In this document: piece after piece, positions 1 to 64,000 of the stretch
How the letters are laid out: every line of letters starts with the position of its first letter
Numbering within the stretch: position 1 is the first letter of the stretch
Origin: Melioribacteraceae bacterium
GTDB taxonomy: Bacteria > Bacteroidota > Ignavibacteria > Ignavibacteriales > Melioribacteraceae
Assembly (NCBI GenBank): GCA_021647785.1
Contig: JAKIUC010000020.1
Location: forward strand, 1-64,000
Reading direction: 5' to 3'
Length of the DNA: 64,000 nt
Made by a program: the position numbers and the translations under genes
Notes under the pieces: model-generated
The model's input: only the letters and a program-made list of their open reading frames with translations
Told to the model about the DNA's origin: nothing
Databases searched by the model: none

Positions 1-339
1 ACAAGCGTACCTCACTACATTGCCATATCAAAAACATTTAGTACGATTATAACCCATAACCCCACTTTATATCAATAATATCTGAATTATTAACAAATCT
101 TGAGAGAAATGTGGCAAGTTGGGTTAAACTATCTGCACTGTTTGGTTATTGATTATTTGAAAATTGGAATTTATTTGATTTTTGTTGTTTGTAATTTCTG
201 GTTTATCCAGGTTAAGTATCCCCGTGGGAAAAGTTTCTAAGTTTTTTACTTTAGCTCACTTTTTCACAGAATGCTTACAGCAAGGCACTTATAACTTTCA
301 ACTTAGAGAGAAAAATAGAAAAAATGGAATATAATTAAA
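1..339. other. Non-coding stretch at left edge
   Basis: No reading frame here looks like a gene. Positions 283-297 (AGGCACTTATAACTT) are the exact inverse of 3248-3262, which marks this as part of a short dispersed repeat also found between the RND adaptor and pump genes. A CCCCGTGGGAAAAG stretch near 220-235 resembles other repeat remnants at about 1940-2000 and 19908-19950. The promoter of the aldehyde dehydrogenase should lie here, but I see no convincing -33/-7 pair. Confidence 0.5.
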
Positions 340-1902
340 ATGGAAACTCAAAACAAAACACTATCATACAACCCTGCTACTGGTGAACAAATTGGTGAAT
401 CTCAACTACATACTGTTGATGATTTAAAAGAAATGATTAAAGAGAGCAGAGTTGCTCAAATTGAATGGCAGAGGTTATCTGTAAAAGAGCGATGTAAAAG
501 AATTCTGAAAATCAAGGATTACCTAATTGATAATCTGGACTCTCTTTCCAAAACAATTTCTGATGACAACGGAAAAGTAAGATTTGATGCACTTGCTACA
601 GAAGTATTTCCTGCAATTATGGCTACAAAATATTATGTAAAAAATGCTCCAAAATTTTTAAGGGAAAGGAGTATTCCTGCATCATCACTCGTGTTAATAA
701 ATAAACGCTCGCGAATTAGATTTGAACCTTTTGGTGTTGTTGGCATTATCTCACCGTGGAACTATCCATTTGCAATTCCATATTCAGAAGTTATTATGGC
801 ACTTATTGCAGGGAATGGAGTAATATTAAAAACTGCTACCGAAACACAAATGGTGGGAATAGCATTACGAGATGCAATAAATATTGCAGACTTACCAAAG
901 GGACTATTCCAATTTATTAATTTACCAGGACGCATTGCCGGCGAGGGCTTTCTAAAATCTGGAATTGACAAACTCTTTTTTACCGGCTCTGTTCCTGTTG
1001 GAAAAATATTAATGAAACAAGCTGCAGATACCTTAACTCCGGTTTCGTTGGAGCTTGGTGGAAACGATGCAATGCTTATTTGCGAAGATGCCGATATTGA
1101 TAGAGCAGTAAATGGTGCAGTATGGGCGGGGTTTTCAAATGCTGGTCAAAGCTGCGGTGGTATTGAACGTATTTATGTTCATCAGAAAATTTATGATAGG
1201 TTTATGAATAGACTTAAAATTAAAGTTGAGTCATTACGAATTGGAGCACCGAATGATTATAATTCTGATATTGGAGTAATGACTACAGCGAAGCAAGTAA
1301 ACACCGTAAAACTCCATCTTAAAGATGCACTTAATAATGGAGCAATTCTTTTTGCAGAATCAAAAACAGAAGATAATTCTGCCAATATTTCAACTCCAAA
1401 AGTTCTAACAAATGTTAACCACAATATGTTAATGATGAGGGAAGAAACTTTCGGTCCGCTACTTGGGGTAATGAAAGTAGAAAATATGAATGAAGCAGTT
1501 GAGTTAGCTAATGATTCCTTGCTTGGACTTACCGGTTCCGTATGGTCAAAGAATCACAAAACTGCGATGCAGCTTGCACGAAAAATTAAAGCAGGCACTA
1601 TAACAATAAACGATCATTTAATGAGTCATGGTCTTGCTGAAACTTCGTGGGGCGGTTTTAAAGAATCTGGAGTTGGACGTACACACGGAGAACTTGGCTT
1701 AATGGAGATGGTTGAACCACAGTTCATTATAAATGATATCTTACCAAGAGTAAAGAAAAATATTTGGTGGCAACCTTACAGTAAAGAATTATATGATGGA
1801 TTAAAATCAATTGTCTATCTTTTTTATGGAAATAGTTTATCACAAAAAATTAAAAATCTTTTTAAGCCGCTTGCAGTAATTTTAAGAATATTTAAAAAGT
1901 GA
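340..1902 (+). CDS. Aldehyde dehydrogenase family protein with C-terminal extension
   Basis: NAD(P)-dependent oxidation of an aldehyde to a carboxylate. The 520-residue protein has the full ALDH fold: SPWNYPFA with Asn141, Lys164 in VILKTATET, the Rossmann segment FTGSVPVG (about 214-221), the general base Glu238 in SLELGGND, and the catalytic Cys272 in GQSCGG. A Lys/Arg-rich tail of about 45 residues with a hydrophobic stretch (IVYLFYG, LAVILRIF) follows the usual C-terminus and could attach the enzyme to the membrane, as in fatty-aldehyde dehydrogenases. The substrate cannot be read from sequence. The gene stands alone, followed by about 200 bases of non-coding DNA before the efflux genes. 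Confidence 0.9.
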   Translation: METQNKTLSYNPATGEQIGESQLHTVDDLKEMIKESRVAQIEWQRLSVKERCKRILKIKDYLIDNLDSLSKTISDDNGKVRFDALATEVFPAIMATKYYVKNAPKFLRERSIPASSLVLINKRSRIRFEPFGVVGIISPWNYPFAIPYSEVIMALIAGNGVILKTATETQMVGIALRDAINIADLPKGLFQFINLPGRIAGEGFLKSGIDKLFFTGSVPVGKILMKQAADTLTPVSLELGGNDAMLICEDADIDRAVNGAVWAGFSNAGQSCGGIERIYVHQKIYDRFMNRLKIKVESLRIGAPNDYNSDIGVMTTAKQVNTVKLHLKDALNNGAILFAESKTEDNSANISTPKVLTNVNHNMLMMREETFGPLLGVMKVENMNEAVELANDSLLGLTGSVWSKNHKTAMQLARKIKAGTITINDHLMSHGLAETSWGGFKESGVGRTHGELGLMEMVEPQFIINDILPRVKKNIWWQPYSKELYDGLKSIVYLFYGNSLSQKIKNLFKPLAVILRIFKK

Positions 1903-2110
1903 TAGTGACGAGGAATAATATACCTTTTCGAGATATTGTTTCTAGCACTGACCTGTCCCATCCCGATAATCACCGCAAGAGCGGGATACTGCATCCGCGG
2001 GAAAAATTTGAAAAAAAATGTAGCATGTTTAAAACCAAAAACAATTTTTAAATATATATTTAAGTAACTTAATTAATAAACTATACCAAAAGTATTATTA
2101 AGAGAAAAGA

Positions 2111-3235
2111 ATGAAAAAAAGAATTTTAGTAACAGCAATTATTACTGGATTATTATTTGTTTCGTGCGGAGATGGCGGCAAAGGAGAAATGCCCATTCCA
2201 AAAATTGAAGTTTATGAAGTAGTTGAACAAGCGGTTCCTATTATTAGTGAGTTTGTTGGAAGTGTAGCTGGGCAAAAGGATATTGCAATTCGTGCAAGAG
2301 CAATTGGCTTTTTAGAAGGAATTCACTTTGATGAAGGACGAGTGGTTAAAAAAGGTAAACTTCTCTATACAATAGAGAGCCAACAGTACGAATCGGAATC
2401 TGCGGCTATGCAAAGTAAATTAGCTGAAGCAAAAACTAACTTAGCTTACACCGAAAGTGATTTAGCAAGAATTAGACCGCTGGCTGAAAATAATGCAGTT
2501 AGTAAAAGTGATTTAGATGCAGCAGTTGCAAAAAATGATGCTGCAAAAGCTAATGTTGATGCTGCAAAAGCAAATCTAAGAGCGGCAAATATTTTGCTTG
2601 GATATACGAAAATTAAATCTCCCATTACCGGCATTATTGGTAAAACTAAAGCCAAAGTTGGCGATTTTGTTGGGCAAAGTCCAAACCCCGTTATCCTAAA
2701 TGTTGTTTCATCAATTGATACAATATTGGTTGATTTCTTCTTACGAGAATCTTATTACTTAGAGATTTTTAGAAAATATGTAGATAATAAAGAGATAAAT
2801 AATCCGAGAAGAGGTAAAACTAATTTAGAGTTAGTGCTGGTTGATGGAACAATTTTTGAAAACAAAGGATTTGTTAAATTCATTGATAGAGAGGTTGACC
2901 CAACAACAGGAGCAATTTTAGTACAGGCTGCATTCCCTAATACTCCAGAGGGTTTAATAAGACCTGGACAGTTTGCCAAAATACGGGCTACTGTTGATGT
3001 AGTTGAAAATGGGATATTAATTCCACAAAGATGCATAATGGAAATACAAGGGATTCATAGTGTATTTGTAGTTACAAATAAAAATAAAGTTGAAAGTAGA
3101 GAAGTTAAAACTGGACCTACAGTTGGCAGTTCCTGGTTAATTGAAGAAGGATTAAAAGCCGGTGAAAAAATTGTTTACGAAGGTTTGCAGAAAGTTAAAT
3201 CAGGAATGACGGTAGAGCCGATAATTAAGAAATAA
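2111..3235 (+). CDS. RND efflux periplasmic adaptor (membrane fusion) lipoprotein
   Basis: Periplasmic adaptor that links an inner-membrane RND pump to an outer-membrane channel (AcrA/MexA family). The 374-residue protein starts with a lipoprotein signal peptide whose lipobox LFVSC places the lipidated Cys at residue 19. It then shows a split biotinyl-lipoyl domain (about 55-80 and 165-195) around an Ala/Lys/Asp-rich coiled-coil hairpin (about 95-160), and a beta-barrel and membrane-proximal domain ending in GLKAGEKIVYEGLQKVKSG. The start is the ATG at 2111 behind AGAG. It is the first gene of an adaptor-pump-channel set, although repeat-bearing gaps of about 180-200 bases separate the three genes. 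Substrate unknown. Confidence 0.93.
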   Translation: MKKRILVTAIITGLLFVSCGDGGKGEMPIPKIEVYEVVEQAVPIISEFVGSVAGQKDIAIRARAIGFLEGIHFDEGRVVKKGKLLYTIESQQYESESAAMQSKLAEAKTNLAYTESDLARIRPLAENNAVSKSDLDAAVAKNDAAKANVDAAKANLRAANILLGYTKIKSPITGIIGKTKAKVGDFVGQSPNPVILNVVSSIDTILVDFFLRESYYLEIFRKYVDNKEINNPRRGKTNLELVLVDGTIFENKGFVKFIDREVDPTTGAILVQAAFPNTPEGLIRPGQFAKIRATVDVVENGILIPQRCIMEIQGIHSVFVVTNKNKVESREVKTGPTVGSSWLIEEGLKAGEKIVYEGLQKVKSGMTVEPIIKK

Positions 3236-3254
3236 AAAGAAAGTTATAAGTTAT

Positions 3255-3364
3255 AAGTGCCTAAAGTCCGTAAAGTTAAAAAACTTTACGGACTTATAAC
3301 CCCGCAAAAAGAGCGGGACAGGCTTTTTAACTTTTCCCAAAGGGATGCTTAAAGCAAGGCACTT
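3255..3364. repeat. Short palindromic intergenic element (MITE-like)
   Basis: The ends are inverted: AAGTGCCT (3255-3262) and AGGCACTT (3357-3364). Inside is a perfect 14-bp stem, 3264-3277 with 3282-3295, around an AAAA loop, and a small CCCGC/GCGGG stem (3301-3317). The left end with flank (3248-3262) is the inverse of 283-297, so the family occurs at least twice. The 14-bp stem could slow or end transcription between the adaptor and pump genes. No protein is encoded, so this would be a non-autonomous element. Confidence 0.6.
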
Positions 3365-3417
3365 TTAAAGAGAAATAAGTAACTAAAAAACATTATAATA
3401 AACACAGAAGATAAAAC

Positions 3418-6400
3418 ATGGGTAGTTTTTTTGTAAGAAGACCAATAGTTGCAATGGTGATGGCAATAATAATAACAATAGTTGGTATTGTTTCATTGTT
3501 GGGTTTACCAATTGAGCAGTATCCAGATATTACACCACCAATTGTACAAGTTCGTGCATCATATACTGGTGCAAATGCAGTAAATGTTGAGCAGTCTGTT
3601 GCAACGCCATTGGAACAGCAAATAAATGGTGTTGATAATATGATCTATATGAAATCGACCAACGCTAATGATGGTACGATGACTATTGATGTTTCTTTCG
3701 AGGTTGGAACAGACCCAGATATGAATACTGTTTTTACGCAGAACAGAGTTTCGGCAGCAACAGCTAAATTACCTGAAGAGGTTAAAAGACTTGGTGTTAC
3801 TACAGAAAAATCACTTCCAAATATTTTAATGTTAATTACTCTCACTTCAGATGGCAGATTTGACCAAAACTTTCTTGGCAATTATGCGTTAATTAATATC
3901 AAAGATATTTTAGCACGTATTAAAGGTATTGGACGTGTTAATGTAATTGGTGCGAGCGATTACTCAATGCGTATCTGGATTAAACCAGATAGACTTGCTC
4001 AAATGAATATTACAGTTCCGGAGATTATTTCCGCTATGCGTGCACAAAATGTTATTGTGCCTGGAGGTAAGTTTGGAGCCGAACCAGCACCCCCGGGGAC
4101 AGAATTTACCTATACTGTAAGGATGCCGGATAGACTTCAAACAGAGAAAGAATTTGGCGAAATTGTTGTTCGCACAAATGAAGGTGGTTCCCAAGTTAAG
4201 GTAAAAGATATTGCAAGAGTGGAGCTTGGCATCGAAACATACAATGCTTTTACTCGGCTTAATGGTGTTGAATCTTCAATAATTGCTCTCTACCAAGCAC
4301 CAGGTTCAAATGCAGTTGAGCTTGCAGAGTCAGTAAAAAAAACTATTGCAGAGCTTTCTCTTTCTTTTCCTGAAAGTGTAAAATATGATATTTCCCTTGA
4401 TGCTACTGCACCTATAACTGCTGGCATTAAGGAAATTGTTATTACCTTTATTATAGCACTTCTCCTTGTAATATTAGTTGTTTTTGTATTTATCCAAGAT
4501 TGGAGAGCAACGCTAATTCCTACAGTAGCAATTCCAGTCTCCTTACTTGGGGCATTTATTGTTTTTCCAATGTTAGGATTTACAGTAAACGTACTCTCTT
4601 TATTAGGTCTTGTCCTTGCAATAGGTATTGTTGTTGATGATGCAATTGTGGTTGTGGAAGCTGTTCAGGTAAACATTGCTGCGGGAATGAATTCAAAAGA
4701 CGCTACAATAAAGGCGATGGAGGAGGTTACAGCTCCCGTAATAGCTACAACACTGGTCTTGATAGCTGTCTTTATTCCTGTTGCAATGATGGATGGAATT
4801 ACCGGAAGTCTTTATCAGCAGTTTGCAATTACAATTGCAGTCTCAGTTGTTTTTTCATCTATAAATGCTTTGTCTTTAAGTCCGGCATTAGCATCTATTT
4901 TACTTAGAGAGCCCAAGCCATATAAAGGAATTCTTGGAAAATTCTTTACATGTTTTAATAAAATATTTGATAAATCTACTGAAAAATATACTTCCTTTAC
5001 TAATATTGTTACTGGTAAAATTAAACGTGGAATGGTTTTTATTGTTCTATTAATTGTTGGAACTGGAGTTGTGGGAACAATTTTACCAGGTGGGTTTATG
5101 CCTTCGGAGGATATGGGATATTTATTTGTGAACATCCAGCTCCCTGATGCCGCATCTTTACAGCGAACGGATGTTGTAGCAAAAAAGGTGGAATCTATAA
5201 TTGGTAATATGCCGGAAGTTGAATATGTAACTACTGCATCTGGTTTTAGTTTACTTTCAGGAAGTATGTCCTCAAACTCCGGATTCATTTTTGTATCGTT
5301 AAAGGATTGGGGAGAAAGAGAATCCACAGCAGAGGAAATTGCACAGCGGTTAAATAAAATATTTTATGTTGGAATAAATGAAGCTCAAGTTTTTGCATTT
5401 GGTCCACCTGCAATTCCGGGTCTTGGCAGTGGTTCAGGGTTTACGATGATGTTACAGGATAGAGGTGGAAACAGTCCATCCTATCTTGCTGAGAATGCAG
5501 ATAAGTTTATACAAGCTGCGCAAAAACGTCCGGAAATTGGAGCAGTATTTACTACATTTCGTGCAAATGTACCGCAGAGATATTTAAATATAAATCGCGA
5601 TAAAGCTCTTAAAGCCGGAATATCATTGGATGATATGTACACAACAGTTGGGGCATTTCTTGGTGGTGCGTATGTAAATGATTTTAACCGATTTGGAAGA
5701 CTCTATCGAGCGTATATTCAAGCAGAGCCTGAGTATAGAGAGAGTCAGGATAAAATAGATTTGTTTTTTGTGAAAAATAGTAATGGCGTAAGTGTTCCAA
5801 TTTCTGCGTTTGTAGAGGTTCAAAACATTGAAGGACCTGATTATACAAATAGATTTAATCTTAACAGAGCTGTTGAACTTTCGGGCGGACCTGCTCCTGG
5901 TTATACCTCTGCCCAAGCTATTGCTGCTCTTGAAGAAGTTGTTGCTGAAGTGCTGCCAAGTGATATGGGATATGAATGGAGCAATATGACGTATCAGGAG
6001 AAAAAAGCTTCTGGTTCGGTTGGTGTAATATTTGCGTTTTCATTAATATTTGTTTTCCTAATTCTTTCTGCTCAGTATGAAAGCTGGACAATTCCCATCT
6101 CTATTTTGCTTGGAACACCATTCGCAATTTTTGGAGCAATGCTTATATTATGGCTTGCTCGTTTTTTCGATTTAAGTTATGAAAATAATATCTTTGCTCA
6201 GATATCTCTGGTAATGTTAATTGGTATGGCTGCAAAGAATGCTATATTAATAGTAGAGTTTGCAAACATAGAATTTGAAAAAGGACTCACTCTATTTGAT
6301 GCTGCTGTAAAAGCTGCGAGGTTGAGATTTCGTCCAATACTTATGACTGCCTTTTCCTTTATACTTGGTGTGCTGCCACTTGTTGTTGCTTCTGGTGCTG

Positions 6401-6561
6401 GTGCTGAATCACGTAAAGTTATGGGGATGGCATTACTTGGCGGAATGACACTTGCTACAATTCTTGGTCTGTTTTTATATCCAATGCTTTTTGTAGCAAT
6501 AGGAAAAACATTTAAATTTGAAGAAAAAAGAGATGCGAAGTTAAAGGCATCGGAATTATAG
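3418..6561 (+). CDS. RND efflux pump permease (AcrB/HAE1 family)
   Basis: Proton-driven inner-membrane exporter of hydrophobic or amphiphilic compounds. The 1047 residues match the family length and show the internal duplication of six-helix halves with two large periplasmic loops. The signature N-terminus (FFVRRPIVAMVMAI), the proton-relay pair in IGIVVDDAIVVVEA (TM4), GFMPSEDMGY at the second-half loop start, and MIGMAAKNAILIVEFA (TM10 Lys) are all present. It sits between its adaptor and its outer-membrane factor, so it should form one tripartite complex with them. No sign of truncation. Confidence 0.96.
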   Translation: MGSFFVRRPIVAMVMAIIITIVGIVSLLGLPIEQYPDITPPIVQVRASYTGANAVNVEQSVATPLEQQINGVDNMIYMKSTNANDGTMTIDVSFEVGTDPDMNTVFTQNRVSAATAKLPEEVKRLGVTTEKSLPNILMLITLTSDGRFDQNFLGNYALINIKDILARIKGIGRVNVIGASDYSMRIWIKPDRLAQMNITVPEIISAMRAQNVIVPGGKFGAEPAPPGTEFTYTVRMPDRLQTEKEFGEIVVRTNEGGSQVKVKDIARVELGIETYNAFTRLNGVESSIIALYQAPGSNAVELAESVKKTIAELSLSFPESVKYDISLDATAPITAGIKEIVITFIIALLLVILVVFVFIQDWRATLIPTVAIPVSLLGAFIVFPMLGFTVNVLSLLGLVLAIGIVVDDAIVVVEAVQVNIAAGMNSKDATIKAMEEVTAPVIATTLVLIAVFIPVAMMDGITGSLYQQFAITIAVSVVFSSINALSLSPALASILLREPKPYKGILGKFFTCFNKIFDKSTEKYTSFTNIVTGKIKRGMVFIVLLIVGTGVVGTILPGGFMPSEDMGYLFVNIQLPDAASLQRTDVVAKKVESIIGNMPEVEYVTTASGFSLLSGSMSSNSGFIFVSLKDWGERESTAEEIAQRLNKIFYVGINEAQVFAFGPPAIPGLGSGSGFTMMLQDRGGNSPSYLAENADKFIQAAQKRPEIGAVFTTFRANVPQRYLNINRDKALKAGISLDDMYTTVGAFLGGAYVNDFNRFGRLYRAYIQAEPEYRESQDKIDLFFVKNSNGVSVPISAFVEVQNIEGPDYTNRFNLNRAVELSGGPAPGYTSAQAIAALEEVVAEVLPSDMGYEWSNMTYQEKKASGSVGVIFAFSLIFVFLILSAQYESWTIPISILLGTPFAIFGAMLILWLARFFDLSYENNIFAQISLVMLIGMAAKNAILIVEFANIEFEKGLTLFDAAVKAARLRFRPILMTAFSFILGVLPLVVASGAGAESRKVMGMALLGGMTLATILGLFLYPMLFVAIGKTFKFEEKRDAKLKASEL

Positions 6562-6620
6562 TTTTGAAAAAGAATTCTGCTTATGTAGCGATGTGTTTGG
6601 CAGAATTTGTGAATAAAAGC

Positions 6621-6720
6621 ACACACCCCTAACCCCTCTCAAGAGGGGAATTTGTGAACACTTTTCCAAAGGGAAAGTGGTGTTTGTTTTCCCCTCTTGA
6701 GAGGGGATTAAGGGGTGTGT
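6621..6720. repeat. 100-bp near-perfect palindrome between pump and outer-membrane factor genes
   Basis: The left arm (6621-6650) begins ACACACCCCTAACCCCTC and the right arm (about 6690-6720) ends with its inverse, so the whole can fold into one long hairpin. Each arm is itself palindromic (CCCCTCTCAAGAGGGG, CCCCTCTTGAGAGGGG), and the centre has a further stem around CCAAAGGG (about 6658-6682). The shape is that of a MITE or repeated intergenic palindrome. It would strongly affect the mRNA between the pump and channel genes. Confidence 0.75.
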
Positions 6721-6760
6721 TTCAAATTGCAATATTTAAAAATATTATTAGAATACTAAA

Positions 6761-8179
6761 ATGAAAAAATTACTTTTACTTATACCAATTCTACTTATCA
6801 TTTCCCTTTCAAGTTGTTCTGTTGGTCCAGATTTTCAAAAACCGCAGATTGATACTTTACAAACCTACCGATTTGATTCACTCAAAGTTGATTCTATTGC
6901 TAACCTTGAGTGGTGGAATTTGTTTGATGATTCGATGATTGATACTCTTGTTATAACTGCACTTGAAGAGAATAAAGATATTCTTATTGCTGTTGCACGA
7001 ATTGAAGAAGCACGTGCAGGGCTTACATTTGTTGGTGCTGATAGATATCCAAGGCTCGACATCCAAGCTGGTGCTGGGCGAGGCAATTTTGCTGGTGGTC
7101 AAAAGTTTATAAGTGAAACAAATACTTTTTCTGTTACACCGGCTCTTAGCTGGGAAATTGATTTTTGGGGTAAATATAGTCGTGCAACAGAATCTGCCCG
7201 TGCAAGTTTGTTAGCCTCAGAATACTCTTTGCGAACAATACAAATTGCATTAATTTCTGAAGTGATTGGAACATACTTTCAGCTATTAGATTACAAGCAG
7301 CGTTTAGATATTGCAAATGCAACTGTGAAATCGCGTGAAAAAAGTCTTGATATAATTCAGCAAAGATACGACAAAGGAATAATTCCGGAAATTGATTTAA
7401 ACCAAGCTCAGATTCAAAGAGAAATTGCAGTTGCATTAGTTCCAGTATTCGAGAGGTTTGTATCAAAAACTGAAAATACTTTATCTATTCTGTTGGGTAA
7501 AAATCCTGGAGCAATTGAAAATGGTAAATCACTAAGCGAACAGCAAACTCCACCAGAAATACCGGTAGGAATTCCATCTATTTTATTACAGCGGCGTCCT
7601 GATGTTCTTCAAGCAGAAAATTTATTACACGCACAAAATGCAAGAGTTGGAGTTGCTGCTGCTCAACAATATCCTTCGTTTAGTTTAACCGCACTTCTTG
7701 GGGTTGCCAGTGACGATTTATCGACACTAACAAGTAACGGCTTAGCATGGTCGGCAGGTGCTTCATTATTAGGTCCACTATTTAACTTCAACAAAAATAG
7801 TGCACGTGTTGAAGTTGAAGAGGCTAAAACGAAACAATCTCTTTTCAATTACGAAAGAACAGTTTTAAATGCATTTAGAGAAGTTGAAGATGCACTTGTT
7901 GATATTGAAACTTACAAACGAGAAGTTGAAGCAAAGGAGAGACAAGTTGTTGCGGCAAAGAATGCAGAATTTCTTTCCAGGCTTAGGTATAACCAGGGTG
8001 TTGCAAGTTATTTAGAAGTATTAGATACAGAACGAACATCCTTTAGTAGTGCATTGGAGCTTTCTCAAACTAAGCAGAGTTATTTAACAACATATATAAA
8101 ACTTTACAAAGCACTTGGTGGTGGTTGGATTAATAAAATAGAAAAAGAAAATAGTTTGAACAATAAAGAGAATAAATAA
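6761..8179 (+). CDS. Outer-membrane efflux channel lipoprotein (TolC/NodT family)
   Basis: Forms the outer-membrane/periplasmic tunnel of the RND system. The 472-residue protein has a lipoprotein signal (SLSSC, Cys19) followed by the SVGPDFQKP start typical of OprM/NodT members. Two outer-membrane efflux repeats of long helices follow. The sequence RRPDVLQAENLLHAQNARVGVA (first 20 residues are the family signature) marks the second half, and RYNQGVASYLEVLDTER marks the end. Positions after the adaptor and pump fix its role. It is followed by a DUF4136 lipoprotein 29 bases downstream that is probably cotranscribed. Confidence 0.95.
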   Translation: MKKLLLLIPILLIISLSSCSVGPDFQKPQIDTLQTYRFDSLKVDSIANLEWWNLFDDSMIDTLVITALEENKDILIAVARIEEARAGLTFVGADRYPRLDIQAGAGRGNFAGGQKFISETNTFSVTPALSWEIDFWGKYSRATESARASLLASEYSLRTIQIALISEVIGTYFQLLDYKQRLDIANATVKSREKSLDIIQQRYDKGIIPEIDLNQAQIQREIAVALVPVFERFVSKTENTLSILLGKNPGAIENGKSLSEQQTPPEIPVGIPSILLQRRPDVLQAENLLHAQNARVGVAAAQQYPSFSLTALLGVASDDLSTLTSNGLAWSAGASLLGPLFNFNKNSARVEVEEAKTKQSLFNYERTVLNAFREVEDALVDIETYKREVEAKERQVVAAKNAEFLSRLRYNQGVASYLEVLDTERTSFSSALELSQTKQSYLTTYIKLYKALGGGWINKIEKENSLNNKENK

Positions 8180-8208
8180 ACACAGTTTAAATAATTAGTG
8201 AGGTTACA

Positions 8209-8751
8209 ATGAAATATTTTAAAGCAGTTTTAGTAATAGGATTACTTAGCTTTTGGGGTTGTGCATCAATGTCAACAACAATGGATTATGACCCGAATAC
8301 TGATTTCAGCAAATATAAAACTTACTCTTGGTTTGATGGTGAAATGCCAGCCGACGATGCGTTAAGTGCAAATCCTTTAGCTAAAAAAAGAGTTGTTAGC
8401 AGCATTGACTCTTATCTTGCAAGTAAAGGATATACAAGTGCATCAAGTGATGTTGATTTTGTTGTTATTGTACATGCAGGCACAAAAGAGAAAATGCAAA
8501 TAAATAATTATGGTTATGGCGGTTATGGTTATGGAATGTATGGCAGGGGTTGGGGACCAGGCTACGGTCCGTCACAAACTGATGTTACTTATTATGATGA
8601 AACTACTTTAGTTATTGATATTGCTGATGCCGATAAGAAAGAGTTAGTTTGGAGAGGAACTGGAACAGGAATTATCCGAGGCAAACTTACTGATGAAGAA
8701 CGTGATGAAGTTATTGCTACAATTTTAGCAAACTTTCCACCAAAAAAATAG
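8209..8751 (+). CDS. DUF4136 lipoprotein
   Basis: Function unknown. The 180-residue protein has a lipobox ending at Cys18 (SFWGC), then the DUF4136 hallmark YDPNTDFSKYKTYSWFDG at about residues 27-45, a DVDFVVIVHAG strand, a Gly/Tyr-rich loop (NNYGYGGYGYGMYGRGWG, about 102-120) and LVIDIADADKKELVWRGTG. Members are small envelope lipoproteins that frequently accompany transport genes. Here it follows the outer-membrane efflux factor by 29 bases and ends at a strong terminator, so it is probably the last gene of the efflux transcript. Confidence 0.85.
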   Translation: MKYFKAVLVIGLLSFWGCASMSTTMDYDPNTDFSKYKTYSWFDGEMPADDALSANPLAKKRVVSSIDSYLASKGYTSASSDVDFVVIVHAGTKEKMQINNYGYGGYGYGMYGRGWGPGYGPSQTDVTYYDETTLVIDIADADKKELVWRGTGTGIIRGKLTDEERDEVIATILANFPPKK

Positions 8752-8775
8752 TTAAATCAATCTGATAAAAATCTG

Positions 8776-8813
8776 AACAATCAGAGTTAATTAATTTTTC
8801 TCTGATTGTTTTG
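8776..8813 (+). terminator. Rho-independent terminator after the efflux genes
   Basis: A perfect 11-bp stem, AACAATCAGAG (8776-8786) with CTCTGATTGTT (8800-8810), encloses a 13-base loop and runs into a T-rich tail (TTGTTTT). It lies 25 bases after the DUF4136 stop codon. Confidence 0.8.
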
Positions 8814-8940
8814 TTTTAAATTATCGCCTCTTTTTTATCTCTCTCAAAATCATTCCGAGAGTATTAGCAAAATTTAACTTAGTACTAAATATTTTTCATA
8901 TTATTTCGATAATATGTTTCTAAAAAAATAAGTTGGAGGG

Positions 8941-9360
8941 ATGATGAAAATTCATACAATTCCGAAAAAAATGGAAGTTACTTGGCATGAAGATGTTAAG
9001 GCAATTGTAGATACTTGGCATAGTTACTTTGTTACTCAGTTTCAATTTGAACAAGCCGTTTTGAATAAAGGATTAAACCATGCCAAAGCAAATAATGGAA
9101 TTGCTTGGATTGTAGATTCAAGTAATGCAATAGGAGCCATGCCTAAATTTATGATTGAACTTATTGATACAAAAGTATTTCCAGCATTTGTTGAAAACGG
9201 AATTAAATACTTTATTACAATATCTTCAGGGGCAAGTAAAATGGCTAACAAAACAATTGCTCAATATTCAGAAAAAACTCATCATAATGGATTAAAATTG
9301 GTGGAAGCTGGAAGTTTGGATGATGCTATAAATTGGCTCAAAAAGAATGCTAAGATATAA
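8941..9360 (+). CDS. Small protein resembling SpoIIAA/STAS-like proteins, function unknown
   Basis: A 139-residue soluble protein without signal peptide or membrane helix. The pattern of a central hydrophobic strand (NGIAWIVDSSNAIGAM, about 56-71), alternating helices and a C-terminal DDAINWLKKN helix resembles the SpoIIAA-like/STAS-SEC14 proteins found widely in Bacteroidota, where a C-terminal EEALxWL-type helix is common. I cannot assign a function. GGAGGG directly precedes tandem ATGs at 8941 and 8944, and the second gives the better spacing. It is monocistronic and convergent with the MscS gene. Confidence 0.75.
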   Translation: MMKIHTIPKKMEVTWHEDVKAIVDTWHSYFVTQFQFEQAVLNKGLNHAKANNGIAWIVDSSNAIGAMPKFMIELIDTKVFPAFVENGIKYFITISSGASKMANKTIAQYSEKTHHNGLKLVEAGSLDDAINWLKKNAKI

Positions 9361-9392
9361 AAGAAGGGTTATCAAATAAATATGATATACAC

Positions 9393-9471
9393 AACATCCC
9401 GCATAGCGGGATTGTTATATACCGACAACTTTCAACTTTATTAATCCGAAAACCATTTTATTGTCGGTATA
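9393..9471. terminator. Two stem-loops between convergent genes
   Basis: First stem: ATCCCGC (9396-9402) pairs with GCGGGAT (9406-9412), extended across a one-base bulge to 9393-9416. Second stem: TATACCGACAA (9418-9428) is the exact inverse of TTGTCGGTATA (9461-9471), with a 32-base loop. They lie between a plus-strand and a minus-strand gene, so a bidirectional terminator is plausible. The second may also be the ends of a small repeat. Confidence 0.5.
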
Positions 9472-9485
9472 ACCCCTTTATAAAA

Positions 9486-10301
9486 TTAGTTCTCATTCAC
9501 ATTGTATAAATGTACATCCGTTTGTGGAAATGGAATCGAGATATTATTTTCATCAAATTTCTTTTTTATATTCTCTGTTGTGTCAGAATAAACTCCCCAA
9601 TAATCAGCGGCATTTACCCAAGGTCTTACCTTAAAATTCACACTACTATCAGCAAGAGTTCCAACAAAAACATCTGGAACTGGATCTTTAAGAATTCTAG
9701 AATCACTACTTAATATTTCCAGAATAACTTTACGTGCTTTATCAATATCATCGGAGTAACCAATTCCAAACTCCATATCAACTCTGCGAGTATCTTTAAT
9801 AGAGAAGTTTGTAATAATTCCACCACCCATTTGAGAATTTGGAACATAAATAACTTTGTTGTCAGGAGTAGTAAGTGTTGTTACAAAAATTCCAATTTCT
9901 TCAACACTTCCCATTACTCCGGCAGCTTCTACAAAATCGCCTACTTTAATTGGTTTAAAAATTATAAGCATAACCCCAGCAGCAAAGTTTGATAGCGAAC
10001 CTTGCAATGCAAAACCAACAGCCAAACCAGCAGCACCGAGTATTGCAATAAATGATGTTGATTCAATTCCAGCTTTATCGATAGCAGCTATTATAACAAA
10101 AATATACAATACAGCTTTCACAAGTCCGGAGAGGAATTTTACCAATGTAGGATCAACTTTTTGTGCATTCATCACCTTTACAACAGATTTGGTCATTATT
10201 CTTGCAATCCAAGTTCCAATAATAAGAATTACTAAAGCTAACAGAATGTTTATTCCATAATTCATTACTAATGATTCAAGTATTTTTAATACATCTTCCA
10301 T
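9486..10301 (-). CDS. mscS: Small-conductance mechanosensitive ion channel (MscS family)
   Basis: Stretch-gated pore that releases solutes on osmotic downshock. The 271-residue protein is the basic MscS size: three N-terminal membrane helices, with the pore helix TM3 in GAAGLAVGFALQGSLSNFAAG (20-residue core) rich in Gly/Ala, then the beta domain IFKPIKVGDFVEAAG and VPNSQMGGGIITNFS, and a C-terminal alpha/beta domain. It is monocistronic and divergent from the TonB-receptor gene, sharing a 251-base upstream region. Confidence 0.93.
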   Translation of the reverse strand: MEDVLKILESLVMNYGINILLALVILIIGTWIARIMTKSVVKVMNAQKVDPTLVKFLSGLVKAVLYIFVIIAAIDKAGIESTSFIAILGAAGLAVGFALQGSLSNFAAGVMLIIFKPIKVGDFVEAAGVMGSVEEIGIFVTTLTTPDNKVIYVPNSQMGGGIITNFSIKDTRRVDMEFGIGYSDDIDKARKVILEILSSDSRILKDPVPDVFVGTLADSSVNFKVRPWVNAADYWGVYSDTTENIKKKFDENNISIPFPQTDVHLYNVNEN

Positions 10302-10552
10302 CTAATACCTCATATAATTTAATATTTAATTATTTCAAAAATGTAAATATAAATTAGCGATAAAAAGGAAAGCAATCAAATGCTGACTTAATATCTTATT
10401 AAAGTATTTGAAAAATGATAATTAAAAAAAATAGCAATAAAAACCAATTTCAAATTGTTAACAATTCAATAACATATCGATAATATTCTGTTAACATCTG
10501 TTTAATAATTTGGGGTTCAAAATAAAAACAAAACAATCTTTGGAAGGATAGT

Positions 10553-13456
10553 ATGATGAAATTATTAACAAGTAAAAAATTAGATATGAAAGAAATTCTT
10601 AAAAAAATATTTTTAACACTGATTCTATTTAGTGTTACTACAAATTTGATATATGGTAAAGATGTTGGCAAAATATACGGAGTGGTAGTAGATGCTGAAC
10701 TTGGTGAAACATTGATAGGTGTAAATGTTTTGATTAAAGGTACAATGCTTGGTGCTGCAACTGATTTAGAGGGCAAATTTATTATTCCTCAATTAGTACC
10801 TGGCAAATATTCAATTGTTATATCTATGATAGGTTATACAAAGCAAATAGTTGAAGGAATAAAAGTTAAGAGAAATGAAGTAACTCGAATAGAAGTTACA
10901 TTACAAACTGAATCTTTTGAAACAGAAGAAGTAATTATTGCAGCAAAAGCAGTAATGAACACTGAGGCATCGTTATTAGCAAAAAGAGAAAAATCAATTG
11001 TAGTTAGTGATGCAGTTAGTTCAGAACAATTTCAAAAAATGGGAAGTAGTAATGCAGCAGAAGCAGCCAAGCAAATAGTGGGTGCTACAGTTGTAAATGG
11101 TAAAGATGTTTTTGTACGTGGTCTTGGAGATAGATATACAAGCACAAACCTTAATGGTGCACAAATTCCGAGTGCTGATCCATACAAGAGATCTGGTTCA
11201 ATAGATATTATTCCTTCAAATTTAATAGATAATATTCAAGCAGTAAAAAGTTTTAGTCCAGATAAACCTGGTGATTTTTCAGGTGGTGCAATTGATGTTC
11301 AAACAAAAGATTTTCCAGAGCAGTTTAATCTTTCATTTAGTGCTTCGGCAAAATACAATAGTGAGTTAAGTTTTAATGAAAATGGACTTGATTATAATGG
11401 TGGTTCATCAGATTGGCTTGGTTACGATGATGGCTCGAGAGCTTTGCCTTCAACAATTGGTAATGATACTTGGATTGCAGATGTTGGTTCAGCTCAGCGA
11501 GATGATCTTTTAGCACAAGAAATTGATGATGTAACAAATTCGTTCAACTCTCAAATGACTCCATTCAAAAGTGCTGCTCCGTTAAACCAAAGTTATGCTC
11601 TATCATTTGGAAATCAGTATGAAGTTTTAGGCAATCAAATTGGTTTAATTGGGAGTTTAACATATAAAAATCAACATTCCGGATATATTGATGGTGAAGT
11701 TAATAGATGGGATAGAGGTGTTGCTGACCCTAATAAAACTCAGTTAGACACCAACTTTGCAATGAGCGATACAAGAAGTGTTTCCGAAGTTGTATTTGGA
11801 GGTCTATTTAAAGTATCAATGAAATTGAATGCAGAGAACTCAATTAGTTTTAACTTTTTATATAATCGGATTGGTGAGAGTACATCAAGATTTGTTAATG
11901 GAAAGTATCCTTATGACATTGATGCAAGTTGGGATTATCAAGCAAGAACACTTCTTTATAAAGAGCGAAATTTAAAATCGTATCAATTAGAAGGAAATCA
12001 TTTATTCGAATCTTTAGGTGCATTAAAAATTGAATGGTTAGCATCCTCAATGAACTCAAGTCAATATGAACCGGATAATAGATTTTTCTATAATTATGAA
12101 ACTAATAATAGAGTATATGGCGTAAAAACTAATCTTCCTCCAGAACGATATTTTCGTGAAACTGACGAATCGCAAAATAGATTTAATGTAAATATTATTT
12201 ATCCATTTAAAATATGGAATAAGCGAACGTCAAAGATTAAAATTGGTGGAGCATATTCAAAAACAGATAGAGCTTTTGATGAGAGAAGGTTTGTTTATAA
12301 TCCAGTTACAAGTGTAGGAAAATATTTAAGAGAAGAGGAAGGAGATGTTGGCGAACTTTTTTCTGAAAAATATCTTGGATGGACTTCACAAGATACTCTT
12401 AGCAGTGGAATGACAATAAATAGATTTTCATTATATATAAATGAAACAGACCAGAGATCCTCTAACTATACTGGTGATAATAGAATTTCTGCTTATTACG
12501 GAATGATTAATTTACCAATTTCTAACTCTTTAAGAGTTATTGCAGGTGCAAGATATGAAACAACAAATATGAAAGTTGTAAGTGCTAAAGATGAAATTGA
12601 AGATGCTGAAATAAATACAAATGATATTCTTCCCTCATTAAGTGTAATCTTTAATCCAATTAAAAATATGAATTTTAGATTTTCCTATGGAAGAACGCTT
12701 GCACGCCCATCTTTTAGAGAAATATCTATTTTCCAGAATTATGAATTTAATGGCGGTGATACCTATGTGGGAAATCCAGAATTAGAGAGAACACTTATCG
12801 ATAATATTGATTTAAGATGGGAATGGTTCACAAATCCTGGTGAGGTTTTATCTGTTTCTCTATTTGCAAAAAAGTTTACAAACCCAATTGAATTAAAAAT
12901 TATTGATGCTCCTAATAAAGTAGTTTCTTGGACAAATGTTGACGAAGCTCAAGTTTATGGGTTAGAATTTGAACTACGAAAAAAAATAGAATTTTTATCT
13001 ACATCCTCAAATAATTTTCAAATTGGAGGAAATTTTTCTCTAATACATTCCAAAGTTGATATTGACCCTGATGAACTTGCAAATATTAAAGTATATGATC
13101 CTGATGCTTCATCAACAAGAGAGTTTCAAGGGCAATCCCCCTATATTGTTAATCTATATGTTGATTATGAAAATAGAGATTTAGGATTTACATCAAGTAT
13201 TTACTACAATGTTTTTGGAAAGCGTTTAGCATCAGTTGGATCTCTCGGAACTCCAGATGTATTTGAAACACCTACTAATCTTCTCAACTTCACTTTAACA
13301 AAAACTCTTATTACAAACTTAATGTTTAGACTGAAAGTTGAAAATTTGCTTAATGCTTCTAATCAAAAAGTGCAAGAATTTAAGGGAGAAACATATATAT
13401 ATAGCAGTTATTTAAGAGGACGAAGGTTAACACTCGGACTCACTTATACAATTTAA
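10553..13456 (+). CDS. TonB-dependent receptor with carboxypeptidase-like regulatory domain
   Basis: Outer-membrane receptor for TonB-driven uptake. The 967-residue protein has a signal sequence (about 10-35), a carboxypeptidase-regulatory-like domain (about 40-120: GVVVDAELGETLIGVNV, LEGKFIIPQLVPG), a plug with VRGLGDRYTSTNLNG and PSADPYKRS (about 180-225), SPDKPGDFSGGAIDVQTKDF, and a long beta-barrel ending in an aromatic-rich strand. The plug sequence places it in the receptor group seen in Xanthomonas/Caulobacter and Bacteroidota. The start at 10553 is preceded by GGAAGGA. It lies 24 bases before the T9SS-exported repeat protein and is very probably cotranscribed with it, which suggests that they handle the same ligand. 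The ligand is unknown. Confidence 0.9.
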   Translation: MMKLLTSKKLDMKEILKKIFLTLILFSVTTNLIYGKDVGKIYGVVVDAELGETLIGVNVLIKGTMLGAATDLEGKFIIPQLVPGKYSIVISMIGYTKQIVEGIKVKRNEVTRIEVTLQTESFETEEVIIAAKAVMNTEASLLAKREKSIVVSDAVSSEQFQKMGSSNAAEAAKQIVGATVVNGKDVFVRGLGDRYTSTNLNGAQIPSADPYKRSGSIDIIPSNLIDNIQAVKSFSPDKPGDFSGGAIDVQTKDFPEQFNLSFSASAKYNSELSFNENGLDYNGGSSDWLGYDDGSRALPSTIGNDTWIADVGSAQRDDLLAQEIDDVTNSFNSQMTPFKSAAPLNQSYALSFGNQYEVLGNQIGLIGSLTYKNQHSGYIDGEVNRWDRGVADPNKTQLDTNFAMSDTRSVSEVVFGGLFKVSMKLNAENSISFNFLYNRIGESTSRFVNGKYPYDIDASWDYQARTLLYKERNLKSYQLEGNHLFESLGALKIEWLASSMNSSQYEPDNRFFYNYETNNRVYGVKTNLPPERYFRETDESQNRFNVNIIYPFKIWNKRTSKIKIGGAYSKTDRAFDERRFVYNPVTSVGKYLREEEGDVGELFSEKYLGWTSQDTLSSGMTINRFSLYINETDQRSSNYTGDNRISAYYGMINLPISNSLRVIAGARYETTNMKVVSAKDEIEDAEINTNDILPSLSVIFNPIKNMNFRFSYGRTLARPSFREISIFQNYEFNGGDTYVGNPELERTLIDNIDLRWEWFTNPGEVLSVSLFAKKFTNPIELKIIDAPNKVVSWTNVDEAQVYGLEFELRKKIEFLSTSSNNFQIGGNFSLIHSKVDIDPDELANIKVYDPDASSTREFQGQSPYIVNLYVDYENRDLGFTSSIYYNVFGKRLASVGSLGTPDVFETPTNLLNFTLTKTLITNLMFRLKVENLLNASNQKVQEFKGETYIYSSYLRGRRLTLGLTYTI

Positions 13457-13480
13457 TTTATTTATTATTTAGGAGAAAAA

Positions 13481-16432
13481 ATGAAAAAAACAATTCTTAT
13501 AATCTTAATTATGTTAATAACGTTTATCGTTAGCTTAGCACAAACGTCAGAGTTTTTCGATAAGGTTAATTATAAAGGTGCATTCGGTTCATCAAACTGG
13601 ATGAAAGGCTGGACTGCACTTGACCATTATTCATATCTTGCAGCAAATAAAGTATCGGCTAATACTGTAACAGTTACAGATGCAGATATAAATTCTGGCG
13701 ACCAAATTTATTGGACAGCAAACAACACCTATATTTTAGATGGTTTTGTTTATGTTGAAGATGCTGCCGTTCTTAACATTGAAGCTGGTACAGTAATTAA
13801 AGGTAAAGCAGGGCAGGGTGAAAGTGCTTCAGCTTTAATTATTACTAAGGGTGCAAAAATATTTGCGGAAGGTACGGCAGATAGCCCTATTATCTTTACA
13901 GCAGAAAGCGATGATGTAAATAATCCTGCCGATTTAATTTTACCTGCAACTAACCTTTGGGGCGGAATAATTATACTTGGCAAAGCTCAAATTAATACTT
14001 CAGCCGGAATAGGAAATATTGAAGGTATTCCTGTTGAATCAAGAACAGAATATGGTGGAACTGATGATAATGATAATTCAGGTGTTTTAAGATATGTTTC
14101 TATTCGTCATGGTGGAACAGATATTGGCTCTGGTAAAGAGATTAACGGACTTACTCTTGGTGGTGTAGGTAGAGGAACAACTATTGATTACGTTGAAGTA
14201 TTTCAAAACAATGATGATGGCTTTGAATGGTTTGGCGGAACTGTAAACGCAAAGCACTTAGTCTCTGCCTTTAATGCTGATGATGCTTTTGACCATGATG
14301 AAGGATTACGTGGAAAAATGCAGTTCTTATTTGTAATTCAAGATGTAGATTTTGGTAACAGAACTGGCGAGCATGATGGCGGAACAGATCCTGAAGATGG
14401 TACTCCCTTTGCATATCCTAATACTTATAATGCAACTTTCTTAGGTTCGGGAATGAGTTCTACAAATCCGGATAACGATTATGCATTTAAGATTAGAGAT
14501 AATTGGGGTGGTTCTTATAAAAACTCTATCTTTGGTGACTTTGCTGGAATAGCAATGGATATTGAAGATTTAGAATCAGGGCAAGATGCAAAACAAAGAT
14601 TAGATGATGGAGAGATAATTTTTGAAAACAATATTTGGTTTAAATTTGGTGGCGGTAGTGATTTTAATGCTCTTGGAAAACACGACTACGAAAGTGCATA
14701 CCTGAATAATGCAAATAATGGAAACACAATTGAAGACCCGCAATTAGCAGGAATTTCTAGAGATGCTTATGCAGAATCATTAGACCCTACTGTTACTGGT
14801 GGTTCAGCAGCATATAATAATTTAGCAGAGTACCCAGCTGGGGATGATTTTTTTGATATTGTAAATTATAAGGGTGCTTTTGGTCAAACTAACTGGATGA
14901 AAGGTTGGACAGCTTTAGATCATTATGGATATATTTCTACTGGGAAAACTTCTGCAAACATAATATCAGTTGTTGATTCAGATATAAATTCTGGCGACCA
15001 AATATACTGGACAGTTGATAACACATATATTTTAGATGGTTTTGTATATGTTGAAGATGGTGCAGTTCTTAACATAGAAGCAGGTACTATAATTAAAGGT
15101 AAGGCAGGGCAAGGTGAAAGTGCTTCTGCTCTAATTATTACTAAAGGTGCTAAATTGTTTGCAGAAGGTACAGGTGTAAACCCTATTATTTTTACAGCAG
15201 AAAGTGATGATGTAACGGACCCAACCGATTTAGTTTTGCCTGCAACTAATCTTTGGGGTGGTTTAATTATACTTGGTAATGCTCAAATTAATACTTCATC
15301 CGGGGTTGGAAATATTGAAGGTATTCCTGTTGAACCAAGAACTGAGTATGGTGGCACTAATGATAATGATGGCTCAGGAGTTTTAAGATATATTTCCATT
15401 CGTCATGGTGGTACAGATATTGGCTCTGGTAAAGAAATTAATGGTATAACTCTTGGTGGTGTTGGGTATGGAACTACATTAGATCACATCGAAGTTTTTC
15501 AAAACAATGACGATGGCTTTGAGTGGTTTGGCGGAAAACCAAAAGGGAAATATTTAGTATCTGCTTTTAATGCAGATGATGCTTTCGACCACGATGAAGG
15601 TCTCAGAAGTTTCATGCAATTTTTATTTGTAATTCAAGATGCCGATTTTGGCAACAGAGTTGGAGAACATGATGGAGGCACTGACCCAGAAGATGGTACT
15701 CCTTTTGCATTCCCGCAATCGTATAATGTTACTTATTTAGGATCTGGAATAAACTCGACCAACCCTGATAATGATTATGTATTTAAGATTAGGGATAATT
15801 GGGGTGGTTCTTATAAAAACTCTATCTTTGGTGACTTTGCTGGAATAGCAATGGATATTGAAGATTTAGCATCAGGACAAGATTCGAAGCAAAGATTAGA
15901 TGATGGTGAAATTATTTTTGAAAATAATATTTGGTTTAATTTTGGTGGCGGTAGTGATTTTAATACACTTGGAAAACATGACCACGAAAGTGCATACTTA
16001 AATGATGCAAGTAATGGAAACAGAATTGAAAATCCGCAATTAGCTGGAATATCAAGAGAGCCATATTCTGAAGGCATAGACCCACGTCCAATTGCTGGTG
16101 GAGTGGCTTATCAAAATATTGGTGATTATGTGACAAGTGTAAAAAGAATTAGTGGAGTTGATATAGTTTCCGATTATCAGTTATCACAAAACTATCCTAA
16201 CCCCTTTAATCCAAGCACAAAAATTCAATTTTCAGTACCAAAACAATCTATGGTTAGCTTAACAGTTTATAATATACTTGGACAAAAAATTTCAACACTT
16301 GTAAGTGATGTTAAAACTGCTGGTAGTTACGAATTAAATTTTAATGCATCTAAATTATCTTCAGGTGTTTACATATATCGATTAGAATCAGAAAATAATT
16401 CAATAACAAAGAAAATGACGTTGCTTAAGTAG
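13481..16432 (+). CDS. T9SS-exported protein of two 432-residue repeats (predicted beta-helix)
   Basis: A 983-residue secreted protein of unknown function. After a signal peptide (1-20) come two tandem copies, residues 25-456 and 457 to about 890, both starting FFDxVNYKGAFG and sharing WMKGWTALDHY, FVYVEDxAVLNIEAGTxIKG, NNDDGFEWFGG and RDNWGGSYKNSIFGDFAG. The Gly/Asn/Asp-rich, strand-turn character suggests a right-handed beta-helix. The last 85 residues are a T9SS sorting domain (NYPNPFNPSTKIQFSVP, then YNILGQKI and KKMTLLK), so it should be exported and anchored or released at the cell surface. RBS AGGAG precedes the ATG. It sits between two TonB-dependent receptors and ends at a strong terminator. 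Confidence 0.88.
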   Translation: MKKTILIILIMLITFIVSLAQTSEFFDKVNYKGAFGSSNWMKGWTALDHYSYLAANKVSANTVTVTDADINSGDQIYWTANNTYILDGFVYVEDAAVLNIEAGTVIKGKAGQGESASALIITKGAKIFAEGTADSPIIFTAESDDVNNPADLILPATNLWGGIIILGKAQINTSAGIGNIEGIPVESRTEYGGTDDNDNSGVLRYVSIRHGGTDIGSGKEINGLTLGGVGRGTTIDYVEVFQNNDDGFEWFGGTVNAKHLVSAFNADDAFDHDEGLRGKMQFLFVIQDVDFGNRTGEHDGGTDPEDGTPFAYPNTYNATFLGSGMSSTNPDNDYAFKIRDNWGGSYKNSIFGDFAGIAMDIEDLESGQDAKQRLDDGEIIFENNIWFKFGGGSDFNALGKHDYESAYLNNANNGNTIEDPQLAGISRDAYAESLDPTVTGGSAAYNNLAEYPAGDDFFDIVNYKGAFGQTNWMKGWTALDHYGYISTGKTSANIISVVDSDINSGDQIYWTVDNTYILDGFVYVEDGAVLNIEAGTIIKGKAGQGESASALIITKGAKLFAEGTGVNPIIFTAESDDVTDPTDLVLPATNLWGGLIILGNAQINTSSGVGNIEGIPVEPRTEYGGTNDNDGSGVLRYISIRHGGTDIGSGKEINGITLGGVGYGTTLDHIEVFQNNDDGFEWFGGKPKGKYLVSAFNADDAFDHDEGLRSFMQFLFVIQDADFGNRVGEHDGGTDPEDGTPFAFPQSYNVTYLGSGINSTNPDNDYVFKIRDNWGGSYKNSIFGDFAGIAMDIEDLASGQDSKQRLDDGEIIFENNIWFNFGGGSDFNTLGKHDHESAYLNDASNGNRIENPQLAGISREPYSEGIDPRPIAGGVAYQNIGDYVTSVKRISGVDIVSDYQLSQNYPNPFNPSTKIQFSVPKQSMVSLTVYNILGQKISTLVSDVKTAGSYELNFNASKLSSGVYIYRLESENNSITKKMTLLK
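13553..16140 (+). repeat. Internal tandem duplication (about 1296-nt unit) within the T9SS gene
   Basis: Unit 1 runs 13553-14848 and unit 2 from 14849 to about 16140. Similarity is uneven at DNA level: around 14505-14605 and 15782-15882 the copies are almost identical over about 100 bases, including silent positions, while the segment around 14700-14830 has diverged from its partner. That pattern fits a duplication with later local gene conversion. Confidence 0.85.
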
Positions 16433-16462
16433 TGATTCTTTTCTTTCTCCTTCCAGAGAAAT

Positions 16463-16488
16463 GGCGTCTGTTATCAGACGCCTTTTTT
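16463..16488 (+). terminator. Rho-independent terminator after the T9SS gene
   Basis: A perfect 8-bp GC-rich stem GGCGTCTG (16463-16470)/CAGACGCC (16475-16482) with a TTAT loop is followed directly by TTTTTT. It ends the receptor/T9SS transcript and separates it from the Oar-like receptor. Confidence 0.92.
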
Positions 16489-16669
16489 ATATGTAAAAAA
16501 ATCAAAGAGAATGATTTATCCCTCTTTAGTAAATCAATTATTAACTATAATAAAATTACTTAAAACAAAATGGACTTATAAATAATAAGACCTCGCCTCT
16601 GCTTAAATGGTTTTATGGTTACACATTTTAAAATAAATATTGTATTTTAATACTAACAATTAATCAAAG

Positions 16670-16685
16670 TGTGATTCACATCACA
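16670..16685. promoter_or_regulatory. CRP/FNR-family operator upstream of the Oar-like receptor
   Basis: The 16-base sequence TGTGATTCACATCACA fits TGTGA-N6-TCACA exactly, the consensus half-sites for CRP-type regulators and close to the HcpR consensus. A/T-rich flanks (AAAG before, CAAAA after) also fit. Its right edge is 44 bases from the receptor ATG, so depending on the promoter position it could activate or repress. The regulator is not in the window. Confidence 0.65.
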
Positions 16686-16729
16686 CAAAATTCTTTCACC
16701 AAAAACACACATATTCTTGAGGAGGTATC

Positions 16730-19700
16730 ATGAAAAAAACCCTATCCTTTTTCTTCTTTGTCTCTCTTTTTCTTTCATTATCAATCAACTCTTATTTTGC
16801 TCAAGGTGTTACCACAGCATCAATGAACGGAATAGTATTAGACAAGGATAACAACCCATTACCTTTTGCAAACATTGTAGCTATCCATGTTCCAAGTGGA
16901 ACGCAGTATGGTGTAGCCTCACAAAACAATGGTAGATTTATTTTACAGAACATACGTATTGGCGGTCCTTACACTGTAACAGTTTCGTTTGTTGGGTTCC
17001 AATCGCAAAGTAAAGAGAATATTTATTTAGCTCTTGGTCAAAATGTTAGAGTTGCATTTAAACTTGCAGATGAATCTGTTGATTTATCGGAAGTAGTAGT
17101 ATCGGCAGAACAGGATATGGATTTAAATGCTGATAGAACTGGAGCTGCAACAAACATTTCAAAAAATGAAATAGAGGCATTACCAACAATATCGCGCAGT
17201 ACTTCTGATTATACTCGTTTAACTCCACAAGCCAGTGGTAATAGTTTTGGTGGTAGAAACGAATACTACAACAACTACTCTCTTGATGGTTCTATTTTTA
17301 ACAACTCTTTTGGGTTGGATGTACCAACACCTGGTGGACAAGCTAATGCTCAACCAGTAAGTCTGGACGCTATTGATCAAATTCAAGTTACCATTGCTCC
17401 TTATGATGTTCGGCAAGGTGGTTTTACAGGAGCCGGTATTAATGCGGTAACCAAAAGCGGTACTAATATGTTTCAGGGTTCTGTATATGGATTCATGAGA
17501 AATGAATCGATGATTGGTACTAAAGTTGGCGATACAGATGTTGAGAACCCAGACCTAAGTTATGGACAGTATGGATTTAGACTTGGCGGACCAATTATTA
17601 AGAACAAATTATTCTTCTTTGTTAATGCTGAAATAGAGAGAAGAGAAGAACCAGCTACAACGCTTCTTGCATTTACTCCAGGTGCGAGTGGTGCAAATGT
17701 ATCTAACGTATCAGCAGCAGATTTGGATGAGATAAAAAAAACTTTAATTGATGTTTACGGTTATGACCCTGGTGCATACGAAAACTACAACCACAAAACA
17801 GAAAATGAAAAATTACTTGCAAAAATTGATTGGAACATTAATCAAGATCACGATTTTTCTTTCCGTTATAATTACTTAAGGTCATGGAGGGATGTTCTGC
17901 CACATCCGGCAATATCTTCTGGTGGACGTGGACCCAGTATAAACTCGCTACCTTTTGAAAACACAAGTTATATTATTAATAATGATATAAATTCATTTGT
18001 CTCTGAATTAACAAGCAGATTTGGAAATAACTATTCAAACAACCTTAAAGTTTCATATACAACTTTCAGAGATTATAGAGAATCAAAAAGTGCTAATTTT
18101 CCATCGATTGATATAAACAAAAATGGATTGAACTACACATCTTTTGGATTAGAAAGATTTTCTACTAACAATGTTTTAGACCAAAATGTTTTTCAGATTA
18201 CCAATGATTTTTCAATTTATTTAAATGATCACATTGTTACTGTTGGCGCATCAATGGAAACTTTTGGTTTTTTTAATTCATTTAACTTATTTTACTATCC
18301 AGGTTATACATACAGTTCTATGGATGATTTTAGATTACACACTAATCCTAATGATCCTGATAACTTCCACGATTATAATCAATGGACGGCTGATGCAAAT
18401 AAAAAACCTTATAAAGAACCTCAATTTGGTGTTGGTCAGCTTTCAGTATATGCACAAGACGAATGGCAATTAAATGACCGAATAAAACTTACTGGCGGTA
18501 TCAGAATGGATATGCCAATCTATTTCGATACACCAGAGGCTAATTCAGTAATTGCATCTAAAACATTTAAGGATGAATTTGGAAAAGATGCAACTGTTGA
18601 TGTAAGTAATTTGCCTTCAGCAACTCCATTACTTTCTCCAAGAGTTGGTTTTAACTGGGATATTAAAGGGGATAGAACAACTCAACTACGTGGTGGTACT
18701 GGTGTATTTACTGGGCGTTTACGCTTTGTATGGATTGGAAATCAATTCTCAAACAGAACTGTTGACCCATGGTACACATTCCAAATTAATGCTACAACAG
18801 ATGATTTTAAATGGCCTCAAGTTTGGAGAACAGACTTTGCTATAGACCAAGTATTACCTTGGGGAATGGTTGGTACTATAGAAGGTATTTACAATAAAGA
18901 TATAAATGCTGTTATTCACAAAAATTATAATATGGATCTGCCTACCGGCACATTAAAGGGTGCAGACAATAGAGCCGTTTATCAAGGTTCTGAAAATAAA
19001 ATTAACGATTTTACTGATGAAGGAAGTTGGTTAGATGCTGGTGCTATTGTACTTGATAACACTGATGAAGGATACCAATATAGTTTAACAGCAAAACTTA
19101 GAAAGAACTTCTCTCCATTTGCTTTTGCTAGTGTTGCTTATACTTATTCTCAATCAAAAGATATTACAAGCAGCCCTGGAGAAATTGCTGCTGATGCTTT
19201 CCAATTAAATCCGGTTGTTGGAAATAACAACACTCCAGAATTAAGTTATTCCGATTGGGGAATGGACCATAGATTTATTGGTTACGGTTCTTGGAAATTT
19301 GTGTATGGCGGAAGTTTTGCTACAACCATTTCTATTTTCTTTGAAACTGGTTCGGGTACTAGATTCTCTTATGTTTATGCGGGTGATGTTAATAATGATG
19401 GTATCTGGCAAAACAACGATCTTATTTATGTTCCAAGAGATGCCTCTGAAATTAATTTAGTTCCAACAGATGCAAGCGATACCAGAACCCCTGAAGAGAT
19501 TTGGAATCAATTAAATTCATACATTGAACAGGATGATTATCTTAGTACAAGAAGAGGTGATTATGCAGAAAGAAATGGTGCGGTTAGTCAATGGTTTAAC
19601 CAACTTGATTTAAGAATTCTTCAAGATTTTGCACTAAATATTGGTGATAATAAACATACCTTTCAGTTAAGTCTCGATTTCTTAAATATTGGAAATATGT

Positions 19701-19897
19701 TAAATTCTGATTGGGGAGTTAGAACATTGCCTCAAAATAAATCGCCACTTTCGCTTGCTGGTTATAATGCACAAGGCGAGCCAGAATTTGCATTCCCAAC
19801 TTCAGGCGGCAAACCGTTAGATACTACATATATTGACGATACTGGAATTATGTCAAGATGGCAAATGCAGTTAGGATTAAGGTATTTGTTTAACTAA
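16730..19897 (+). CDS. Oar-like TonB-dependent outer-membrane receptor
   Basis: A 1055-residue outer-membrane protein. It has a signal peptide (MKKTLSFFFFVSLFLSLS, cleavage near residue 25), a carboxypeptidase-regulatory-like domain (about 30-110, NGIVLDKDNNPLPFANI), a plug (about 120-255) with YNNYSLDGSIFNNSFGL and GAGINAVTKSGTN, and a large barrel ending LGLRYLFN. This is the arrangement of the Oar group, known from Myxococcus and abundant in Bacteroidota, some members of which help export proteins while others import substrates. A strong GAGGAGG ribosome-binding site and a CRP-like operator precede it. It is transcribed alone between two terminators. Confidence 0.9.
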   Translation: MKKTLSFFFFVSLFLSLSINSYFAQGVTTASMNGIVLDKDNNPLPFANIVAIHVPSGTQYGVASQNNGRFILQNIRIGGPYTVTVSFVGFQSQSKENIYLALGQNVRVAFKLADESVDLSEVVVSAEQDMDLNADRTGAATNISKNEIEALPTISRSTSDYTRLTPQASGNSFGGRNEYYNNYSLDGSIFNNSFGLDVPTPGGQANAQPVSLDAIDQIQVTIAPYDVRQGGFTGAGINAVTKSGTNMFQGSVYGFMRNESMIGTKVGDTDVENPDLSYGQYGFRLGGPIIKNKLFFFVNAEIERREEPATTLLAFTPGASGANVSNVSAADLDEIKKTLIDVYGYDPGAYENYNHKTENEKLLAKIDWNINQDHDFSFRYNYLRSWRDVLPHPAISSGGRGPSINSLPFENTSYIINNDINSFVSELTSRFGNNYSNNLKVSYTTFRDYRESKSANFPSIDINKNGLNYTSFGLERFSTNNVLDQNVFQITNDFSIYLNDHIVTVGASMETFGFFNSFNLFYYPGYTYSSMDDFRLHTNPNDPDNFHDYNQWTADANKKPYKEPQFGVGQLSVYAQDEWQLNDRIKLTGGIRMDMPIYFDTPEANSVIASKTFKDEFGKDATVDVSNLPSATPLLSPRVGFNWDIKGDRTTQLRGGTGVFTGRLRFVWIGNQFSNRTVDPWYTFQINATTDDFKWPQVWRTDFAIDQVLPWGMVGTIEGIYNKDINAVIHKNYNMDLPTGTLKGADNRAVYQGSENKINDFTDEGSWLDAGAIVLDNTDEGYQYSLTAKLRKNFSPFAFASVAYTYSQSKDITSSPGEIAADAFQLNPVVGNNNTPELSYSDWGMDHRFIGYGSWKFVYGGSFATTISIFFETGSGTRFSYVYAGDVNNDGIWQNNDLIYVPRDASEINLVPTDASDTRTPEEIWNQLNSYIEQDDYLSTRRGDYAERNGAVSQWFNQLDLRILQDFALNIGDNKHTFQLSLDFLNIGNMLNSDWGVRTLPQNKSPLSLAGYNAQGEPEFAFPTSGGKPLDTTYIDDTGIMSRWQMQLGLRYLFN

Positions 19898-19964
19898 TGT
19901 CTTAACAGGTATCCCCTTGGGACAGACCTTCGGAAAAAGTTCGATCGGGAAAGTTTGTTTTAAC

Positions 19965-20004
19965 TTAATTAACCAATCCTGCATTGGTGGGATTGGTTAA
20001 TTAA
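19965..20004. terminator. 15-bp perfect stem-loop after the Oar-like receptor
   Basis: The stem is TTAATTAACCAATCC (19965-19979) with its exact inverse (19990-20004) around a 10-base loop, 68 bases after the receptor stop codon. The downstream side is A/T-rich but has no clean T-run, so it is either a terminator or a palindromic repeat unit. Confidence 0.5.
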
Positions 20005-20053
20005 ATTTAAACTTTTCATACTACCTTTGTTCAGACCGTGTGAAAAACACTAA

Positions 20054-20115
20054 AACCGTTTAAACGGTTACGCTAATTGTTTTTTTGCACATATTCCCAC
20101 GATTGAAATCGTGGG
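20054..20115. repeat. Two REP-like palindromes
   Basis: AACCGTTTAAACGGTT (20054-20069) is a perfect 16-base palindrome. CCCACGAT (20096-20103)/ATCGTGGG (20108-20115) is a hairpin with a TGAA loop, written CCCACGATTGAAATCGTGGG. Short GC-capped palindromes of this form are common multi-copy intergenic repeats in Bacteroidota-type genomes, often mobilised by REP-associated (TnpA_REP) transposases. No such transposase is in the window. Confidence 0.55.
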
Positions 20116-20160
20116 TTACTGAGAATTTCGACTTTTCACACAGTTTGTGTTATTCTAGTT

Positions 20161-20700
20161 TTAGTATCTTTTAATGCTATGTTTCCAATTTTTATTCCAC
20201 AACTCAACTTTCAATTTTTCGAAAACATTAAATACAATTGGACAAATTGAATAATTACTAATTACACCCAATAATTTTAAGACAAAATCACCTTTATCTA
20301 AATGTGGATATGATTCACAATCGTTTGGTCTGAATTCATAATTTGAACATTTATTATCTTCTAAAAACGGACATGGTAATTCGTTAAAATTGAATTTGTT
20401 TTTTTCATCTTCACTTAGAACGCAATAAGTTTTTGTAAGATAACTTTTACTAATATTCAACCCTTTAGCGAATTTTTCAATTTCAGTTTTATTCAATTCT
20501 GGTTTAATTGATTTACAACAATTTGCACATTTAGTACAATCAATTTGTTTTGTAACTTCTTCATTTAAGGAATAGACTAATTTATCAAGAACTTCAAACT
20601 CAATATCCAACAATTTAAGATATGCTCTAAAACTAAAATTTTCATCTTTCTTTTTCGTACCTAACAATTTAATTTTATCTAAATCTGTTTCAAATTTCAT
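20161..20700 (-). CDS. YkgJ-type cysteine-cluster protein (predicted metal-binding)
   Basis: A 179-residue protein of the CxxCxxCC family (Fe/Zn-chelating domain). The ligands are in CTKCANCCK (about 54-62), CPFLEDNKCSNYEFRPNDC (about 109-127) and a late Cys (SICPIVF). These small proteins are thought to bind a metal or Fe-S centre, but their roles are mostly unknown. I use the ATG at 20700 rather than the in-frame GTG at 20715, because GAG lies at a suitable distance before the ATG and nothing conserved precedes it. It lies downstream of the Kdo operon on the same strand, across an 83-base gap to that operon's last gene. Confidence 0.82.
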   Translation of the reverse strand: MKFETDLDKIKLLGTKKKDENFSFRAYLKLLDIEFEVLDKLVYSLNEEVTKQIDCTKCANCCKSIKPELNKTEIEKFAKGLNISKSYLTKTYCVLSEDEKNKFNFNELPCPFLEDNKCSNYEFRPNDCESYPHLDKGDFVLKLLGVISNYSICPIVFNVFEKLKVELWNKNWKHSIKRY

Positions 20701-20798
20701 AACATTCTCAAACACTTAACTAAATTCAAACAATAGCCAAAAACTTTTTTGGGTTGTTATTTTCATAGTCTTGAATCTTCTCTCTTAAATCTATTGTG

Positions 20799-21821
20799 CT
20801 ATCTTTCCATTCCAAGTATGTCTTGGATGTGAAGCATTCCAATAACTTTGTTACTACTTGTTACAACAACACTATTTATTGGGTTGCTTTGGAAAATGTT
20901 ATTAGCATCATTTAATAATTCATTTTCATCAATAGTAAAAGGTTTTACAAGAGTTAAAACATCTGAAACTTTTTTGTTTATAGAGTCTGCTCCTTTATTA
21001 GCTAACAAACGTCTTAAATCACCATCTGTAAAAATTCCGATAGCTTCGTTGTTTGTGTCAACTATTGTAACTGCACCAAATTTACCAACTGTCATTTTAA
21101 GCAAACATTCTGATATTGTATTATCAGTAGTGGCTGTTGGGTTATCATTTCCAAGAACATCTTTTATTTTATACGTCATTAAACGAGTATGCTCTACAAA
21201 TTGCTGTGTTCCTAAATCAGTAAGATTATTTTTCGTCATTTGTTTAATAACATTCCAAGGTGCTGTAATTGTGTGAGCACCAATGTTCAAAGCGTTTCTA
21301 ACGTGTTCAATATTGCGAACAGATGAGAACATAATTTTAGTCTCATACCCATAATAGTTAACTGCTTCTACGCATTGTTCAATAAGTATAAGGGCATCGT
21401 GCCCCTGGTCTTGTAGTCTTCCAACAAGCGGGCATACATAAGTTGCACCAGCTTCCATTGCCATGTATGCTTGCTGCAAAGTATAAACAAGATGGATGTT
21501 TACTTTAAATCCTGCATCGGTTAGTTTTTTACACGCCTTAACACCTTCTAAAGAAATTGGAATTTTATAAACAGTAGTCTCTTTGTTAAGACCTAAAGCA
21601 TCTTGTCGGTTAACTTCTGCAATTATTTCTTCTGCATTGTTACCAAGTGCTTCAATTTGAAGAACGGGAACAATGTTTGAAAGTTCAATTATTGTGGCAT
21701 CAATATCCGTAATTCCGTGACGGTGCATAAATGTTGGTGTTGTTGTTAAGCCTGAAAGAAAACCTAATTCAAAGGCTTCTTTAATTTCTTCCATATTGGC
21801 TGAGTCTAAATATAATTCCAT
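20799..21821 (-). CDS. Transaldolase/fructose-6-phosphate aldolase domain fused to KdsD-type CBS pair
   Basis: A 340-residue two-part protein. Residues 1 to about 212 are a transaldolase/FSA barrel: MELYLDSAN with Asp6, Schiff-base Lys86 in TVYKIPIS, LVYTLQQA, CPLVGRLQDQG, SSVRN. The usual Asn of the TTNPT motif is Thr28 (TTTPT). Residues 217-340 are two CBS motifs with GIFTDGDLRR (262-271) and GMLHIQDIL (328-336), which are the signature sequences of the C-terminus of KdsD, the arabinose-5-phosphate isomerase of Kdo synthesis. It is the third gene of kdsB-kdsA-this gene, 29 bases after kdsA. My inference is that it makes arabinose 5-phosphate for KdsA by aldol chemistry (glycolaldehyde plus glyceraldehyde 3-phosphate) or transaldolation, regulated through the CBS pair. 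A plain aldolase with a borrowed regulatory domain is the alternative. Confidence 0.85.
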   Translation of the reverse strand: MELYLDSANMEEIKEAFELGFLSGLTTTPTFMHRHGITDIDATIIELSNIVPVLQIEALGNNAEEIIAEVNRQDALGLNKETTVYKIPISLEGVKACKKLTDAGFKVNIHLVYTLQQAYMAMEAGATYVCPLVGRLQDQGHDALILIEQCVEAVNYYGYETKIMFSSVRNIEHVRNALNIGAHTITAPWNVIKQMTKNNLTDLGTQQFVEHTRLMTYKIKDVLGNDNPTATTDNTISECLLKMTVGKFGAVTIVDTNNEAIGIFTDGDLRRLLANKGADSINKKVSDVLTLVKPFTIDENELLNDANNIFQSNPINSVVVTSSNKVIGMLHIQDILGMER

Positions 21822-21850
21822 GATTTACATCTCTGTTTATTTATAATAAT

Positions 21851-22684
21851 TTATTTTCTGTATTTAACTTCTACGTTGTGTATTTCAATTAAAGGTTTTA
21901 AAAATTCTTCAAGTAAAGTAATGTCTAATTGGCTTGCAGCATCGCAAAGTGCTTCGCTTGGGCAAGGGTGGGTTTCAATAAAAATTCCATCAACACCAGA
22001 AGCAACGCCAGCTCTGCCAAGTACTGGTAAGTATTGGCGCGCACCGCCAGAGGGGTCAGAACTTGGAATTCCATATTTTCTGATTGCGTGTGTAACATCA
22101 AACACAACTGGATAGCCGGTTTCATTTAAATGATAAAAACTTCTGGGGTCAACAATTAAATCGTTGTAGCCAAATGTGTAGCCACGTTCTGTTAAAATAA
22201 TATTACTGTTTCCATTTGCTTCAATTTTTTGAACTGGTTTAATCATATTTTCAGGAGCAAGAAACTGTCCGTGTTTAAGATTTATAACTCGTCCGCTTTT
22301 TGCAGCTTCGGTTACAAGAGTTGTTTGCATTACGAGGTATGCGGGTATTTGTATAATATCAACAACATCAGCCGTTGGTTTAATTTGATTGGGATAGTGA
22401 ATATCAGTAAGTAGTGGAAAGCCAAATTCACTTTTTACTTTTTGAAGAATACGTAAGCCTTCATCTATTCCGGGTCCCATATAATAATCAACAGAACTTC
22501 TGTTATCTTTTTGAAATGATGATTTGTAAACAAGAGGAATATTTAATCTTTCAGAAATTATTTTTAGTTCCTCAGCAACCTTCATCATTATGCTTTCATC
22601 TTCAATAACACATGGTCCCGAGATTAAAAATAATTCATCCGCACCACATTCTATATTTCCAACTTTAACTTTTTTCTTACTCAT
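21851..22684 (-). CDS. kdsA: 3-deoxy-8-phosphooctulonate (Kdo-8-P) synthase
   Basis: Condenses phosphoenolpyruvate with D-arabinose 5-phosphate to Kdo 8-phosphate, the committed step to the LPS inner-core sugar Kdo. The 277-residue protein has KSSFQKDNRSS, GFPLLTDIHYP, LKHGQFLAPENM, FDVTHAIRKYG and the C-terminal ETHPCPSEALCD. Cys25 in SGPCVIEDE matches the metal-dependent class (as in Aquifex); the E. coli-type metal-independent enzymes have Asn there. Its ATG overlaps the kdsB stop codon (ATGA), so translation is coupled. Confidence 0.95.
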   Translation of the reverse strand: MSKKKVKVGNIECGADELFLISGPCVIEDESIMMKVAEELKIISERLNIPLVYKSSFQKDNRSSVDYYMGPGIDEGLRILQKVKSEFGFPLLTDIHYPNQIKPTADVVDIIQIPAYLVMQTTLVTEAAKSGRVINLKHGQFLAPENMIKPVQKIEANGNSNIILTERGYTFGYNDLIVDPRSFYHLNETGYPVVFDVTHAIRKYGIPSSDPSGGARQYLPVLGRAGVASGVDGIFIETHPCPSEALCDAASQLDITLLEEFLKPLIEIHNVEVKYRK

Positions 22685-23445
22685 AATTCTATTTCCTCTT
22701 TACACATTCTTTTTCTGATATTTTCTAAATCTTTTTCTGTATCAACTGAAATGCTATCAAACTCAGTAATAGCAACATTAATAGGATATCCATTTTCAAT
22801 CCAGCGGTTTTGCTCAAGCCCTTCAATCAATTCCAATTTTGATTGCTCTAAGTTTGCAACTTTTTCTAAAGTATCGGGCTTATAAGCATACATCCCGATA
22901 TGTGAATAATAATCTGTTTTACCAAACCACTCAGATTTATCAAGTCCTTTAACTGCGGGTATTGGGGTTCGGCTAAAATAGATTGCCTTCATATTTACAT
23001 CAAAAATTACAAATGCATTGGTTTTGCTATTTAACTCTTCAGCATCTGTTACTTCTGTTACTAAAGTAGCAATTTCAGTTTTGGAATTATCAAAGCAACT
23101 CATCAATTCCAACAGTTGGCTTGGTTCCAACATTGGTTCATCACCTTGAATATTTATTACAACATCAAATTTAGTCTCATGTTTTTTTTGAATAATTTCA
23201 TACGCTTCAAGACAGCGGTTTGTTCCGGAATTGTGATGGTGAGATGTCATTACAACTTTTCCGCCAAATTCTAAAACTACATCTTCAATTCGCTTATCGT
23301 CTGTAGCTATGTAAATATTTTCCAATACTTTAGCCGAACGTTCGTAAACGTGCTGTATCATTGGCTTTCCGCAGATATCGGCAAGAGGTTTCCCTTCCAA
23401 TCTTGTTGAGCCATAACGTGCAGGAATAATTCCTAAAAAATTCAT
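22681..23445 (-). CDS. kdsB: CMP-Kdo synthetase (3-deoxy-manno-octulosonate cytidylyltransferase)
   Basis: Activates Kdo as CMP-Kdo for transfer to lipid A. Motifs: IPARYGSTRLEGKPLADI at the N-terminus (CTP binding), INIQGDEPML, YFSRTPIPA, HIGMYAYKPDTL and EGLEQNRWIENGYPI. I start at the ATG at 23445 (254 residues). The in-frame TTG nine bases upstream has no better ribosome-binding site. It is the first gene of a three-gene operon with kdsA and the transaldolase/CBS gene; the phosphatase KdsC and a conventional KdsD are not in the window. Confidence 0.95.
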   Translation of the reverse strand: MNFLGIIPARYGSTRLEGKPLADICGKPMIQHVYERSAKVLENIYIATDDKRIEDVVLEFGGKVVMTSHHHNSGTNRCLEAYEIIQKKHETKFDVVINIQGDEPMLEPSQLLELMSCFDNSKTEIATLVTEVTDAEELNSKTNAFVIFDVNMKAIYFSRTPIPAVKGLDKSEWFGKTDYYSHIGMYAYKPDTLEKVANLEQSKLELIEGLEQNRWIENGYPINVAITEFDSISVDTEKDLENIRKRMCKEEIEL

Positions 23446-23514
23446 ATTAACCAAATAAATTGAAATGCAAAGATAATGAAAATTACAATAATCAATTATA
23501 AAGGAATTACAAGG

Positions 23515-23559
23515 TGGCTACATTTTGTTTTTCCAGCACATCATAATAAAATGTAGCCA
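23515..23559 (-). terminator. Stem-loop between aldo/keto reductase and kdsB
   Basis: A 12-bp perfect stem: TGGCTACATTTT (23515-23526) with its inverse (23548-23559). It lies just past the stop of the minus-strand aldo/keto reductase and before the Kdo operon. There is no T-run on the minus strand after it, so termination is only possible; a repeat element is the alternative. Confidence 0.4.
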
Positions 23560-23562
23560 TCA

Positions 23563-24540
23563 CTAAATTTGTTCGGAAAAAAGTTTTTTAATAAAATTGA
23601 AATCTTCATCAGTCAATGGTTTTTCAGCGGCAGATAAATTTATTTTAACTTGTTCTAAATTTCTGAACCCAGGTATAACAGCACCCACCACTTTGTAATG
23701 AAGTAAATATTGCTGTGCCGCTCTTGCTAAATCTTCAGTAGTACTACCAAATCTTTCTTTAAGCTGATTAAGTCTCCACTCAATTTTTTCAAGATAATCA
23801 GTTTTAAATTTATAATTTCTACTTCTGTGATCGCCAGATTCAAATTGTGGCGGATTATTTTTATTATATTTATCCAACAAAATCCCTTGTGCCAAAGGGG
23901 AGAACGCAATAAAGGAAATACTATTCTCTTCCAATATTTTTCTAACTGGAGTTCCATCAGCAAGGTAGTGGTCATCAATAGCATTTGCAGAACTTTGAAG
24001 AACATCTGGCTTTACTTTGGGAACAAGTTTTTGAAAATCCTCATTTGAATAAGCAGATTGTCCAATCAATCTGATTTTACCCTCCTCCTTTAAACGATAC
24101 ATAGTTTCAATAGCATCATCAAGATACTCATCGTTATCACCAAAATATCCGTGATGGAAATAGTAAATGTCAATGTAATCGCGGTTTAAATTAATTAGAG
24201 ACTGTTCACATTGATGCCGTATATGTGCAGGTTCGTAAGCATTGGCTGCCGTTCCGGAAAACCAACCAACTTTAGTTGCAATAACAAATTGATTTGTTCT
24301 GTTACCTAAAATTCGTGAAAGCATCCTTTCGGCACGACCGTTTCCATATATATCGGCATTATCGAAATGTGTAACACCGCAATCAATTCCATAGTTAATT
24401 GCTTTTGTAATTTCGTTTTCATCAACATTAGCCCAACCAATGGATGTTCCATTCTGCCAATTAAGTCCGCCCATAGTCCAGCAGCCGAGACTGATTTCTG
24501 AAATCTCTATATTGCTTTTCCCTAGTTTTCTATATTTCAT
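23563..24540 (-). CDS. Aldo/keto reductase
   Basis: NAD(P)H-dependent carbonyl reductase of the AKR superfamily (TIM barrel, 325 residues). The catalytic tetrad is visible: Asp and Tyr in THFDNADIYGNGRAE, Lys in FVIATKVGW, His in YYFHHGYF. The cofactor-binding C-terminal part contains GAVIPGFRNLEQVKINL. The overall form (GCWTMGGLNW, RLIGQSAYSNEDF) matches the YghZ/YccK-like group of stress-related AKRs. The substrate is unknown. It is monocistronic, divergent from the DUF3078 gene. Confidence 0.93.
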   Translation of the reverse strand: MKYRKLGKSNIEISEISLGCWTMGGLNWQNGTSIGWANVDENEITKAINYGIDCGVTHFDNADIYGNGRAERMLSRILGNRTNQFVIATKVGWFSGTAANAYEPAHIRHQCEQSLINLNRDYIDIYYFHHGYFGDNDEYLDDAIETMYRLKEEGKIRLIGQSAYSNEDFQKLVPKVKPDVLQSSANAIDDHYLADGTPVRKILEENSISFIAFSPLAQGILLDKYNKNNPPQFESGDHRSRNYKFKTDYLEKIEWRLNQLKERFGSTTEDLARAAQQYLLHYKVVGAVIPGFRNLEQVKINLSAAEKPLTDEDFNFIKKLFSEQI

Positions 24541-24688
24541 GTTCTTCCCAAATTATTTTATTATAGTGGAAAACTACAAAACTATTTTTAATTTTATTAT
24601 AATCATTTTTCAAAAACAGAGTTATAGTCTTTTAATAAAAAGATTTTGTAATTTTGTTTATTCAAATTTAAACTAATTTAGGAATGTT

Positions 24689-25537
24689 ATGAAAAAAGTA
24701 ATACTATTATTTTTGTTTTTGTCGCTCTCTACAATCTACTCGCAAGATGTAGATTCAACATTAAATAAGTGGACTCCTTCACTTATTGCATCTGCAAATT
24801 TAAGTCAAGTAGCTTTTAGTAATTGGTCAACTGGTGGTGAAAATTCTATTTCCTATTCGTTTGGTGTCGATTGGGTAATGGCATATAAATCTTCATCAAA
24901 GTGGACTTTCAAAAACCAATTGAAGGGTGATTGGGGGCAATCGAAAATTGGAGAAGATATTTCAAAGGTTACATCAAACAATGCTTTTAATGAAACAGTT
25001 TTCCTTTATGATGCTGGCTGGATTGTAGAACCATATGCAAGTAACTTAATACGAACACCAATTACAAACGGTTATAATTATGAAGCAGTTCCCGAAGAAC
25101 AAATAGCGGCATTTTTTGATCCGGGTTATGTTACACAATCAATTGGTTTTGCGTATGAAAAATCGGAAATATTCCAAACAAGAATAGGTCTTGCCTTTGA
25201 AGAGAGCTTTGCTGATAAATTTGCAATGAAATATACTGATGACCCAGAAACTTCCGGAGAGATTGAGAAATTCAAATTTGAAACTGGTATTGAAAGTATT
25301 ACAGATGTAAAGTATGAAGTTTTTGAAAATGTACTTTATAAAGGGAAGCTAAGACTCTTTTCTGGTTTTGACAGATTAGACACTTGGGATGTTGCAATGG
25401 ATAACACAGTTACAGCAAAAGTTAACGATTGGTTAAATGTTAACTTCACATATTTAATAGTTTATAAAGTTAGCGAATCTATAAAAACCCAAACGCAGCA
25501 AGCACTTCAAGTCGGTGTAGTTTATAACTTATTTTAA
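24689..25537 (+). CDS. DUF3078 outer-membrane protein
   Basis: A 282-residue protein with signal peptide (cleavage after IYSQ, about 19) and the DUF3078 pattern: NLSQVAFSNWSTGGENSISYSF near the N-terminus (first 20 residues diagnostic), W-rich alternating strands, KVTSNNAF, and a C-terminal Phe (GVVYNLF) as in beta-barrel proteins. The family is restricted mainly to the Bacteroidota group and has no known function. It is monocistronic with a clear terminator. Confidence 0.85.
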   Translation: MKKVILLFLFLSLSTIYSQDVDSTLNKWTPSLIASANLSQVAFSNWSTGGENSISYSFGVDWVMAYKSSSKWTFKNQLKGDWGQSKIGEDISKVTSNNAFNETVFLYDAGWIVEPYASNLIRTPITNGYNYEAVPEEQIAAFFDPGYVTQSIGFAYEKSEIFQTRIGLAFEESFADKFAMKYTDDPETSGEIEKFKFETGIESITDVKYEVFENVLYKGKLRLFSGFDRLDTWDVAMDNTVTAKVNDWLNVNFTYLIVYKVSESIKTQTQQALQVGVVYNLF

Positions 25538-25543
25538 GATGTT

Positions 25544-25580
25544 AAAGCAGAGATGAACGAAAGCATCTCTGCTTTTTTTT
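25544..25580 (+). terminator. Rho-independent terminator after the DUF3078 gene
   Basis: A 12-bp stem, AAAGCAGAGATG (25544-25555) with CATCTCTGCTTT (25564-25575), has an 8-base loop and runs into TTTTT. Confidence 0.9.
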
Positions 25581-25657
25581 ATCCTCCCCAATATTTCCCA
25601 TAGTCCAAAATTATTTTATTACTTTGCACAAGTATTTTTTGAAAATTTTTGATAAGA

Positions 25658-28429
25658 ATGAATAATAATATTTCCAATAATAAAATAGTTGTAAAAGGGG
25701 CAAGGCAGCATAACTTAAAAAACATTGATATTGAACTGCCCCGTAATAAACTAACCGTTATTACTGGTGTTAGTGGAAGTGGAAAATCATCTCTTGTATT
25801 CGACACAATATATGCTGAAGGGCAGCGCAGATATGTTGAATCCCTTTCATCTTATGCTCGTCAATTTTTGGAACGGATGAATAAACCTGATGTTGATATG
25901 ATTACCGGAATTAGCCCTGCGGTTGCTATTGAACAAAAAAAAGGAATTCGCAATCCTCGTTCAACAGTGGGAACAACAACAGAGGTTTACGATTATTTAA
26001 GATTGCTTTTTGCACGCATTGGAAAAACAATCTGTTTCAGTTGTGGTAAAGTAGTTAAAAAAGATTCCGTTAATTCAGTAACAGAATTTTTGGAGTCTCA
26101 AAAAGATGGTGATAAATACTACTTAGGTTTTCCAATTCATAAACACGAGGGAAGAACTGTAAAAGAAGAATTGGAGTTATTGAAAAAGCGAGGTTTTTTT
26201 AGAATCTTCAATAAAAATAAATTGATTGATTTGAATGAATTAAAATCAACTCCACGATCAAAAAAGAATTTAATTGTTATTGTAGATAGATTAAAAATTA
26301 AAAAAGGTAAGATGCGTGAAGCCCTTGCTGATTCAATTGAAACCACGTTCAAAGAGGGAGAGGGGAAGCTCGTAATTATTTCTGTTGAGAGTAATAATGT
26401 AAATAGCTTTACTCAATTTTACGAGTGCTGCGGAATTAAATATGAAGAACCTGAACCAAGATTTTTTTCGTTTAATAATCCATTTGGTGCCTGCCCGGTT
26501 TGTCAAGGCTTCGGAAAAACAATGGGTTTTGATGAAGACTTGATAATCCCAAATCCAAAATTAACTTTGCTTGAAGGTGCTATTGCTCCTTGGAGAACGG
26601 TGAAGTTTAGCAAGCATCTTAGGGACTTAGTTCGTGTTGCACCAAATGTAAATTTACTATTAAATATACCCTTTAACGAGTTAACGAAAGTACAACGAGA
26701 TTTAATCTATAAAGGTTTTACAGGATTTATGGGAATCAATAAGTTCTTCGAAAAACTTGAAAAGAAAACATACAAAATGCACATCCGTATTTTACTCAGT
26801 AAATATAGGGGTTATACGAAATGTACTGCTTGCAAAGGCTCCAGAATTAGACGTGAAGCATTGCAGGTAAAGATAGCAGATACTTCATTAAATGATATCG
26901 TAACACTATCAATTGAAAAATCAAGTCAGTTTTTTAATTCTCTAAAATTATCAAAGTATGAAGAAAAAGTTGGAGAAAGAGTTTTGCTTGAAATTAAAAA
27001 ACGACTTACATTCTTGAATGAAGTAGGGCTTGGGTATTTAACTTTAGACCGATTGAGCAGTACTCTTTCCGGTGGTGAGATGCAGAGAATAAATTTGGCA
27101 ACCTCACTTGGCTCAGCATTGATGGGGACTTTATATGTTTTGGATGAACCAAGCATAGGTTTGCATCCTCGTGATAATGCAAAATTAATTAAAATATTAA
27201 AATCGTTACGAGATATTGGCAACACGGTATTGGTTGTTGAACACGATGCTGAAATGATGAAAGAATCAGATTTAATTGTTGATATGGGCCCACTTGCAGG
27301 AATAGATGGCGGTGAAGTTATTGCTATTGATAATTATGACGGGCTGTTGAAAAATAAAAAATCATTAACTGGGAAATATCTTTCTGGTGAAAAACAGATT
27401 CCAGTACCTGAAGAGCGAAATCTAAAAGTAACAAAATCCATTTCAATAATAGGTGCAATAGAACATAACTTAAAAGAAGTGGATGTTAAAATACCATTGA
27501 ACAAATTTGTTGTTGTTACTGGGGTTAGTGGTTCTGGTAAAAGTACGCTTATTCATAATATTTTGTATGCAGGAATTGTTAAAAATTTTGGCGGCAATCC
27601 AAAATCTATTGGTAGATTCAAAGAAATAAAAGGGACACAATATATTCATGAAATTGAAATTGTTGACCAAACTCCTATTGGCAAATCACCGAGGTCAAAT
27701 CCAATTAGTTATGTTAAGGGTTATGAACATATCCGAGAACTATTTGCTTCCACACCTCAATCGAGAGCAAGAGCATATAAACCGGGTTACTTTTCGTTTA
27801 ATGTTTCTGGCGGGCGTTGTGAAACTTGCACAGGAGAAGGATTTGTAAAGATTGAAATGCAGTTTCTTGCAGACCTCTATTTGGAATGTGAAGATTGCAA
27901 AGGAACACGATTTAAAAAGGAAGTTAGAGAAGTTACATATAAAGGTAAAAACATAGTTGATGTGCTTGATATGACTGTGGATGAAGCAATTCCATTTTTT
28001 GAAAACCAACCCAAAATATTAAGATATTTAATTGTACTTGAGCAGGTTGGGTTAGGGTACATAAAACTTGGGCAGCCATCAAATACACTCTCTGGTGGCG
28101 AAGCACAGCGAATAAAATTAGCAAAGCACCTCTCTATACAGAAAGCGAACAGACACACGCTTTTTATTTTTGATGAACCAACAACTGGTCTTCATTTTCA
28201 CGATATAAAGAAATTATTAGATAGCTTCTACCTTTTATTAGAGAATAATAATTCTGTAATTATAATTGAACACAACTTGGATGTAATAAAATGTGCAGAT
28301 TACATTATTGATTTAGGACCAGAAGCTGGTGATAATGGTGGCGAAATTGTTGCAGTGGGAACCCCCGAAGAAATAGTGAAAAATAAAAAATCCTATACGG
28401 GGCAGTATTTGAAGGAGTATTTGAACTGA
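25658..28429 (+). CDS. uvrA: Excinuclease ABC subunit A
   Basis: DNA-damage recognition ATPase of nucleotide excision repair. It has two ABC modules: Walker A GVSGSGKSSLVFDT and GVSGSGKSTLIHN, signatures LSGGEMQRI and LSGGEAQRI, Walker B VLDEPSIGLHPRD and FDEPTTGLHFHD. The second zinc module shows CETCTGEG and CEDCKG. In the first zinc module the usual CxxC is replaced by an adjacent pair, Cys-Cys (about 257-258), followed by CPVC; this variant is seen in Bacteroidota. I use the ATG at 25658 (923 residues) instead of the TTG at 25649. The stop codon is one base from that of the convergent GHL10 gene. Confidence 0.97.
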   Translation: MNNNISNNKIVVKGARQHNLKNIDIELPRNKLTVITGVSGSGKSSLVFDTIYAEGQRRYVESLSSYARQFLERMNKPDVDMITGISPAVAIEQKKGIRNPRSTVGTTTEVYDYLRLLFARIGKTICFSCGKVVKKDSVNSVTEFLESQKDGDKYYLGFPIHKHEGRTVKEELELLKKRGFFRIFNKNKLIDLNELKSTPRSKKNLIVIVDRLKIKKGKMREALADSIETTFKEGEGKLVIISVESNNVNSFTQFYECCGIKYEEPEPRFFSFNNPFGACPVCQGFGKTMGFDEDLIIPNPKLTLLEGAIAPWRTVKFSKHLRDLVRVAPNVNLLLNIPFNELTKVQRDLIYKGFTGFMGINKFFEKLEKKTYKMHIRILLSKYRGYTKCTACKGSRIRREALQVKIADTSLNDIVTLSIEKSSQFFNSLKLSKYEEKVGERVLLEIKKRLTFLNEVGLGYLTLDRLSSTLSGGEMQRINLATSLGSALMGTLYVLDEPSIGLHPRDNAKLIKILKSLRDIGNTVLVVEHDAEMMKESDLIVDMGPLAGIDGGEVIAIDNYDGLLKNKKSLTGKYLSGEKQIPVPEERNLKVTKSISIIGAIEHNLKEVDVKIPLNKFVVVTGVSGSGKSTLIHNILYAGIVKNFGGNPKSIGRFKEIKGTQYIHEIEIVDQTPIGKSPRSNPISYVKGYEHIRELFASTPQSRARAYKPGYFSFNVSGGRCETCTGEGFVKIEMQFLADLYLECEDCKGTRFKKEVREVTYKGKNIVDVLDMTVDEAIPFFENQPKILRYLIVLEQVGLGYIKLGQPSNTLSGGEAQRIKLAKHLSIQKANRHTLFIFDEPTTGLHFHDIKKLLDSFYLLLENNNSVIIIEHNLDVIKCADYIIDLGPEAGDNGGEIVAVGTPEEIVKNKKSYTGQYLKEYLN

Positions 28430-28430
28430 T

Positions 28431-30191
28431 TTAGTTTGAAGAACTAATGCCCAAACTAACCGACCGTTTTCCCTTCAAAAAGTCTATTACTATTTTTTCA
28501 TAAATAGATAAATCAAAATTTAATGTAATCTGATTTATCCCTCTCTTCAAAAAATGTTTTGAAATCATTGAACTTTTATTTTTTATACTACTTTTAAAAA
28601 GAGTTATCTCCTCCTCCATATTGGAATAAATTAAAATTGAACTTTTATCTCCGTCTTGTAATAATATTGGATTCTCAAATGGGTCAATACTTTTTTCTAT
28701 TTTTTTCAATTTTGGAATTGAAATTATGGTAGCAGTACTTCTGTTGCTCGATGCATTCCACAACGGATCGAATTGAGTTGCAGAATAATAATAGTTAATT
28801 CTATTAGGCTGCGGAATTAAAAAACTCATTTCAGAAATATAATTTGGAATTACTTTTATCAGTTTGCTGTTAGAACTATCTTGCAAACTATAGCTTTCAT
28901 AAAGTGTAAAATACCCTTTGCTTGTGTGGCTTTTATTATCAATCTGAAAATTGAGAAGTGCTTTTCCGTTTTTATAATTAGAGGATAGTTTAAGATTAGC
29001 AAGTTCAAGAGTATCTTCAATCCAAGGCATTGCAGTGGGAAGAGTTTTTTCCGCAAAAGAGTAAAATCGTTTTTGTGCAATACTTTTATATCTGAAAAAG
29101 GCAACACCAGAAGCATTTAAAGTACGAGTAATATTAATTTCTCTTTCTATTTCATTATAGACTTCAGTTTTATATGCACCAATTCCGATGATTATATTTT
29201 TTCCAAAAGAATTATTAATCCAATCTTTTGCAAGAGCATCAAATTTAGGATTGCTTTTCATATCCCAATATATTTGAGGAACGGCATAATCAATAATTCC
29301 AAGCCGCAGCCATTCGCGAGTATCTTGAAAAACATCGGAGTAACCCTCCATTCCTCTTCCGTTAGTAATTGATTTGTAGATACCTATTGGCGTAACTCCA
29401 AGTTTAATTTTAGGTTTAGTTTGTTTAATTCTTTTATTCAAGGATGAAATAAATTTTGTTATGTTATCCCTTCGCCATTGGGGTTTCGGAATTCCTTCTC
29501 CATAAGTATTATAACTTTTTATATCATCAATTGGAGCTTTTGGATATCGGATAAAATCTAATTGAATGCCATCTACGTAGTAGTTTTGTACAATCTCGTT
29601 AATAAGTTCTACAAGATATTCTCGTACTTCAGGAATGCCAGGGTCTAACCAAATAGAATTATCGGCTTTTTCGTAAACCCATTCCGGATTGATTTGAGAA
29701 ATGTGGAGCGGATTATTTTTAATTGAAATATTATTTCCGCTAAAGATTCTGTTGATATTTACCCAAGCATGAATCTCGAGTCCACGTTTGTGTGCTTCTG
29801 TTATTGCAAACTCAAGAGGGTCGTAATTTCCAAAATCGCCAATGCTACCAGTAATGTATGGAGAAAATAATTCCATAGAACTTCTAAAAAGCACCGTCCC
29901 ATTACTCCTTACTTGAAAATAAATTGTGTTAAGATTTTTTCTTTCAATATCATCAAATATTTTTTCTAATTCTTTTTTTTGTGTTTCTTCGTTGTAAGTA
30001 GGTGGAGGCCAATCTAATCTAAAATTTGTAGATACCCATACAGCCCTTGTTTCACGCGGGGTTTGCGAATAAAGAGGATAAGTGAAGATGAATAATAATA
30101 GTACCGCATATATATACTTTAACCGCTCCCAAAGGGATGTATTCGTAAAAGACGCAAAGACGCAAAGAACTTGATTGATATTCCTCTGCAT
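28431..30191 (-). CDS. GHL10-type glycoside hydrolase-like exported protein
   Basis: Predicted cell-envelope glycosidase of the GHL10/YddW type, proposed to act on peptidoglycan or related glycans. It has the family N-terminus TPRETRAVWVST, TIYFQVRSNGTVLFRS, RGLEIHAWVNINR, DPGIPEVREYLVELI, GIQLDFIRYP with the probable catalytic acidic residue, and DYAVPQIYWD, then a C-terminal Ig-like region. A hydrophobic signal segment (YAVLLLFIFTYPLYSQ) lies about 27-42 residues after the ATG at 30191. The codons before it belong to a dispersed intergenic repeat (30121-30206), so the N-terminus may be repeat-derived or the true start may be a non-standard codon further in. The aroB stop lies 28 bases upstream. 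Confidence 0.82.
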   Translation of the reverse strand: MQRNINQVLCVFASFTNTSLWERLKYIYAVLLLFIFTYPLYSQTPRETRAVWVSTNFRLDWPPPTYNEETQKKELEKIFDDIERKNLNTIYFQVRSNGTVLFRSSMELFSPYITGSIGDFGNYDPLEFAITEAHKRGLEIHAWVNINRIFSGNNISIKNNPLHISQINPEWVYEKADNSIWLDPGIPEVREYLVELINEIVQNYYVDGIQLDFIRYPKAPIDDIKSYNTYGEGIPKPQWRRDNITKFISSLNKRIKQTKPKIKLGVTPIGIYKSITNGRGMEGYSDVFQDTREWLRLGIIDYAVPQIYWDMKSNPKFDALAKDWINNSFGKNIIIGIGAYKTEVYNEIEREINITRTLNASGVAFFRYKSIAQKRFYSFAEKTLPTAMPWIEDTLELANLKLSSNYKNGKALLNFQIDNKSHTSKGYFTLYESYSLQDSSNSKLIKVIPNYISEMSFLIPQPNRINYYYSATQFDPLWNASSNRSTATIISIPKLKKIEKSIDPFENPILLQDGDKSSILIYSNMEEEITLFKSSIKNKSSMISKHFLKRGINQITLNFDLSIYEKIVIDFLKGKRSVSLGISSSN

Positions 30192-30206
30192 CTTCGTCGC
30201 TTTATT
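30121..30206. repeat. Copy of the GACGCAAAGACGCAAAG palindromic repeat overlapping the GHL10 5' end
   Basis: The element starts AACCGCTCCCAAAGGGATG (30121) and contains GACGCAAAGACGCAAAG. Read on the minus strand it matches the order of the element at 49296-49456 (AAGCGAYGAAG, then a CTTTGCGTCTTTGCGTC-like block, then AGCGGTTA). It overlaps the first 24 codons of the GHL10 gene as annotated. Confidence 0.6.
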
Positions 30207-30219
30207 GTTTTCTTTCTTC

Positions 30220-31311
30220 TTATCTAAAAATGTTAGTACCATTCTCTATCGCAAAAGTGATATCATTATTATTAGCTTCAACATCTAACAAAATACTTCC
30301 AACATCTTTTAACAAAACAAATTTAATTTTCCCATCTCTATTTTTTTTGTCTCGTTGCATTATGGAAATTAGATTTTCAGAATTGAGATTGTCAACTTTA
30401 ATTTCACTCTTAAATAGATAAATCAATTCAAGTAATTCTTCCAATTTTTGGTTTGTAATAAATCCAATTTTGAATGAGAGAAATAGAGCAGAGGCAATTC
30501 CAACAATTACAGCCTGCCCATGTTTTAATTTATAATTTGTTTCAACTTCAAATGCATGTGCAAATGTGTGACCAAGGTTTAACATTTTTCTATTGCCGTT
30601 TTCTTTCTCATCACTAATTACTACATCTCCCTTAAATCTTACGGACTCTTTTATTATTTCAAGAAGCACATTGTGATCTTTTGAATAAATTGAATCTATA
30701 TTATTCTTTACATATTCGTAAAAATTATGATTTGTTAAATATGCATATTTAATCACTTCGCCAATGCCGGATAACATCTCCTCATTATTAAGAGTGTCGA
30801 GAAAATTAACATCAATTAGTACAAAATTGGGTTGATTAAAAGCTCCGATAATATTTTTTGTTTTCCCAAAATTAATACCGGTTTTACCACCAACAGAGCT
30901 ATCAACTGCAGAGAGAAGTGTTGTGGGAACTTGGATATATTCTATTCCACGAGAAAAAGTTGCTGCTGCAAAACCGCAAATATCACCAATAATTCCGCCA
31001 CCAATTGCAACCAAAAGAGTATCCCTAGTATAATTGTTTGCGATAAGTGAACTGTATATGTTTTGCAGAGTTTCAAATGATTTTAATTCTTCACTCACTT
31101 CAATTATAAGGGAATTGGTTTTCCCCTTGTGGGAGTTGAGGGTGGCGTCAATCAAATTAGAATAGAGTTCAAAAACATTTTTATCAATTACCAAAAAGAG
31201 GTTACTATTAAGATTTAATGAATTAATTATCTCTAATAATTGTTCAAAAACATTTTCTCCAAAATGAACATCATACCCATTTTGAGGCAAATATATATTA
31301 ATCCTTTCCAT
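30220..31311 (-). CDS. aroB: 3-dehydroquinate synthase
   Basis: Second step of the shikimate pathway: DAHP to 3-dehydroquinate, NAD- and metal-dependent. The 363-residue protein has GGGIIGDICGFAAATFSRGI (first 20 shown), VPTTLLSAVDSSVGGKTGIN, the metal ligands Glu in GIGEVIKYA and His in LGHTFAHAFE and KHGQAVIVG. It overlaps the end of aroK by 14 bases, so the pair is translationally coupled. The next gene, a GHL10 protein, follows 28 bases after the aroB stop. Confidence 0.96.
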   Translation of the reverse strand: MERINIYLPQNGYDVHFGENVFEQLLEIINSLNLNSNLFLVIDKNVFELYSNLIDATLNSHKGKTNSLIIEVSEELKSFETLQNIYSSLIANNYTRDTLLVAIGGGIIGDICGFAAATFSRGIEYIQVPTTLLSAVDSSVGGKTGINFGKTKNIIGAFNQPNFVLIDVNFLDTLNNEEMLSGIGEVIKYAYLTNHNFYEYVKNNIDSIYSKDHNVLLEIIKESVRFKGDVVISDEKENGNRKMLNLGHTFAHAFEVETNYKLKHGQAVIVGIASALFLSFKIGFITNQKLEELLELIYLFKSEIKVDNLNSENLISIMQRDKKNRDGKIKFVLLKDVGSILLDVEANNNDITFAIENGTNIFR

Positions 31312-31858
31312 TTATAACTCGTTTTAAAATTTTTGCTAATTTATCAACAGTAACACCAATACTTGTTTTATCGGTATCAATGCAAATATCAGCCGACAGA
31401 TAGAATGGTTCTCGTTCTTTTAATAATTTATTAATCCTTTCAATAAAATCTTCGGGTTTAGGGTTTTCTGATAAAACCAAATCTCGAAAAATAGGTCTAT
31501 CTATTTTATTTTTTATCCGCTTGTAAATCATTTCAGGGGATGATTTTAAATAAACAATTTTACCGCTATTATTAAGTAATTCAAGGTTTCTTTCAAAGGC
31601 AATTGTTCCGCCGCCTAATGCAAGTATTAAGTTTTTTGAATTAGTAAATTTTTGTAAAAAAGTATATTCAATATCTCTAAAGTAGGTTTCCCCCTTTTTC
31701 TTAAATATATCAACAACACTATTTCCCTCAAGTTCTTCAATAACTCTATCAAGGTCTTTAAAATCCCAGCCAAGTACATTTGCCAGTATTGGTCCAATTG
31801 TACTTTTCCCGCTCGTCATAAAACCAGTTAAATATATTCTTTCTACTGCTGTAGCCAT
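31298..31858 (-). CDS. aroK: Shikimate kinase
   Basis: ATP-dependent phosphorylation of shikimate in aromatic amino-acid synthesis. The 186-residue protein has Walker A GFMTSGKST (residues about 12-20), FKDLDRVIEE (shikimate-binding Asp), FRDIEYTFLQKF, LALGGGTIAF and the lid segment RIKNKIDRPIFRD. It is the first gene of aroK-aroB, with the stop of aroK inside aroB. Confidence 0.95.
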   Translation of the reverse strand: MATAVERIYLTGFMTSGKSTIGPILANVLGWDFKDLDRVIEELEGNSVVDIFKKKGETYFRDIEYTFLQKFTNSKNLILALGGGTIAFERNLELLNNSGKIVYLKSSPEMIYKRIKNKIDRPIFRDLVLSENPKPEDFIERINKLLKEREPFYLSADICIDTDKTSIGVTVDKLAKILKRVINGKD

Positions 31859-31953
31859 TTAGTTCCAATGTGTTCTCAAAAACTTATGGCAAAGTTACAA
31901 ATTATTAAGAGGAAGATTAAAGGTTTTATGCAGAAATTCTTATGTTATTAAAT

Positions 31954-31969
31954 TGTGATATCTGTCACT
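31954..31969. promoter_or_regulatory. Possible CRP/FNR-family operator
   Basis: TGTGATATCTGTCACT matches TGTGA-N6-TCACA at nine of ten half-site positions. It lies in the divergent region between aroK (96 bases) and the small membrane protein gene (119 bases). This second, weaker match suggests that the window is under a CRP-type regulator at more than one site. Confidence 0.4.
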
Positions 31970-32087
31970 ATAAAACGATAGTAGTTGTAAATGAAAATAT
32001 ATCTATTTAAGTTCAAAGTACTAAAAAAAGATTAAATATCATTTTTTATAAAAAGCCAGATTTAATAAATAATAGTTTGAGGGAACA

Positions 32088-32366
32088 ATGAAAGAAATAT
32101 TAATGAATAATGTAGAAAAAAAAGAGAGGGCGAATTCAACTTCTTCTCTATCAACCCATGATTATATTTGGGCACCACTAAAATCAGGTCTATTTGGTTT
32201 TGCAATATTTTTCACAATTCTTTTGGCAGTTAAATTGTTTAGCTATGCGATAGGTACTTACAATTACTTTGCAATTGAGTTAACTGATTTACAGCTATCT
32301 TCAATTGGATTTGTTCTTTTGTTTTTAATTAGGGAATTAGAAAATTTTAAGGAAAAAGAAGATTAA
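32088..32366 (+). CDS. Small two-helix membrane protein, function unknown
   Basis: A 92-residue protein with a charged N-terminal part (MKEILMNNVEKKERANS), then two hydrophobic segments (about 39-58, FGFAIFFTILLAVKLFSYAI, and about 70-82, SSIGFVLLFLIRE) and an acidic tail. No family recognised. A GAGGGA ribosome-binding site precedes the ATG at good spacing, which supports a real gene. Its TAA stop overlaps the stop codon of the convergent prfA. Confidence 0.7.
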   Translation: MKEILMNNVEKKERANSTSSLSTHDYIWAPLKSGLFGFAIFFTILLAVKLFSYAIGTYNYFAIELTDLQLSSIGFVLLFLIRELENFKEKED

Positions 32367-33433
32367 TCATTTTTAAGTTTCTCTGTTTTATCAGCAATTT
32401 GCAATTTTTCAATAAGTTCGTGCAAATCACCTTCCATAATATTTGATAGGTTGTATAGTGTTAAACCAATTCTATGATCAGTAACACGGTTTTGCGGATA
32501 ATTATACGTTCTAATTTTATCACTTCTGTCACCACTTTTAACCATCGATTTTCGAGTTGCAGCAAGTTCGCTATTTTGCTCTCTCTGCTTCATATCAAAT
32601 AAGCGGGATTGTAACACTTTCATTGCTTTCATTCTGTTCTTTAATTGCGAACGTTCATCTTGGCATTGAACAACAAGTCCACTTGGGTTGTGCGTAATTC
32701 TAATTGCGGTTTCAACCTTGTTTACATTTTGCCCGCCCGCACCACCACTACGGTAAACATCAATTCTTAAATCATTTGGGTCAATTTCAAATTCTACATC
32801 TTCAACTTCTGGCATAACCACAACGGATGCTGCCGATGTATGCACACGCCCGCTACCTTCTGTTGCCGGTACACGCTGTACACGATGAACACCACTTTCA
32901 TATTTGAGAACTCCATAAATTCCCTCGCCTCTTACAGCCATAACTGCTTCTTTTACTCCACCTAAGCCAGCTTCATTTAAATCCATTAATTCATGCTTCC
33001 ACCCTTTAAGTTCAACGTAGCGTGTGTACATTCGTAGTAAATCACCTGCAAAAAGTCCAGCCTCTTCCCCTCCAGTACCGGCTCTTACTTCAAGTATTAC
33101 ATCCTTATCATCGTTTGGGTCTTTTGGAATTAATAATATTTTTAATTTTTCTTCAAGCTCAACTGTTTTTTCTTTTAAGTCCTCAATCTCTAACTGAGCC
33201 ATTTCGGTTAGTTCAGCATCTTCTCCAGAATTAATTATTTCTTGATTATCCTCTATGTTAAGAAGTGCTTTGTTATACTCATTGTATGAATCTACTATTG
33301 GTTCTAAGTTACTTCGCTCTTTGCTAAGTTTTATTAGCTTTTTCTGGTCTGATAAAATCTCCGGATCAGCAAGTTGCTCATTTATTTGTTCGAACTTTTC
33401 CTTTATCTCTTGTAACTTTCCTGCAAAATCCAT
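32363..33433 (-). CDS. prfA: Peptide chain release factor 1
   Basis: Recognises UAA/UAG and triggers peptide release. It has the RF1-type PAT codon-recognition motif (RVPATEGSGRVHTSA), the catalytic GGQ loop (GGAGGQNVNKVETAIRI) and SGDRSDKIRTYNYPQNRVTDH (first 20). I start at the ATG at 33433 (356 residues, usual RF1 length), with AAAGAG upstream. A TTG ten codons earlier is in frame but adds an unconserved stretch. It is monocistronic. Confidence 0.96.
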   Translation of the reverse strand: MDFAGKLQEIKEKFEQINEQLADPEILSDQKKLIKLSKERSNLEPIVDSYNEYNKALLNIEDNQEIINSGEDAELTEMAQLEIEDLKEKTVELEEKLKILLIPKDPNDDKDVILEVRAGTGGEEAGLFAGDLLRMYTRYVELKGWKHELMDLNEAGLGGVKEAVMAVRGEGIYGVLKYESGVHRVQRVPATEGSGRVHTSAASVVVMPEVEDVEFEIDPNDLRIDVYRSGGAGGQNVNKVETAIRITHNPSGLVVQCQDERSQLKNRMKAMKVLQSRLFDMKQREQNSELAATRKSMVKSGDRSDKIRTYNYPQNRVTDHRIGLTLYNLSNIMEGDLHELIEKLQIADKTEKLKND

Positions 33434-33504
33434 TTCATCTCTTTGAATATATTTAATTTGCAAATATAGAAAAGTAATGTGTTACTTACTATGCTCTATC
33501 TTTC

Positions 33505-34800
33505 TTAAGCAATCTCGCGTAATTTTTCTAAATACTTTTTTTGAATATCAATTGAAGGAATACCACCAAGAGTATTATTGATACTGAATGATATACTCAT
33601 CATACTAAATAATTCATCAAGTGCATCAAACATATTTATTGTTGGAGATTCTACATCTCGCAAATAATGAATTAGTTTAAGTGTGCGAAAGCCATCAAAC
33701 CAGAGTAATTTTTGTGTGTTTATTTGTAAGTTTGAATTAGAATTTTCTAAAATCTGGTCCCAATTTTTCTTGAAATTATTTTTAGTTAAAAATTGAAATA
33801 AAGCTTCACTAATTCCTTTAGCTTGTTCAAGATAATTTTCAGCATTTAAAACTTCATCTGAATAAAAAAGTTCTATCCACTTTTTTAATACTTCAAATGA
33901 TTTTGGAGAATAGAGAATATATTCATTTTGTACTTTATCTAAAAAACGATTAACACGCTGACCAGTGCCAAAGGGTACTCGCCAAGAGCCTCTGCTTGAA
34001 GGAAGAACAGCAGTGCAGTCAATTTTTTCTATTCTCGTAATTTTGGATAATTTTTCCATGAAGTAGAAATCCTCAGCAGCTTTTCGTTTGTTCATCCCCT
34101 GCACTTTAATATAGCTATTGGTGTCGCAAACCATTGTAGAACCAATGGAATGGTACGCATAAGGCGATTTTGCAAAAATTAAACCGAGCACATAGTATCT
34201 GAGAAATATCTCATAATTAATTATTGCTTTTTCATTCTCTGCATCTAACACATCCATATGTTTGAAGTTTACATAGCCAGCAGAAACTTTATTGTTATTA
34301 AAATAATTTCGGATTGTTGAAATATAGTTTGCTTCAACCGTGCAGTCAGCATCAAGGCAAACCAATAAATTTTGATTGGTTGAATTGTAATCAAATAGAG
34401 CCAATGCCAAGTCCATCCCTATTTTTCGGGATAGACCAACACCCCCATTTTTCTCATCGAGTTCGTTATTTTTTGTTGAGGCATCAATAAAATCTATGTC
34501 TATCTGAGAGGCTGTACCTTGCTGTTTTAAAAACTCTATTGATTTTAAGTTGTTGAGTTTAATCTTTTCGGAGGTGCTCTCTAAATTGTTAATTACAAAA
34601 AGGATTAATGTACCACTAAAGTATTTATCATCATTCTGCAAAAGTGAGTTGAGAAGTATTCTTAGATTCTCATATTCTGAAATTGCTGGAACAACAATTA
34701 TAGTTTTATATTTTCCGGAATGTGTACGATAAGTCTTCCATTTACTACTCGAAAATTTATTTAAATATTTATTAATATTTTTAGGCAGCTGATTATTCAT
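33505..34800 (-). CDS. GT2-type glycosyltransferase
   Basis: A 431-residue soluble enzyme with a GT-A fold start: TIIVVPAISEYENLRILLNSLL (first 20) and the nucleotide-sugar/metal motif LVCLDADCTVEANYI (DADC at about 140). RKAAEDFYFMEKLSK resembles the acceptor-site ED motif of GT2 enzymes. The sugar and acceptor are unknown. It lies five bases downstream of miaA in the same operon (miaA runs from 35729 to 34806). The junction holds a short TCTA tandem run. Confidence 0.8.
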   Translation of the reverse strand: MNNQLPKNINKYLNKFSSSKWKTYRTHSGKYKTIIVVPAISEYENLRILLNSLLQNDDKYFSGTLILFVINNLESTSEKIKLNNLKSIEFLKQQGTASQIDIDFIDASTKNNELDEKNGGVGLSRKIGMDLALALFDYNSTNQNLLVCLDADCTVEANYISTIRNYFNNNKVSAGYVNFKHMDVLDAENEKAIINYEIFLRYYVLGLIFAKSPYAYHSIGSTMVCDTNSYIKVQGMNKRKAAEDFYFMEKLSKITRIEKIDCTAVLPSSRGSWRVPFGTGQRVNRFLDKVQNEYILYSPKSFEVLKKWIELFYSDEVLNAENYLEQAKGISEALFQFLTKNNFKKNWDQILENSNSNLQINTQKLLWFDGFRTLKLIHYLRDVESPTINMFDALDELFSMMSISFSINNTLGGIPSIDIQKKYLEKLREIA

Positions 34801-34805
34801 TCTAT

Positions 34806-35729
34806 CTATCTATCTAAGAATTTAGTAATTAGAAAATATGCTTTATCTGTTTCGTTTGCTTTTAACCAGTTTATTTCTACTCCCTCACGTTCCATTTTTC
34901 GGAACCAGGTCATCTGCTTTTTTGCAAATTTATGAATTGCACTATTTAATTTTTGATACATATCGTTGTAGGTTAATTCACCCTTTATGTAGCTGCTAAC
35001 TAACCGATATTCCAATCCAAAGAAATTCAATTTATCATAACTTACACCACTACTAATAAGATTTTCAACTTCTTCAATCATTCCATTTTGTAATCTTAGT
35101 TTTAATCTGGCAGTAATTCGTTCTTTTATAATTTCTCTTGTTTCGGTAATTTCAATTACTATTGGTTTAATGTTAACCTTGCTTTGTGCCGTGCTGCTGT
35201 TAGCCTCTCTAATAAGTACTGCTTTTATAATTCTTTCTTTATCTATTAAATCAGTAGTGTTATGAAGTTGAGTTTTGTTCGTAGGACTCTGCGAAGAGTT
35301 TTTTAATATTTTAAATACCTCACTCTTGGTAAGTTTATTAAGTTCTTTTGCTCTTTCAGAATTAAAATTCACATTATGTAAATTATATTCTTTTAATATT
35401 GAATGAATGTATAATCCAGTACCGCCAACAAGAAAGGGTTGTTTGTTGTTAGAAATTATTTGGTTAAATGAAGAATAGAAATCATTTTGGAATGAGAATA
35501 AGTTATACTCAACGCTGGGTTCAACAATATCAATTAAGTGGTATGGAATCTTTACATTATCAATCTGGTATTCACTCAAATCTTTGCCAGTGCCAATATC
35601 CATACCCTTATAGACTTGGCGAGAATCAGCAGAAATTATTTCCCCATTAAATTTCTTTGCTAATTTTACAGCAAAATTTGTTTTGCCAACAGCGGTTGGT
35701 CCAAGAATTACAACTAATTTTTGCAGCAT
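34806..35729 (-). CDS. miaA: tRNA dimethylallyltransferase
   Basis: Adds an isopentenyl group to A37 of tRNAs reading UNN codons. The 307-residue protein shows the P-loop GPTAVGKTNFA, the substrate motif SADSRQVYKGMDIGTGKDLS, FLVGGTGLYIHSIL, FGLEYRLVSSYIKGE and the C-terminal FAKKQMTWFRK. Six bases separate it from the upstream kinase-like gene, so these are one operon. Confidence 0.96.
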   Translation of the reverse strand: MLQKLVVILGPTAVGKTNFAVKLAKKFNGEIISADSRQVYKGMDIGTGKDLSEYQIDNVKIPYHLIDIVEPSVEYNLFSFQNDFYSSFNQIISNNKQPFLVGGTGLYIHSILKEYNLHNVNFNSERAKELNKLTKSEVFKILKNSSQSPTNKTQLHNTTDLIDKERIIKAVLIREANSSTAQSKVNIKPIVIEITETREIIKERITARLKLRLQNGMIEEVENLISSGVSYDKLNFFGLEYRLVSSYIKGELTYNDMYQKLNSAIHKFAKKQMTWFRKMEREGVEINWLKANETDKAYFLITKFLDR

Positions 35730-35735
35730 TATCTT

Positions 35736-37658
35736 CTATTTTTCAATAGGAAGTGAAATTGTAAACACGCTCCCTATTCCTAGTTCGCTTGTTGCTAAAA
35801 TAGTGCCTCCATGTTCTTCAATAATTTTCCGCGTAACCGAAAGTCCCAGCCCAGTACCGGTTTTCTTTCCATACGACATAAATGGTTCAAATATTTTTTC
35901 ACTAAAACCAACAGGAATACCCATACCATTATCTTTAATAACTATCTTAATATTTCCATCTTCAATTGCTGTTGTAACATTAATATCTCCCCCATCAGGC
36001 ATAGCTTCACAAGCATTTTTAATTATATGTTTAAATCCTTGATAAAACTCTTTTGTATCCATATTTATTTGAACATCTGAATCAAACTTTGTTATTATTT
36101 TACAATTCATTGATTGAACAATAGAATTTACTCGGTTGATAAAATCTAACAACGTTTCGTTTATGCTTACATCGTTACTCTTTAGTACAGATTCTCCGTG
36201 GGAATAATTAGAAGTTGCCTGCACAATATCAGCAATATTATTTAATTGTTCCAAAAGCATTTCTACAACATTTTCAACATCGGTAGATAATTCCTTTTTC
36301 TTAAGATGTTCAGTATATCTTTTACTAACAAGAATTGGTTTTTTAATATCTTCAATTAAAAAGTTAGCCATTTTCCCAAGCGACGATATTCTTTCCGTTT
36401 TTAAAAGTTGTTCAACTAAGTCGGCATTCTGCAAAGCCATTGCAGCGTGGGTTGAAAGAGCATTAAGAAAATTTTCTTCCAATTTTGTAAAGATATCTTT
36501 TTTACTATTCAATAATTGAATAACACCAAGTACATCGTCATTTTTATTTTTAATTGGAAAACATAAAACACTTTTTGTTTTATATCCACTGGCTCTATCA
36601 AAAGCATCATTAAATCTACTATCCGATGAAGCATTTTCAATATTTACAACTTCTTTATTGCCAGCAGCCCAGCCAGCAAAACCTTCTCCTATTTTTAAAG
36701 TAATTTTTCTTGGTTCGTTTCCCTGTAGCACCTTAGACCAAAGTTCATTCTTACTTCTATCCACAAGATATAATGTTCCTCTATCAGCATCACAAAGGGA
36801 AACAGAGACATCCACAATATTCCTGAGAACATCATCTATTTTAACATTTGAATTAACTAAGTGCGCTGCTTTATTAATTCTTTCCAATTGTTCAAATGTC
36901 ATTTCGGTTGAGGTCTGTTCAAAAGCTGTTTCATTCTTTAAATTATCCTCTCTTAGAGTTTCCTTTTCATCTGTTGAATTTATTTCACCTTCCTCAACCA
37001 TATTTACAACTTTTGGAATACTTGCTTTATCGTCCTCTAAATTTTCTTCTTCAATTATTTGCGGTATCTCTGTTTCATCAAGTGTTCTATTGTTTTCTAA
37101 CATACCATCTTTAGAGAGTTCGTTTTCAATTGTTGATGGTAGCTCAGTATCAGCAAGGGTTATTTCATTTTCTGGAACTACTGGAATATTATCTTCAAGT
37201 ATCTCTTCATCAACTGTAGGTTGCAAGGTTTCACTAAAATGTGAACTATAGTTTTGTTCCGTTTCTCCAATAGCAGAATTGATATTAGCTAATATCTCGT
37301 CACTTTGCTTAATTAATTCGTTTACACCTTCTTTAGTAAATTCCAGCAGATAAGTATCGCGAAGAGCAATTGCCGATTCACAACGCGGCATTTCAGAAAT
37401 AAATTCATTTACACCAAAAAAATCATTTTCAGAAAAAATAACTGATGTGTTTGCAGAATTAAATTGGCTGGGCACTAAATTTATTTCACCATTTATTATT
37501 AGAAAGAGTGATGTATTTATTTCTCCACTTCGATAGAGTAATTCACCATAGTTTAACATGCATACGTTACCAATATCGTTATGAATTATTAGTGAATCAA
37601 AATCGATATTACGGAAAAGTTTGTTGTTTCTGATTTTTTCTTTTTGCGAAGGTTCCAT
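35736..37658 (-). CDS. cNMP-binding/GAF/histidine-kinase-like protein lacking the phospho-acceptor His
   Basis: A 640-residue cytoplasmic signalling protein. Residues 1-115 are a CRP-like nucleotide-binding fold (GELLYRSGEINTSLFLIINGEI). Residues 145-245 are a Glu/Asp-rich linker, 260-410 a GAF domain (DADRGTLYLVD, IGEGFAGWAAG, SVLCFPI), and 423-490 a dimerisation helix pair. Residues 535-640 are an intact HATPase: N-box Asn548, DNGMGIP, FEPF, GTGLGL. In the H-box, aligned without gaps to RLAALGRLAAGIAHEINNPL-type sequences, the His position is Glu436 (ANFLIEDIKKP). It could therefore be an ATP-binding pseudo-kinase or phosphorylate at another site. It is the first gene of an operon with miaA. 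Confidence 0.85.
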   Translation of the reverse strand: MEPSQKEKIRNNKLFRNIDFDSLIIHNDIGNVCMLNYGELLYRSGEINTSLFLIINGEINLVPSQFNSANTSVIFSENDFFGVNEFISEMPRCESAIALRDTYLLEFTKEGVNELIKQSDEILANINSAIGETEQNYSSHFSETLQPTVDEEILEDNIPVVPENEITLADTELPSTIENELSKDGMLENNRTLDETEIPQIIEEENLEDDKASIPKVVNMVEEGEINSTDEKETLREDNLKNETAFEQTSTEMTFEQLERINKAAHLVNSNVKIDDVLRNIVDVSVSLCDADRGTLYLVDRSKNELWSKVLQGNEPRKITLKIGEGFAGWAAGNKEVVNIENASSDSRFNDAFDRASGYKTKSVLCFPIKNKNDDVLGVIQLLNSKKDIFTKLEENFLNALSTHAAMALQNADLVEQLLKTERISSLGKMANFLIEDIKKPILVSKRYTEHLKKKELSTDVENVVEMLLEQLNNIADIVQATSNYSHGESVLKSNDVSINETLLDFINRVNSIVQSMNCKIITKFDSDVQINMDTKEFYQGFKHIIKNACEAMPDGGDINVTTAIEDGNIKIVIKDNGMGIPVGFSEKIFEPFMSYGKKTGTGLGLSVTRKIIEEHGGTILATSELGIGSVFTISLPIEK

Positions 37659-37812
37659 AATAAAATATGCCTTATAATTTTCAATTATTCTATTAATGAT
37701 TTTTGCTCGAATTATTAAAATATGACAATTTATTAAAAATTGTCTAAATATATTTCGTTTCTATAAGTTAGCAATAATAATTATATTTAGAGTTCCATTT
37801 TTTGAGGATAAA

Positions 37813-38688
37813 ATGATAGAAAGTATGACAGGATATGGTAAAGCAAGTCTCCTATCCGAAAGTTTTACTGTTGAGTCAGAAATTAAAAGTATCAATAGTA
37901 GGTTTTTAGATATTTCATTACGCTTACCTAAAACTTTGTACGATAAAGAGATAGAATTTAGAAACCTTATTAAACAAAACATTAACCGCGGCAAGGTAAC
38001 ATTAAACATTTATCTAAAACATGATGAAGTTGATAATGGTTTTTTAAATTATAATGAAAAGAGTCTTAAAGGTGTTGCAGATTTATTGCAGAAAATTAAA
38101 ACTGATTCTGGAATAGCAGGGGAAGTTCAAGTTTCTGATATTATGACTTTTCAAAGTGTGTTTTTTAAAGATGCATCTGAAAATAGTGAAGAAGAGTATA
38201 ATCTTATTAAAAAAACCGTTCTCGATTCAATTCATAAATTGAAAAAAATGAGAGAAGAAGAAGGTAGCATTCTTGCAAAAGATTTATTAGAGAGAGTTTC
38301 CAAAATTGAAAATGTTGTTAAGGAGATTTCCGATTTAGGACGCAATACAGTTCATGAGTATTTCCAGAAGTTAAAAGAGAGAGCAAGAGAATTAGTCGAA
38401 AATATATCCGATTATGATGATAGATTAAAACTTGAGTTGGCACTTCTTTCTGAAAAATATGATATCACTGAAGAAACTGTAAGACTTAATAGTCATATTC
38501 AACAATTTAAACAGACTCTATCCAACAGTGTTGAAGTAGGAAAAAAAATAAATTTTGTTGTTCAGGAGATGAACAGAGAAGCAAACACAATAAATAATAA
38601 ATCTGTTTCGCTCGAAATATCAAACCGTGGAATGGTGATAAAAGAAGAATTAGAAAAAATTCGCGAACAGATTCAAAACATTGAGTAG
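37813..38688 (+). CDS. yicC: YicC family endoribonuclease/stress protein
   Basis: A 291-residue protein with the YicC N-terminal domain (MIESMTGYGKA; SINSRFLDISLRLP) and the C-terminal DUF1732 (EEGSILAKDLLERV; EMNREANTINNKS). Members have been characterised as endoribonucleases in E. coli and Bacillus. It is the first gene of a yicC-gmk-rpoZ-udg-dnaB operon with very tight spacing. The start has a GAGGA site at good distance. Confidence 0.93.
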   Translation: MIESMTGYGKASLLSESFTVESEIKSINSRFLDISLRLPKTLYDKEIEFRNLIKQNINRGKVTLNIYLKHDEVDNGFLNYNEKSLKGVADLLQKIKTDSGIAGEVQVSDIMTFQSVFFKDASENSEEEYNLIKKTVLDSIHKLKKMREEEGSILAKDLLERVSKIENVVKEISDLGRNTVHEYFQKLKERARELVENISDYDDRLKLELALLSEKYDITEETVRLNSHIQQFKQTLSNSVEVGKKINFVVQEMNREANTINNKSVSLEISNRGMVIKEELEKIREQIQNIE

Positions 38689-38698
38689 ATTTTAATTT

Positions 38699-39262
38699 AT
38701 GAGTAAAATATTTGTAATCTCTGCACCAAGCGGTGCTGGAAAAACAACAATTGTTCGGAACATTTTGTCGAAGTTACCTGAAATTGAATTTTCTGTTTCT
38801 GCAACTACTCGAAAAAAAAGAAGTTTTGAAATAGACGGTGTTGATTACTTTTTTTTAAGCGACGAGGAATTTAAAGCAAAGATTGAAGCAAAAGAATTTG
38901 TTGAATGGGAAACTTTTTATGGTTATTATTATGGAACTTTAAAAAGTTTCATCAACTCAAGACTTGAAAGTGGAAAATCTGTTCTCCTTGAAGTTGATGT
39001 AAAAGGTGCTTTAAAAATTAAGAAAGAGTATCCGGAAGCTGTTCTAATTTTTATTCTACCACCAAGTGTTGATGAATTAAAGAGAAGATTGATTAATAGA
39101 AAAACAGAATCAGAAATTGATTTGCAGAAAAGATTTGAAAGAGCAGAAATGGAAATAGATTTCCAATCGCATTTTGAATACAAAGTAGTTAATAATAATT
39201 TAGAAAATGCAAAAGAGAAAGTTTTTAATATTTTTAATAAAGAACTAATGAAGGAGAAATAA
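38699..39262 (+). CDS. gmk: Guanylate kinase
   Basis: Phosphorylates GMP to GDP. The 187-residue protein has the P-loop SAPSGAGKTTIV, SATTRKKRSFEIDGVDYFF (GMP binding), FVEWETFYGYYYGT and LLEVDVKGALKIK. It lies between yicC and rpoZ, the order conserved in many bacteria; its stop codon abuts the rpoZ start. Confidence 0.97.
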   Translation: MSKIFVISAPSGAGKTTIVRNILSKLPEIEFSVSATTRKKRSFEIDGVDYFFLSDEEFKAKIEAKEFVEWETFYGYYYGTLKSFINSRLESGKSVLLEVDVKGALKIKKEYPEAVLIFILPPSVDELKRRLINRKTESEIDLQKRFERAEMEIDFQSHFEYKVVNNNLENAKEKVFNIFNKELMKEK

Positions 39263-39556
39263 ATGCCTATCAAACCAATTGATTTAAGAAAGTTAGATAC
39301 TAAGACTGATAACCTTTATGAAGCTGTAGTTGTTGCTGGTAAAAGAGCACGTCAGATTAATGAAGATAACAGATTGGAGTTCAATCAACTTGTGAGTACA
39401 ATGATTCCTGCTGTAGAAGAAGATTATGAAGAACGTGGAAATCCGGACCAAGAAAAAGTTTCTCTTCAATTTGAGAAAAGAGAAAAACCACATCTTCAAG
39501 CTTTAACTGAACTGTTGGAGGGTGATTTAGAATTTAGATATAAAGATTCTGAGTAA
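39263..39556 (+). CDS. rpoZ: RNA polymerase omega-type subunit
   Basis: A 97-residue protein with the omega signature NLYEAVVVAGKRARQIN (about 17-33). It promotes assembly and stability of RNA polymerase. The tail is longer and more acidic than in E. coli, as in Bacteroidota-group omegas. The position immediately after gmk supports the call. The ATG directly follows the gmk stop. Confidence 0.9.
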   Translation: MPIKPIDLRKLDTKTDNLYEAVVVAGKRARQINEDNRLEFNQLVSTMIPAVEEDYEERGNPDQEKVSLQFEKREKPHLQALTELLEGDLEFRYKDSE

Positions 39557-39580
39557 TTTAAATTATTAAAGTGGATTTCA

Positions 39581-40327
39581 TTGAATTTTAAAGAGCAAAT
39601 AATAGGATCACTTGAAAATCAGAAAGAGATTTTTGGTGATGAATTATTTACGTTAATTGATGTGAAATTTTCTGAAAAAAAAACGGTGGTTGAAAGTAGT
39701 TTGAAATTATCAAAAGAAAATAGTTTAAAAATAGTGGAACCTAAATCATTAAAACATTTTTCACATATTAATAATCTTGATGATTTTAATAGCGAAATAA
39801 ATAGCTGTCAGTCTTGCGGGCTTGGTGCAACCCGAAATAAATTTGTTTTTGGTGATGGTAATCCCAATGCCGATTTAATGCTTATCGGTGAAGCCCCCGG
39901 TGCCCAAGAGGATAAAGAAGGCATTCCATTCGTGGGTAGAGCTGGCAAATTATTGAACGATATTCTAAAAGCAATCAAGTTTGAACGTTCGGATATTTAT
40001 ATTGCAAATATCTTAAAATGTCGTCCTCCGCAGAATAGAGACCCACTTCCATCGGAGCGTGAAGTTTGCAGCCCTTATTTATACAAGCAAATTGAATTGA
40101 TAAAACCCAAGGTAATTCTTTGTCTTGGAAAAATAGCGGCAAATGTATTGTTGGATAACAAAGACTCACTTACCAAAATGCGTAGTAATGTTCACGAAAT
40201 AAATGGAATTAAAACTATGGTCACGTTTCATCCGGCTGCTTTGTTAAGAAACCCTAACTGGAAAAAACCTGTTTGGGAAGATGTACAAAAATTGCGAAAA
40301 CTATATGATGAGTTGGTGAGTAAGTAA
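39581..40327 (+). CDS. Type-4 (Fe-S) uracil-DNA glycosylase
   Basis: Removes uracil from DNA. The 248-residue protein carries the family-4 motif 1 GEAPGAQEDKEGIPFVGRAG and motif 2 HPAALLRNP. The four 4Fe-4S cysteines are in CQSCG, ILKCRPP and REVCSPY. The start is a TTG at 39581, because no in-frame ATG or GTG occurs before the conserved region. It is followed without a gap by dnaB. The first 70 residues are poorly conserved and Ser/Lys-rich. Confidence 0.93.
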   Translation: MNFKEQIIGSLENQKEIFGDELFTLIDVKFSEKKTVVESSLKLSKENSLKIVEPKSLKHFSHINNLDDFNSEINSCQSCGLGATRNKFVFGDGNPNADLMLIGEAPGAQEDKEGIPFVGRAGKLLNDILKAIKFERSDIYIANILKCRPPQNRDPLPSEREVCSPYLYKQIELIKPKVILCLGKIAANVLLDNKDSLTKMRSNVHEINGIKTMVTFHPAALLRNPNWKKPVWEDVQKLRKLYDELVSK

Positions 40328-41767
40328 ATGAATTTAAAGAGCGATAATTTTAATATTGAGAAAGTTAGGTCATCATCCAAGCAGCCGCCTGCAGTTGTTG
40401 AAGTAGAAAAAGAAATTATTGGAGCAATGCTTCTTGATAATGAAGCAATACCTAAAGTATTTGAAATATTAAAAGCAGATTCTTTTTTTGATCCAAAGCA
40501 TAAAGTTATATTTCATTCTATCCAATCTTTATACGAAGCAAACGAACCCCTTGATACTGTTACACTTTATGAAGAATTAAAAAAACAAGGAAAAGTTGAA
40601 GAAGCTGGTGGTGTAACTTATGTAAGTAAGTTAGCACAGGATGTTTCATCGGCTGCTAATGTTGATTATCATGCAAGAATAGTTTTAGAGAAATGGATAT
40701 TAAGAAAATTAATTTCAACTTCGCTTGATGTAGCTTCATCTGCTTTTGATGCTAAGGAAGATGTGTTTGATTTACTTGATGAAGCAGAGCAAAAAATGTT
40801 CAGTATCTCTCAAGAGGGAACTAAAGAATCTTTTACTTCAATGAAAGCTGCTGTAAAGGATGCTTGGGAAATGATAGAAGCAATTAAAGGAAATAAACTT
40901 GGTGCAGTATCTGTGCAAACAGGTTATTTCCAGTTGGATGATATGCTTGGCGGTTTTCAAAAATCGGATTTAATTATTATTGCAGCCCGTCCTTCAATGG
41001 GTAAAACAGCATTTGCACTTTCATTTATGCGCAACGCTGCTATTGATTTTAATGTTCCCGTGGCTTTCTTTAGTCTCGAAATGGCAACTGTACAACTTGC
41101 AACCAGGCTTATTTCGGCAGAGGCAAGAATGGATGCACACAGCCTACGTACAGGAAATTTTAGAGATTCGGATGGACAAAAAATAAGCCGAACTGTACAC
41201 AAGTTAAGTGGAGCACCTATTTACATTGATGATACTCCGGGTCTTTCCATTCTTGAAATGAGAGCTAAATCGCGAAGACTGCACAAGGAGAAAGGTATTG
41301 GATTAATTGTTGTTGATTATCTTCAGCTAATGAATGCCGGCAGTAAAGTAGAGAGTAGAGAGAGAGAAATATCAATAATTTCTCGTTCACTTAAAGCACT
41401 TGCAAAAGATTTAAATGTTCCTGTTGTTGCATTATCACAGCTTAATAGAGCTGTAGAATCAACCACAGACAAGCGTCCGATGCTTTCTCACCTTAGAGAA
41501 TCGGGTGCAATAGAGCAAGATGCTGATGTTGTAATCTTTTTATATAGACCAGAGTATTATGGGATTACTCAATTTACAAACAGTGGTGATTCTACTGAAG
41601 GAATAGCGGAGATAATTATAAGCAAGCAGCGTAATGGTCCTGTTGGTGAAGTGAAACTTAGGTTTATTAAAGAGTACGCAAGGTTCGAGAATTTGGATCT
41701 TTATCATAATGATGTTCAAATATCCAATGATGATGCCCCACCACCTCTTGATGATGTTCCAATTTAA
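40328..41767 (+). CDS. dnaB: Replicative DNA helicase
   Basis: Hexameric 5'-3' helicase of the replication fork. The 479-residue protein has the DnaB N-terminal domain (EKEIIGAMLLDNEAIPKV) and the RecA-like domain: Walker A AARPSMGKTAFAL, FFSLEM, Walker B LIVVDYLQLM, SQLNRAVE and the Arg-finger region ESGAIEQDADVVIFLYRPE. No intein. It follows the uracil-DNA glycosylase directly and ends 18 bases from a convergent gene. Confidence 0.97.
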   Translation: MNLKSDNFNIEKVRSSSKQPPAVVEVEKEIIGAMLLDNEAIPKVFEILKADSFFDPKHKVIFHSIQSLYEANEPLDTVTLYEELKKQGKVEEAGGVTYVSKLAQDVSSAANVDYHARIVLEKWILRKLISTSLDVASSAFDAKEDVFDLLDEAEQKMFSISQEGTKESFTSMKAAVKDAWEMIEAIKGNKLGAVSVQTGYFQLDDMLGGFQKSDLIIIAARPSMGKTAFALSFMRNAAIDFNVPVAFFSLEMATVQLATRLISAEARMDAHSLRTGNFRDSDGQKISRTVHKLSGAPIYIDDTPGLSILEMRAKSRRLHKEKGIGLIVVDYLQLMNAGSKVESREREISIISRSLKALAKDLNVPVVALSQLNRAVESTTDKRPMLSHLRESGAIEQDADVVIFLYRPEYYGITQFTNSGDSTEGIAEIIISKQRNGPVGEVKLRFIKEYARFENLDLYHNDVQISNDDAPPPLDDVPI

Positions 41768-41785
41768 TGTTATTCTCTAATTAGT

Positions 41786-43012
41786 TTAAAAATAAAATCC
41801 AATGATGTAAGAGGGTAGAAATATTAAAAGTATCAATAATAACTGCCAACCTTCAAAAAATAAATCTTTTAACTTTTTGCAAAAAAGAACTCCTGTCATA
41901 AAGTACAATATTGCAGGTAATCCAGGATAGAGTAGCCTTCCTTCCGTATATCCTGTAGGGATAGCATAATAGAGGTATGCAGCAACCATCGAGATTAGAA
42001 GAATATTTATTAGTTGAATATTATAATTCTCAGTTAATATATTCTTCATTTTAACTAACCAATAACCGCCAGTTAATATAAGCCAAATATTAGGAATGTA
42101 ATTAAACCAAGATAGCAAAGGCTTTGGTGGGTCAAAGTGCATTCTGAACAAGAAAAGATAGGGCATATGTAAGAGTTTTATTAATGATTCTTTAAGCGAA
42201 CTTACAAAATGCCATGCATCCCCAGTTATAGTGCTAACTGAAAAATAACTGCCATAAGCATTATAGTTATGTAAGTACCATGGAAATGATAATACTATAG
42301 GCAGAATAAATATTGAGATATACTTTAAAACATGCGATTTTGAAATATCACTTTTTGTAATTTCATTATAGACCGAATATAAAATGACTGGATAAAATAC
42401 GAGGATACTTGATTTCGTATAATGTGATAAAGTAATTATTAGAAGAATCCAAATCCAGTTTTTTGATATCCCTTTTAATAGAAGCAGAAAAAGTAGCCAA
42501 AGAAGAAACCAAGATAATCCATCATTTCCAAAAACAGAAAATTGATAAACCGAACTGCCAAGTAAAAGATAAATAGATATTGCAGATAGTATTTTGCTAT
42601 CCCTCCATTTAAACAGTAAAAAGATTTTATAGAAAACAATTATAGAGAGGAGTGATAAAAAGAAATTTATGTACCTTCCCAACACCAGAATACCCTTATC
42701 CACATTGATTGATAGCACTTTTGAAGCAGATGCAATGAACACATAATATAGAGGAGGTTGATGGTATTCAAATTCATTTATCGTTAAGGCATTTGGGTCT
42801 GTTATTTTATCTTTAAGAATTGGCAATTCATTTTTTTCTAAAATAAATTTTGTATAATTAAAATGTGCATGCTCATCATCAAAACCAGTTAAGCCATATT
42901 CGTTTGCTGTTGTGCCTAAGGGTAGTTCGTGAATAATCTTGACTCGAAAGAAAACAGAAACAAAAAGAATTATTACAAATAAAAACCACGTAAGTTTAAT
43001 CTCTTTTTTCAA
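41786..43012 (-). CDS. Polytopic GT-C-type glycosyltransferase
   Basis: A 408-residue inner-membrane protein with about ten hydrophobic segments. The first periplasmic loop has the GT-C pattern DDEHAHFNYTKFILEKNELP (acidic catalytic pair at about 45) and EYHQPPLYYVF, as in ArnT/PMT-like lipid-linked sugar transferases. The start is TTG at 43012; the Shine-Dalgarno AAGGA sits inside the end of the upstream phosphatase gene, and the two are separated by three bases. Donor and acceptor are unknown. Confidence 0.78.
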   Translation of the reverse strand: MKKEIKLTWFLFVIILFVSVFFRVKIIHELPLGTTANEYGLTGFDDEHAHFNYTKFILEKNELPILKDKITDPNALTINEFEYHQPPLYYVFIASASKVLSINVDKGILVLGRYINFFLSLLSIIVFYKIFLLFKWRDSKILSAISIYLLLGSSVYQFSVFGNDGLSWFLLWLLFLLLLKGISKNWIWILLIITLSHYTKSSILVFYPVILYSVYNEITKSDISKSHVLKYISIFILPIVLSFPWYLHNYNAYGSYFSVSTITGDAWHFVSSLKESLIKLLHMPYLFLFRMHFDPPKPLLSWFNYIPNIWLILTGGYWLVKMKNILTENYNIQLINILLISMVAAYLYYAIPTGYTEGRLLYPGLPAILYFMTGVLFCKKLKDLFFEGWQLLLILLIFLPSYIIGFYF

Positions 43013-43015
43013 TTA

Positions 43016-44944
43016 TTATCCTTTTAAATAATTCAAACATACAACAGTCATATCGTCATATTGCTCTGCATCGCTAATAAAACTTTCAGTGCTATTAAAA
43101 ATATAATTGCATAATTCCTTAGCTGTGTAATTAGTACAATTTGCTAATTCAGTTTTAAGTCTCTCCTCACCATACGTTTCATCAATGCTATTTTGTGCTT
43201 CGGTTATTCCATCCGTGTAGAGAAATAGTTTATCCCCTTTATTCATCAGTAATTCATTCGATTTATAGGGGGATAAAGTAGAGATACCAAGTGGATAACT
43301 CTGTGGCGAATCGATGAAAATGATTTCATTGTTTTGCTTAACCAAAAGTGGAGGATTGTGACCGGCATTTGTGAAATCTAATAGACCAGTACGAATATTG
43401 AAAATTAGCAAAAAGTATGTAACAAACAATCTTGATTCTTTATTATCATTCAATGATTTATTAATAAGATTCATAATCTCAGATGAGTTCAACCCAGCCT
43501 TTGCATGTGAATGTAATAGAGTTCGAGTTACAGCCATTAGTAGAGAAGCAGGCACACCTTTGCCCGATACATCACCAATTGTTAAGCAAAGATTATCTTC
43601 ATCCAAGAAAAAGAAGTCGTACAAATCACCACCAACTTCTCGTGCTGGCTTAAGTTTTGCAAAAACATCAATCTCACTTATTTCTGGAAATGGAGGAAAC
43701 GTTTTTGGAATCATTCCCATTTGTATGTTGTGAGCAATTCTCAATTCACTTTCATATCTCTCTTTTTCTGCCGTTGTTGATTTCAAATCTTTTATATATC
43801 GATTTAATCTGGTAAGCATAAAACCCATTGAGTTTGTAAGCTTTCCTACCTCATCATTAGATGAAGTAGTTGGTAATACTGCATTAAAATTTCCTTTCGC
43901 AATTTCAGTAGTAATTTCTGATAAGGTGTGGAGTGGTTTAGTCATTTTTTGTGAGAGAACAATTACGACAATTGTGATAAAAATAAGACCAACAAGAATA
44001 CCTACAATTAGATAATTATTTATTTTATCTATATTACTATAAAGCTCATCCTTAGGAAAAACAAGTGCTAGTGTCCAATTGTTTGATGGTAGTTGAGTGT
44101 GAAAAAGATATGCTGGTTTCTTGAGATGAATAGACTCATATTCTTCAACTCCCTCTTTCCCACTTAACATATCTGTTAATATTCGATTCTTGTTTTCATA
44201 ATTAGGATTGTTTGAAATAAAATTACGGAAGCTTTTCATTATATAATTATGATTAGGATGTGAAATTATTATCCCATCATTACTAATTAAAAAGGCAAAA
44301 CCACTATTGAGAATTGAAATAGAACTCACAATATCATCGAGCCATACCAATGAAATATCGGCAGTTACAATTCCTCTAAATATTTTTTTCCCTTGCGAAC
44401 TTAAATAAAATGGAACGGAGTATGTTGTCATTAAAACATTTCCTGCTCCTTCATCAAAATATGGTTCTACCCACATTGCAGAATCTCTATCTTTAGGAGT
44501 TTTGTACCAATCTTGATTATGATAATCATACGATGCATCAGATAGGTCTGAAAAATTCAGCATACCATTTCTCATAAAAAAATAAGGTGCAAAATATGGT
44601 TCGTCAACTTTATTTTTTTTACCATCAAAGGCAATAGTACTACCGTAAATCTCCTCATTAAAATAAACTACCGATTGCAGAATGCTATTTAAGTTATCCC
44701 TATTTAACTCAGAGTATTCTAACAAGTGTGCTAAATTTAAGGGAATTTTTTCAACTCTATTTAAAACGTCTTCTATTTTATAGACATTTAAATAAGCAGT
44801 TTGTCTTGCATTTTGCTCAACATAGCTAAATACAATTTGGCGAGTGTTTATATAGTTGATAAGAAAACTGACAATAAAAATAGATGACACAGCAATAAGG
44901 ATTACCAAACTCATTTTAAATGCGAAACTTTTATTTTTTAACAT
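43016..44944 (-). CDS. Membrane sensor phosphatase: Cache-HAMP-SpoIIE (RsbU-like)
   Basis: A 642-residue protein. N-terminal TM helix (about 10-30), periplasmic double-Cache sensor region (about 35-300, with DYHNQDWYKTPKDRDSAMWVE, first 20, and LISNDGIIISHPNHN), a second TM helix (about 310-330), HAMP (about 335-390) and a C-terminal PP2C/SpoIIE phosphatase (about 410-640) with GDVSGKGVPASLLMAVT and YDDMTVVCL metal-binding Asp residues. It probably dephosphorylates an anti-sigma-factor antagonist in a partner-switch pathway; no antagonist or anti-sigma gene is in the window. It is preceded 39 bases upstream by nfo. Confidence 0.9.
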   Translation of the reverse strand: MLKNKSFAFKMSLVILIAVSSIFIVSFLINYINTRQIVFSYVEQNARQTAYLNVYKIEDVLNRVEKIPLNLAHLLEYSELNRDNLNSILQSVVYFNEEIYGSTIAFDGKKNKVDEPYFAPYFFMRNGMLNFSDLSDASYDYHNQDWYKTPKDRDSAMWVEPYFDEGAGNVLMTTYSVPFYLSSQGKKIFRGIVTADISLVWLDDIVSSISILNSGFAFLISNDGIIISHPNHNYIMKSFRNFISNNPNYENKNRILTDMLSGKEGVEEYESIHLKKPAYLFHTQLPSNNWTLALVFPKDELYSNIDKINNYLIVGILVGLIFITIVVIVLSQKMTKPLHTLSEITTEIAKGNFNAVLPTTSSNDEVGKLTNSMGFMLTRLNRYIKDLKSTTAEKERYESELRIAHNIQMGMIPKTFPPFPEISEIDVFAKLKPAREVGGDLYDFFFLDEDNLCLTIGDVSGKGVPASLLMAVTRTLLHSHAKAGLNSSEIMNLINKSLNDNKESRLFVTYFLLIFNIRTGLLDFTNAGHNPPLLVKQNNEIIFIDSPQSYPLGISTLSPYKSNELLMNKGDKLFLYTDGITEAQNSIDETYGEERLKTELANCTNYTAKELCNYIFNSTESFISDAEQYDDMTVVCLNYLKG

Positions 44945-44983
44945 AAGAGTATATCCTTTATTCTATTGAAGATAAGGAGTTGT

Positions 44984-45835
44984 TCATTTTACTAAACTTC
45001 TAAGAACATTCAAGTTATCAATGTCTTCTAATTGCTCTTTACCTTTCGGAGTTTCCAGAATTTTAGGAATATGAGTCAATCTATTATCGTTCATAATATT
45101 TCTAAATCCTTCAAGCCCAATGTAGCCTTGCCCAATATGCTCGTGGCGGTCAACTCTGCTGCCAAGTTCCTTTTTGCTGTCGTTTATATGAAAGCATAAA
45201 AGTTTATCAAGACCAATTATTGAATCAAAATTGGAAATCACTTTCTCATATTCTAACTCATCCTTAATATTGTAGCCAGCCGCAAAGATGTGTGCGGTAT
45301 CAATACAAGTTGTAATGCGTTCCGGATTATCTACAAGTTCAATTATTTTTGCAATGTGTTCAAATTTGTATCCAAGGTTTGTCCCCTGTCCTGCAGTGAG
45401 TTCAATCATACTGCTAACTTCAAACCCTTTTGTTTTTTGATGTGCAATATTCAGCGATTCAGCAACCAGCTTCAATCCATCCTCTTCGCCTTGCCCGCCA
45501 TGTGCACCAGGATGAAAGTTCAAGTGCTTGATACCCAAAACTTCACAGCGTTCCAACTCATCAACAAATGCGTTTCGAGATTTTCCCAAATTAACTCTAT
45601 TTATTGCACAGAGATTTATTAAATAAGAATCGTGTGTAACTATAAATTTTATGTTTGAATTTTTCCAAAGTGATTTGAATTTATCAACTTCGTTGGGGTC
45701 TAAAGGTTTTGCCTCCCATCTGTTATTGTTTTTTGAAAAAATTTGAATAGCAGTAAAACCAAGTCTATCGGCTAAAGTTATTGCTTTAGAAACCCCGCCA
45801 GCTGTTGAAGTATGTGCACCAAGTAATAGTTCCAT
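44984..45835 (-). CDS. nfo: Deoxyribonuclease IV (AP endonuclease)
   Basis: Zinc-dependent AP endonuclease of base-excision repair. The 283-residue TIM-barrel protein has GAHTSTAGGVSKAI, NFHPGAHGGQGEE, CIDTAHIFAAGY, FHINDSKKELGSRVDRHEHI (metal ligands) and GQGYIGLEGF. It is divergent from anmK with 91 bases between them. A uracil-DNA glycosylase for the previous repair step is 5 kb away. Confidence 0.96.
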   Translation of the reverse strand: MELLLGAHTSTAGGVSKAITLADRLGFTAIQIFSKNNNRWEAKPLDPNEVDKFKSLWKNSNIKFIVTHDSYLINLCAINRVNLGKSRNAFVDELERCEVLGIKHLNFHPGAHGGQGEEDGLKLVAESLNIAHQKTKGFEVSSMIELTAGQGTNLGYKFEHIAKIIELVDNPERITTCIDTAHIFAAGYNIKDELEYEKVISNFDSIIGLDKLLCFHINDSKKELGSRVDRHEHIGQGYIGLEGFRNIMNDNRLTHIPKILETPKGKEQLEDIDNLNVLRSLVK

Positions 45836-45926
45836 TTGTTCCTTTCACATCTTAAAAAATTAGTTATAATAATAATATATGAAATTGTTATCTTATAATA
45901 AATTCTGAAAAATTTTGTGTAGCAAC

Positions 45927-47111
45927 GTGAAAAAATTAATAGAACTTTCAAATAAAGATGAAAAATATGTTGTTGGGCTTATGTCAGGAACTTCATTAGA
46001 TGGAGTTGATGTTGCCTTAGTTCAAATAAAAAACAATTGGATTGATACAAGAATCAATCTTATTGGGTTTATCGAATACCCTTTCCCTGATGGGTTAAAA
46101 GAACTTGTGCTTAGAAATTCTACAAAAGAGAGTAGCAATGTAGAAGATATTTCACAACTTAATTTTTTAATTCCTCAAATATATTATGATGCAATTAAAG
46201 CATTATGTACTCAAATTAATTTTAATATTAATAAGATTGATTTAATTGGAACTCATGGTCAAACTATTTATCACTTCCCAAATTCCGAAGAATATTTTGG
46301 TTACAAAATTTCTTCTACTTTACAAATTGGTGATCCATCAGTGTTGGCTAAGATAACAGGAACAATTACGGTTGGAGATTTTCGCCCCAGTGATGTTGCT
46401 TTGGGCGGACAAGGGGCACCACTTGTTCCTTACTTCGATTTTTTATTATTCCACTCGAACAAAAAAAACAGAGGGTTGCTTAACATTGGCGGAATATCAA
46501 ATATCACAATCCTTAATAAAGATAAGGGGCAAAACAATGTACTGGCGTTTGATACTGGACCAGGCAACATGATGATTGATATATTAATGAGACGCTTTTA
46601 TAAAAAAGAGTTTGATAAAAATGGTGCTATTGCTAGCTCGGGGAAATTGAATGAAGATTTATTAGTTGCATTAATTACAAAGGATAACTTTATTGAAACT
46701 GCACCTCCCAAATCTACAGGAAGGGAGTATTATGGAATGGAATTTCTTCTTCCATTATTTAATGAGTTTAAAGAAGTTCCAAATGAGGATTGGCTGCATA
46801 CAGTAACCAAGTTTACAGCTTACTCGGTATTTCGTAATTATGAAAAGTTTATAAAAGATGAAACCAAACTGGATGAGCTTTTTGTGAGTGGCGGAGGTGC
46901 AAAAAATAAATTTTTATATGAATCACTATCTAATTATTTCGAAAATATTGAAATAGAAGTAATAGATGAAATAGGTGTTTCATCTGATGCGAAAGAAGCT
47001 ATCTGTTTTGCAGTTCTTGCTAATGAGACGATAAGTGGGAACCCTTCTAATATCCCACGAACTACTGGGGCTTCTAAATCAACAATTCTCGGAAAAATTT
47101 GTTTGCCTTAA
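45927..47111 (+). CDS. anmK: Anhydro-N-acetylmuramic acid kinase
   Basis: Recycles cell-wall 1,6-anhydro-MurNAc by hydrolytic phosphorylation to MurNAc-6-phosphate. Motifs: VGLMSGTSLDGVDVALV, LIGTHGQTIYHFP, FRPSDVALGGQGAPLVP, NIGGISNIT, FDTGPGNMMID and VSGGGAKN. No in-frame ATG lies near the N-terminus. I use GTG at 45927 (394 residues); a TTG at 45915 is the alternative. The glycerate kinase gene follows 15 bases after. Confidence 0.94.
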   Translation: MKKLIELSNKDEKYVVGLMSGTSLDGVDVALVQIKNNWIDTRINLIGFIEYPFPDGLKELVLRNSTKESSNVEDISQLNFLIPQIYYDAIKALCTQINFNINKIDLIGTHGQTIYHFPNSEEYFGYKISSTLQIGDPSVLAKITGTITVGDFRPSDVALGGQGAPLVPYFDFLLFHSNKKNRGLLNIGGISNITILNKDKGQNNVLAFDTGPGNMMIDILMRRFYKKEFDKNGAIASSGKLNEDLLVALITKDNFIETAPPKSTGREYYGMEFLLPLFNEFKEVPNEDWLHTVTKFTAYSVFRNYEKFIKDETKLDELFVSGGGAKNKFLYESLSNYFENIEIEVIDEIGVSSDAKEAICFAVLANETISGNPSNIPRTTGASKSTILGKICLP

Positions 47112-47126
47112 TTTTGTACTACCAAT

Positions 47127-48461
47127 ATGGATGAAAAGAAATTATTGCACAATATAAAATTATTGTTTGATGAGGGTATAAAAGCAGTTCAACCATCCAC
47201 TTTAATAAACCAAGCAATTAAACTTGACGGAAACTTGTTAGAGATTACAGATGTTAACCAAAACATAAAACAAATTAATTTAGATGATTTTGAAAAAATA
47301 TTTGTAATTGGAGCAGGTAAAGCCTCGGCAAGTATGGCTGAAGAATTGGAAAAGATATTTGCGAAAAGTAATTACAAAATTGAATGCGGAATAATTGTTG
47401 CTCCGTACAACACTAAAAATAATCTTAAAGTCATTGAAATAATTGAAGCAAGTCATCCACTACCAGATAAAAATGGAGTAGAAGGTGCCGAAAAAATAAT
47501 CCAACTCTGTAGTGATGCAACTGAAAATGATTTAGTTTTAAATTTACTTTCCGGAGGTGCATCTTCACTACTTCCGGCACCAGTTAGCGAAATAACCCTA
47601 AGTGAAAAAATTGAAATAACAAAGCTATTGTTGAATAAAGGGGCTGCAATTGAGGAGTTAAATTTAATTCGCAAACATCTATCAAAAATTAAGGGTGGTA
47701 AATTACTTAACTATATTTATCCGGCAAAAGTTGTTTCGTTAATAATCTCGGATGTAATAGGTGATAGAATTGATATTATTGGATCTGGAATTACCTCCCA
47801 TCAGGAAAATAATTACGAGGGATTTAAGAAAATAATAAAGCAGTATAAATTGCAGAACACAATTCCTGCCTCGCTATTACATAAAATTGACCAGCAAGAA
47901 AATCAATTTGATAACAATTCGGGTAATGTAGCAAACGCAACAAATTTAATTGTTGGAAATAATTCCATTGCTTTAAGAAAAATTGCAAGTGTTGCGAGTG
48001 AGTTAGGTTATTTAGTTAAAATAATGGATGAAAAACTTTCTGGTGAGGCTCGTGAAGTTGGAGATAAAATTGCAAAGGAAATAATTGAACTAAAGCAAAA
48101 TTCAAAGAATAATTTACACTGTTTATTATATGGTGGAGAAACATGGGTGAATGTAAAAGGGAATGGTAAGGGGGGTAGAAATCAAGAGCTTGCATTATCT
48201 GTTGCTATAAAGATTGACGGGATAGATGGCGTACAGTTTTTGAGCGGTGGAACAGATGGAATTGATGGACCAACAAATGCAGCCGGTGCATTTTGCACAG
48301 GCAATACTATTGCAAAGGCTAAAAATGCAAATATTGATTTTATGGAATATCTAAATAACAACGATTCATATAATTTCTTCAAGAAGATTAATCAATTAGT
48401 GATGACAGGTCCAACCGGGACAAATGTTGCTGATATTCAAATAGTACTCTCCCATATGTAA
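47127..48461 (+). CDS. Glycerate 2-kinase (MOFRL family)
   Basis: Phosphorylates glycerate to 2-phosphoglycerate (GK-II/TtuD-type). The 444-residue protein has a DUF4147 N-terminal domain (VIGAGKASASMAEELE, SHPLPDKNGVEGAEKI, LLSGGASSLLPAP, LIRKHLSKIKGGKL) and the MOFRL C-terminal domain (GGETWVNVKGNGKGGRNQEL and FLSGGTDGIDGPTNAAGA). It lies 15 bases downstream of anmK, so it is likely cotranscribed. Confidence 0.92.
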   Translation: MDEKKLLHNIKLLFDEGIKAVQPSTLINQAIKLDGNLLEITDVNQNIKQINLDDFEKIFVIGAGKASASMAEELEKIFAKSNYKIECGIIVAPYNTKNNLKVIEIIEASHPLPDKNGVEGAEKIIQLCSDATENDLVLNLLSGGASSLLPAPVSEITLSEKIEITKLLLNKGAAIEELNLIRKHLSKIKGGKLLNYIYPAKVVSLIISDVIGDRIDIIGSGITSHQENNYEGFKKIIKQYKLQNTIPASLLHKIDQQENQFDNNSGNVANATNLIVGNNSIALRKIASVASELGYLVKIMDEKLSGEAREVGDKIAKEIIELKQNSKNNLHCLLYGGETWVNVKGNGKGGRNQELALSVAIKIDGIDGVQFLSGGTDGIDGPTNAAGAFCTGNTIAKAKNANIDFMEYLNNNDSYNFFKKINQLVMTGPTGTNVADIQIVLSHM

Positions 48462-48559
48462 AAAATGTACTCAATTTTTCACACTAAACGTAAAGCGAAT
48501 TACCTTATATTTTAATAACTTAAGAGTCGTTAAATAATTAGGTTTGTTCAATTAAACAT

Positions 48560-49288
48560 ATGAAAAATACTTTTTTATTAATATTTCTATTAGCATCAAC
48601 CTCCTTTGCACAGATAAACAGCAAAGTTGGATGGATGAGCAAATTTGGAATTGCCGGTGGCTTAACTGCTTCTTGGATGTTTCCAAATTATGATGAAATT
48701 AATAAGAAGCTTCCTACATTTGGAATTAACGATGAACTCAGTGGAGGACTGTTAACTTGGGGTGGAAGCGGTTATGTTTATTTAATGATTGTGGACGACT
48801 TAAGAATTGGAGGTATGGGTTTTGGCGGTTCGCAGTCTGTTTCATCAACTTCAAATGGTTTTAATAGAGAAGTAAAATATGGTTTAAGTGGCGGTGCATT
48901 TACAATTGAATATACACTTCCGTTTATTAAAAAAGTTGGTGTCTCGCTTGGAGGTATGGTTGGCGGAGGTAAATTAACTATTGACCTCTTTAAAAATAAT
49001 GATGACTTTTCTTGGCAGGAGACTTGGGATGAGTTTAATAATTCTGACAAAGTGGAAAATATAAGTCGTAGAATAGAGAACAATTATTTCACATTAACTC
49101 CAACAATAAATATTGATGTACCATTAACAAGATTTTTTGCAATCCGTATTGGTAGTGGTTATCAGTTTACAATTAGTGAGAGTTGGAGAATTGAAAACGA
49201 TAAAGTTTTAAACAATGTTCCAAGTTCATTAAACGGAGATGCGTTTTTTATTCAAACAGGAATTTACTTAGGATTTTTTGCGTATTGA
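48560..49288 (+). CDS. Predicted outer-membrane beta-barrel protein, function unknown
   Basis: A 242-residue protein with a signal peptide (cleavage after TSFAQ, about 18). The remaining sequence alternates short amphipathic strands with Gly-rich turns (GGSGYVYLM, GGMGFGGSQSVSSTSNGF, GVSLGGMVGGGKL) and ends in aromatic FFAY, as outer-membrane barrels do. No family recognised. It lies just before the repeat-flanked toxin-antitoxin module. Confidence 0.72.
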   Translation: MKNTFLLIFLLASTSFAQINSKVGWMSKFGIAGGLTASWMFPNYDEINKKLPTFGINDELSGGLLTWGGSGYVYLMIVDDLRIGGMGFGGSQSVSSTSNGFNREVKYGLSGGAFTIEYTLPFIKKVGVSLGGMVGGGKLTIDLFKNNDDFSWQETWDEFNNSDKVENISRRIENNYFTLTPTINIDVPLTRFFAIRIGSGYQFTISESWRIENDKVLNNVPSSLNGDAFFIQTGIYLGFFAY

Positions 49289-49295
49289 AAAACAA

Positions 49296-49456
49296 TAACC
49301 GCTAAGGCACAGAGACGCTAAGAAGCGATGAAGAATATTATTAATTGATTTTTTTTGAAAAAAAGATATATATAAAAATTTTTCAACCTTTGTGTTTTAG
49401 CAACTTTTACCAAAGGTATTCTCTGTAAGAGTCTCACAGACTTACAGAAGCGGTTA
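49296..49456. repeat. 161-bp palindromic-ended element upstream of the toxin-antitoxin genes
   Basis: The ends are TAACCGCT (49296-49303) and AGCGGTTA (49449-49456), exact inverses. Inside, AGAGACGCTAAGAAGCGATGAAG on the left (first 20 diagnostic) has a loose counterpart, TTTGTGTTTTAGC, on the right. The right part recurs before rmlB, and the overall order matches 30121-30206. No protein is encoded; MITE-like. Confidence 0.6.
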
Positions 49457-49478
49457 ATATTTTAGGAGGAATTTTATG
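49376..49478 (+). repeat. Direct repeat, copy A (leader of the antitoxin gene)
   Basis: From about 49376 to the antitoxin start codon, this segment is almost identical to 49961-50059 before rmlB. Both contain the block TTACCAAAGGTATTCTCTGT and then AAGAGTCTCACAGACTTACA, and both end GTTAATATTTTAGGAG just before an ATG. About seven mismatches and one 3-base indel are visible. Confidence 0.85.
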
Positions 49479-49703
49479 CAAACAATACAATTAGATATAA
49501 AAGATGAAGAGTTAAACACATTTTTAACTATTGTAAAAAATCTCAAGAGTGGTATGATAGAAAATATAAGAACTCAAAATGATATTTTAGATGTTGAGAC
49601 AATAGAAAAGGAGAGCACCGATTATATTGAATTGGAAACAATAAAAGCTCAAAACAATAAAAAATATACTCTTGACGAAGCAAAAAAGATGTTAGGAATT
49701 TAG
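49476..49703 (+). CDS. Antitoxin of a RelBE/ParDE-type pair
   Basis: A 75-residue acidic protein rich in Asp/Glu/Lys, with a C-terminal YTLDEAKKMLGI that fits the short antitoxin C-termini of RelE/ParE partners. Its N-terminal strand (TIQLDIKDEEL) and helix resemble dimerising DNA-binding antitoxin starts. An AGGAGG ribosome-binding site precedes the ATG. The stop codon overlaps the toxin start by one base. The call rests mainly on the partner. Confidence 0.72.
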   Translation: MQTIQLDIKDEELNTFLTIVKNLKSGMIENIRTQNDILDVETIEKESTDYIELETIKAQNNKKYTLDEAKKMLGI

Positions 49704-49948
49704 TGAAGGTTGTAATTGACGATAAAGCTATAAAGGATTTATCAAAGATAGATAAGAAGTTTGTCATAAATGTTTTTACCAAAATTGAGATGTTGAAGAA
49801 TTTTCCAAGAGTAGCAAATTTGAAAAAATTAACAAACTTCAATCCACCCTACAGACTAAGGGTTGGAGACTATAGAATTCTTTTTAATGTTGAGGATAAT
49901 ATTTTAACAGTCTTCAGAGTAAAACATAGAAAAGAGAGTTATAAATAA
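49703..49948 (+). CDS. RelE/ParE-family toxin
   Basis: An 81-residue basic protein with the RelE/ParE pattern: an N-terminal strand and helix (MKVVIDDKAIKDLSKIDKKF), LKKLTNFNPPYRLRVGDYRILF (20-residue core LTNFNPPYRLRVGDYRILF) and the C-terminal strand NILTVFRVKHRKESY. RelE-type members cut mRNA on the ribosome while ParE-type members block gyrase; the RVGDYRILF core with the VKHRKE tail fits the RelE-type. It begins with GTG inside the antitoxin stop (TAGTG), so the pair is translationally coupled. Confidence 0.86.
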   Translation: MKVVIDDKAIKDLSKIDKKFVINVFTKIEMLKNFPRVANLKKLTNFNPPYRLRVGDYRILFNVEDNILTVFRVKHRKESYK

Positions 49949-49960
49949 AATATATTTAAG

Positions 49961-50059
49961 GATTTTTTAACCTTTGCGTCTTAGCGACTCTTACCAAAGG
50001 TATTCTCTGTAAGAGTCTCACAGACTTACAGAAGCTGTTAATATTTTAGGAGTTTTATG
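49961..50059 (+). repeat. Direct repeat, copy B (leader of rmlB)
   Basis: Near-identical copy of 49376-49478, ending at the rmlB start codon. The two copies flank the toxin-antitoxin pair exactly, so both operons begin behind the same leader with the same AGGAG ribosome-binding site. Confidence 0.85.
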
Positions 50060-51076
50060 AAAAACATATTAGTAACTGGTGGTGCAGGATTTATTGGAAG
50101 TAATTTTATAAATCATCTTTTAGAAAAGAGAGATGACTTGAAAATTATAAACCTTGATAGCTTAACTTATGCGGGAAATTTAGAAAACCTTCTTCAATCT
50201 GAGAAGCACCCTAATTATACATTTGTAAAGGGTGATATTACAAATAGAGAAACGGTTAATTCAATTTTTGAAAAATATAATATTGATAATGTAATTCACC
50301 TTGCAGCAGAATCGCACGTTGACCGCTCTATACTTGGCTCTGAGGTCTTCTTCAATACTAATGTGATGGGAACTAATGTTTTGCTCGAAGCTGCAAAAAG
50401 ATTTGGAGTAGAAAAATTTGTGCAAGTCTCAACAGATGAAGTATATGGCAGCCTTGGGGCAACTGGAAGGTTTAGTGAAAATACTCCAATTGATCCAAAC
50501 AGTCCGTACTCGTCAAGTAAAGCTGCTGCCGATTTGATGGCTCTCTCTTTTCAGAGAACTTATGGATTGCCTGTAGTGGTTACGCGTTGTTCAAATAATT
50601 ATGGACCATTTCAATTTCCCGAAAAACTAATTCCGTTGATTATTCTAAATTCGTTGAATGGCAAGAAGCTACCGGTATATGGGGATGGAATGAATATCCG
50701 CGATTGGATTTATGTAATTGACCACAACAAAGCTGTTGAGTTAGTTTGGGAAAAAGGAAAAGTTGGAGAGGTTTATAACATTGGTGCAGACCAGGAAATG
50801 ACTAATATTGATATTATTAAATTAATTTTAAATTATCTGAATAAATCGGAAGATTTAATTGAATATGTTAAAGATAGACCAGGACACGATAGACGCTATG
50901 CTATTGATTCTTCAAAAATTGAAACAGAACTTGGTTGGAAGCCAGAGTTCAAATTTGAAGAGGCTATTGAAAAGACCATTGATTGGTATCTTCAAAACAA
51001 AAGTTGGTGGGAAAGAATTATTAGTGGCGAATATCAGGAATATTACAAATTGCAGTACAAAAAACAACTTAAATGA
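50057..51076 (+). CDS. rmlB: dTDP-glucose 4,6-dehydratase
   Basis: Converts dTDP-glucose to dTDP-4-keto-6-deoxyglucose, the precursor of rhamnose and other deoxysugars. The 339-residue extended SDR has the NAD motif GGAGFIGS, VIHLAAESHVDRSI, STDEVYG (catalytic Asp-Glu), YSSSKAAAD (Tyr/Lys), RCSNNYGPFQFPEKLIP and DRPGHDRRYAID. rmlA, rmlC and rmlD are not next to it. It opens the polysaccharide cluster, and its last codons overlap a decayed gene. Confidence 0.97.
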   Translation: MKNILVTGGAGFIGSNFINHLLEKRDDLKIINLDSLTYAGNLENLLQSEKHPNYTFVKGDITNRETVNSIFEKYNIDNVIHLAAESHVDRSILGSEVFFNTNVMGTNVLLEAAKRFGVEKFVQVSTDEVYGSLGATGRFSENTPIDPNSPYSSSKAAADLMALSFQRTYGLPVVVTRCSNNYGPFQFPEKLIPLIILNSLNGKKLPVYGDGMNIRDWIYVIDHNKAVELVWEKGKVGEVYNIGADQEMTNIDIIKLILNYLNKSEDLIEYVKDRPGHDRRYAIDSSKIETELGWKPEFKFEEAIEKTIDWYLQNKSWWERIISGEYQEYYKLQYKKQLK

Positions 51077-51403
51077 GAATTGAAAACCAAAATATAGAAT
51101 ACAAAAGCATTTGGAAGGATGAATATTTTAAATGGGTTTGCGGGTTTGCAAATGCTAACGGAGGTTCTATATTTATTGGTGTTAATAATAATTTTTGATT
51201 ATTGTACTAGTGCTGGTTTACCAAAAACTTCGGAGAAAATTTTGGAAGCTATTTTTTATGATAGGAAAATTACAATTTATGGACTTGCTAGAAAACTTGA
51301 AAAAACTACAAGAGCAGTTGAAATGAGCATTTTTAAACTTAAAGATGAGAACAAACTAGAAAGAATTGGTTCAGATAAAACTGGTTATTGGGAAATCCTA
51401 TAA
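51073..51403 (+). pseudogene. Remnant of an AlbA_2 (Schlafen-like) / winged-helix ATP-binding protein
   Basis: Two pieces in different frames are left of a much longer gene. Frame 1 from ATG 51073 (overlapping the rmlB stop as ATGA) encodes 41 residues, NQNIEYKSIWKDEYFKWVCG then FANANGGSIFIGV, which is the start of an AlbA_2 (AAA_4) domain, and stops at 51198. From about 51205 another frame encodes GLPKTSEKILEAIFYDRKIT followed by a winged-helix end (RAVEMSIFKLKDENKLERIG, then WEIL), the usual C-terminus of the same family. The middle, normally several hundred residues, is deleted. Confidence 0.82.
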
Positions 51404-51463
51404 AAGATGATGCTAAAAAGAACAAAAATTGAATATCTTTGCTATTAAAATAAAAGGAAAAAA

Positions 51464-52882
51464 ATGAAATTCAAAATTCTAATTTTATCGATATTACTTT
51501 CGATTACATTATTTGCTCAGGATATGAGCGACTTGCAGCAGAGTTCGATGTATGCTTTGAATAAAATATCAGTAACAATTGGTGGCGATTTTATTACAAA
51601 TGGTACATTCCCTGCCTCTGCTACTGAGCGAGTTGATGAATTTGTAACACGTATTTATAACCAATATCGTTTGGCATTACTTACAACTACTAAAGATGCC
51701 CAATCATTGGCTCGGTTAAGAAATGAAATTGATGAATATGCTGAGCGAGGAATAGTGCTAAAGCATACTGATGGAACCGACCAGATAATTGATTTACAAA
51801 AGTTTCGCTTAACTGCCAATTATTCTGAGAATCCATACTTATTAAATGGTGATGTTCTCATTTTTCCACAATTAGATTGGCAAAGAAATTTTATTGAAAT
51901 TGAAGGGGCTGTAAATAAACCAACACAATTCCAATTTGTTGAAGGGGATCATCTTTCTGATGCTATTCTGTTTTCACGAGGTATAAATTCTGCTTACGAA
52001 AATATTGACAAAATAGAAATTACTCGTCTTAGTTATGATGGAATGAATGAAGAAATAATTCCTGCTACAATTAAAGAAAATCCAATTCTAAAACGCGGAG
52101 ATAGAATTAGAGTTGTATCTAACGAAACTCAAAAGCGCGATTTTAAAGTTCTTATTGGTGGTGAAGTAAATAAACCCGGATATATTTACATCACGAAAGA
52201 CCAAACTACAATAAAGGAAGTAATAGAAAAAGCTGGTGGTTTTAAAGAAAACGCAGATTTAATAAGTGCAGAATTAATTAGAAGAAATGCACTTACAAAT
52301 AGTGCAAGCGGATCAAATGCTCCATTTCAAAACAGAAGAAGGTCTTTTAATTTAACCGCATTTAATAGGCAAACAGATTTACTGATGATGAACAGAATGG
52401 CAGATATTGAACCTGAAGATTCATTAAGTCTTATAACCGATAACCAACTACGGTTGGCAAAATCGTTAGTTACGGTTGATTTTAAAGAAGTCCTTAATGA
52501 CAATTCTGATAACAGCAAATTTATTGTCAAAGATGGTGATATTATATATATTCCGGAAATTACCGATTTGGTTTATGTTTATGGTCAAGTTATGAACCCT
52601 GGCTTTATTGATTATGTAGAAGGGAATAATTATCAGCATTATATTAGAAAAGCTGGTGGAGTAGGTAATGCAGCTAAGAGTGAGGTATATCTTATTAAAG
52701 GTAAAACCAGAGCATACATTGATATGACAGATGATGATTATCAATACACAATAGAATCGGGTGATTACATTTGGGTGCCCAAAGATATACCACGTACTTT
52801 CGATTTTTACCTTACACGCACAGCACGTATTGCAGCTGTTGTAGCAGCCGTAGCAACAGTTTATTTGGCGTTTAAACCGTAG
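51464..52882 (+). CDS. SLBB-domain polysaccharide export protein
   Basis: A 472-residue periplasmic/outer-membrane protein of the Wza-like export group. It has a signal peptide (cleavage after LFAQ, about 19), then SLBB-type beta-grasp repeats (about 140-215: FIEIEGAVNKPTQFQFVEGD; about 250-290: FKVLIGGEVNKPGYIYITK; about 370-410: VYVYGQVMNPGFIDYVEG) and a C-terminal hydrophobic helix (RIAAVVAAVATVYLAF). It carries surface glycan across the envelope, working with the chain-length regulator that follows 47 bases downstream. Confidence 0.9.
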   Translation: MKFKILILSILLSITLFAQDMSDLQQSSMYALNKISVTIGGDFITNGTFPASATERVDEFVTRIYNQYRLALLTTTKDAQSLARLRNEIDEYAERGIVLKHTDGTDQIIDLQKFRLTANYSENPYLLNGDVLIFPQLDWQRNFIEIEGAVNKPTQFQFVEGDHLSDAILFSRGINSAYENIDKIEITRLSYDGMNEEIIPATIKENPILKRGDRIRVVSNETQKRDFKVLIGGEVNKPGYIYITKDQTTIKEVIEKAGGFKENADLISAELIRRNALTNSASGSNAPFQNRRRSFNLTAFNRQTDLLMMNRMADIEPEDSLSLITDNQLRLAKSLVTVDFKEVLNDNSDNSKFIVKDGDIIYIPEITDLVYVYGQVMNPGFIDYVEGNNYQHYIRKAGGVGNAAKSEVYLIKGKTRAYIDMTDDDYQYTIESGDYIWVPKDIPRTFDFYLTRTARIAAVVAAVATVYLAFKP

Positions 52883-52929
52883 ATTTGAATAGAGGGAGAT
52901 AGTTAAGTTAAATTATTTCACAAAATTAA

Positions 52930-54135
52930 ATGGTTATGAATAAAAAAGAATTTAGATTTTTGGATTTTGTTTTGCTGCTAACAAAGTGGCGTAAAAGTAT
53001 TTTTGTTAATCTTCTACTTGTAGGAATTATTTCACTTGTTGTTAGTCTTCAGCTTGATAAATGGTATAAAGCAACAGCTGTAGTTCTTCCACAAAAGGAT
53101 AGTGGAGTTGGTGGTGGACTTTCATCACTCATGAGTCAACTACCCTTAGCTTCTTTTGGGTTAGGAGGTGGAAGTGGTGATATGATGACTTATATGGCAA
53201 TTTTAAAAAGTAAATCACTTGCAACAGATGTTATCAAGCATTTTGATTTGCAAAGTTTTTACGAACGAGAAACAATGCACCAAACTTATGAAAGTTTTTT
53301 TGGTAATTATAATGTTTCATTTACGGAAGAAGACATGATTGCTATTAGTTTTGAGTATAAAGATTCTGTGAAAGTTGCAGAAATTGTAAACTATATAGTT
53401 GTGAAACTTGATAATATTTCAAATAAATTAAAAGTTGAACGTACTCAACGTAATTTTGATTTAATAGAGAAAAGATATTTTCAAAATTTGCACGAGATTG
53501 ATAGTCTTCAAATAGAATTAGAAATGTTTCAAAATAAATATGGTGTAATTGAATTTTATGAACAGACAAAGGCAATTATTTCATCAATTGCTGATTTAGA
53601 TGCAAAAGTTTTATTAAGAACAGCTGAATTGGAAGCGATTAAGGCGAATTTTGGAGAAAATTCACCACAATACAAATCAACAAAAATTCAATTACAAACA
53701 TTACGAGATCAAGTAAATAAGTTAAAATATCAAAACAAAGAAAAGCTGGATAACCCGTTCTCATCGCTATTTATTCCGCTTGATAAAATTCCCGAACTTG
53801 GAAAAGAATATACTAATATATATACAGGCTTACTTCTTCAGCAGAAACTTCAGGAGTTTTTGTTGCCAGAATATGAACAAACCAAAATGCAATTATTTAA
53901 AACTCAACCAACATTGCAAGTACTTGATTATGCTGTTCCACCTGACTATAAATCAAAGCCCAAAAGAGCATTTGTTGTATTAGGTGCACTTGTTCTAGCA
54001 TTTATTTTGCAACTCTTTATTATTCTTATAGTTGAAAGGTTATCTTATTTGCGTGAATTTAATCCCGAAAAGTATAATGAAATTATTTCAATAAAAAGAA
54101 GTTTTATTCCACAAAGAAACAAAAAACAAGTTTGA
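52930..54135 (+). CDS. Wzz-type chain-length determinant
   Basis: A 401-residue inner-membrane protein: TM1 (about 22-42), a periplasmic region with coiled-coil (RTQRNFDLIEKRYFQNLHEI, about 175-270) and TM2 (about 350-375, FVVLGALVLAFILQLFIILI) preceded by a Pro-rich segment (AVPPDYKSKPKRA), the standard Wzz/GNVR plan. No cytoplasmic kinase domain follows. It sets glycan length. An alternative ATG lies at 52936. Operon with SLBB and polymerase genes. Confidence 0.88.
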   Translation: MVMNKKEFRFLDFVLLLTKWRKSIFVNLLLVGIISLVVSLQLDKWYKATAVVLPQKDSGVGGGLSSLMSQLPLASFGLGGGSGDMMTYMAILKSKSLATDVIKHFDLQSFYERETMHQTYESFFGNYNVSFTEEDMIAISFEYKDSVKVAEIVNYIVVKLDNISNKLKVERTQRNFDLIEKRYFQNLHEIDSLQIELEMFQNKYGVIEFYEQTKAIISSIADLDAKVLLRTAELEAIKANFGENSPQYKSTKIQLQTLRDQVNKLKYQNKEKLDNPFSSLFIPLDKIPELGKEYTNIYTGLLLQQKLQEFLLPEYEQTKMQLFKTQPTLQVLDYAVPPDYKSKPKRAFVVLGALVLAFILQLFIILIVERLSYLREFNPEKYNEIISIKRSFIPQRNKKQV

Positions 54136-54160
54136 TTTCATTTTGAGTTAACTATAATTA

Positions 54161-55570
54161 ATGTACTTTTCCAATCAAAAATATTTTTCTAATTTACAAA
54201 TTCTCATAATTGTGGTTTTTGTAGAACTTTGTATAGCCGGTTTATATTTTATAGATCCTATTTTATCATTATTTCCTATAGCAATTGTATTTTCATTTTT
54301 TTCTGTTTATTATGGTTTTTTTACAGGACCCATTCTATGGGTATATATAATGATTTTTGCTACAGGATTAGACCAAGCAAGTCAAATAGGAGGTGGAGTT
54401 ACATTATTTCATCTTGGTTGGTTTATGGGAATTTTAACTTTAGTTTTTTACCAGCTTATTTATCAAAAAAAAATTAGATATATCTTCCCTTTTACAAAAT
54501 ATTTTATAGCTTTTATTGTTATAATACTCATTTCTCTGACCTATTCTCCAAATTACGCTGAGGGTTTATATGTTGTTTTTCAATCCCTAGCACTTTATGT
54601 GTTTTTTATTCTTGTTGCAAATTTTGTTAATACAAAAGAGCATTTTATTACTATTGCGTTGGTTCTATTAGGTATAAATATCTTCCAAACCTTTCTTCTC
54701 ATATATCAACTAATTTTTGAAAATGTTACGTATTTTGCTGAATCAACAATTGAAAGTGATGGTGGTATAAGAATTTATAGACCTAGTGGAACATTTGAGG
54801 ACCCTAATGTACTTGCATTTTATATGATTCCTGGAATATTTTATTCTGCTAGTCTGATAATGTTTTATTTTAAGAATAAAATGATAAACATTTTACTTGG
54901 TCTTGGAATCGCTATTTCTTTGCTCGGAACAATTCTTACTTTTTCTAGGAGTGGATGGCTATCGTTAATTGCTGGCATTTTTACATTAGCTCTCTTTCAT
55001 GCAAACAGAAAACAAGTTTTTAGCTTTATTATTGGAATTGGGATAATTATTATTCTTATTTTATTAAATAGTGAATATGGTGAGCTTGTTTTTTCAAGAT
55101 TTGCATCAATTTTTGATTTGCTGAAAGACCCATCAACTGCTGTGCGTATTGGATTAATGAAAAGTGGAATAGCAATGTTTTTAGACAATCCTTTTTTTGG
55201 AGTGGGTTACAGAGGTTTCCCGGTTTTGTATGACCTTTATATTGATCCCATTGTTCCACAAGAAGTTCTTTATGTTAAAGAATCTCACACTCTTTGGACT
55301 ACTTTGATTGCTGAACTTAGTATTTGGGGAGTATTAATAGTATTGTTTTGGTTTAGAAGAATATTCAAAGATTTAAGACTAAGACTTAAATCGAATGATA
55401 GTTTAACAAAAGCGATTATTATAGGCTCGTTTGCAACTTTTATTGCATTTAATATGCAGTTTATTTTATATGGACTTTTCCCCCACCTCAATCTGATTTG
55501 GTTAGTTTTTGGTTTAATTTATTGCTTCGAAAATATATCCGAAAAGAGTACTTCTATAAATAACGAATAA
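54161..55570 (+). CDS. O-antigen polymerase/ligase-like membrane protein (Wzy/WaaL type)
   Basis: A 469-residue protein with 10-12 membrane segments and a large external loop. It contains the PF04932-type region around YRPSGTFEDPNVLAFYMIPG (about 205-225) and SRSGWLSLIAGIFTLAL (about 265-280), and the late-loop motif GVGYRGFPVLYD and HTLWTTLIAELSIWG. Sequence alone does not separate polymerase from ligase; the location between Wzz and Wzx favours polymerase. It starts 25 bases after Wzz. Confidence 0.85.
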   Translation: MYFSNQKYFSNLQILIIVVFVELCIAGLYFIDPILSLFPIAIVFSFFSVYYGFFTGPILWVYIMIFATGLDQASQIGGGVTLFHLGWFMGILTLVFYQLIYQKKIRYIFPFTKYFIAFIVIILISLTYSPNYAEGLYVVFQSLALYVFFILVANFVNTKEHFITIALVLLGINIFQTFLLIYQLIFENVTYFAESTIESDGGIRIYRPSGTFEDPNVLAFYMIPGIFYSASLIMFYFKNKMINILLGLGIAISLLGTILTFSRSGWLSLIAGIFTLALFHANRKQVFSFIIGIGIIIILILLNSEYGELVFSRFASIFDLLKDPSTAVRIGLMKSGIAMFLDNPFFGVGYRGFPVLYDLYIDPIVPQEVLYVKESHTLWTTLIAELSIWGVLIVLFWFRRIFKDLRLRLKSNDSLTKAIIIGSFATFIAFNMQFILYGLFPHLNLIWLVFGLIYCFENISEKSTSINNE

Positions 55571-55710
55571 TTGTAAACACTGACGGTTTAATGAAAGGGT
55601 TCTTAGCAGTAATGGTATTAATTTATAGTGTTTTTGTCAGCAATTTAAAAAAACTGATTTTGTATAAAAAAAATCGTTGAGTAGCAGCCAATAAATAAAA
55701 TGCTCTTTAC

Positions 55711-56817
55711 CTAAAAGAATATAAAATTATATCGAATTTCATCAGGTACAATATCCAAACTTATTGTATTGTTTTCAAACCAAAGTGTATCAATATTATT
55801 AATTGCAGGTTCAACAATTGCATAATTAAATTGCCTATTAATATTTACTGATAATTCTACAGAAAGTGGCTGATTATAAGTTTTATTATCTAAAAAATAA
55901 TCTATAAAACGTATTTCATAAGCAATCGCTTTTTTTGTTTCCCAAAGTTTTGCATACGTCATTTCAAAGTTGTTCCGTTCCATAATATAGAGTCCAATAT
56001 TATCCATATTATCAGACCAAAAATCAAGTTCCACCATCAGGTCCAAATCTTTACGCCATTCTTCTATTGGATAATAACCCCATTTTCCTGGAAGATTAAT
56101 AGCATGATACATTAAAATAACCCATGAACCATTCTGTTTTGCTTTGTTAAGTATTGGAGATAGTTCTGAATGATTGTTAATATAATAGTCCTTGCTCGTA
56201 TCACTAGACATTACCACTGATGGGAGGTAATACCAGTTCTCAGGTTGAGAAATATTGTTAGGACAGATATAAAATTCTTCTTCATTTGGTGTAAAACCCC
56301 GTGCCATAATCCACCCTGCAGATCTATTTGCTTTTTGAGTTCTATCTAACCAACCAGAACTATGGGGGTATGCATAAGCTTTTGGTCTTAATCCCCAATC
56401 TAGCATAAGATTGTAGTTGGTAAGGAAACTCACATATGCAGAATCATAACTCAAAGTATCGTGTGCATAATGTTTATGTCCATGTCCAAAAAAATGGATA
56501 CCCGTGTTATAAACAGAATCACTCATATAAGGTAATATTGATAAGCCATAAGGATTCTCATAATTAACAGATACCATTTCAAAATCCATTTTTAACCCTC
56601 TATCTAAAACCTCATTTGTAGAAAATGGTAAATCAGGTAACCAGCCGCCGTCATAAGTTATTGAAATTGCAGACTCTTTGCCATGAAACCATTTTTTTAC
56701 TGTGGCTTTAATTTCATCCTTTTTAGTATTCTGAACAAAATAATTATTTTCTGTGCAGGAAATAAAAGATAAAGAAAATACTACAATAGCTATTGTAGAA
56801 ATGTATTTAATAAACAT
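55711..56817 (-). CDS. Polysaccharide deacetylase-like lipoprotein (NodB homology)
   Basis: A 368-residue exported protein with a lipobox at LSFISC (Cys21). The NodB-like fold is indicated by SAISITYDGGWLPD (catalytic Asp segment, normally TFDDG), HFFGHGHKHYAHDTLSYDSA (metal-binding His pair) and RPKAYAYPHSSGWLDRT. The second Asp of the standard DD pair is Gly here, so activity may differ. A C-terminal beta domain follows. It lies on the minus strand at the downstream end of the Wzx operon (27 bases gap). Confidence 0.82.
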   Translation of the reverse strand: MFIKYISTIAIVVFSLSFISCTENNYFVQNTKKDEIKATVKKWFHGKESAISITYDGGWLPDLPFSTNEVLDRGLKMDFEMVSVNYENPYGLSILPYMSDSVYNTGIHFFGHGHKHYAHDTLSYDSAYVSFLTNYNLMLDWGLRPKAYAYPHSSGWLDRTQKANRSAGWIMARGFTPNEEEFYICPNNISQPENWYYLPSVVMSSDTSKDYYINNHSELSPILNKAKQNGSWVILMYHAINLPGKWGYYPIEEWRKDLDLMVELDFWSDNMDNIGLYIMERNNFEMTYAKLWETKKAIAYEIRFIDYFLDNKTYNQPLSVELSVNINRQFNYAIVEPAINNIDTLWFENNTISLDIVPDEIRYNFIFF

Positions 56818-56844
56818 TGTTATCCAAATATTTTGTTATTTAAT

Positions 56845-58134
56845 CTAATCAATAATTTTAATTGCTTTAGGAAATATAATAAAAGAGTAGAATAAATAAT
56901 ATAGAATTGCACTTCCAACCACTCCAATTGCAACTCCTAAAATTCCATAATAATTTAATAATAGATATTGAATAGAAAAATTAATTGCTAAATATAAAAT
57001 TGACCCCCACATATTATAATTTATTTTACCTAACCCAAAAACAGCTGCACTTTTAAATTGAACTAAAGCATAAAAAAACCATCTAATTGTAAGAATATGA
57101 ATAAAAACAATAGATGAATCATATTTATTCTGAAAAATAAATTTTATTGAAGGAGAGATTGCAATATTTATAGTTATTAGTAAAAACAATCCAAAATAAA
57201 CATATAGTCTAAAATATCGTTTGAAAACTTGCAAAAATTTAATAATATCGGACGATTTTTCAGAGAAATGTGGGATTGATATTTTCTGAACTGTATCACT
57301 AATTATTTGTAAGAATAGAATCACATTAATAGCAAAACTATACATACCAATTGCTTCTCTATCAATAATTAGAAAATTAATAATGAAAATATCTAAATAA
57401 CGAGTAAAAGTACTAATTAAATTTGCCCCAAACGCATATTTTGAATAATACGAATGGTTTTTAAATTTATTAATCAAATTTTTGAAATTACTGGCAACTA
57501 ATAAATCATTGAAATTATAACGAATTAATATTGCTGAAGTAACTAAATATCCGATTAGGATTGCATATATAAATCCTGATATATTATAAAAATATGTTAG
57601 TATAATAATAAGCGAAAAGGCAAAAAGCTTAGTGTATGCTTGTAATTTGGATAATAGTGAGAATTTTTTAAGAGCTTGTAAATAATTGAAATTTAATGTA
57701 TTAAAAGCTAATGGTAATATTGCAAGTAAGAATATTGGAAACCAACTAATAATAAAAACATCTTTTGAAACTACATCAAAATTACTTACTACATAAACTA
57801 TAGCATAAGTAACCAAAGCAGTTCCAATTGTGAAAAAAGCAGCAGATTTATAAAATAGCTGTTTTGTTTTAATGCTGTATGTTTCAGAACAAAGTTTTAA
57901 TACAGAGGATTCGAAACCAAAATTTGCAAAAAGAACAGCAATAGCTACATAGGTTTGGAGAATTTTAATTTGCCCTATTTGAGTTGGTGTTAATATCCAG
58001 GCAACAATTAATTGTGAACCAAAGGCAAAAAAGTTAATGAAAAAATTTGCAGAAAGAAGATGAAAAAATCCTTTCTCTTTTACATTTTCAAAAAGGAGAA
58101 GAATTTTTTCCTTTATGTCTTTTGATTGACTCAA
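56845..58134 (-). CDS. Wzx-type oligosaccharide flippase
   Basis: A 429-residue integral membrane protein with about 12 hydrophobic segments, in the polysaccharide-synthase/MATE-like family (FFAFGSQLIVAWILTPTQIG near the N-terminus, GVVGSAILYYLFY near the end). It moves lipid-linked glycan across the inner membrane. It starts with TTG, whose TTGA overlaps the stop codon of the upstream glycosyltransferase, so the two are translationally coupled. Confidence 0.88.
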   Translation of the reverse strand: MSQSKDIKEKILLLFENVKEKGFFHLLSANFFINFFAFGSQLIVAWILTPTQIGQIKILQTYVAIAVLFANFGFESSVLKLCSETYSIKTKQLFYKSAAFFTIGTALVTYAIVYVVSNFDVVSKDVFIISWFPIFLLAILPLAFNTLNFNYLQALKKFSLLSKLQAYTKLFAFSLIIILTYFYNISGFIYAILIGYLVTSAILIRYNFNDLLVASNFKNLINKFKNHSYYSKYAFGANLISTFTRYLDIFIINFLIIDREAIGMYSFAINVILFLQIISDTVQKISIPHFSEKSSDIIKFLQVFKRYFRLYVYFGLFLLITINIAISPSIKFIFQNKYDSSIVFIHILTIRWFFYALVQFKSAAVFGLGKINYNMWGSILYLAINFSIQYLLLNYYGILGVAIGVVGSAILYYLFYSFIIFPKAIKIID

Positions 58135-59273
58135 GAGTTATCACCAAATATACTAATCCAATTACTAATGGTTTTTTCCCAACTACTAAGTTCCCAAATT
58201 TTATTGGGGTTTAATTTACATTTCTCTTTCTCTAGTTCAAAATTATCAATAGTTTTAGGTAGTTTACTTTTTAGTTCAGAAAAATTATTAATTTCAAGAA
58301 AGTTTGTTCCTACATCTTTAAAAGCTTGGTAAGGTAACCAGCTACCAGTAATTACAATGTTTTCTGAATATAGGTGTTCCTGCATTGAACCTGAAAATTG
58401 ATCATGTGTTTGAAGTTGTATCATTACATCTGTAGCAAGTCGTAAATATGCTACTTCATTATTTGAGAGGAAAGAATCTAAAATTATAAAATTGAAATTG
58501 TATTTATTTAATTCATCTCGCAATTTTTCGGTATATTTTTTGCGGTTTCCAAATCCATAAGTCATTGGAAAAACAAGAAGATAATTACTTGGTAGCTTCT
58601 CTAAAACTTGCTTTAACTCATTAATTATTCTAAAATGCTGCTGAATTTTGTTAGCATTATAGCCAATTGTAATTACAAATTTATTAAAAATACCCAGTTT
58701 TGCTTTTGCTTCATTTCCACTCATGTTTTTTCTTAGTACTCTCAAACTATTAAGAGGTGCTAATCCGAAACGAGCTATTCTGAACTTACTCTTTGCAGTT
58801 CCAAATCTATCTATTATTTTTTGACTAAAAGTAGAATTTGCTGTTGTAACTAAATCAGCATTATTAACTATTTTTTTTAGTTGAGCTTTTTGCCAAAAAT
58901 TAACTTTATTAAAATCACTTCCCCAAAAGGTAATAGTAAATTTTTTTCCTTTGTTTTTAATTTCCTTAATTATAAGTGAGTAAAAATAGTAAACAAATTG
59001 AATTGAAACGACATCATACTTTGGAAGTTGATTTATAAGGTCTCTTAAGTTTGAAATGAAATATATGTTTTTTAAATAAGGGATTTTTTCTAATGAAATG
59101 AAATTGTTTCCTAAGTTAAAAATCTCATCAAAACTTTCTGAGGAAATTTTAGAATTAAATCTGTAAGGAATGGCAATAATATCTATTTTAATGCTATCAT
59201 TAGTCTTTTTCAACTCGGAACAAAGATGTTGAATTAAAGGTGATGCAGGATTTCCTAAAAATAGTATTTTCAT
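58131..59273 (-). CDS. Glycosyltransferase, GT-B type
   Basis: A 380-residue cytoplasmic protein with N-terminal MKILFLGNPASPLIQHL, FTITFWGSDFNKVNFWQ (donor/acceptor cleft), ITIGYNANKIQQHF (the start of the second Rossmann domain) and MIQLQTHDQFSGSMQEHLYS (C-terminal nucleotide-binding loop). The family assignment within GT-B is uncertain; it is not classic GT4 because the E-x7-E motif is not clear. It acts in building the repeat unit that the adjacent Wzx flips. Confidence 0.78.
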   Translation of the reverse strand: MKILFLGNPASPLIQHLCSELKKTNDSIKIDIIAIPYRFNSKISSESFDEIFNLGNNFISLEKIPYLKNIYFISNLRDLINQLPKYDVVSIQFVYYFYSLIIKEIKNKGKKFTITFWGSDFNKVNFWQKAQLKKIVNNADLVTTANSTFSQKIIDRFGTAKSKFRIARFGLAPLNSLRVLRKNMSGNEAKAKLGIFNKFVITIGYNANKIQQHFRIINELKQVLEKLPSNYLLVFPMTYGFGNRKKYTEKLRDELNKYNFNFIILDSFLSNNEVAYLRLATDVMIQLQTHDQFSGSMQEHLYSENIVITGSWLPYQAFKDVGTNFLEINNFSELKSKLPKTIDNFELEKEKCKLNPNKIWELSSWEKTISNWISIFGDNS

Positions 59274-59314
59274 TTATAATTTAATATTCGTGTATGAGAA
59301 ATCTCTTTGAGTAT

Positions 59315-60400
59315 CTATATTTTAGGAATATCCATTTTTGAAGCATTCCAATATTTAGTCCATTCACCAATATCTAACCAAGATTTAGAATTTATTGGAA
59401 AGACACCAACTTTGCCATTTCTATTAATTATTTTGGTGATTAAATCTGTAATGTGAAAAAAAGTGTTTAAAGGAATCTCATTTAATAAATGGGGCTCAAG
59501 AATATATACACCAGTATTTATCATATGAGTTAGTTCTGGTTTCTCTTTTAACTTTAATAACTTTCCATTTTTACCAGTTTCTAAAACTCCGTAAGGAATA
59601 TCGTAATGCTTTAGAGAGCCGATGATAGTCAACTCGTTCTTATTCTCTTTGTGATATTTATAAACTTCACTTAAATCTTGCTCAATAATTATATCACAAT
59701 TTGATACAAAAAAAGTATTTTTAATTTTATTTTTTAATAAAGATAGACTTCCTGCTGTCCCGAGTGGTTTATCTTCTTTTATATATTTAATCGAATAGTT
59801 TGATGAAATATTATTATCTATATAATATTTGAGCATTTTAAACTTATAATTCACAGTTAAATAAAACTCAGTTGAGCCAATGGAATTAAATTTATCCATT
59901 ATAACCTCAATAATTGGTTTTTCACCAATAGGGAATAGGGGTTTAGGAATTATATTAGTAAAGGGTCGCATCCTTTTACCTTCGCCACCAGCCATAATAA
60001 CAACAGGGCATTTTAATTTTAAAGAGGCAGGTTTTTGTATTTCTTCTTCAAATAACTCTTCCCAAAAAACAATATTACTTAATTCGCCACTTTTATTTAG
60101 AATAGGCATAAACTCAATTCTAAATTCGAGCATAGTTTCTTTTATTCTCTTTTCAGAATCACTAATAGAGCAAACTCTTAGATTTTTTCTTAAAATGTTT
60201 TTTACTTTTTCATGCAACTCAACATTTTTTATTATTGCTCTTTGAATATCACCTATACTTAATAAGCTTTTGTAACTATTATTTTCAAGAACAAGTAGTA
60301 ATTTTTTATCCAACTTATCCATTAGCTTAAGTGCATCTCTTAAAGTTGCATCTTGATCTATTACTCTACCATTAATTTTATTTAATATTTTTTCTAACAT
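59315..60400 (-). CDS. CBS-domain nucleotidyltransferase, PtmE-like (sugar-1-phosphate)
   Basis: A 361-residue fusion: two CBS motifs at about 5-115 (DATLRDALKLMDKL; LRVCSISDSEKRIKE) and a nucleotidyltransferase at about 130-361 with MAGGEGKRMRPFTNIIPKPL (GxGxRxxPxTxxxPKPL), FFVSNCDIII and KEKPELTHMINTGVYI. This arrangement is that of Campylobacter PtmE, which makes GDP-glucosamine for legionaminic acid. Other PtmE-like proteins with the same plan serve other sugars. It is two bases from the upstream NeuD-type gene. Confidence 0.86.
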   Translation of the reverse strand: MLEKILNKINGRVIDQDATLRDALKLMDKLDKKLLLVLENNSYKSLLSIGDIQRAIIKNVELHEKVKNILRKNLRVCSISDSEKRIKETMLEFRIEFMPILNKSGELSNIVFWEELFEEEIQKPASLKLKCPVVIMAGGEGKRMRPFTNIIPKPLFPIGEKPIIEVIMDKFNSIGSTEFYLTVNYKFKMLKYYIDNNISSNYSIKYIKEDKPLGTAGSLSLLKNKIKNTFFVSNCDIIIEQDLSEVYKYHKENKNELTIIGSLKHYDIPYGVLETGKNGKLLKLKEKPELTHMINTGVYILEPHLLNEIPLNTFFHITDLITKIINRNGKVGVFPINSKSWLDIGEWTKYWNASKMDIPKI

Positions 60401-60401
60401 A

Positions 60402-61034
60402 TTATTTATACTTTTTTACTGGATTTCCGACATATAAACCTGATTGAGAGATGTTTTTTCTAACCAAACTACCTGCCCCAATTATACAATTTTCTGAAAC
60501 AGAGACAGAGTTTGCAACTGTGCTTCCAGCACCAATAAATGTATTACTTTCTATAACGACTTCTCCACTAAGTGTAACCCCAGGAGCAATGTGAACAAAA
60601 TTTCCAATTTTACAATCATGTTCTATTATTGATGATGTATTAATAATAGAGTAGCTCCCAATATTTGAACAAGTATTTATAGCTACATTATCCATTACAA
60701 TTGTTCCATTCCCAATATTTACAGATTCGTTAATAGTTGCATTTGGGGAAATTATTGTAGGAAATATAAAACCAGCATTCATATATTTTGAAACTAAGTT
60801 TTTTCTTAATTCATGTGTTTTAATTTGACCAATTCCTAAAGCAATATTATTAGTGGAGGTATTCGAGTACTTTTCAATTACAAAATCATCATTGCCTATA
60901 TTATTGATTCCAAGAATTGGTTCGGAACTCTCTATTTCTGTGAATCCTAAGATATTATAGTTCCCAAGTTTTTTCAAAATAGAGATTACTACTTTTGCAT
61001 GACCCCCACCACCAATTACAATTATATTTTCCAT
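60402..61034 (-). CDS. NeuD/PglD-type sugar O- or N-acyltransferase
   Basis: A 210-residue acetyltransferase: N-terminal Rossmann-like part (IIVIGGGGHAKVVISIL), then a left-handed beta-helix of hexapeptide repeats (about 95-200: VNIGNGTIVMDNVAIN, GNFVHIAPGVTLSGEVVI) with the catalytic His in IIEHDCKIG. PglD and LegH-like members N-acetylate UDP-4-amino sugars; NeuD members O-acetylate sialic acid. Next to a LegC-type aminotransferase, the first role is more likely. Confidence 0.88.
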   Translation of the reverse strand: MENIIVIGGGGHAKVVISILKKLGNYNILGFTEIESSEPILGINNIGNDDFVIEKYSNTSTNNIALGIGQIKTHELRKNLVSKYMNAGFIFPTIISPNATINESVNIGNGTIVMDNVAINTCSNIGSYSIINTSSIIEHDCKIGNFVHIAPGVTLSGEVVIESNTFIGAGSTVANSVSVSENCIIGAGSLVRKNISQSGLYVGNPVKKYK

Positions 61035-61042
61035 AGCTAATT

Positions 61043-62182
61043 CTATATCCTATAACTACTTGGAATATTAACCACTCTATCTTCTAACCATTCCGAATTT
61101 GAAAGATCATCTGAATAAGAATCACTAAAAATATCTAACTTATTCATAAGTTTCCAGATTGGACGAGTCATTACATTTGCTTTATTTGTTGCATCAAGAA
61201 ATAAATCTCTTTCTTTTCTATCTTTCAAAATTATAGCATTTAGCCAAAAATTTGATTTAGAATGTTTTGGTTCATCAATAAATTCAATTTCACTATTTGT
61301 AAAAAACTCTTTATACAATTTTGCAGTTGCTCTTTTGTTTTCAAGAATCTGTTCAATGTTCTCCATCTGTGCAACACCAATGGCTGCGTTTACATTTGTA
61401 AGTCTGTAATTAAAACCAATTTCGTCATGAATATATTCATACTTATGAGGTGCTTTTGCAGTGGTAGTTATATGTTTAGCATGTTCGGCAAACTCTTTAC
61501 TATTGGTAATCAGCATTCCACCACCGCCAGTAGTTAATGCTTTATTTCCATTATAACTAAGAATTCCTACATCTCCAAAGGTACCTGTATGCTTCCCTTT
61601 GTAAAAACTACCCAACGATTCTGCAGAATCTTCAACAACTTTTAGATTATATTTCTGTGCAATTTCTACAATCTCGTCAATTCTATTAGGGTGTCCGAAT
61701 ATATGAACAGGAGCAATTGCTGTAATTCTTCTACTCGTTGCTTTGTTTACACAAATACCATCAACAAATTTTATTTGGTTTTTTAGAAATGAATTTAATT
61801 TTTCTGGAGACATGCCGAGGGTTTCTTTATCAACATCAACAAAAGTAGGAATAGCTCCATTATGTTTTATTGCGTTGCAGGTTGCAACAAAAGTTAAGGA
61901 TTGTGTTATAACTTCGTCATTAGCAGATACTCCAACAATTTTAAGAGCTATCTGCAATGCTGCTGTTCCATTCACCATTGCTACAGCATATTTTACACCA
62001 GTATAATTAGCAGTCATCTCTTCAAATTTTGCAACATACTTTCCAACATAAGATACAAAAGTTGAATCTATACATTCGTTAAGGTATTTTTTTTCGTTGC
62101 CAAGAAATACAGGAGCATGAAGAGGGATAAAATTGTTTGTACCGTATATCTCTTTTATATATTTAATTGTTTTGTGGGTCAT
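61043..62182 (-). CDS. LegC-type DegT/DnrJ/EryC1 sugar aminotransferase
   Basis: PLP-dependent aminotransferase for 4-keto sugar nucleotides. The 379-residue protein has the LegC-group N-terminus (IPLHAPVFLGNEKKYLNECI, VSYVGKYVAKFEE), YAVAMVNGTAALQIALK, PVHIFGHP, VEDSAESLGSFY and the internal-aldimine Lys in LSYNGNKALTTGGGG. I start at ATG 62182; a TTG lies just before. Its likely product, a UDP-4-amino-4,6-dideoxy sugar, would be the substrate of the acyltransferase eight bases downstream. Confidence 0.9.
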   Translation of the reverse strand: MTHKTIKYIKEIYGTNNFIPLHAPVFLGNEKKYLNECIDSTFVSYVGKYVAKFEEMTANYTGVKYAVAMVNGTAALQIALKIVGVSANDEVITQSLTFVATCNAIKHNGAIPTFVDVDKETLGMSPEKLNSFLKNQIKFVDGICVNKATSRRITAIAPVHIFGHPNRIDEIVEIAQKYNLKVVEDSAESLGSFYKGKHTGTFGDVGILSYNGNKALTTGGGGMLITNSKEFAEHAKHITTTAKAPHKYEYIHDEIGFNYRLTNVNAAIGVAQMENIEQILENKRATAKLYKEFFTNSEIEFIDEPKHSKSNFWLNAIILKDRKERDLFLDATNKANVMTRPIWKLMNKLDIFSDSYSDDLSNSEWLEDRVVNIPSSYRI

Positions 62183-62187
62183 CAAAA

Positions 62188-63159
62188 TTATATGTTTTTA
62201 TATTTATCAGAATATGGTTCAGAAATAATTCCAGCCCTCAATATATTATGGATTTCATTTAATCCATCTGGGACAGTTTTAGTTGTTTCAAACCCTAATT
62301 CATTTTTAATTTTCGAAAAATCAACACGATAATCTCTAGGGTCTTCTTCTTTTTTTACATAATTAATTGCAGCATTTGGTAAAATTTTTAATATCTCATC
62401 AGCAAGCATTTTTTTTTGATAATTCTCATTTGAATTCCCAACTCCGAAAACATTTTGCTTAACTTTATCTTTAGGTGATTCTAATACTTTTATACATGCA
62501 GCAGCTAAATCTTCAACATGGCAATATGGACGCCAGAATTGTTCACCAAAAATTAATAATTCTTTTCCTAATGTAACTTCTCTAATAAATTCATTAACAG
62601 TTAGGTCAAAACGCATTCTTGGTGATAGTCCATAAACAGTTGAAAACCTTAAAGCTGTTGGAGTAAAATTTTCCCTAATGCTACTACTTAATAAGTGTTT
62701 CTCAAATTTAACTTTTAACTCTGCATATAACGATACTGGATTAAGTTCAGACTCTTCATTTAAAAAATCATCTCCCTCCATTTTGCCATAATTACTACAT
62801 GTTGATGCAAATACAAAATGGTCAATTTTCCCTTCGTTAGATTTATCAAACAGATACTTTGCAGCTTCCCAATTAATTTCATTTGCCAATTCAGGTTGTT
62901 TTGAGCAAGCAGGGTCTCCAACAATTGCAGCAAGATGAACAATATCTGTAATTTCATCCAACACATAATCAATAGTTTTACTATCTCGCACATCGCCGTT
63001 TATGAATTCAAAATTTTTATTGTTATAAATATCGATAAGAGCATCACCCCCAAAAAACAGTGCATCTAAACCTCTAACAAAATAGCCCTTGTTAAGCAAC
63101 TGTCTAACTAAAACACTACCAATATAACCAGCAGCTCCTGTAACTAAAACCTTACGCAT
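62188..63159 (-). CDS. Extended-SDR nucleotide-sugar epimerase/dehydratase
   Basis: A 323-residue NAD(P)-binding enzyme: GAAGYIGS (GxxGxxG), VHLAAIVGDPACSKQPE, FASTCSNYGKM and YAELKVKFE (Tyr/Lys pair), ALRFSTVYGLSPRMRFD and RPYCHVEDLAAAC. The TCSNYG form is unlike the TDEVYG of RmlB or the TSEVYG of LegB, so it is probably an epimerase or reductase instead of a 4,6-dehydratase. It is the first gene of a minus-strand operon running to the deacetylase (63159 to 55711). Confidence 0.87.
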   Translation of the reverse strand: MRKVLVTGAAGYIGSVLVRQLLNKGYFVRGLDALFFGGDALIDIYNNKNFEFINGDVRDSKTIDYVLDEITDIVHLAAIVGDPACSKQPELANEINWEAAKYLFDKSNEGKIDHFVFASTCSNYGKMEGDDFLNEESELNPVSLYAELKVKFEKHLLSSSIRENFTPTALRFSTVYGLSPRMRFDLTVNEFIREVTLGKELLIFGEQFWRPYCHVEDLAAACIKVLESPKDKVKQNVFGVGNSNENYQKKMLADEILKILPNAAINYVKKEEDPRDYRVDFSKIKNELGFETTKTVPDGLNEIHNILRAGIISEPYSDKYKNI

Positions 63160-63337
63160 AAATCCTCGAAAACAATATTAATTAAACAACAATAATAGTA
63201 ATATTTTTATTTAGATTTAGGTAAATTTAGGGCTGATTGTAAATTAACTATTATACTATTGAGTACTTTGATTTTTTAAGGTAAAATTTCAAATGTTCAC
63301 TTGGTATAATCATCCGAAATGTAATGAAGAGTCTTGA

Positions 63338-64000
63338 ATGAAAAATGAAAATTTAAAAATAATTGTTTTAACAACTGTACATCATTATTCTGATGCAAGA
63401 ATTTTTTTTAAGGAAATACCAGCAATTCAAAAATTATTCTCTAATCTAATTTATATAGCAAAACATAAAAACAAAAAATTATTCGTTGAACGTGATATTA
63501 CAATAGATCCATTACCAATTTCAAAATCAAGATTCGAACGTTTTTTTAGACTGCAGTATTTAAGTTTCAAAAAAATTAAAAAACATAAGCCTGATATTAT
63601 TCACTTTCATGACCCAGAATTAATTGTGTTAATGTGGTTTGTAAAGAAATATTTCAAGTGTAAAATTGTTTTTGATATACATGAAAATGTAGGTTTTTCT
63701 CTCCAAGTAAGAGCTTGGCTCCCAAAAATATTTAAATCGGTTTTAATAATTGTATATAAAATAGTAGAAAAAGCCTTCATTAATAGCTTTGATAAACGAA
63801 TAATTGTATTGGACTCATTTAAAAGTTTGTATGGTGATGATGCAATAACAATAATGAATTATCCAATTATTTCAAAAAATACTAAATTTGAAAATAGAAA
63901 TTTTAAGGAAAGGTTAAATCTTGTTTATGTTGGACTTATAACTGAAGTAAGAGGGATTTTACGGGTTTTACAGACATTTAACAATCTTCAAGAACAGATA
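63338..64000 (+). CDS. GT4-like glycosyltransferase, cut by the right edge
   Basis: An open reading frame from ATG 63338 runs for 221 codons to the end of the window without a stop. The product starts MKNENLKIIVLTTVHHYSDA and has the GT-B N-domain motifs KPDIIHFHDPELIVLMWFVK and IVFDIHENVGF, the interdomain segment NYPIISKN, then LNLVYVGLITEVRGILRVLQ where the second Rossmann domain begins. The nucleotide-binding C-terminal part lies beyond the edge. Transcription is divergent from the SDR gene. Confidence 0.87.
   Translation, partial: MKNENLKIIVLTTVHHYSDARIFFKEIPAIQKLFSNLIYIAKHKNKKLFVERDITIDPLPISKSRFERFFRLQYLSFKKIKKHKPDIIHFHDPELIVLMWFVKKYFKCKIVFDIHENVGFSLQVRAWLPKIFKSVLIIVYKIVEKAFINSFDKRIIVLDSFKSLYGDDAITIMNYPIISKNTKFENRNFKERLNLVYVGLITEVRGILRVLQTFNNLQEQI

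Follow-up and report, generated by a model that had tools for sequence, protein, structure and literature searches.

In the window (the whole stretch of DNA that was analyzed, 64,000 nucleotides), kdsB, kdsA and a fusion gene lie head to tail on the minus strand, with the fusion gene 30 bp downstream of kdsA (Table 1). The N-terminal part of the fusion protein matches the TAL_FSA family (Pfam PF00923) over residues 3-226 with an E-value of 1.6e-35, and its score of 123 bits, against a gathering score of 27, meets the superfamily criterion, including the Schiff-base lysine. The C-terminal part comprises two CBS domains (Pfam, E 3.6e-15). The KpsF/KdsD model TIGR00393 (NCBIfam) is matched only at positions 154-268, which correspond to the CBS half (E 3e-20). 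The protein thus meets the KdsD membership criterion of a C-terminal CBS pair of the KdsD type and does not meet that of a SIS domain with catalytic K59, E111, E152 and H193 (E. coli numbering). The neighboring kdsA product scores above the TIGR01362 cut-off (324 versus 314 bits); KdsB is above its NCBIfam cut-off and belongs to the ordinary family. No Rfam family or tRNA was found near the three genes.

Table 1. Features of the fusion locus, in window coordinates (A5P, arabinose 5-phosphate)
Feature	Position	Strand	Remarks
TAL/FSA-CBS fusion gene	20799..21821	(-)	340 aa; proposed A5P-forming enzyme in place of KdsD
Transaldolase/FSA TIM-barrel domain of fusion	21177..21821	(-)	residues 1-~215; Schiff-base K86
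KdsD-type CBS pair of fusion	20799..21182	(-)	residues 214-340; FTDGDLRR motif; putative regulatory site
kdsA, KDO8P synthase, fusion-associated subtype (KDNRS, PAYLxM)	21851..22684	(-)	
kdsB, CMP-Kdo synthetase	22681..23454	(-)	in-frame ATG at 23445

Full-length homologs, 57-83% identical, are encoded at 20 other loci. A chimeric assembly, misjoined open reading frames or a frameshift artefact can be ruled out, because the full-length fusion recurs in dozens of genomes. The gene therefore encodes a transaldolase/FSA domain joined to a KdsD-type CBS pair, in an operon with kdsA and kdsB.

Absence and replacement of KdsD

In the textbook pathway, Kdo, an essential outer-membrane sugar, has a single entry, the conversion of ribulose 5-phosphate to A5P by KdsD. 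The assembly that carries the fusion locus is 99.2% complete, and a genome-wide search with the KdsD model returned only the CBS part of the fusion gene and weak, unrelated matches. The SIS proteins of this genome are GlmS (assigned by its two SIS domains and its length), two RpiR-type regulators, an AgaS-family protein, GmhA and MurQ. A hidden KdsD, including a SIS-only form, is ruled out, since every SIS protein was assigned to another family. Because WaaA, a protein of the Kdo transferase type (PF04413), is also encoded, Kdo is presumably both needed and used.

We surveyed 296 genomes of the phylum, each at least 90% complete, with KdsD absence scored, as throughout, by profile searches of assemblies. 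The fusion is present in 5, KdsD in 211 and KdsA in 218. Among the genomes with kdsA, KdsD was found in none of the 5 with the fusion versus 209 of the 213 without it (Fisher p 3e-8, uncorrected for relatedness and to be taken as a guide only). The four genomes that have kdsA and neither enzyme encode an ordinary KdsA; in one of them, a KdsD-like CBS fragment lies at the end of a contig. Within the family of the source genome (family code f1), 15 of 17 genomes encode KdsD, one has neither KdsA nor KdsD, and the source genome itself has the fusion. KdsD was above cut-off in none of 21 fusion genomes, which had been collected by two routes.

When 395 genomes of another class were searched with the fusion-associated KdsA, 71 carriers were recovered; with two already known, this gave 73 genomes with this KdsA subtype from about 19 family codes. 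The fusion alone occurs in 66, both enzymes in four, KdsD alone in two and neither in one, so that 70 of the 73 have the fusion. The genome with neither (G610) is 62% complete and is a genus-mate of three that have both (G532, G553 and G627, all of one genus; the fourth is G608). The two with KdsD alone (G249 and G635) belong to one genus and are both 99% complete, G249 as one contig. The genomes are related, and these counts are not independent events; moreover, the samples share a few genomes (G091, G146, G190, G249 and others), and some organisms appear twice, once as a genome and once as a separately named locus (as with G517 and L026). Absence of KdsD in company with the fusion, and mutual replacement of the two, are shown by these data.

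The four genomes in which the fusion coexists with an intact KdsD stand against reading the one as a substitute for the other; in G608 and G532 the KdsD gene lies a few genes from an LptB homolog.

The original prediction, made from sequence alone, had described a transaldolase-type domain with Schiff-base Lys86 and a KdsD-type CBS pair following kdsB-kdsA, which held in the open reading frames, the Pfam and NCBIfam matches and the AlphaFold models. It had proposed a search of the genome for a SIS-domain KdsD, which found none and only SIS proteins of other families, and co-occurrence of the fusion with kdsA/kdsB and absence of KdsD, which held on a large scale. Of the outcomes that it named as refuting, an ordinary kdsD in this genome combined with a lack of co-occurrence was not encountered.

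KdsA subtype and gene context

Fusion-adjacent KdsA proteins are 70-89% identical to the source KdsA across genomes labeled Chlorobiota, Flavobacteriales and Cytophagales, whereas members of the source's family that carry KdsD have a KdsA with only some 46% identity to it. In the KdsA tree, the 16 fusion-linked sequences group in a single clade (SH-aLRT 99) whose branch is 0.9 changes per site long; a single clade likewise unites the TAL domains of the 21 fusions compared. The two genes thus seem to have been disseminated jointly. In KdsA of the fusion-associated subtype, conserved motifs of the A5P site carry fixed changes (KANRS to KDNRS, PAFLxR to PAYLxM and Q205 to R), and the source KdsA does not meet the KdsA membership criterion of KANRS and PAFLxR. 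The KDNRS and PAYLxM changes recurred in 30 of 30 further sequences. Given these fixed changes, A5P is not established beyond doubt as the acceptor; in G249 and G635, however, the same KdsA is paired with KdsD.

In 37 of 70 genomes, the gene immediately after kdsA is the fusion, and in 43 the two share a strand and are no more than 4 kb apart. Of 40 loci read, 33 have kdsA, kdsB or a gene for a divergent HAD phosphatase resembling KdsC within four ORFs of the fusion. Two KdsC-like proteins were scanned and scored 42-50 bits, versus a KdsC cut-off of 107, with about equal scores from a KDN-9-phosphatase model. Genes adjoining unlinked fusions were unrelated housekeeping genes, with no partner that points to a donor. 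A DegT aminotransferase and an iron alcohol dehydrogenase are encoded beside kdsB/kdsA in several other fusion clusters, albeit not in the window. We take this pair to resemble KdnA/KdnB, which make 8-amino-Kdo in Shewanella; the likeness to the Shewanella clusters is by domain family only.

A natural swap is seen in G249 and G635. The cluster in G091 has the order kdnA-like, kdnB-like, a small ORF, kdsA, fusion, kdsC-like and kdsB. The order in G249 and G635 is kdnA-like, kdnB-like, kdsA, kdsC-like, one large ORF (in G635) and kdsB, with the fusion alone absent from its slot. Both genomes encode an intact KdsD elsewhere, in which all five E. coli active-site residues that were checked are kept, and the KdsA of both bears the subtype motifs KDNRS and PAYLCM. 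Their relative G190, which shares their family code, lacks KdsD and has the fusion together with the same KdsA subtype. This one KdsA subtype thus occurs with KdsD or with the fusion, and the two look like interchangeable suppliers of it. Since the A5P-site changes are also present where KdsA is paired with KdsD, the swap answers the doubt that those changes raise, and it is the best argument for A5P as the product of the fusion.

Active site of the barrel

The AlphaFold model of the fusion contains a TIM barrel that matches transaldolases (Z 29). It is closest to the small, decameric-type enzymes of Thermotoga maritima (1vpx), Bacillus subtilis (3r8r) and Thermoplasma acidophilum (3s0c), with 34-38% identity, a Z of 29 and an rmsd of 1.4 over 194 residues. 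Active-site residues were read by alignment to E. coli TalB and FsaA. Asp6, Glu57, Lys86 and Asn108 are kept (D17, E96, K132 and N154 in TalB), as are the phosphate-site residues Arg135, Ser167 and Arg169 (R181, S226 and R228); these catalytic and phosphate-site residues are common to the small transaldolases. Four positions are changed, namely Thr28, His110, Cys130 and Leu132, which are N35, T156, S176 and F178 in TalB. Both the kept and the changed states are invariant in 56 of 56 fusion sequences (54 unique). In contrast, 43 of 43 plain transaldolases have N28, T110 and F132, and 41 of 43 have S130. In all, 27 positions are fixed differently between 21 fusions and the 43 plain enzymes, including N28T, T110H, S130C and F132L. 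Remodeling of the active site is thus conserved across the fusion family, which is further set apart from the small transaldolases by its fused CBS pair.

The fusion consequently fails the residue criterion for transaldolase EC 2.2.1.2 (Asn35, Thr156, Ser176 and Phe178 in TalB numbering). Nor does it meet the fructose 6-phosphate aldolase equivalog TIGR00875, scoring 163 bits against a cut-off of 246 and having E57 and L132 instead of Gln59 and Tyr131. It resembles E. coli FsaA/FsaB in fold and in Lys85/86, Asp6, Arg134/135 and Ser166/167 (FSA/fusion numbering). It differs from FsaA in its CBS pair, in overall sequence (25% identity by structural alignment) and at Q59 (E57 in the fusion), L107 (N108), T109 (H110), A129 (C130), Y131 (L132) and N28 (T28). 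Of these, Glu57 and Asn108 are the residues of transaldolases and not of E. coli FSA, which counts against the reaction proposed below.

In transaldolases, N35 and S176 hold the C1 hydroxymethyl group of the dihydroxyacetone donor, a group that glycolaldehyde lacks, and the Asp6 equivalent serves in making the C-C bond. The sites of N35 and S176 are altered and the phosphate site for the acceptor is unchanged, so the remodeling lies where one would look for a switch of donor. The FSA variant A129S, at the position of Cys130, raises dihydroxyacetone affinity, according to the title of a paper cited in PMC6298115. Mutants of TalB at exactly the changed and kept positions compared here are in the PDB (N35A, T156A, S176A, F178Y, E96A and D17A).

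Proposed reaction

We propose that the fusion is a non-orthologous replacement of KdsD that supplies A5P to KdsA, most likely from glycolaldehyde and glyceraldehyde 3-phosphate (GAP). We favor this reading as a whole at a probability of roughly 0.62; activity, product and donor are all inferred. The parts are not equally secure. That the fusion is the source of A5P is very likely, although the product is inferred without an enzyme assay, whereas for glycolaldehyde plus GAP as the physiological reaction, with the donor inferred, we would not bet either way. In the proposed mechanism, glycolaldehyde would form a Schiff base/enamine on Lys86, and the enamine would add to D-glyceraldehyde 3-phosphate, its phosphate held by Arg135, Ser167 and Arg169. 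The D-threo stereochemistry of FSA would yield exactly D-arabinose 5-phosphate, which would leave the fusion for use by the neighboring KdsA, with the CBS pair sensing a late product.

The chemistry has precedents. E. coli FsaA reportedly forms only A5P from glycolaldehyde and GAP, whereas TalB F178Y forms both A5P and ribose 5-phosphate from them (PMC9947464). The preferred donor of FsaA and FsaB is reported to be glycolaldehyde, and their preferred acceptor GAP (PMC6298115); PDB entry 3upb is titled as a transaldolase in covalent complex with arabinose 5-phosphate. A5P as a substrate or product of the transaldolase/FSA scaffold is therefore already established. TalB F178Y is changed at the same position as the fusion (178 is L132), which makes a transaldolase an A5P-forming aldolase; however, it is engineered and also yields ribose 5-phosphate, whereas the fusion has a natural Leu and three further changes. 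The fusion shares with KdsD/KpsF/GutQ the C-terminal CBS pair with TDGDLRR, the place in the Kdo pathway and the proposed product A5P. Unlike them, it lacks a SIS domain and has a transaldolase-type TIM barrel with a Schiff-base lysine.

Supply of glycolaldehyde is the weak point of the aldol route. No steady source of it at the flux of Kdo synthesis has been identified, and folate synthesis alone is probably too small.

The original prediction had KdsD replaced by an aldol route from glycolaldehyde plus GAP; the replacement is supported, and the chemistry is precedented and fits the active-site changes, but it remains undemonstrated. Its statement that E. coli FSA accepts glycolaldehyde agrees with PMC9947464 and PMC6298115. 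It knew of no description of such a Kdo branch, and we found none in the open-access full texts searched. That search returned no paper joining transaldolase with kdsA/kdsD and no dedicated natural A5P enzyme of this scaffold in Kdo synthesis, although a paper behind a subscription is possible.

Alternative explanations

The alternative that survives best, and that remains possible, is formation of A5P from ribose 5-phosphate without release of glycolaldehyde. Lys86 would form a Schiff base with C1 of ribose 5-phosphate, and C2 would be epimerized, either by retro-aldol cleavage and re-addition on the opposite face or by deprotonation and reprotonation at C2 with His110 as the base. In its favor, the two products of TalB F178Y show that one transaldolase site reaches both epimers, with position 178 being the altered L132; the new, invariant His110 replaces Thr; and only a central metabolite is required. 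Against it, FSA is stereoselective for A5P (PMC9947464), and Asp6 is kept, which, given its role, favors real aldol chemistry over simple epimerization. Simple ketose-aldose isomerization via a Schiff base was rejected on chemical reasoning, as it would give an amino sugar.

It is unlikely that the fusion acts on octulose 8-phosphate, moving or removing the dihydroxyacetone half to leave A5P. Transketolase would make the substrate, D-glycero-D-ido-octulose 8-phosphate, with glucose 6-phosphate as acceptor, so that A5P would be carbons 2-6 of glucose 6-phosphate. A transketolase does form this octulose from glucose 6-phosphate and fructose 6-phosphate, and the L-type pentose phosphate scheme includes A5P among its intermediates (PMC5854111); moreover, catalytic Glu57 and Asn108 are of the transaldolase type, and free glycolaldehyde is unnecessary. 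However, no fusion keeps the residues that hold the C1 hydroxymethyl group of dihydroxyacetone (N35 and S176 in TalB), and T156 and F178 are likewise changed in all of them.

We consider it very unlikely that the fusion feeds KdsA a sugar phosphate other than A5P, giving a Kdo analog as end product. The fixed motif changes at the A5P site of KdsA would support this, but G249 and G635 pair the same changed KdsA with an intact KdsD and no fusion, which implies A5P and weakens those changes as proof of another sugar, and KdsB is of the ordinary family. Least favored, and very unlikely, is an ordinary second transaldolase that lies beside kdsA by chance, with A5P coming from an unrecognized isomerase: a plain TAL is already present in most genomes of the phylum, including the source genome, but the KdsD-type CBS pair, the operon position, the replacement over about 19 family codes and the non-transaldolase active-site residues argue against it.

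The CBS pair and a possible wider role

A bolder form of our preferred reading, that the fusion supplies A5P from glycolaldehyde and GAP, is that it is a natural aldolase dedicated to A5P and under feedback by CMP-Kdo through a CBS pair derived from KdsD. We hold this only tentatively and would sooner expect it to fail than to stand. If true, it would give a large share of Bacteroidota a second way into Kdo/LPS synthesis, one that uses no isomerase, and would tie outer-membrane synthesis to glycolaldehyde recovery. It would also explain Kdo synthesis without KdsD, as an exchange of enzymes under a shared regulatory domain, and would add a natural A5P aldolase. About a fifth of the class-wide sample (71 of 395 genomes) has the KdsA subtype, almost always with a source of A5P that appears to differ from KdsD. 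Work on synthetic pathways for glycolaldehyde assimilation lists, among possible improvements to them, an A5P aldolase of very high glycolaldehyde affinity (PMC9947464).

The CBS pair probably serves feedback control, with CMP-Kdo or another late product as the signal, although both the regulation and the ligand are inferred; no paper joining CMP-Kdo with CBS was found in the open-access literature searched. The best Foldseek matches to the model of the pair are the CBS pairs of KdsD 3k2v and 4o9k, ranked first and second, and both structures are also among the best matches to a profile of the CBS part. TDGDLRR, which is nearly completely conserved in 19 of 19 KdsDs, is kept in the fusion. The second CBS domain differs, in that KdsD has LHxHD where the fusion has (D/H)xQD.

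KdsA subtype and adjoining genes

The window kdsA and its relatives carry four fixed changes in the motifs of the arabinose 5-phosphate site (A61D, R120M, K139H and Q205R, in E. coli numbering). This KdsA subtype is linked to the TAL/FSA-CBS fusion, yet it is also found together with KdsD in two genomes that lack the fusion (G249 and G635).

A divergent family of KdsC-like HAD phosphatases, about 230 aa long, adjoins the fusion or kdsA at three of the loci compared (L015, L017 and L143) and at approximately 26 others. The two members that were scanned had no Pfam match. We predict that this family is likely to supply the Kdo8P phosphatase of the module; no such gene lies beside the kdsA and fusion genes of the window.

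Features located in the window and in compared loci
Feature	Sequence	Position
kdsA	window	21851-22684
Aldo/keto reductase gene	window	23563-24540
Secreted protein	window	13481-16432
KdsC-like HAD phosphatase	L015	7024-7707
KdsC-like HAD phosphatase	L017	1435-2157
KdsC-like HAD phosphatase	L143	8011-8727
QueE-like radical SAM protein	L093	6649-7251

The KdsA subtype is adjoined by genes for a DegT aminotransferase and an iron alcohol dehydrogenase at L015, L018-L021, L026, L027, L029, L092, L143, L146, L227, L233 and L237. Judging from their domain families and a likeness to the Shewanella clusters, these are probably the 8-amino-Kdo genes KdnA/KdnB, of which few reports from Bacteroidota are known.

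Other genomic contexts

The fusion and an intact KdsD occur together in G532, G553 and G627, which represent a single genus, and in G608; an LptB homologue is encoded a few genes away from KdsD in G532 and G608. In genome G190 the fusion is unlinked from kdsA, and its downstream neighbour encodes the QueE-like radical SAM protein.

Immediately upstream of the window kdsB, on the same strand, is an aldo/keto reductase gene; none of the other loci in the comparison had such a gene next to the fusion. The window also encodes a secreted 983-aa protein composed of two near-identical halves and a C-terminal sorting-type domain (YPNPFNPSTKI).
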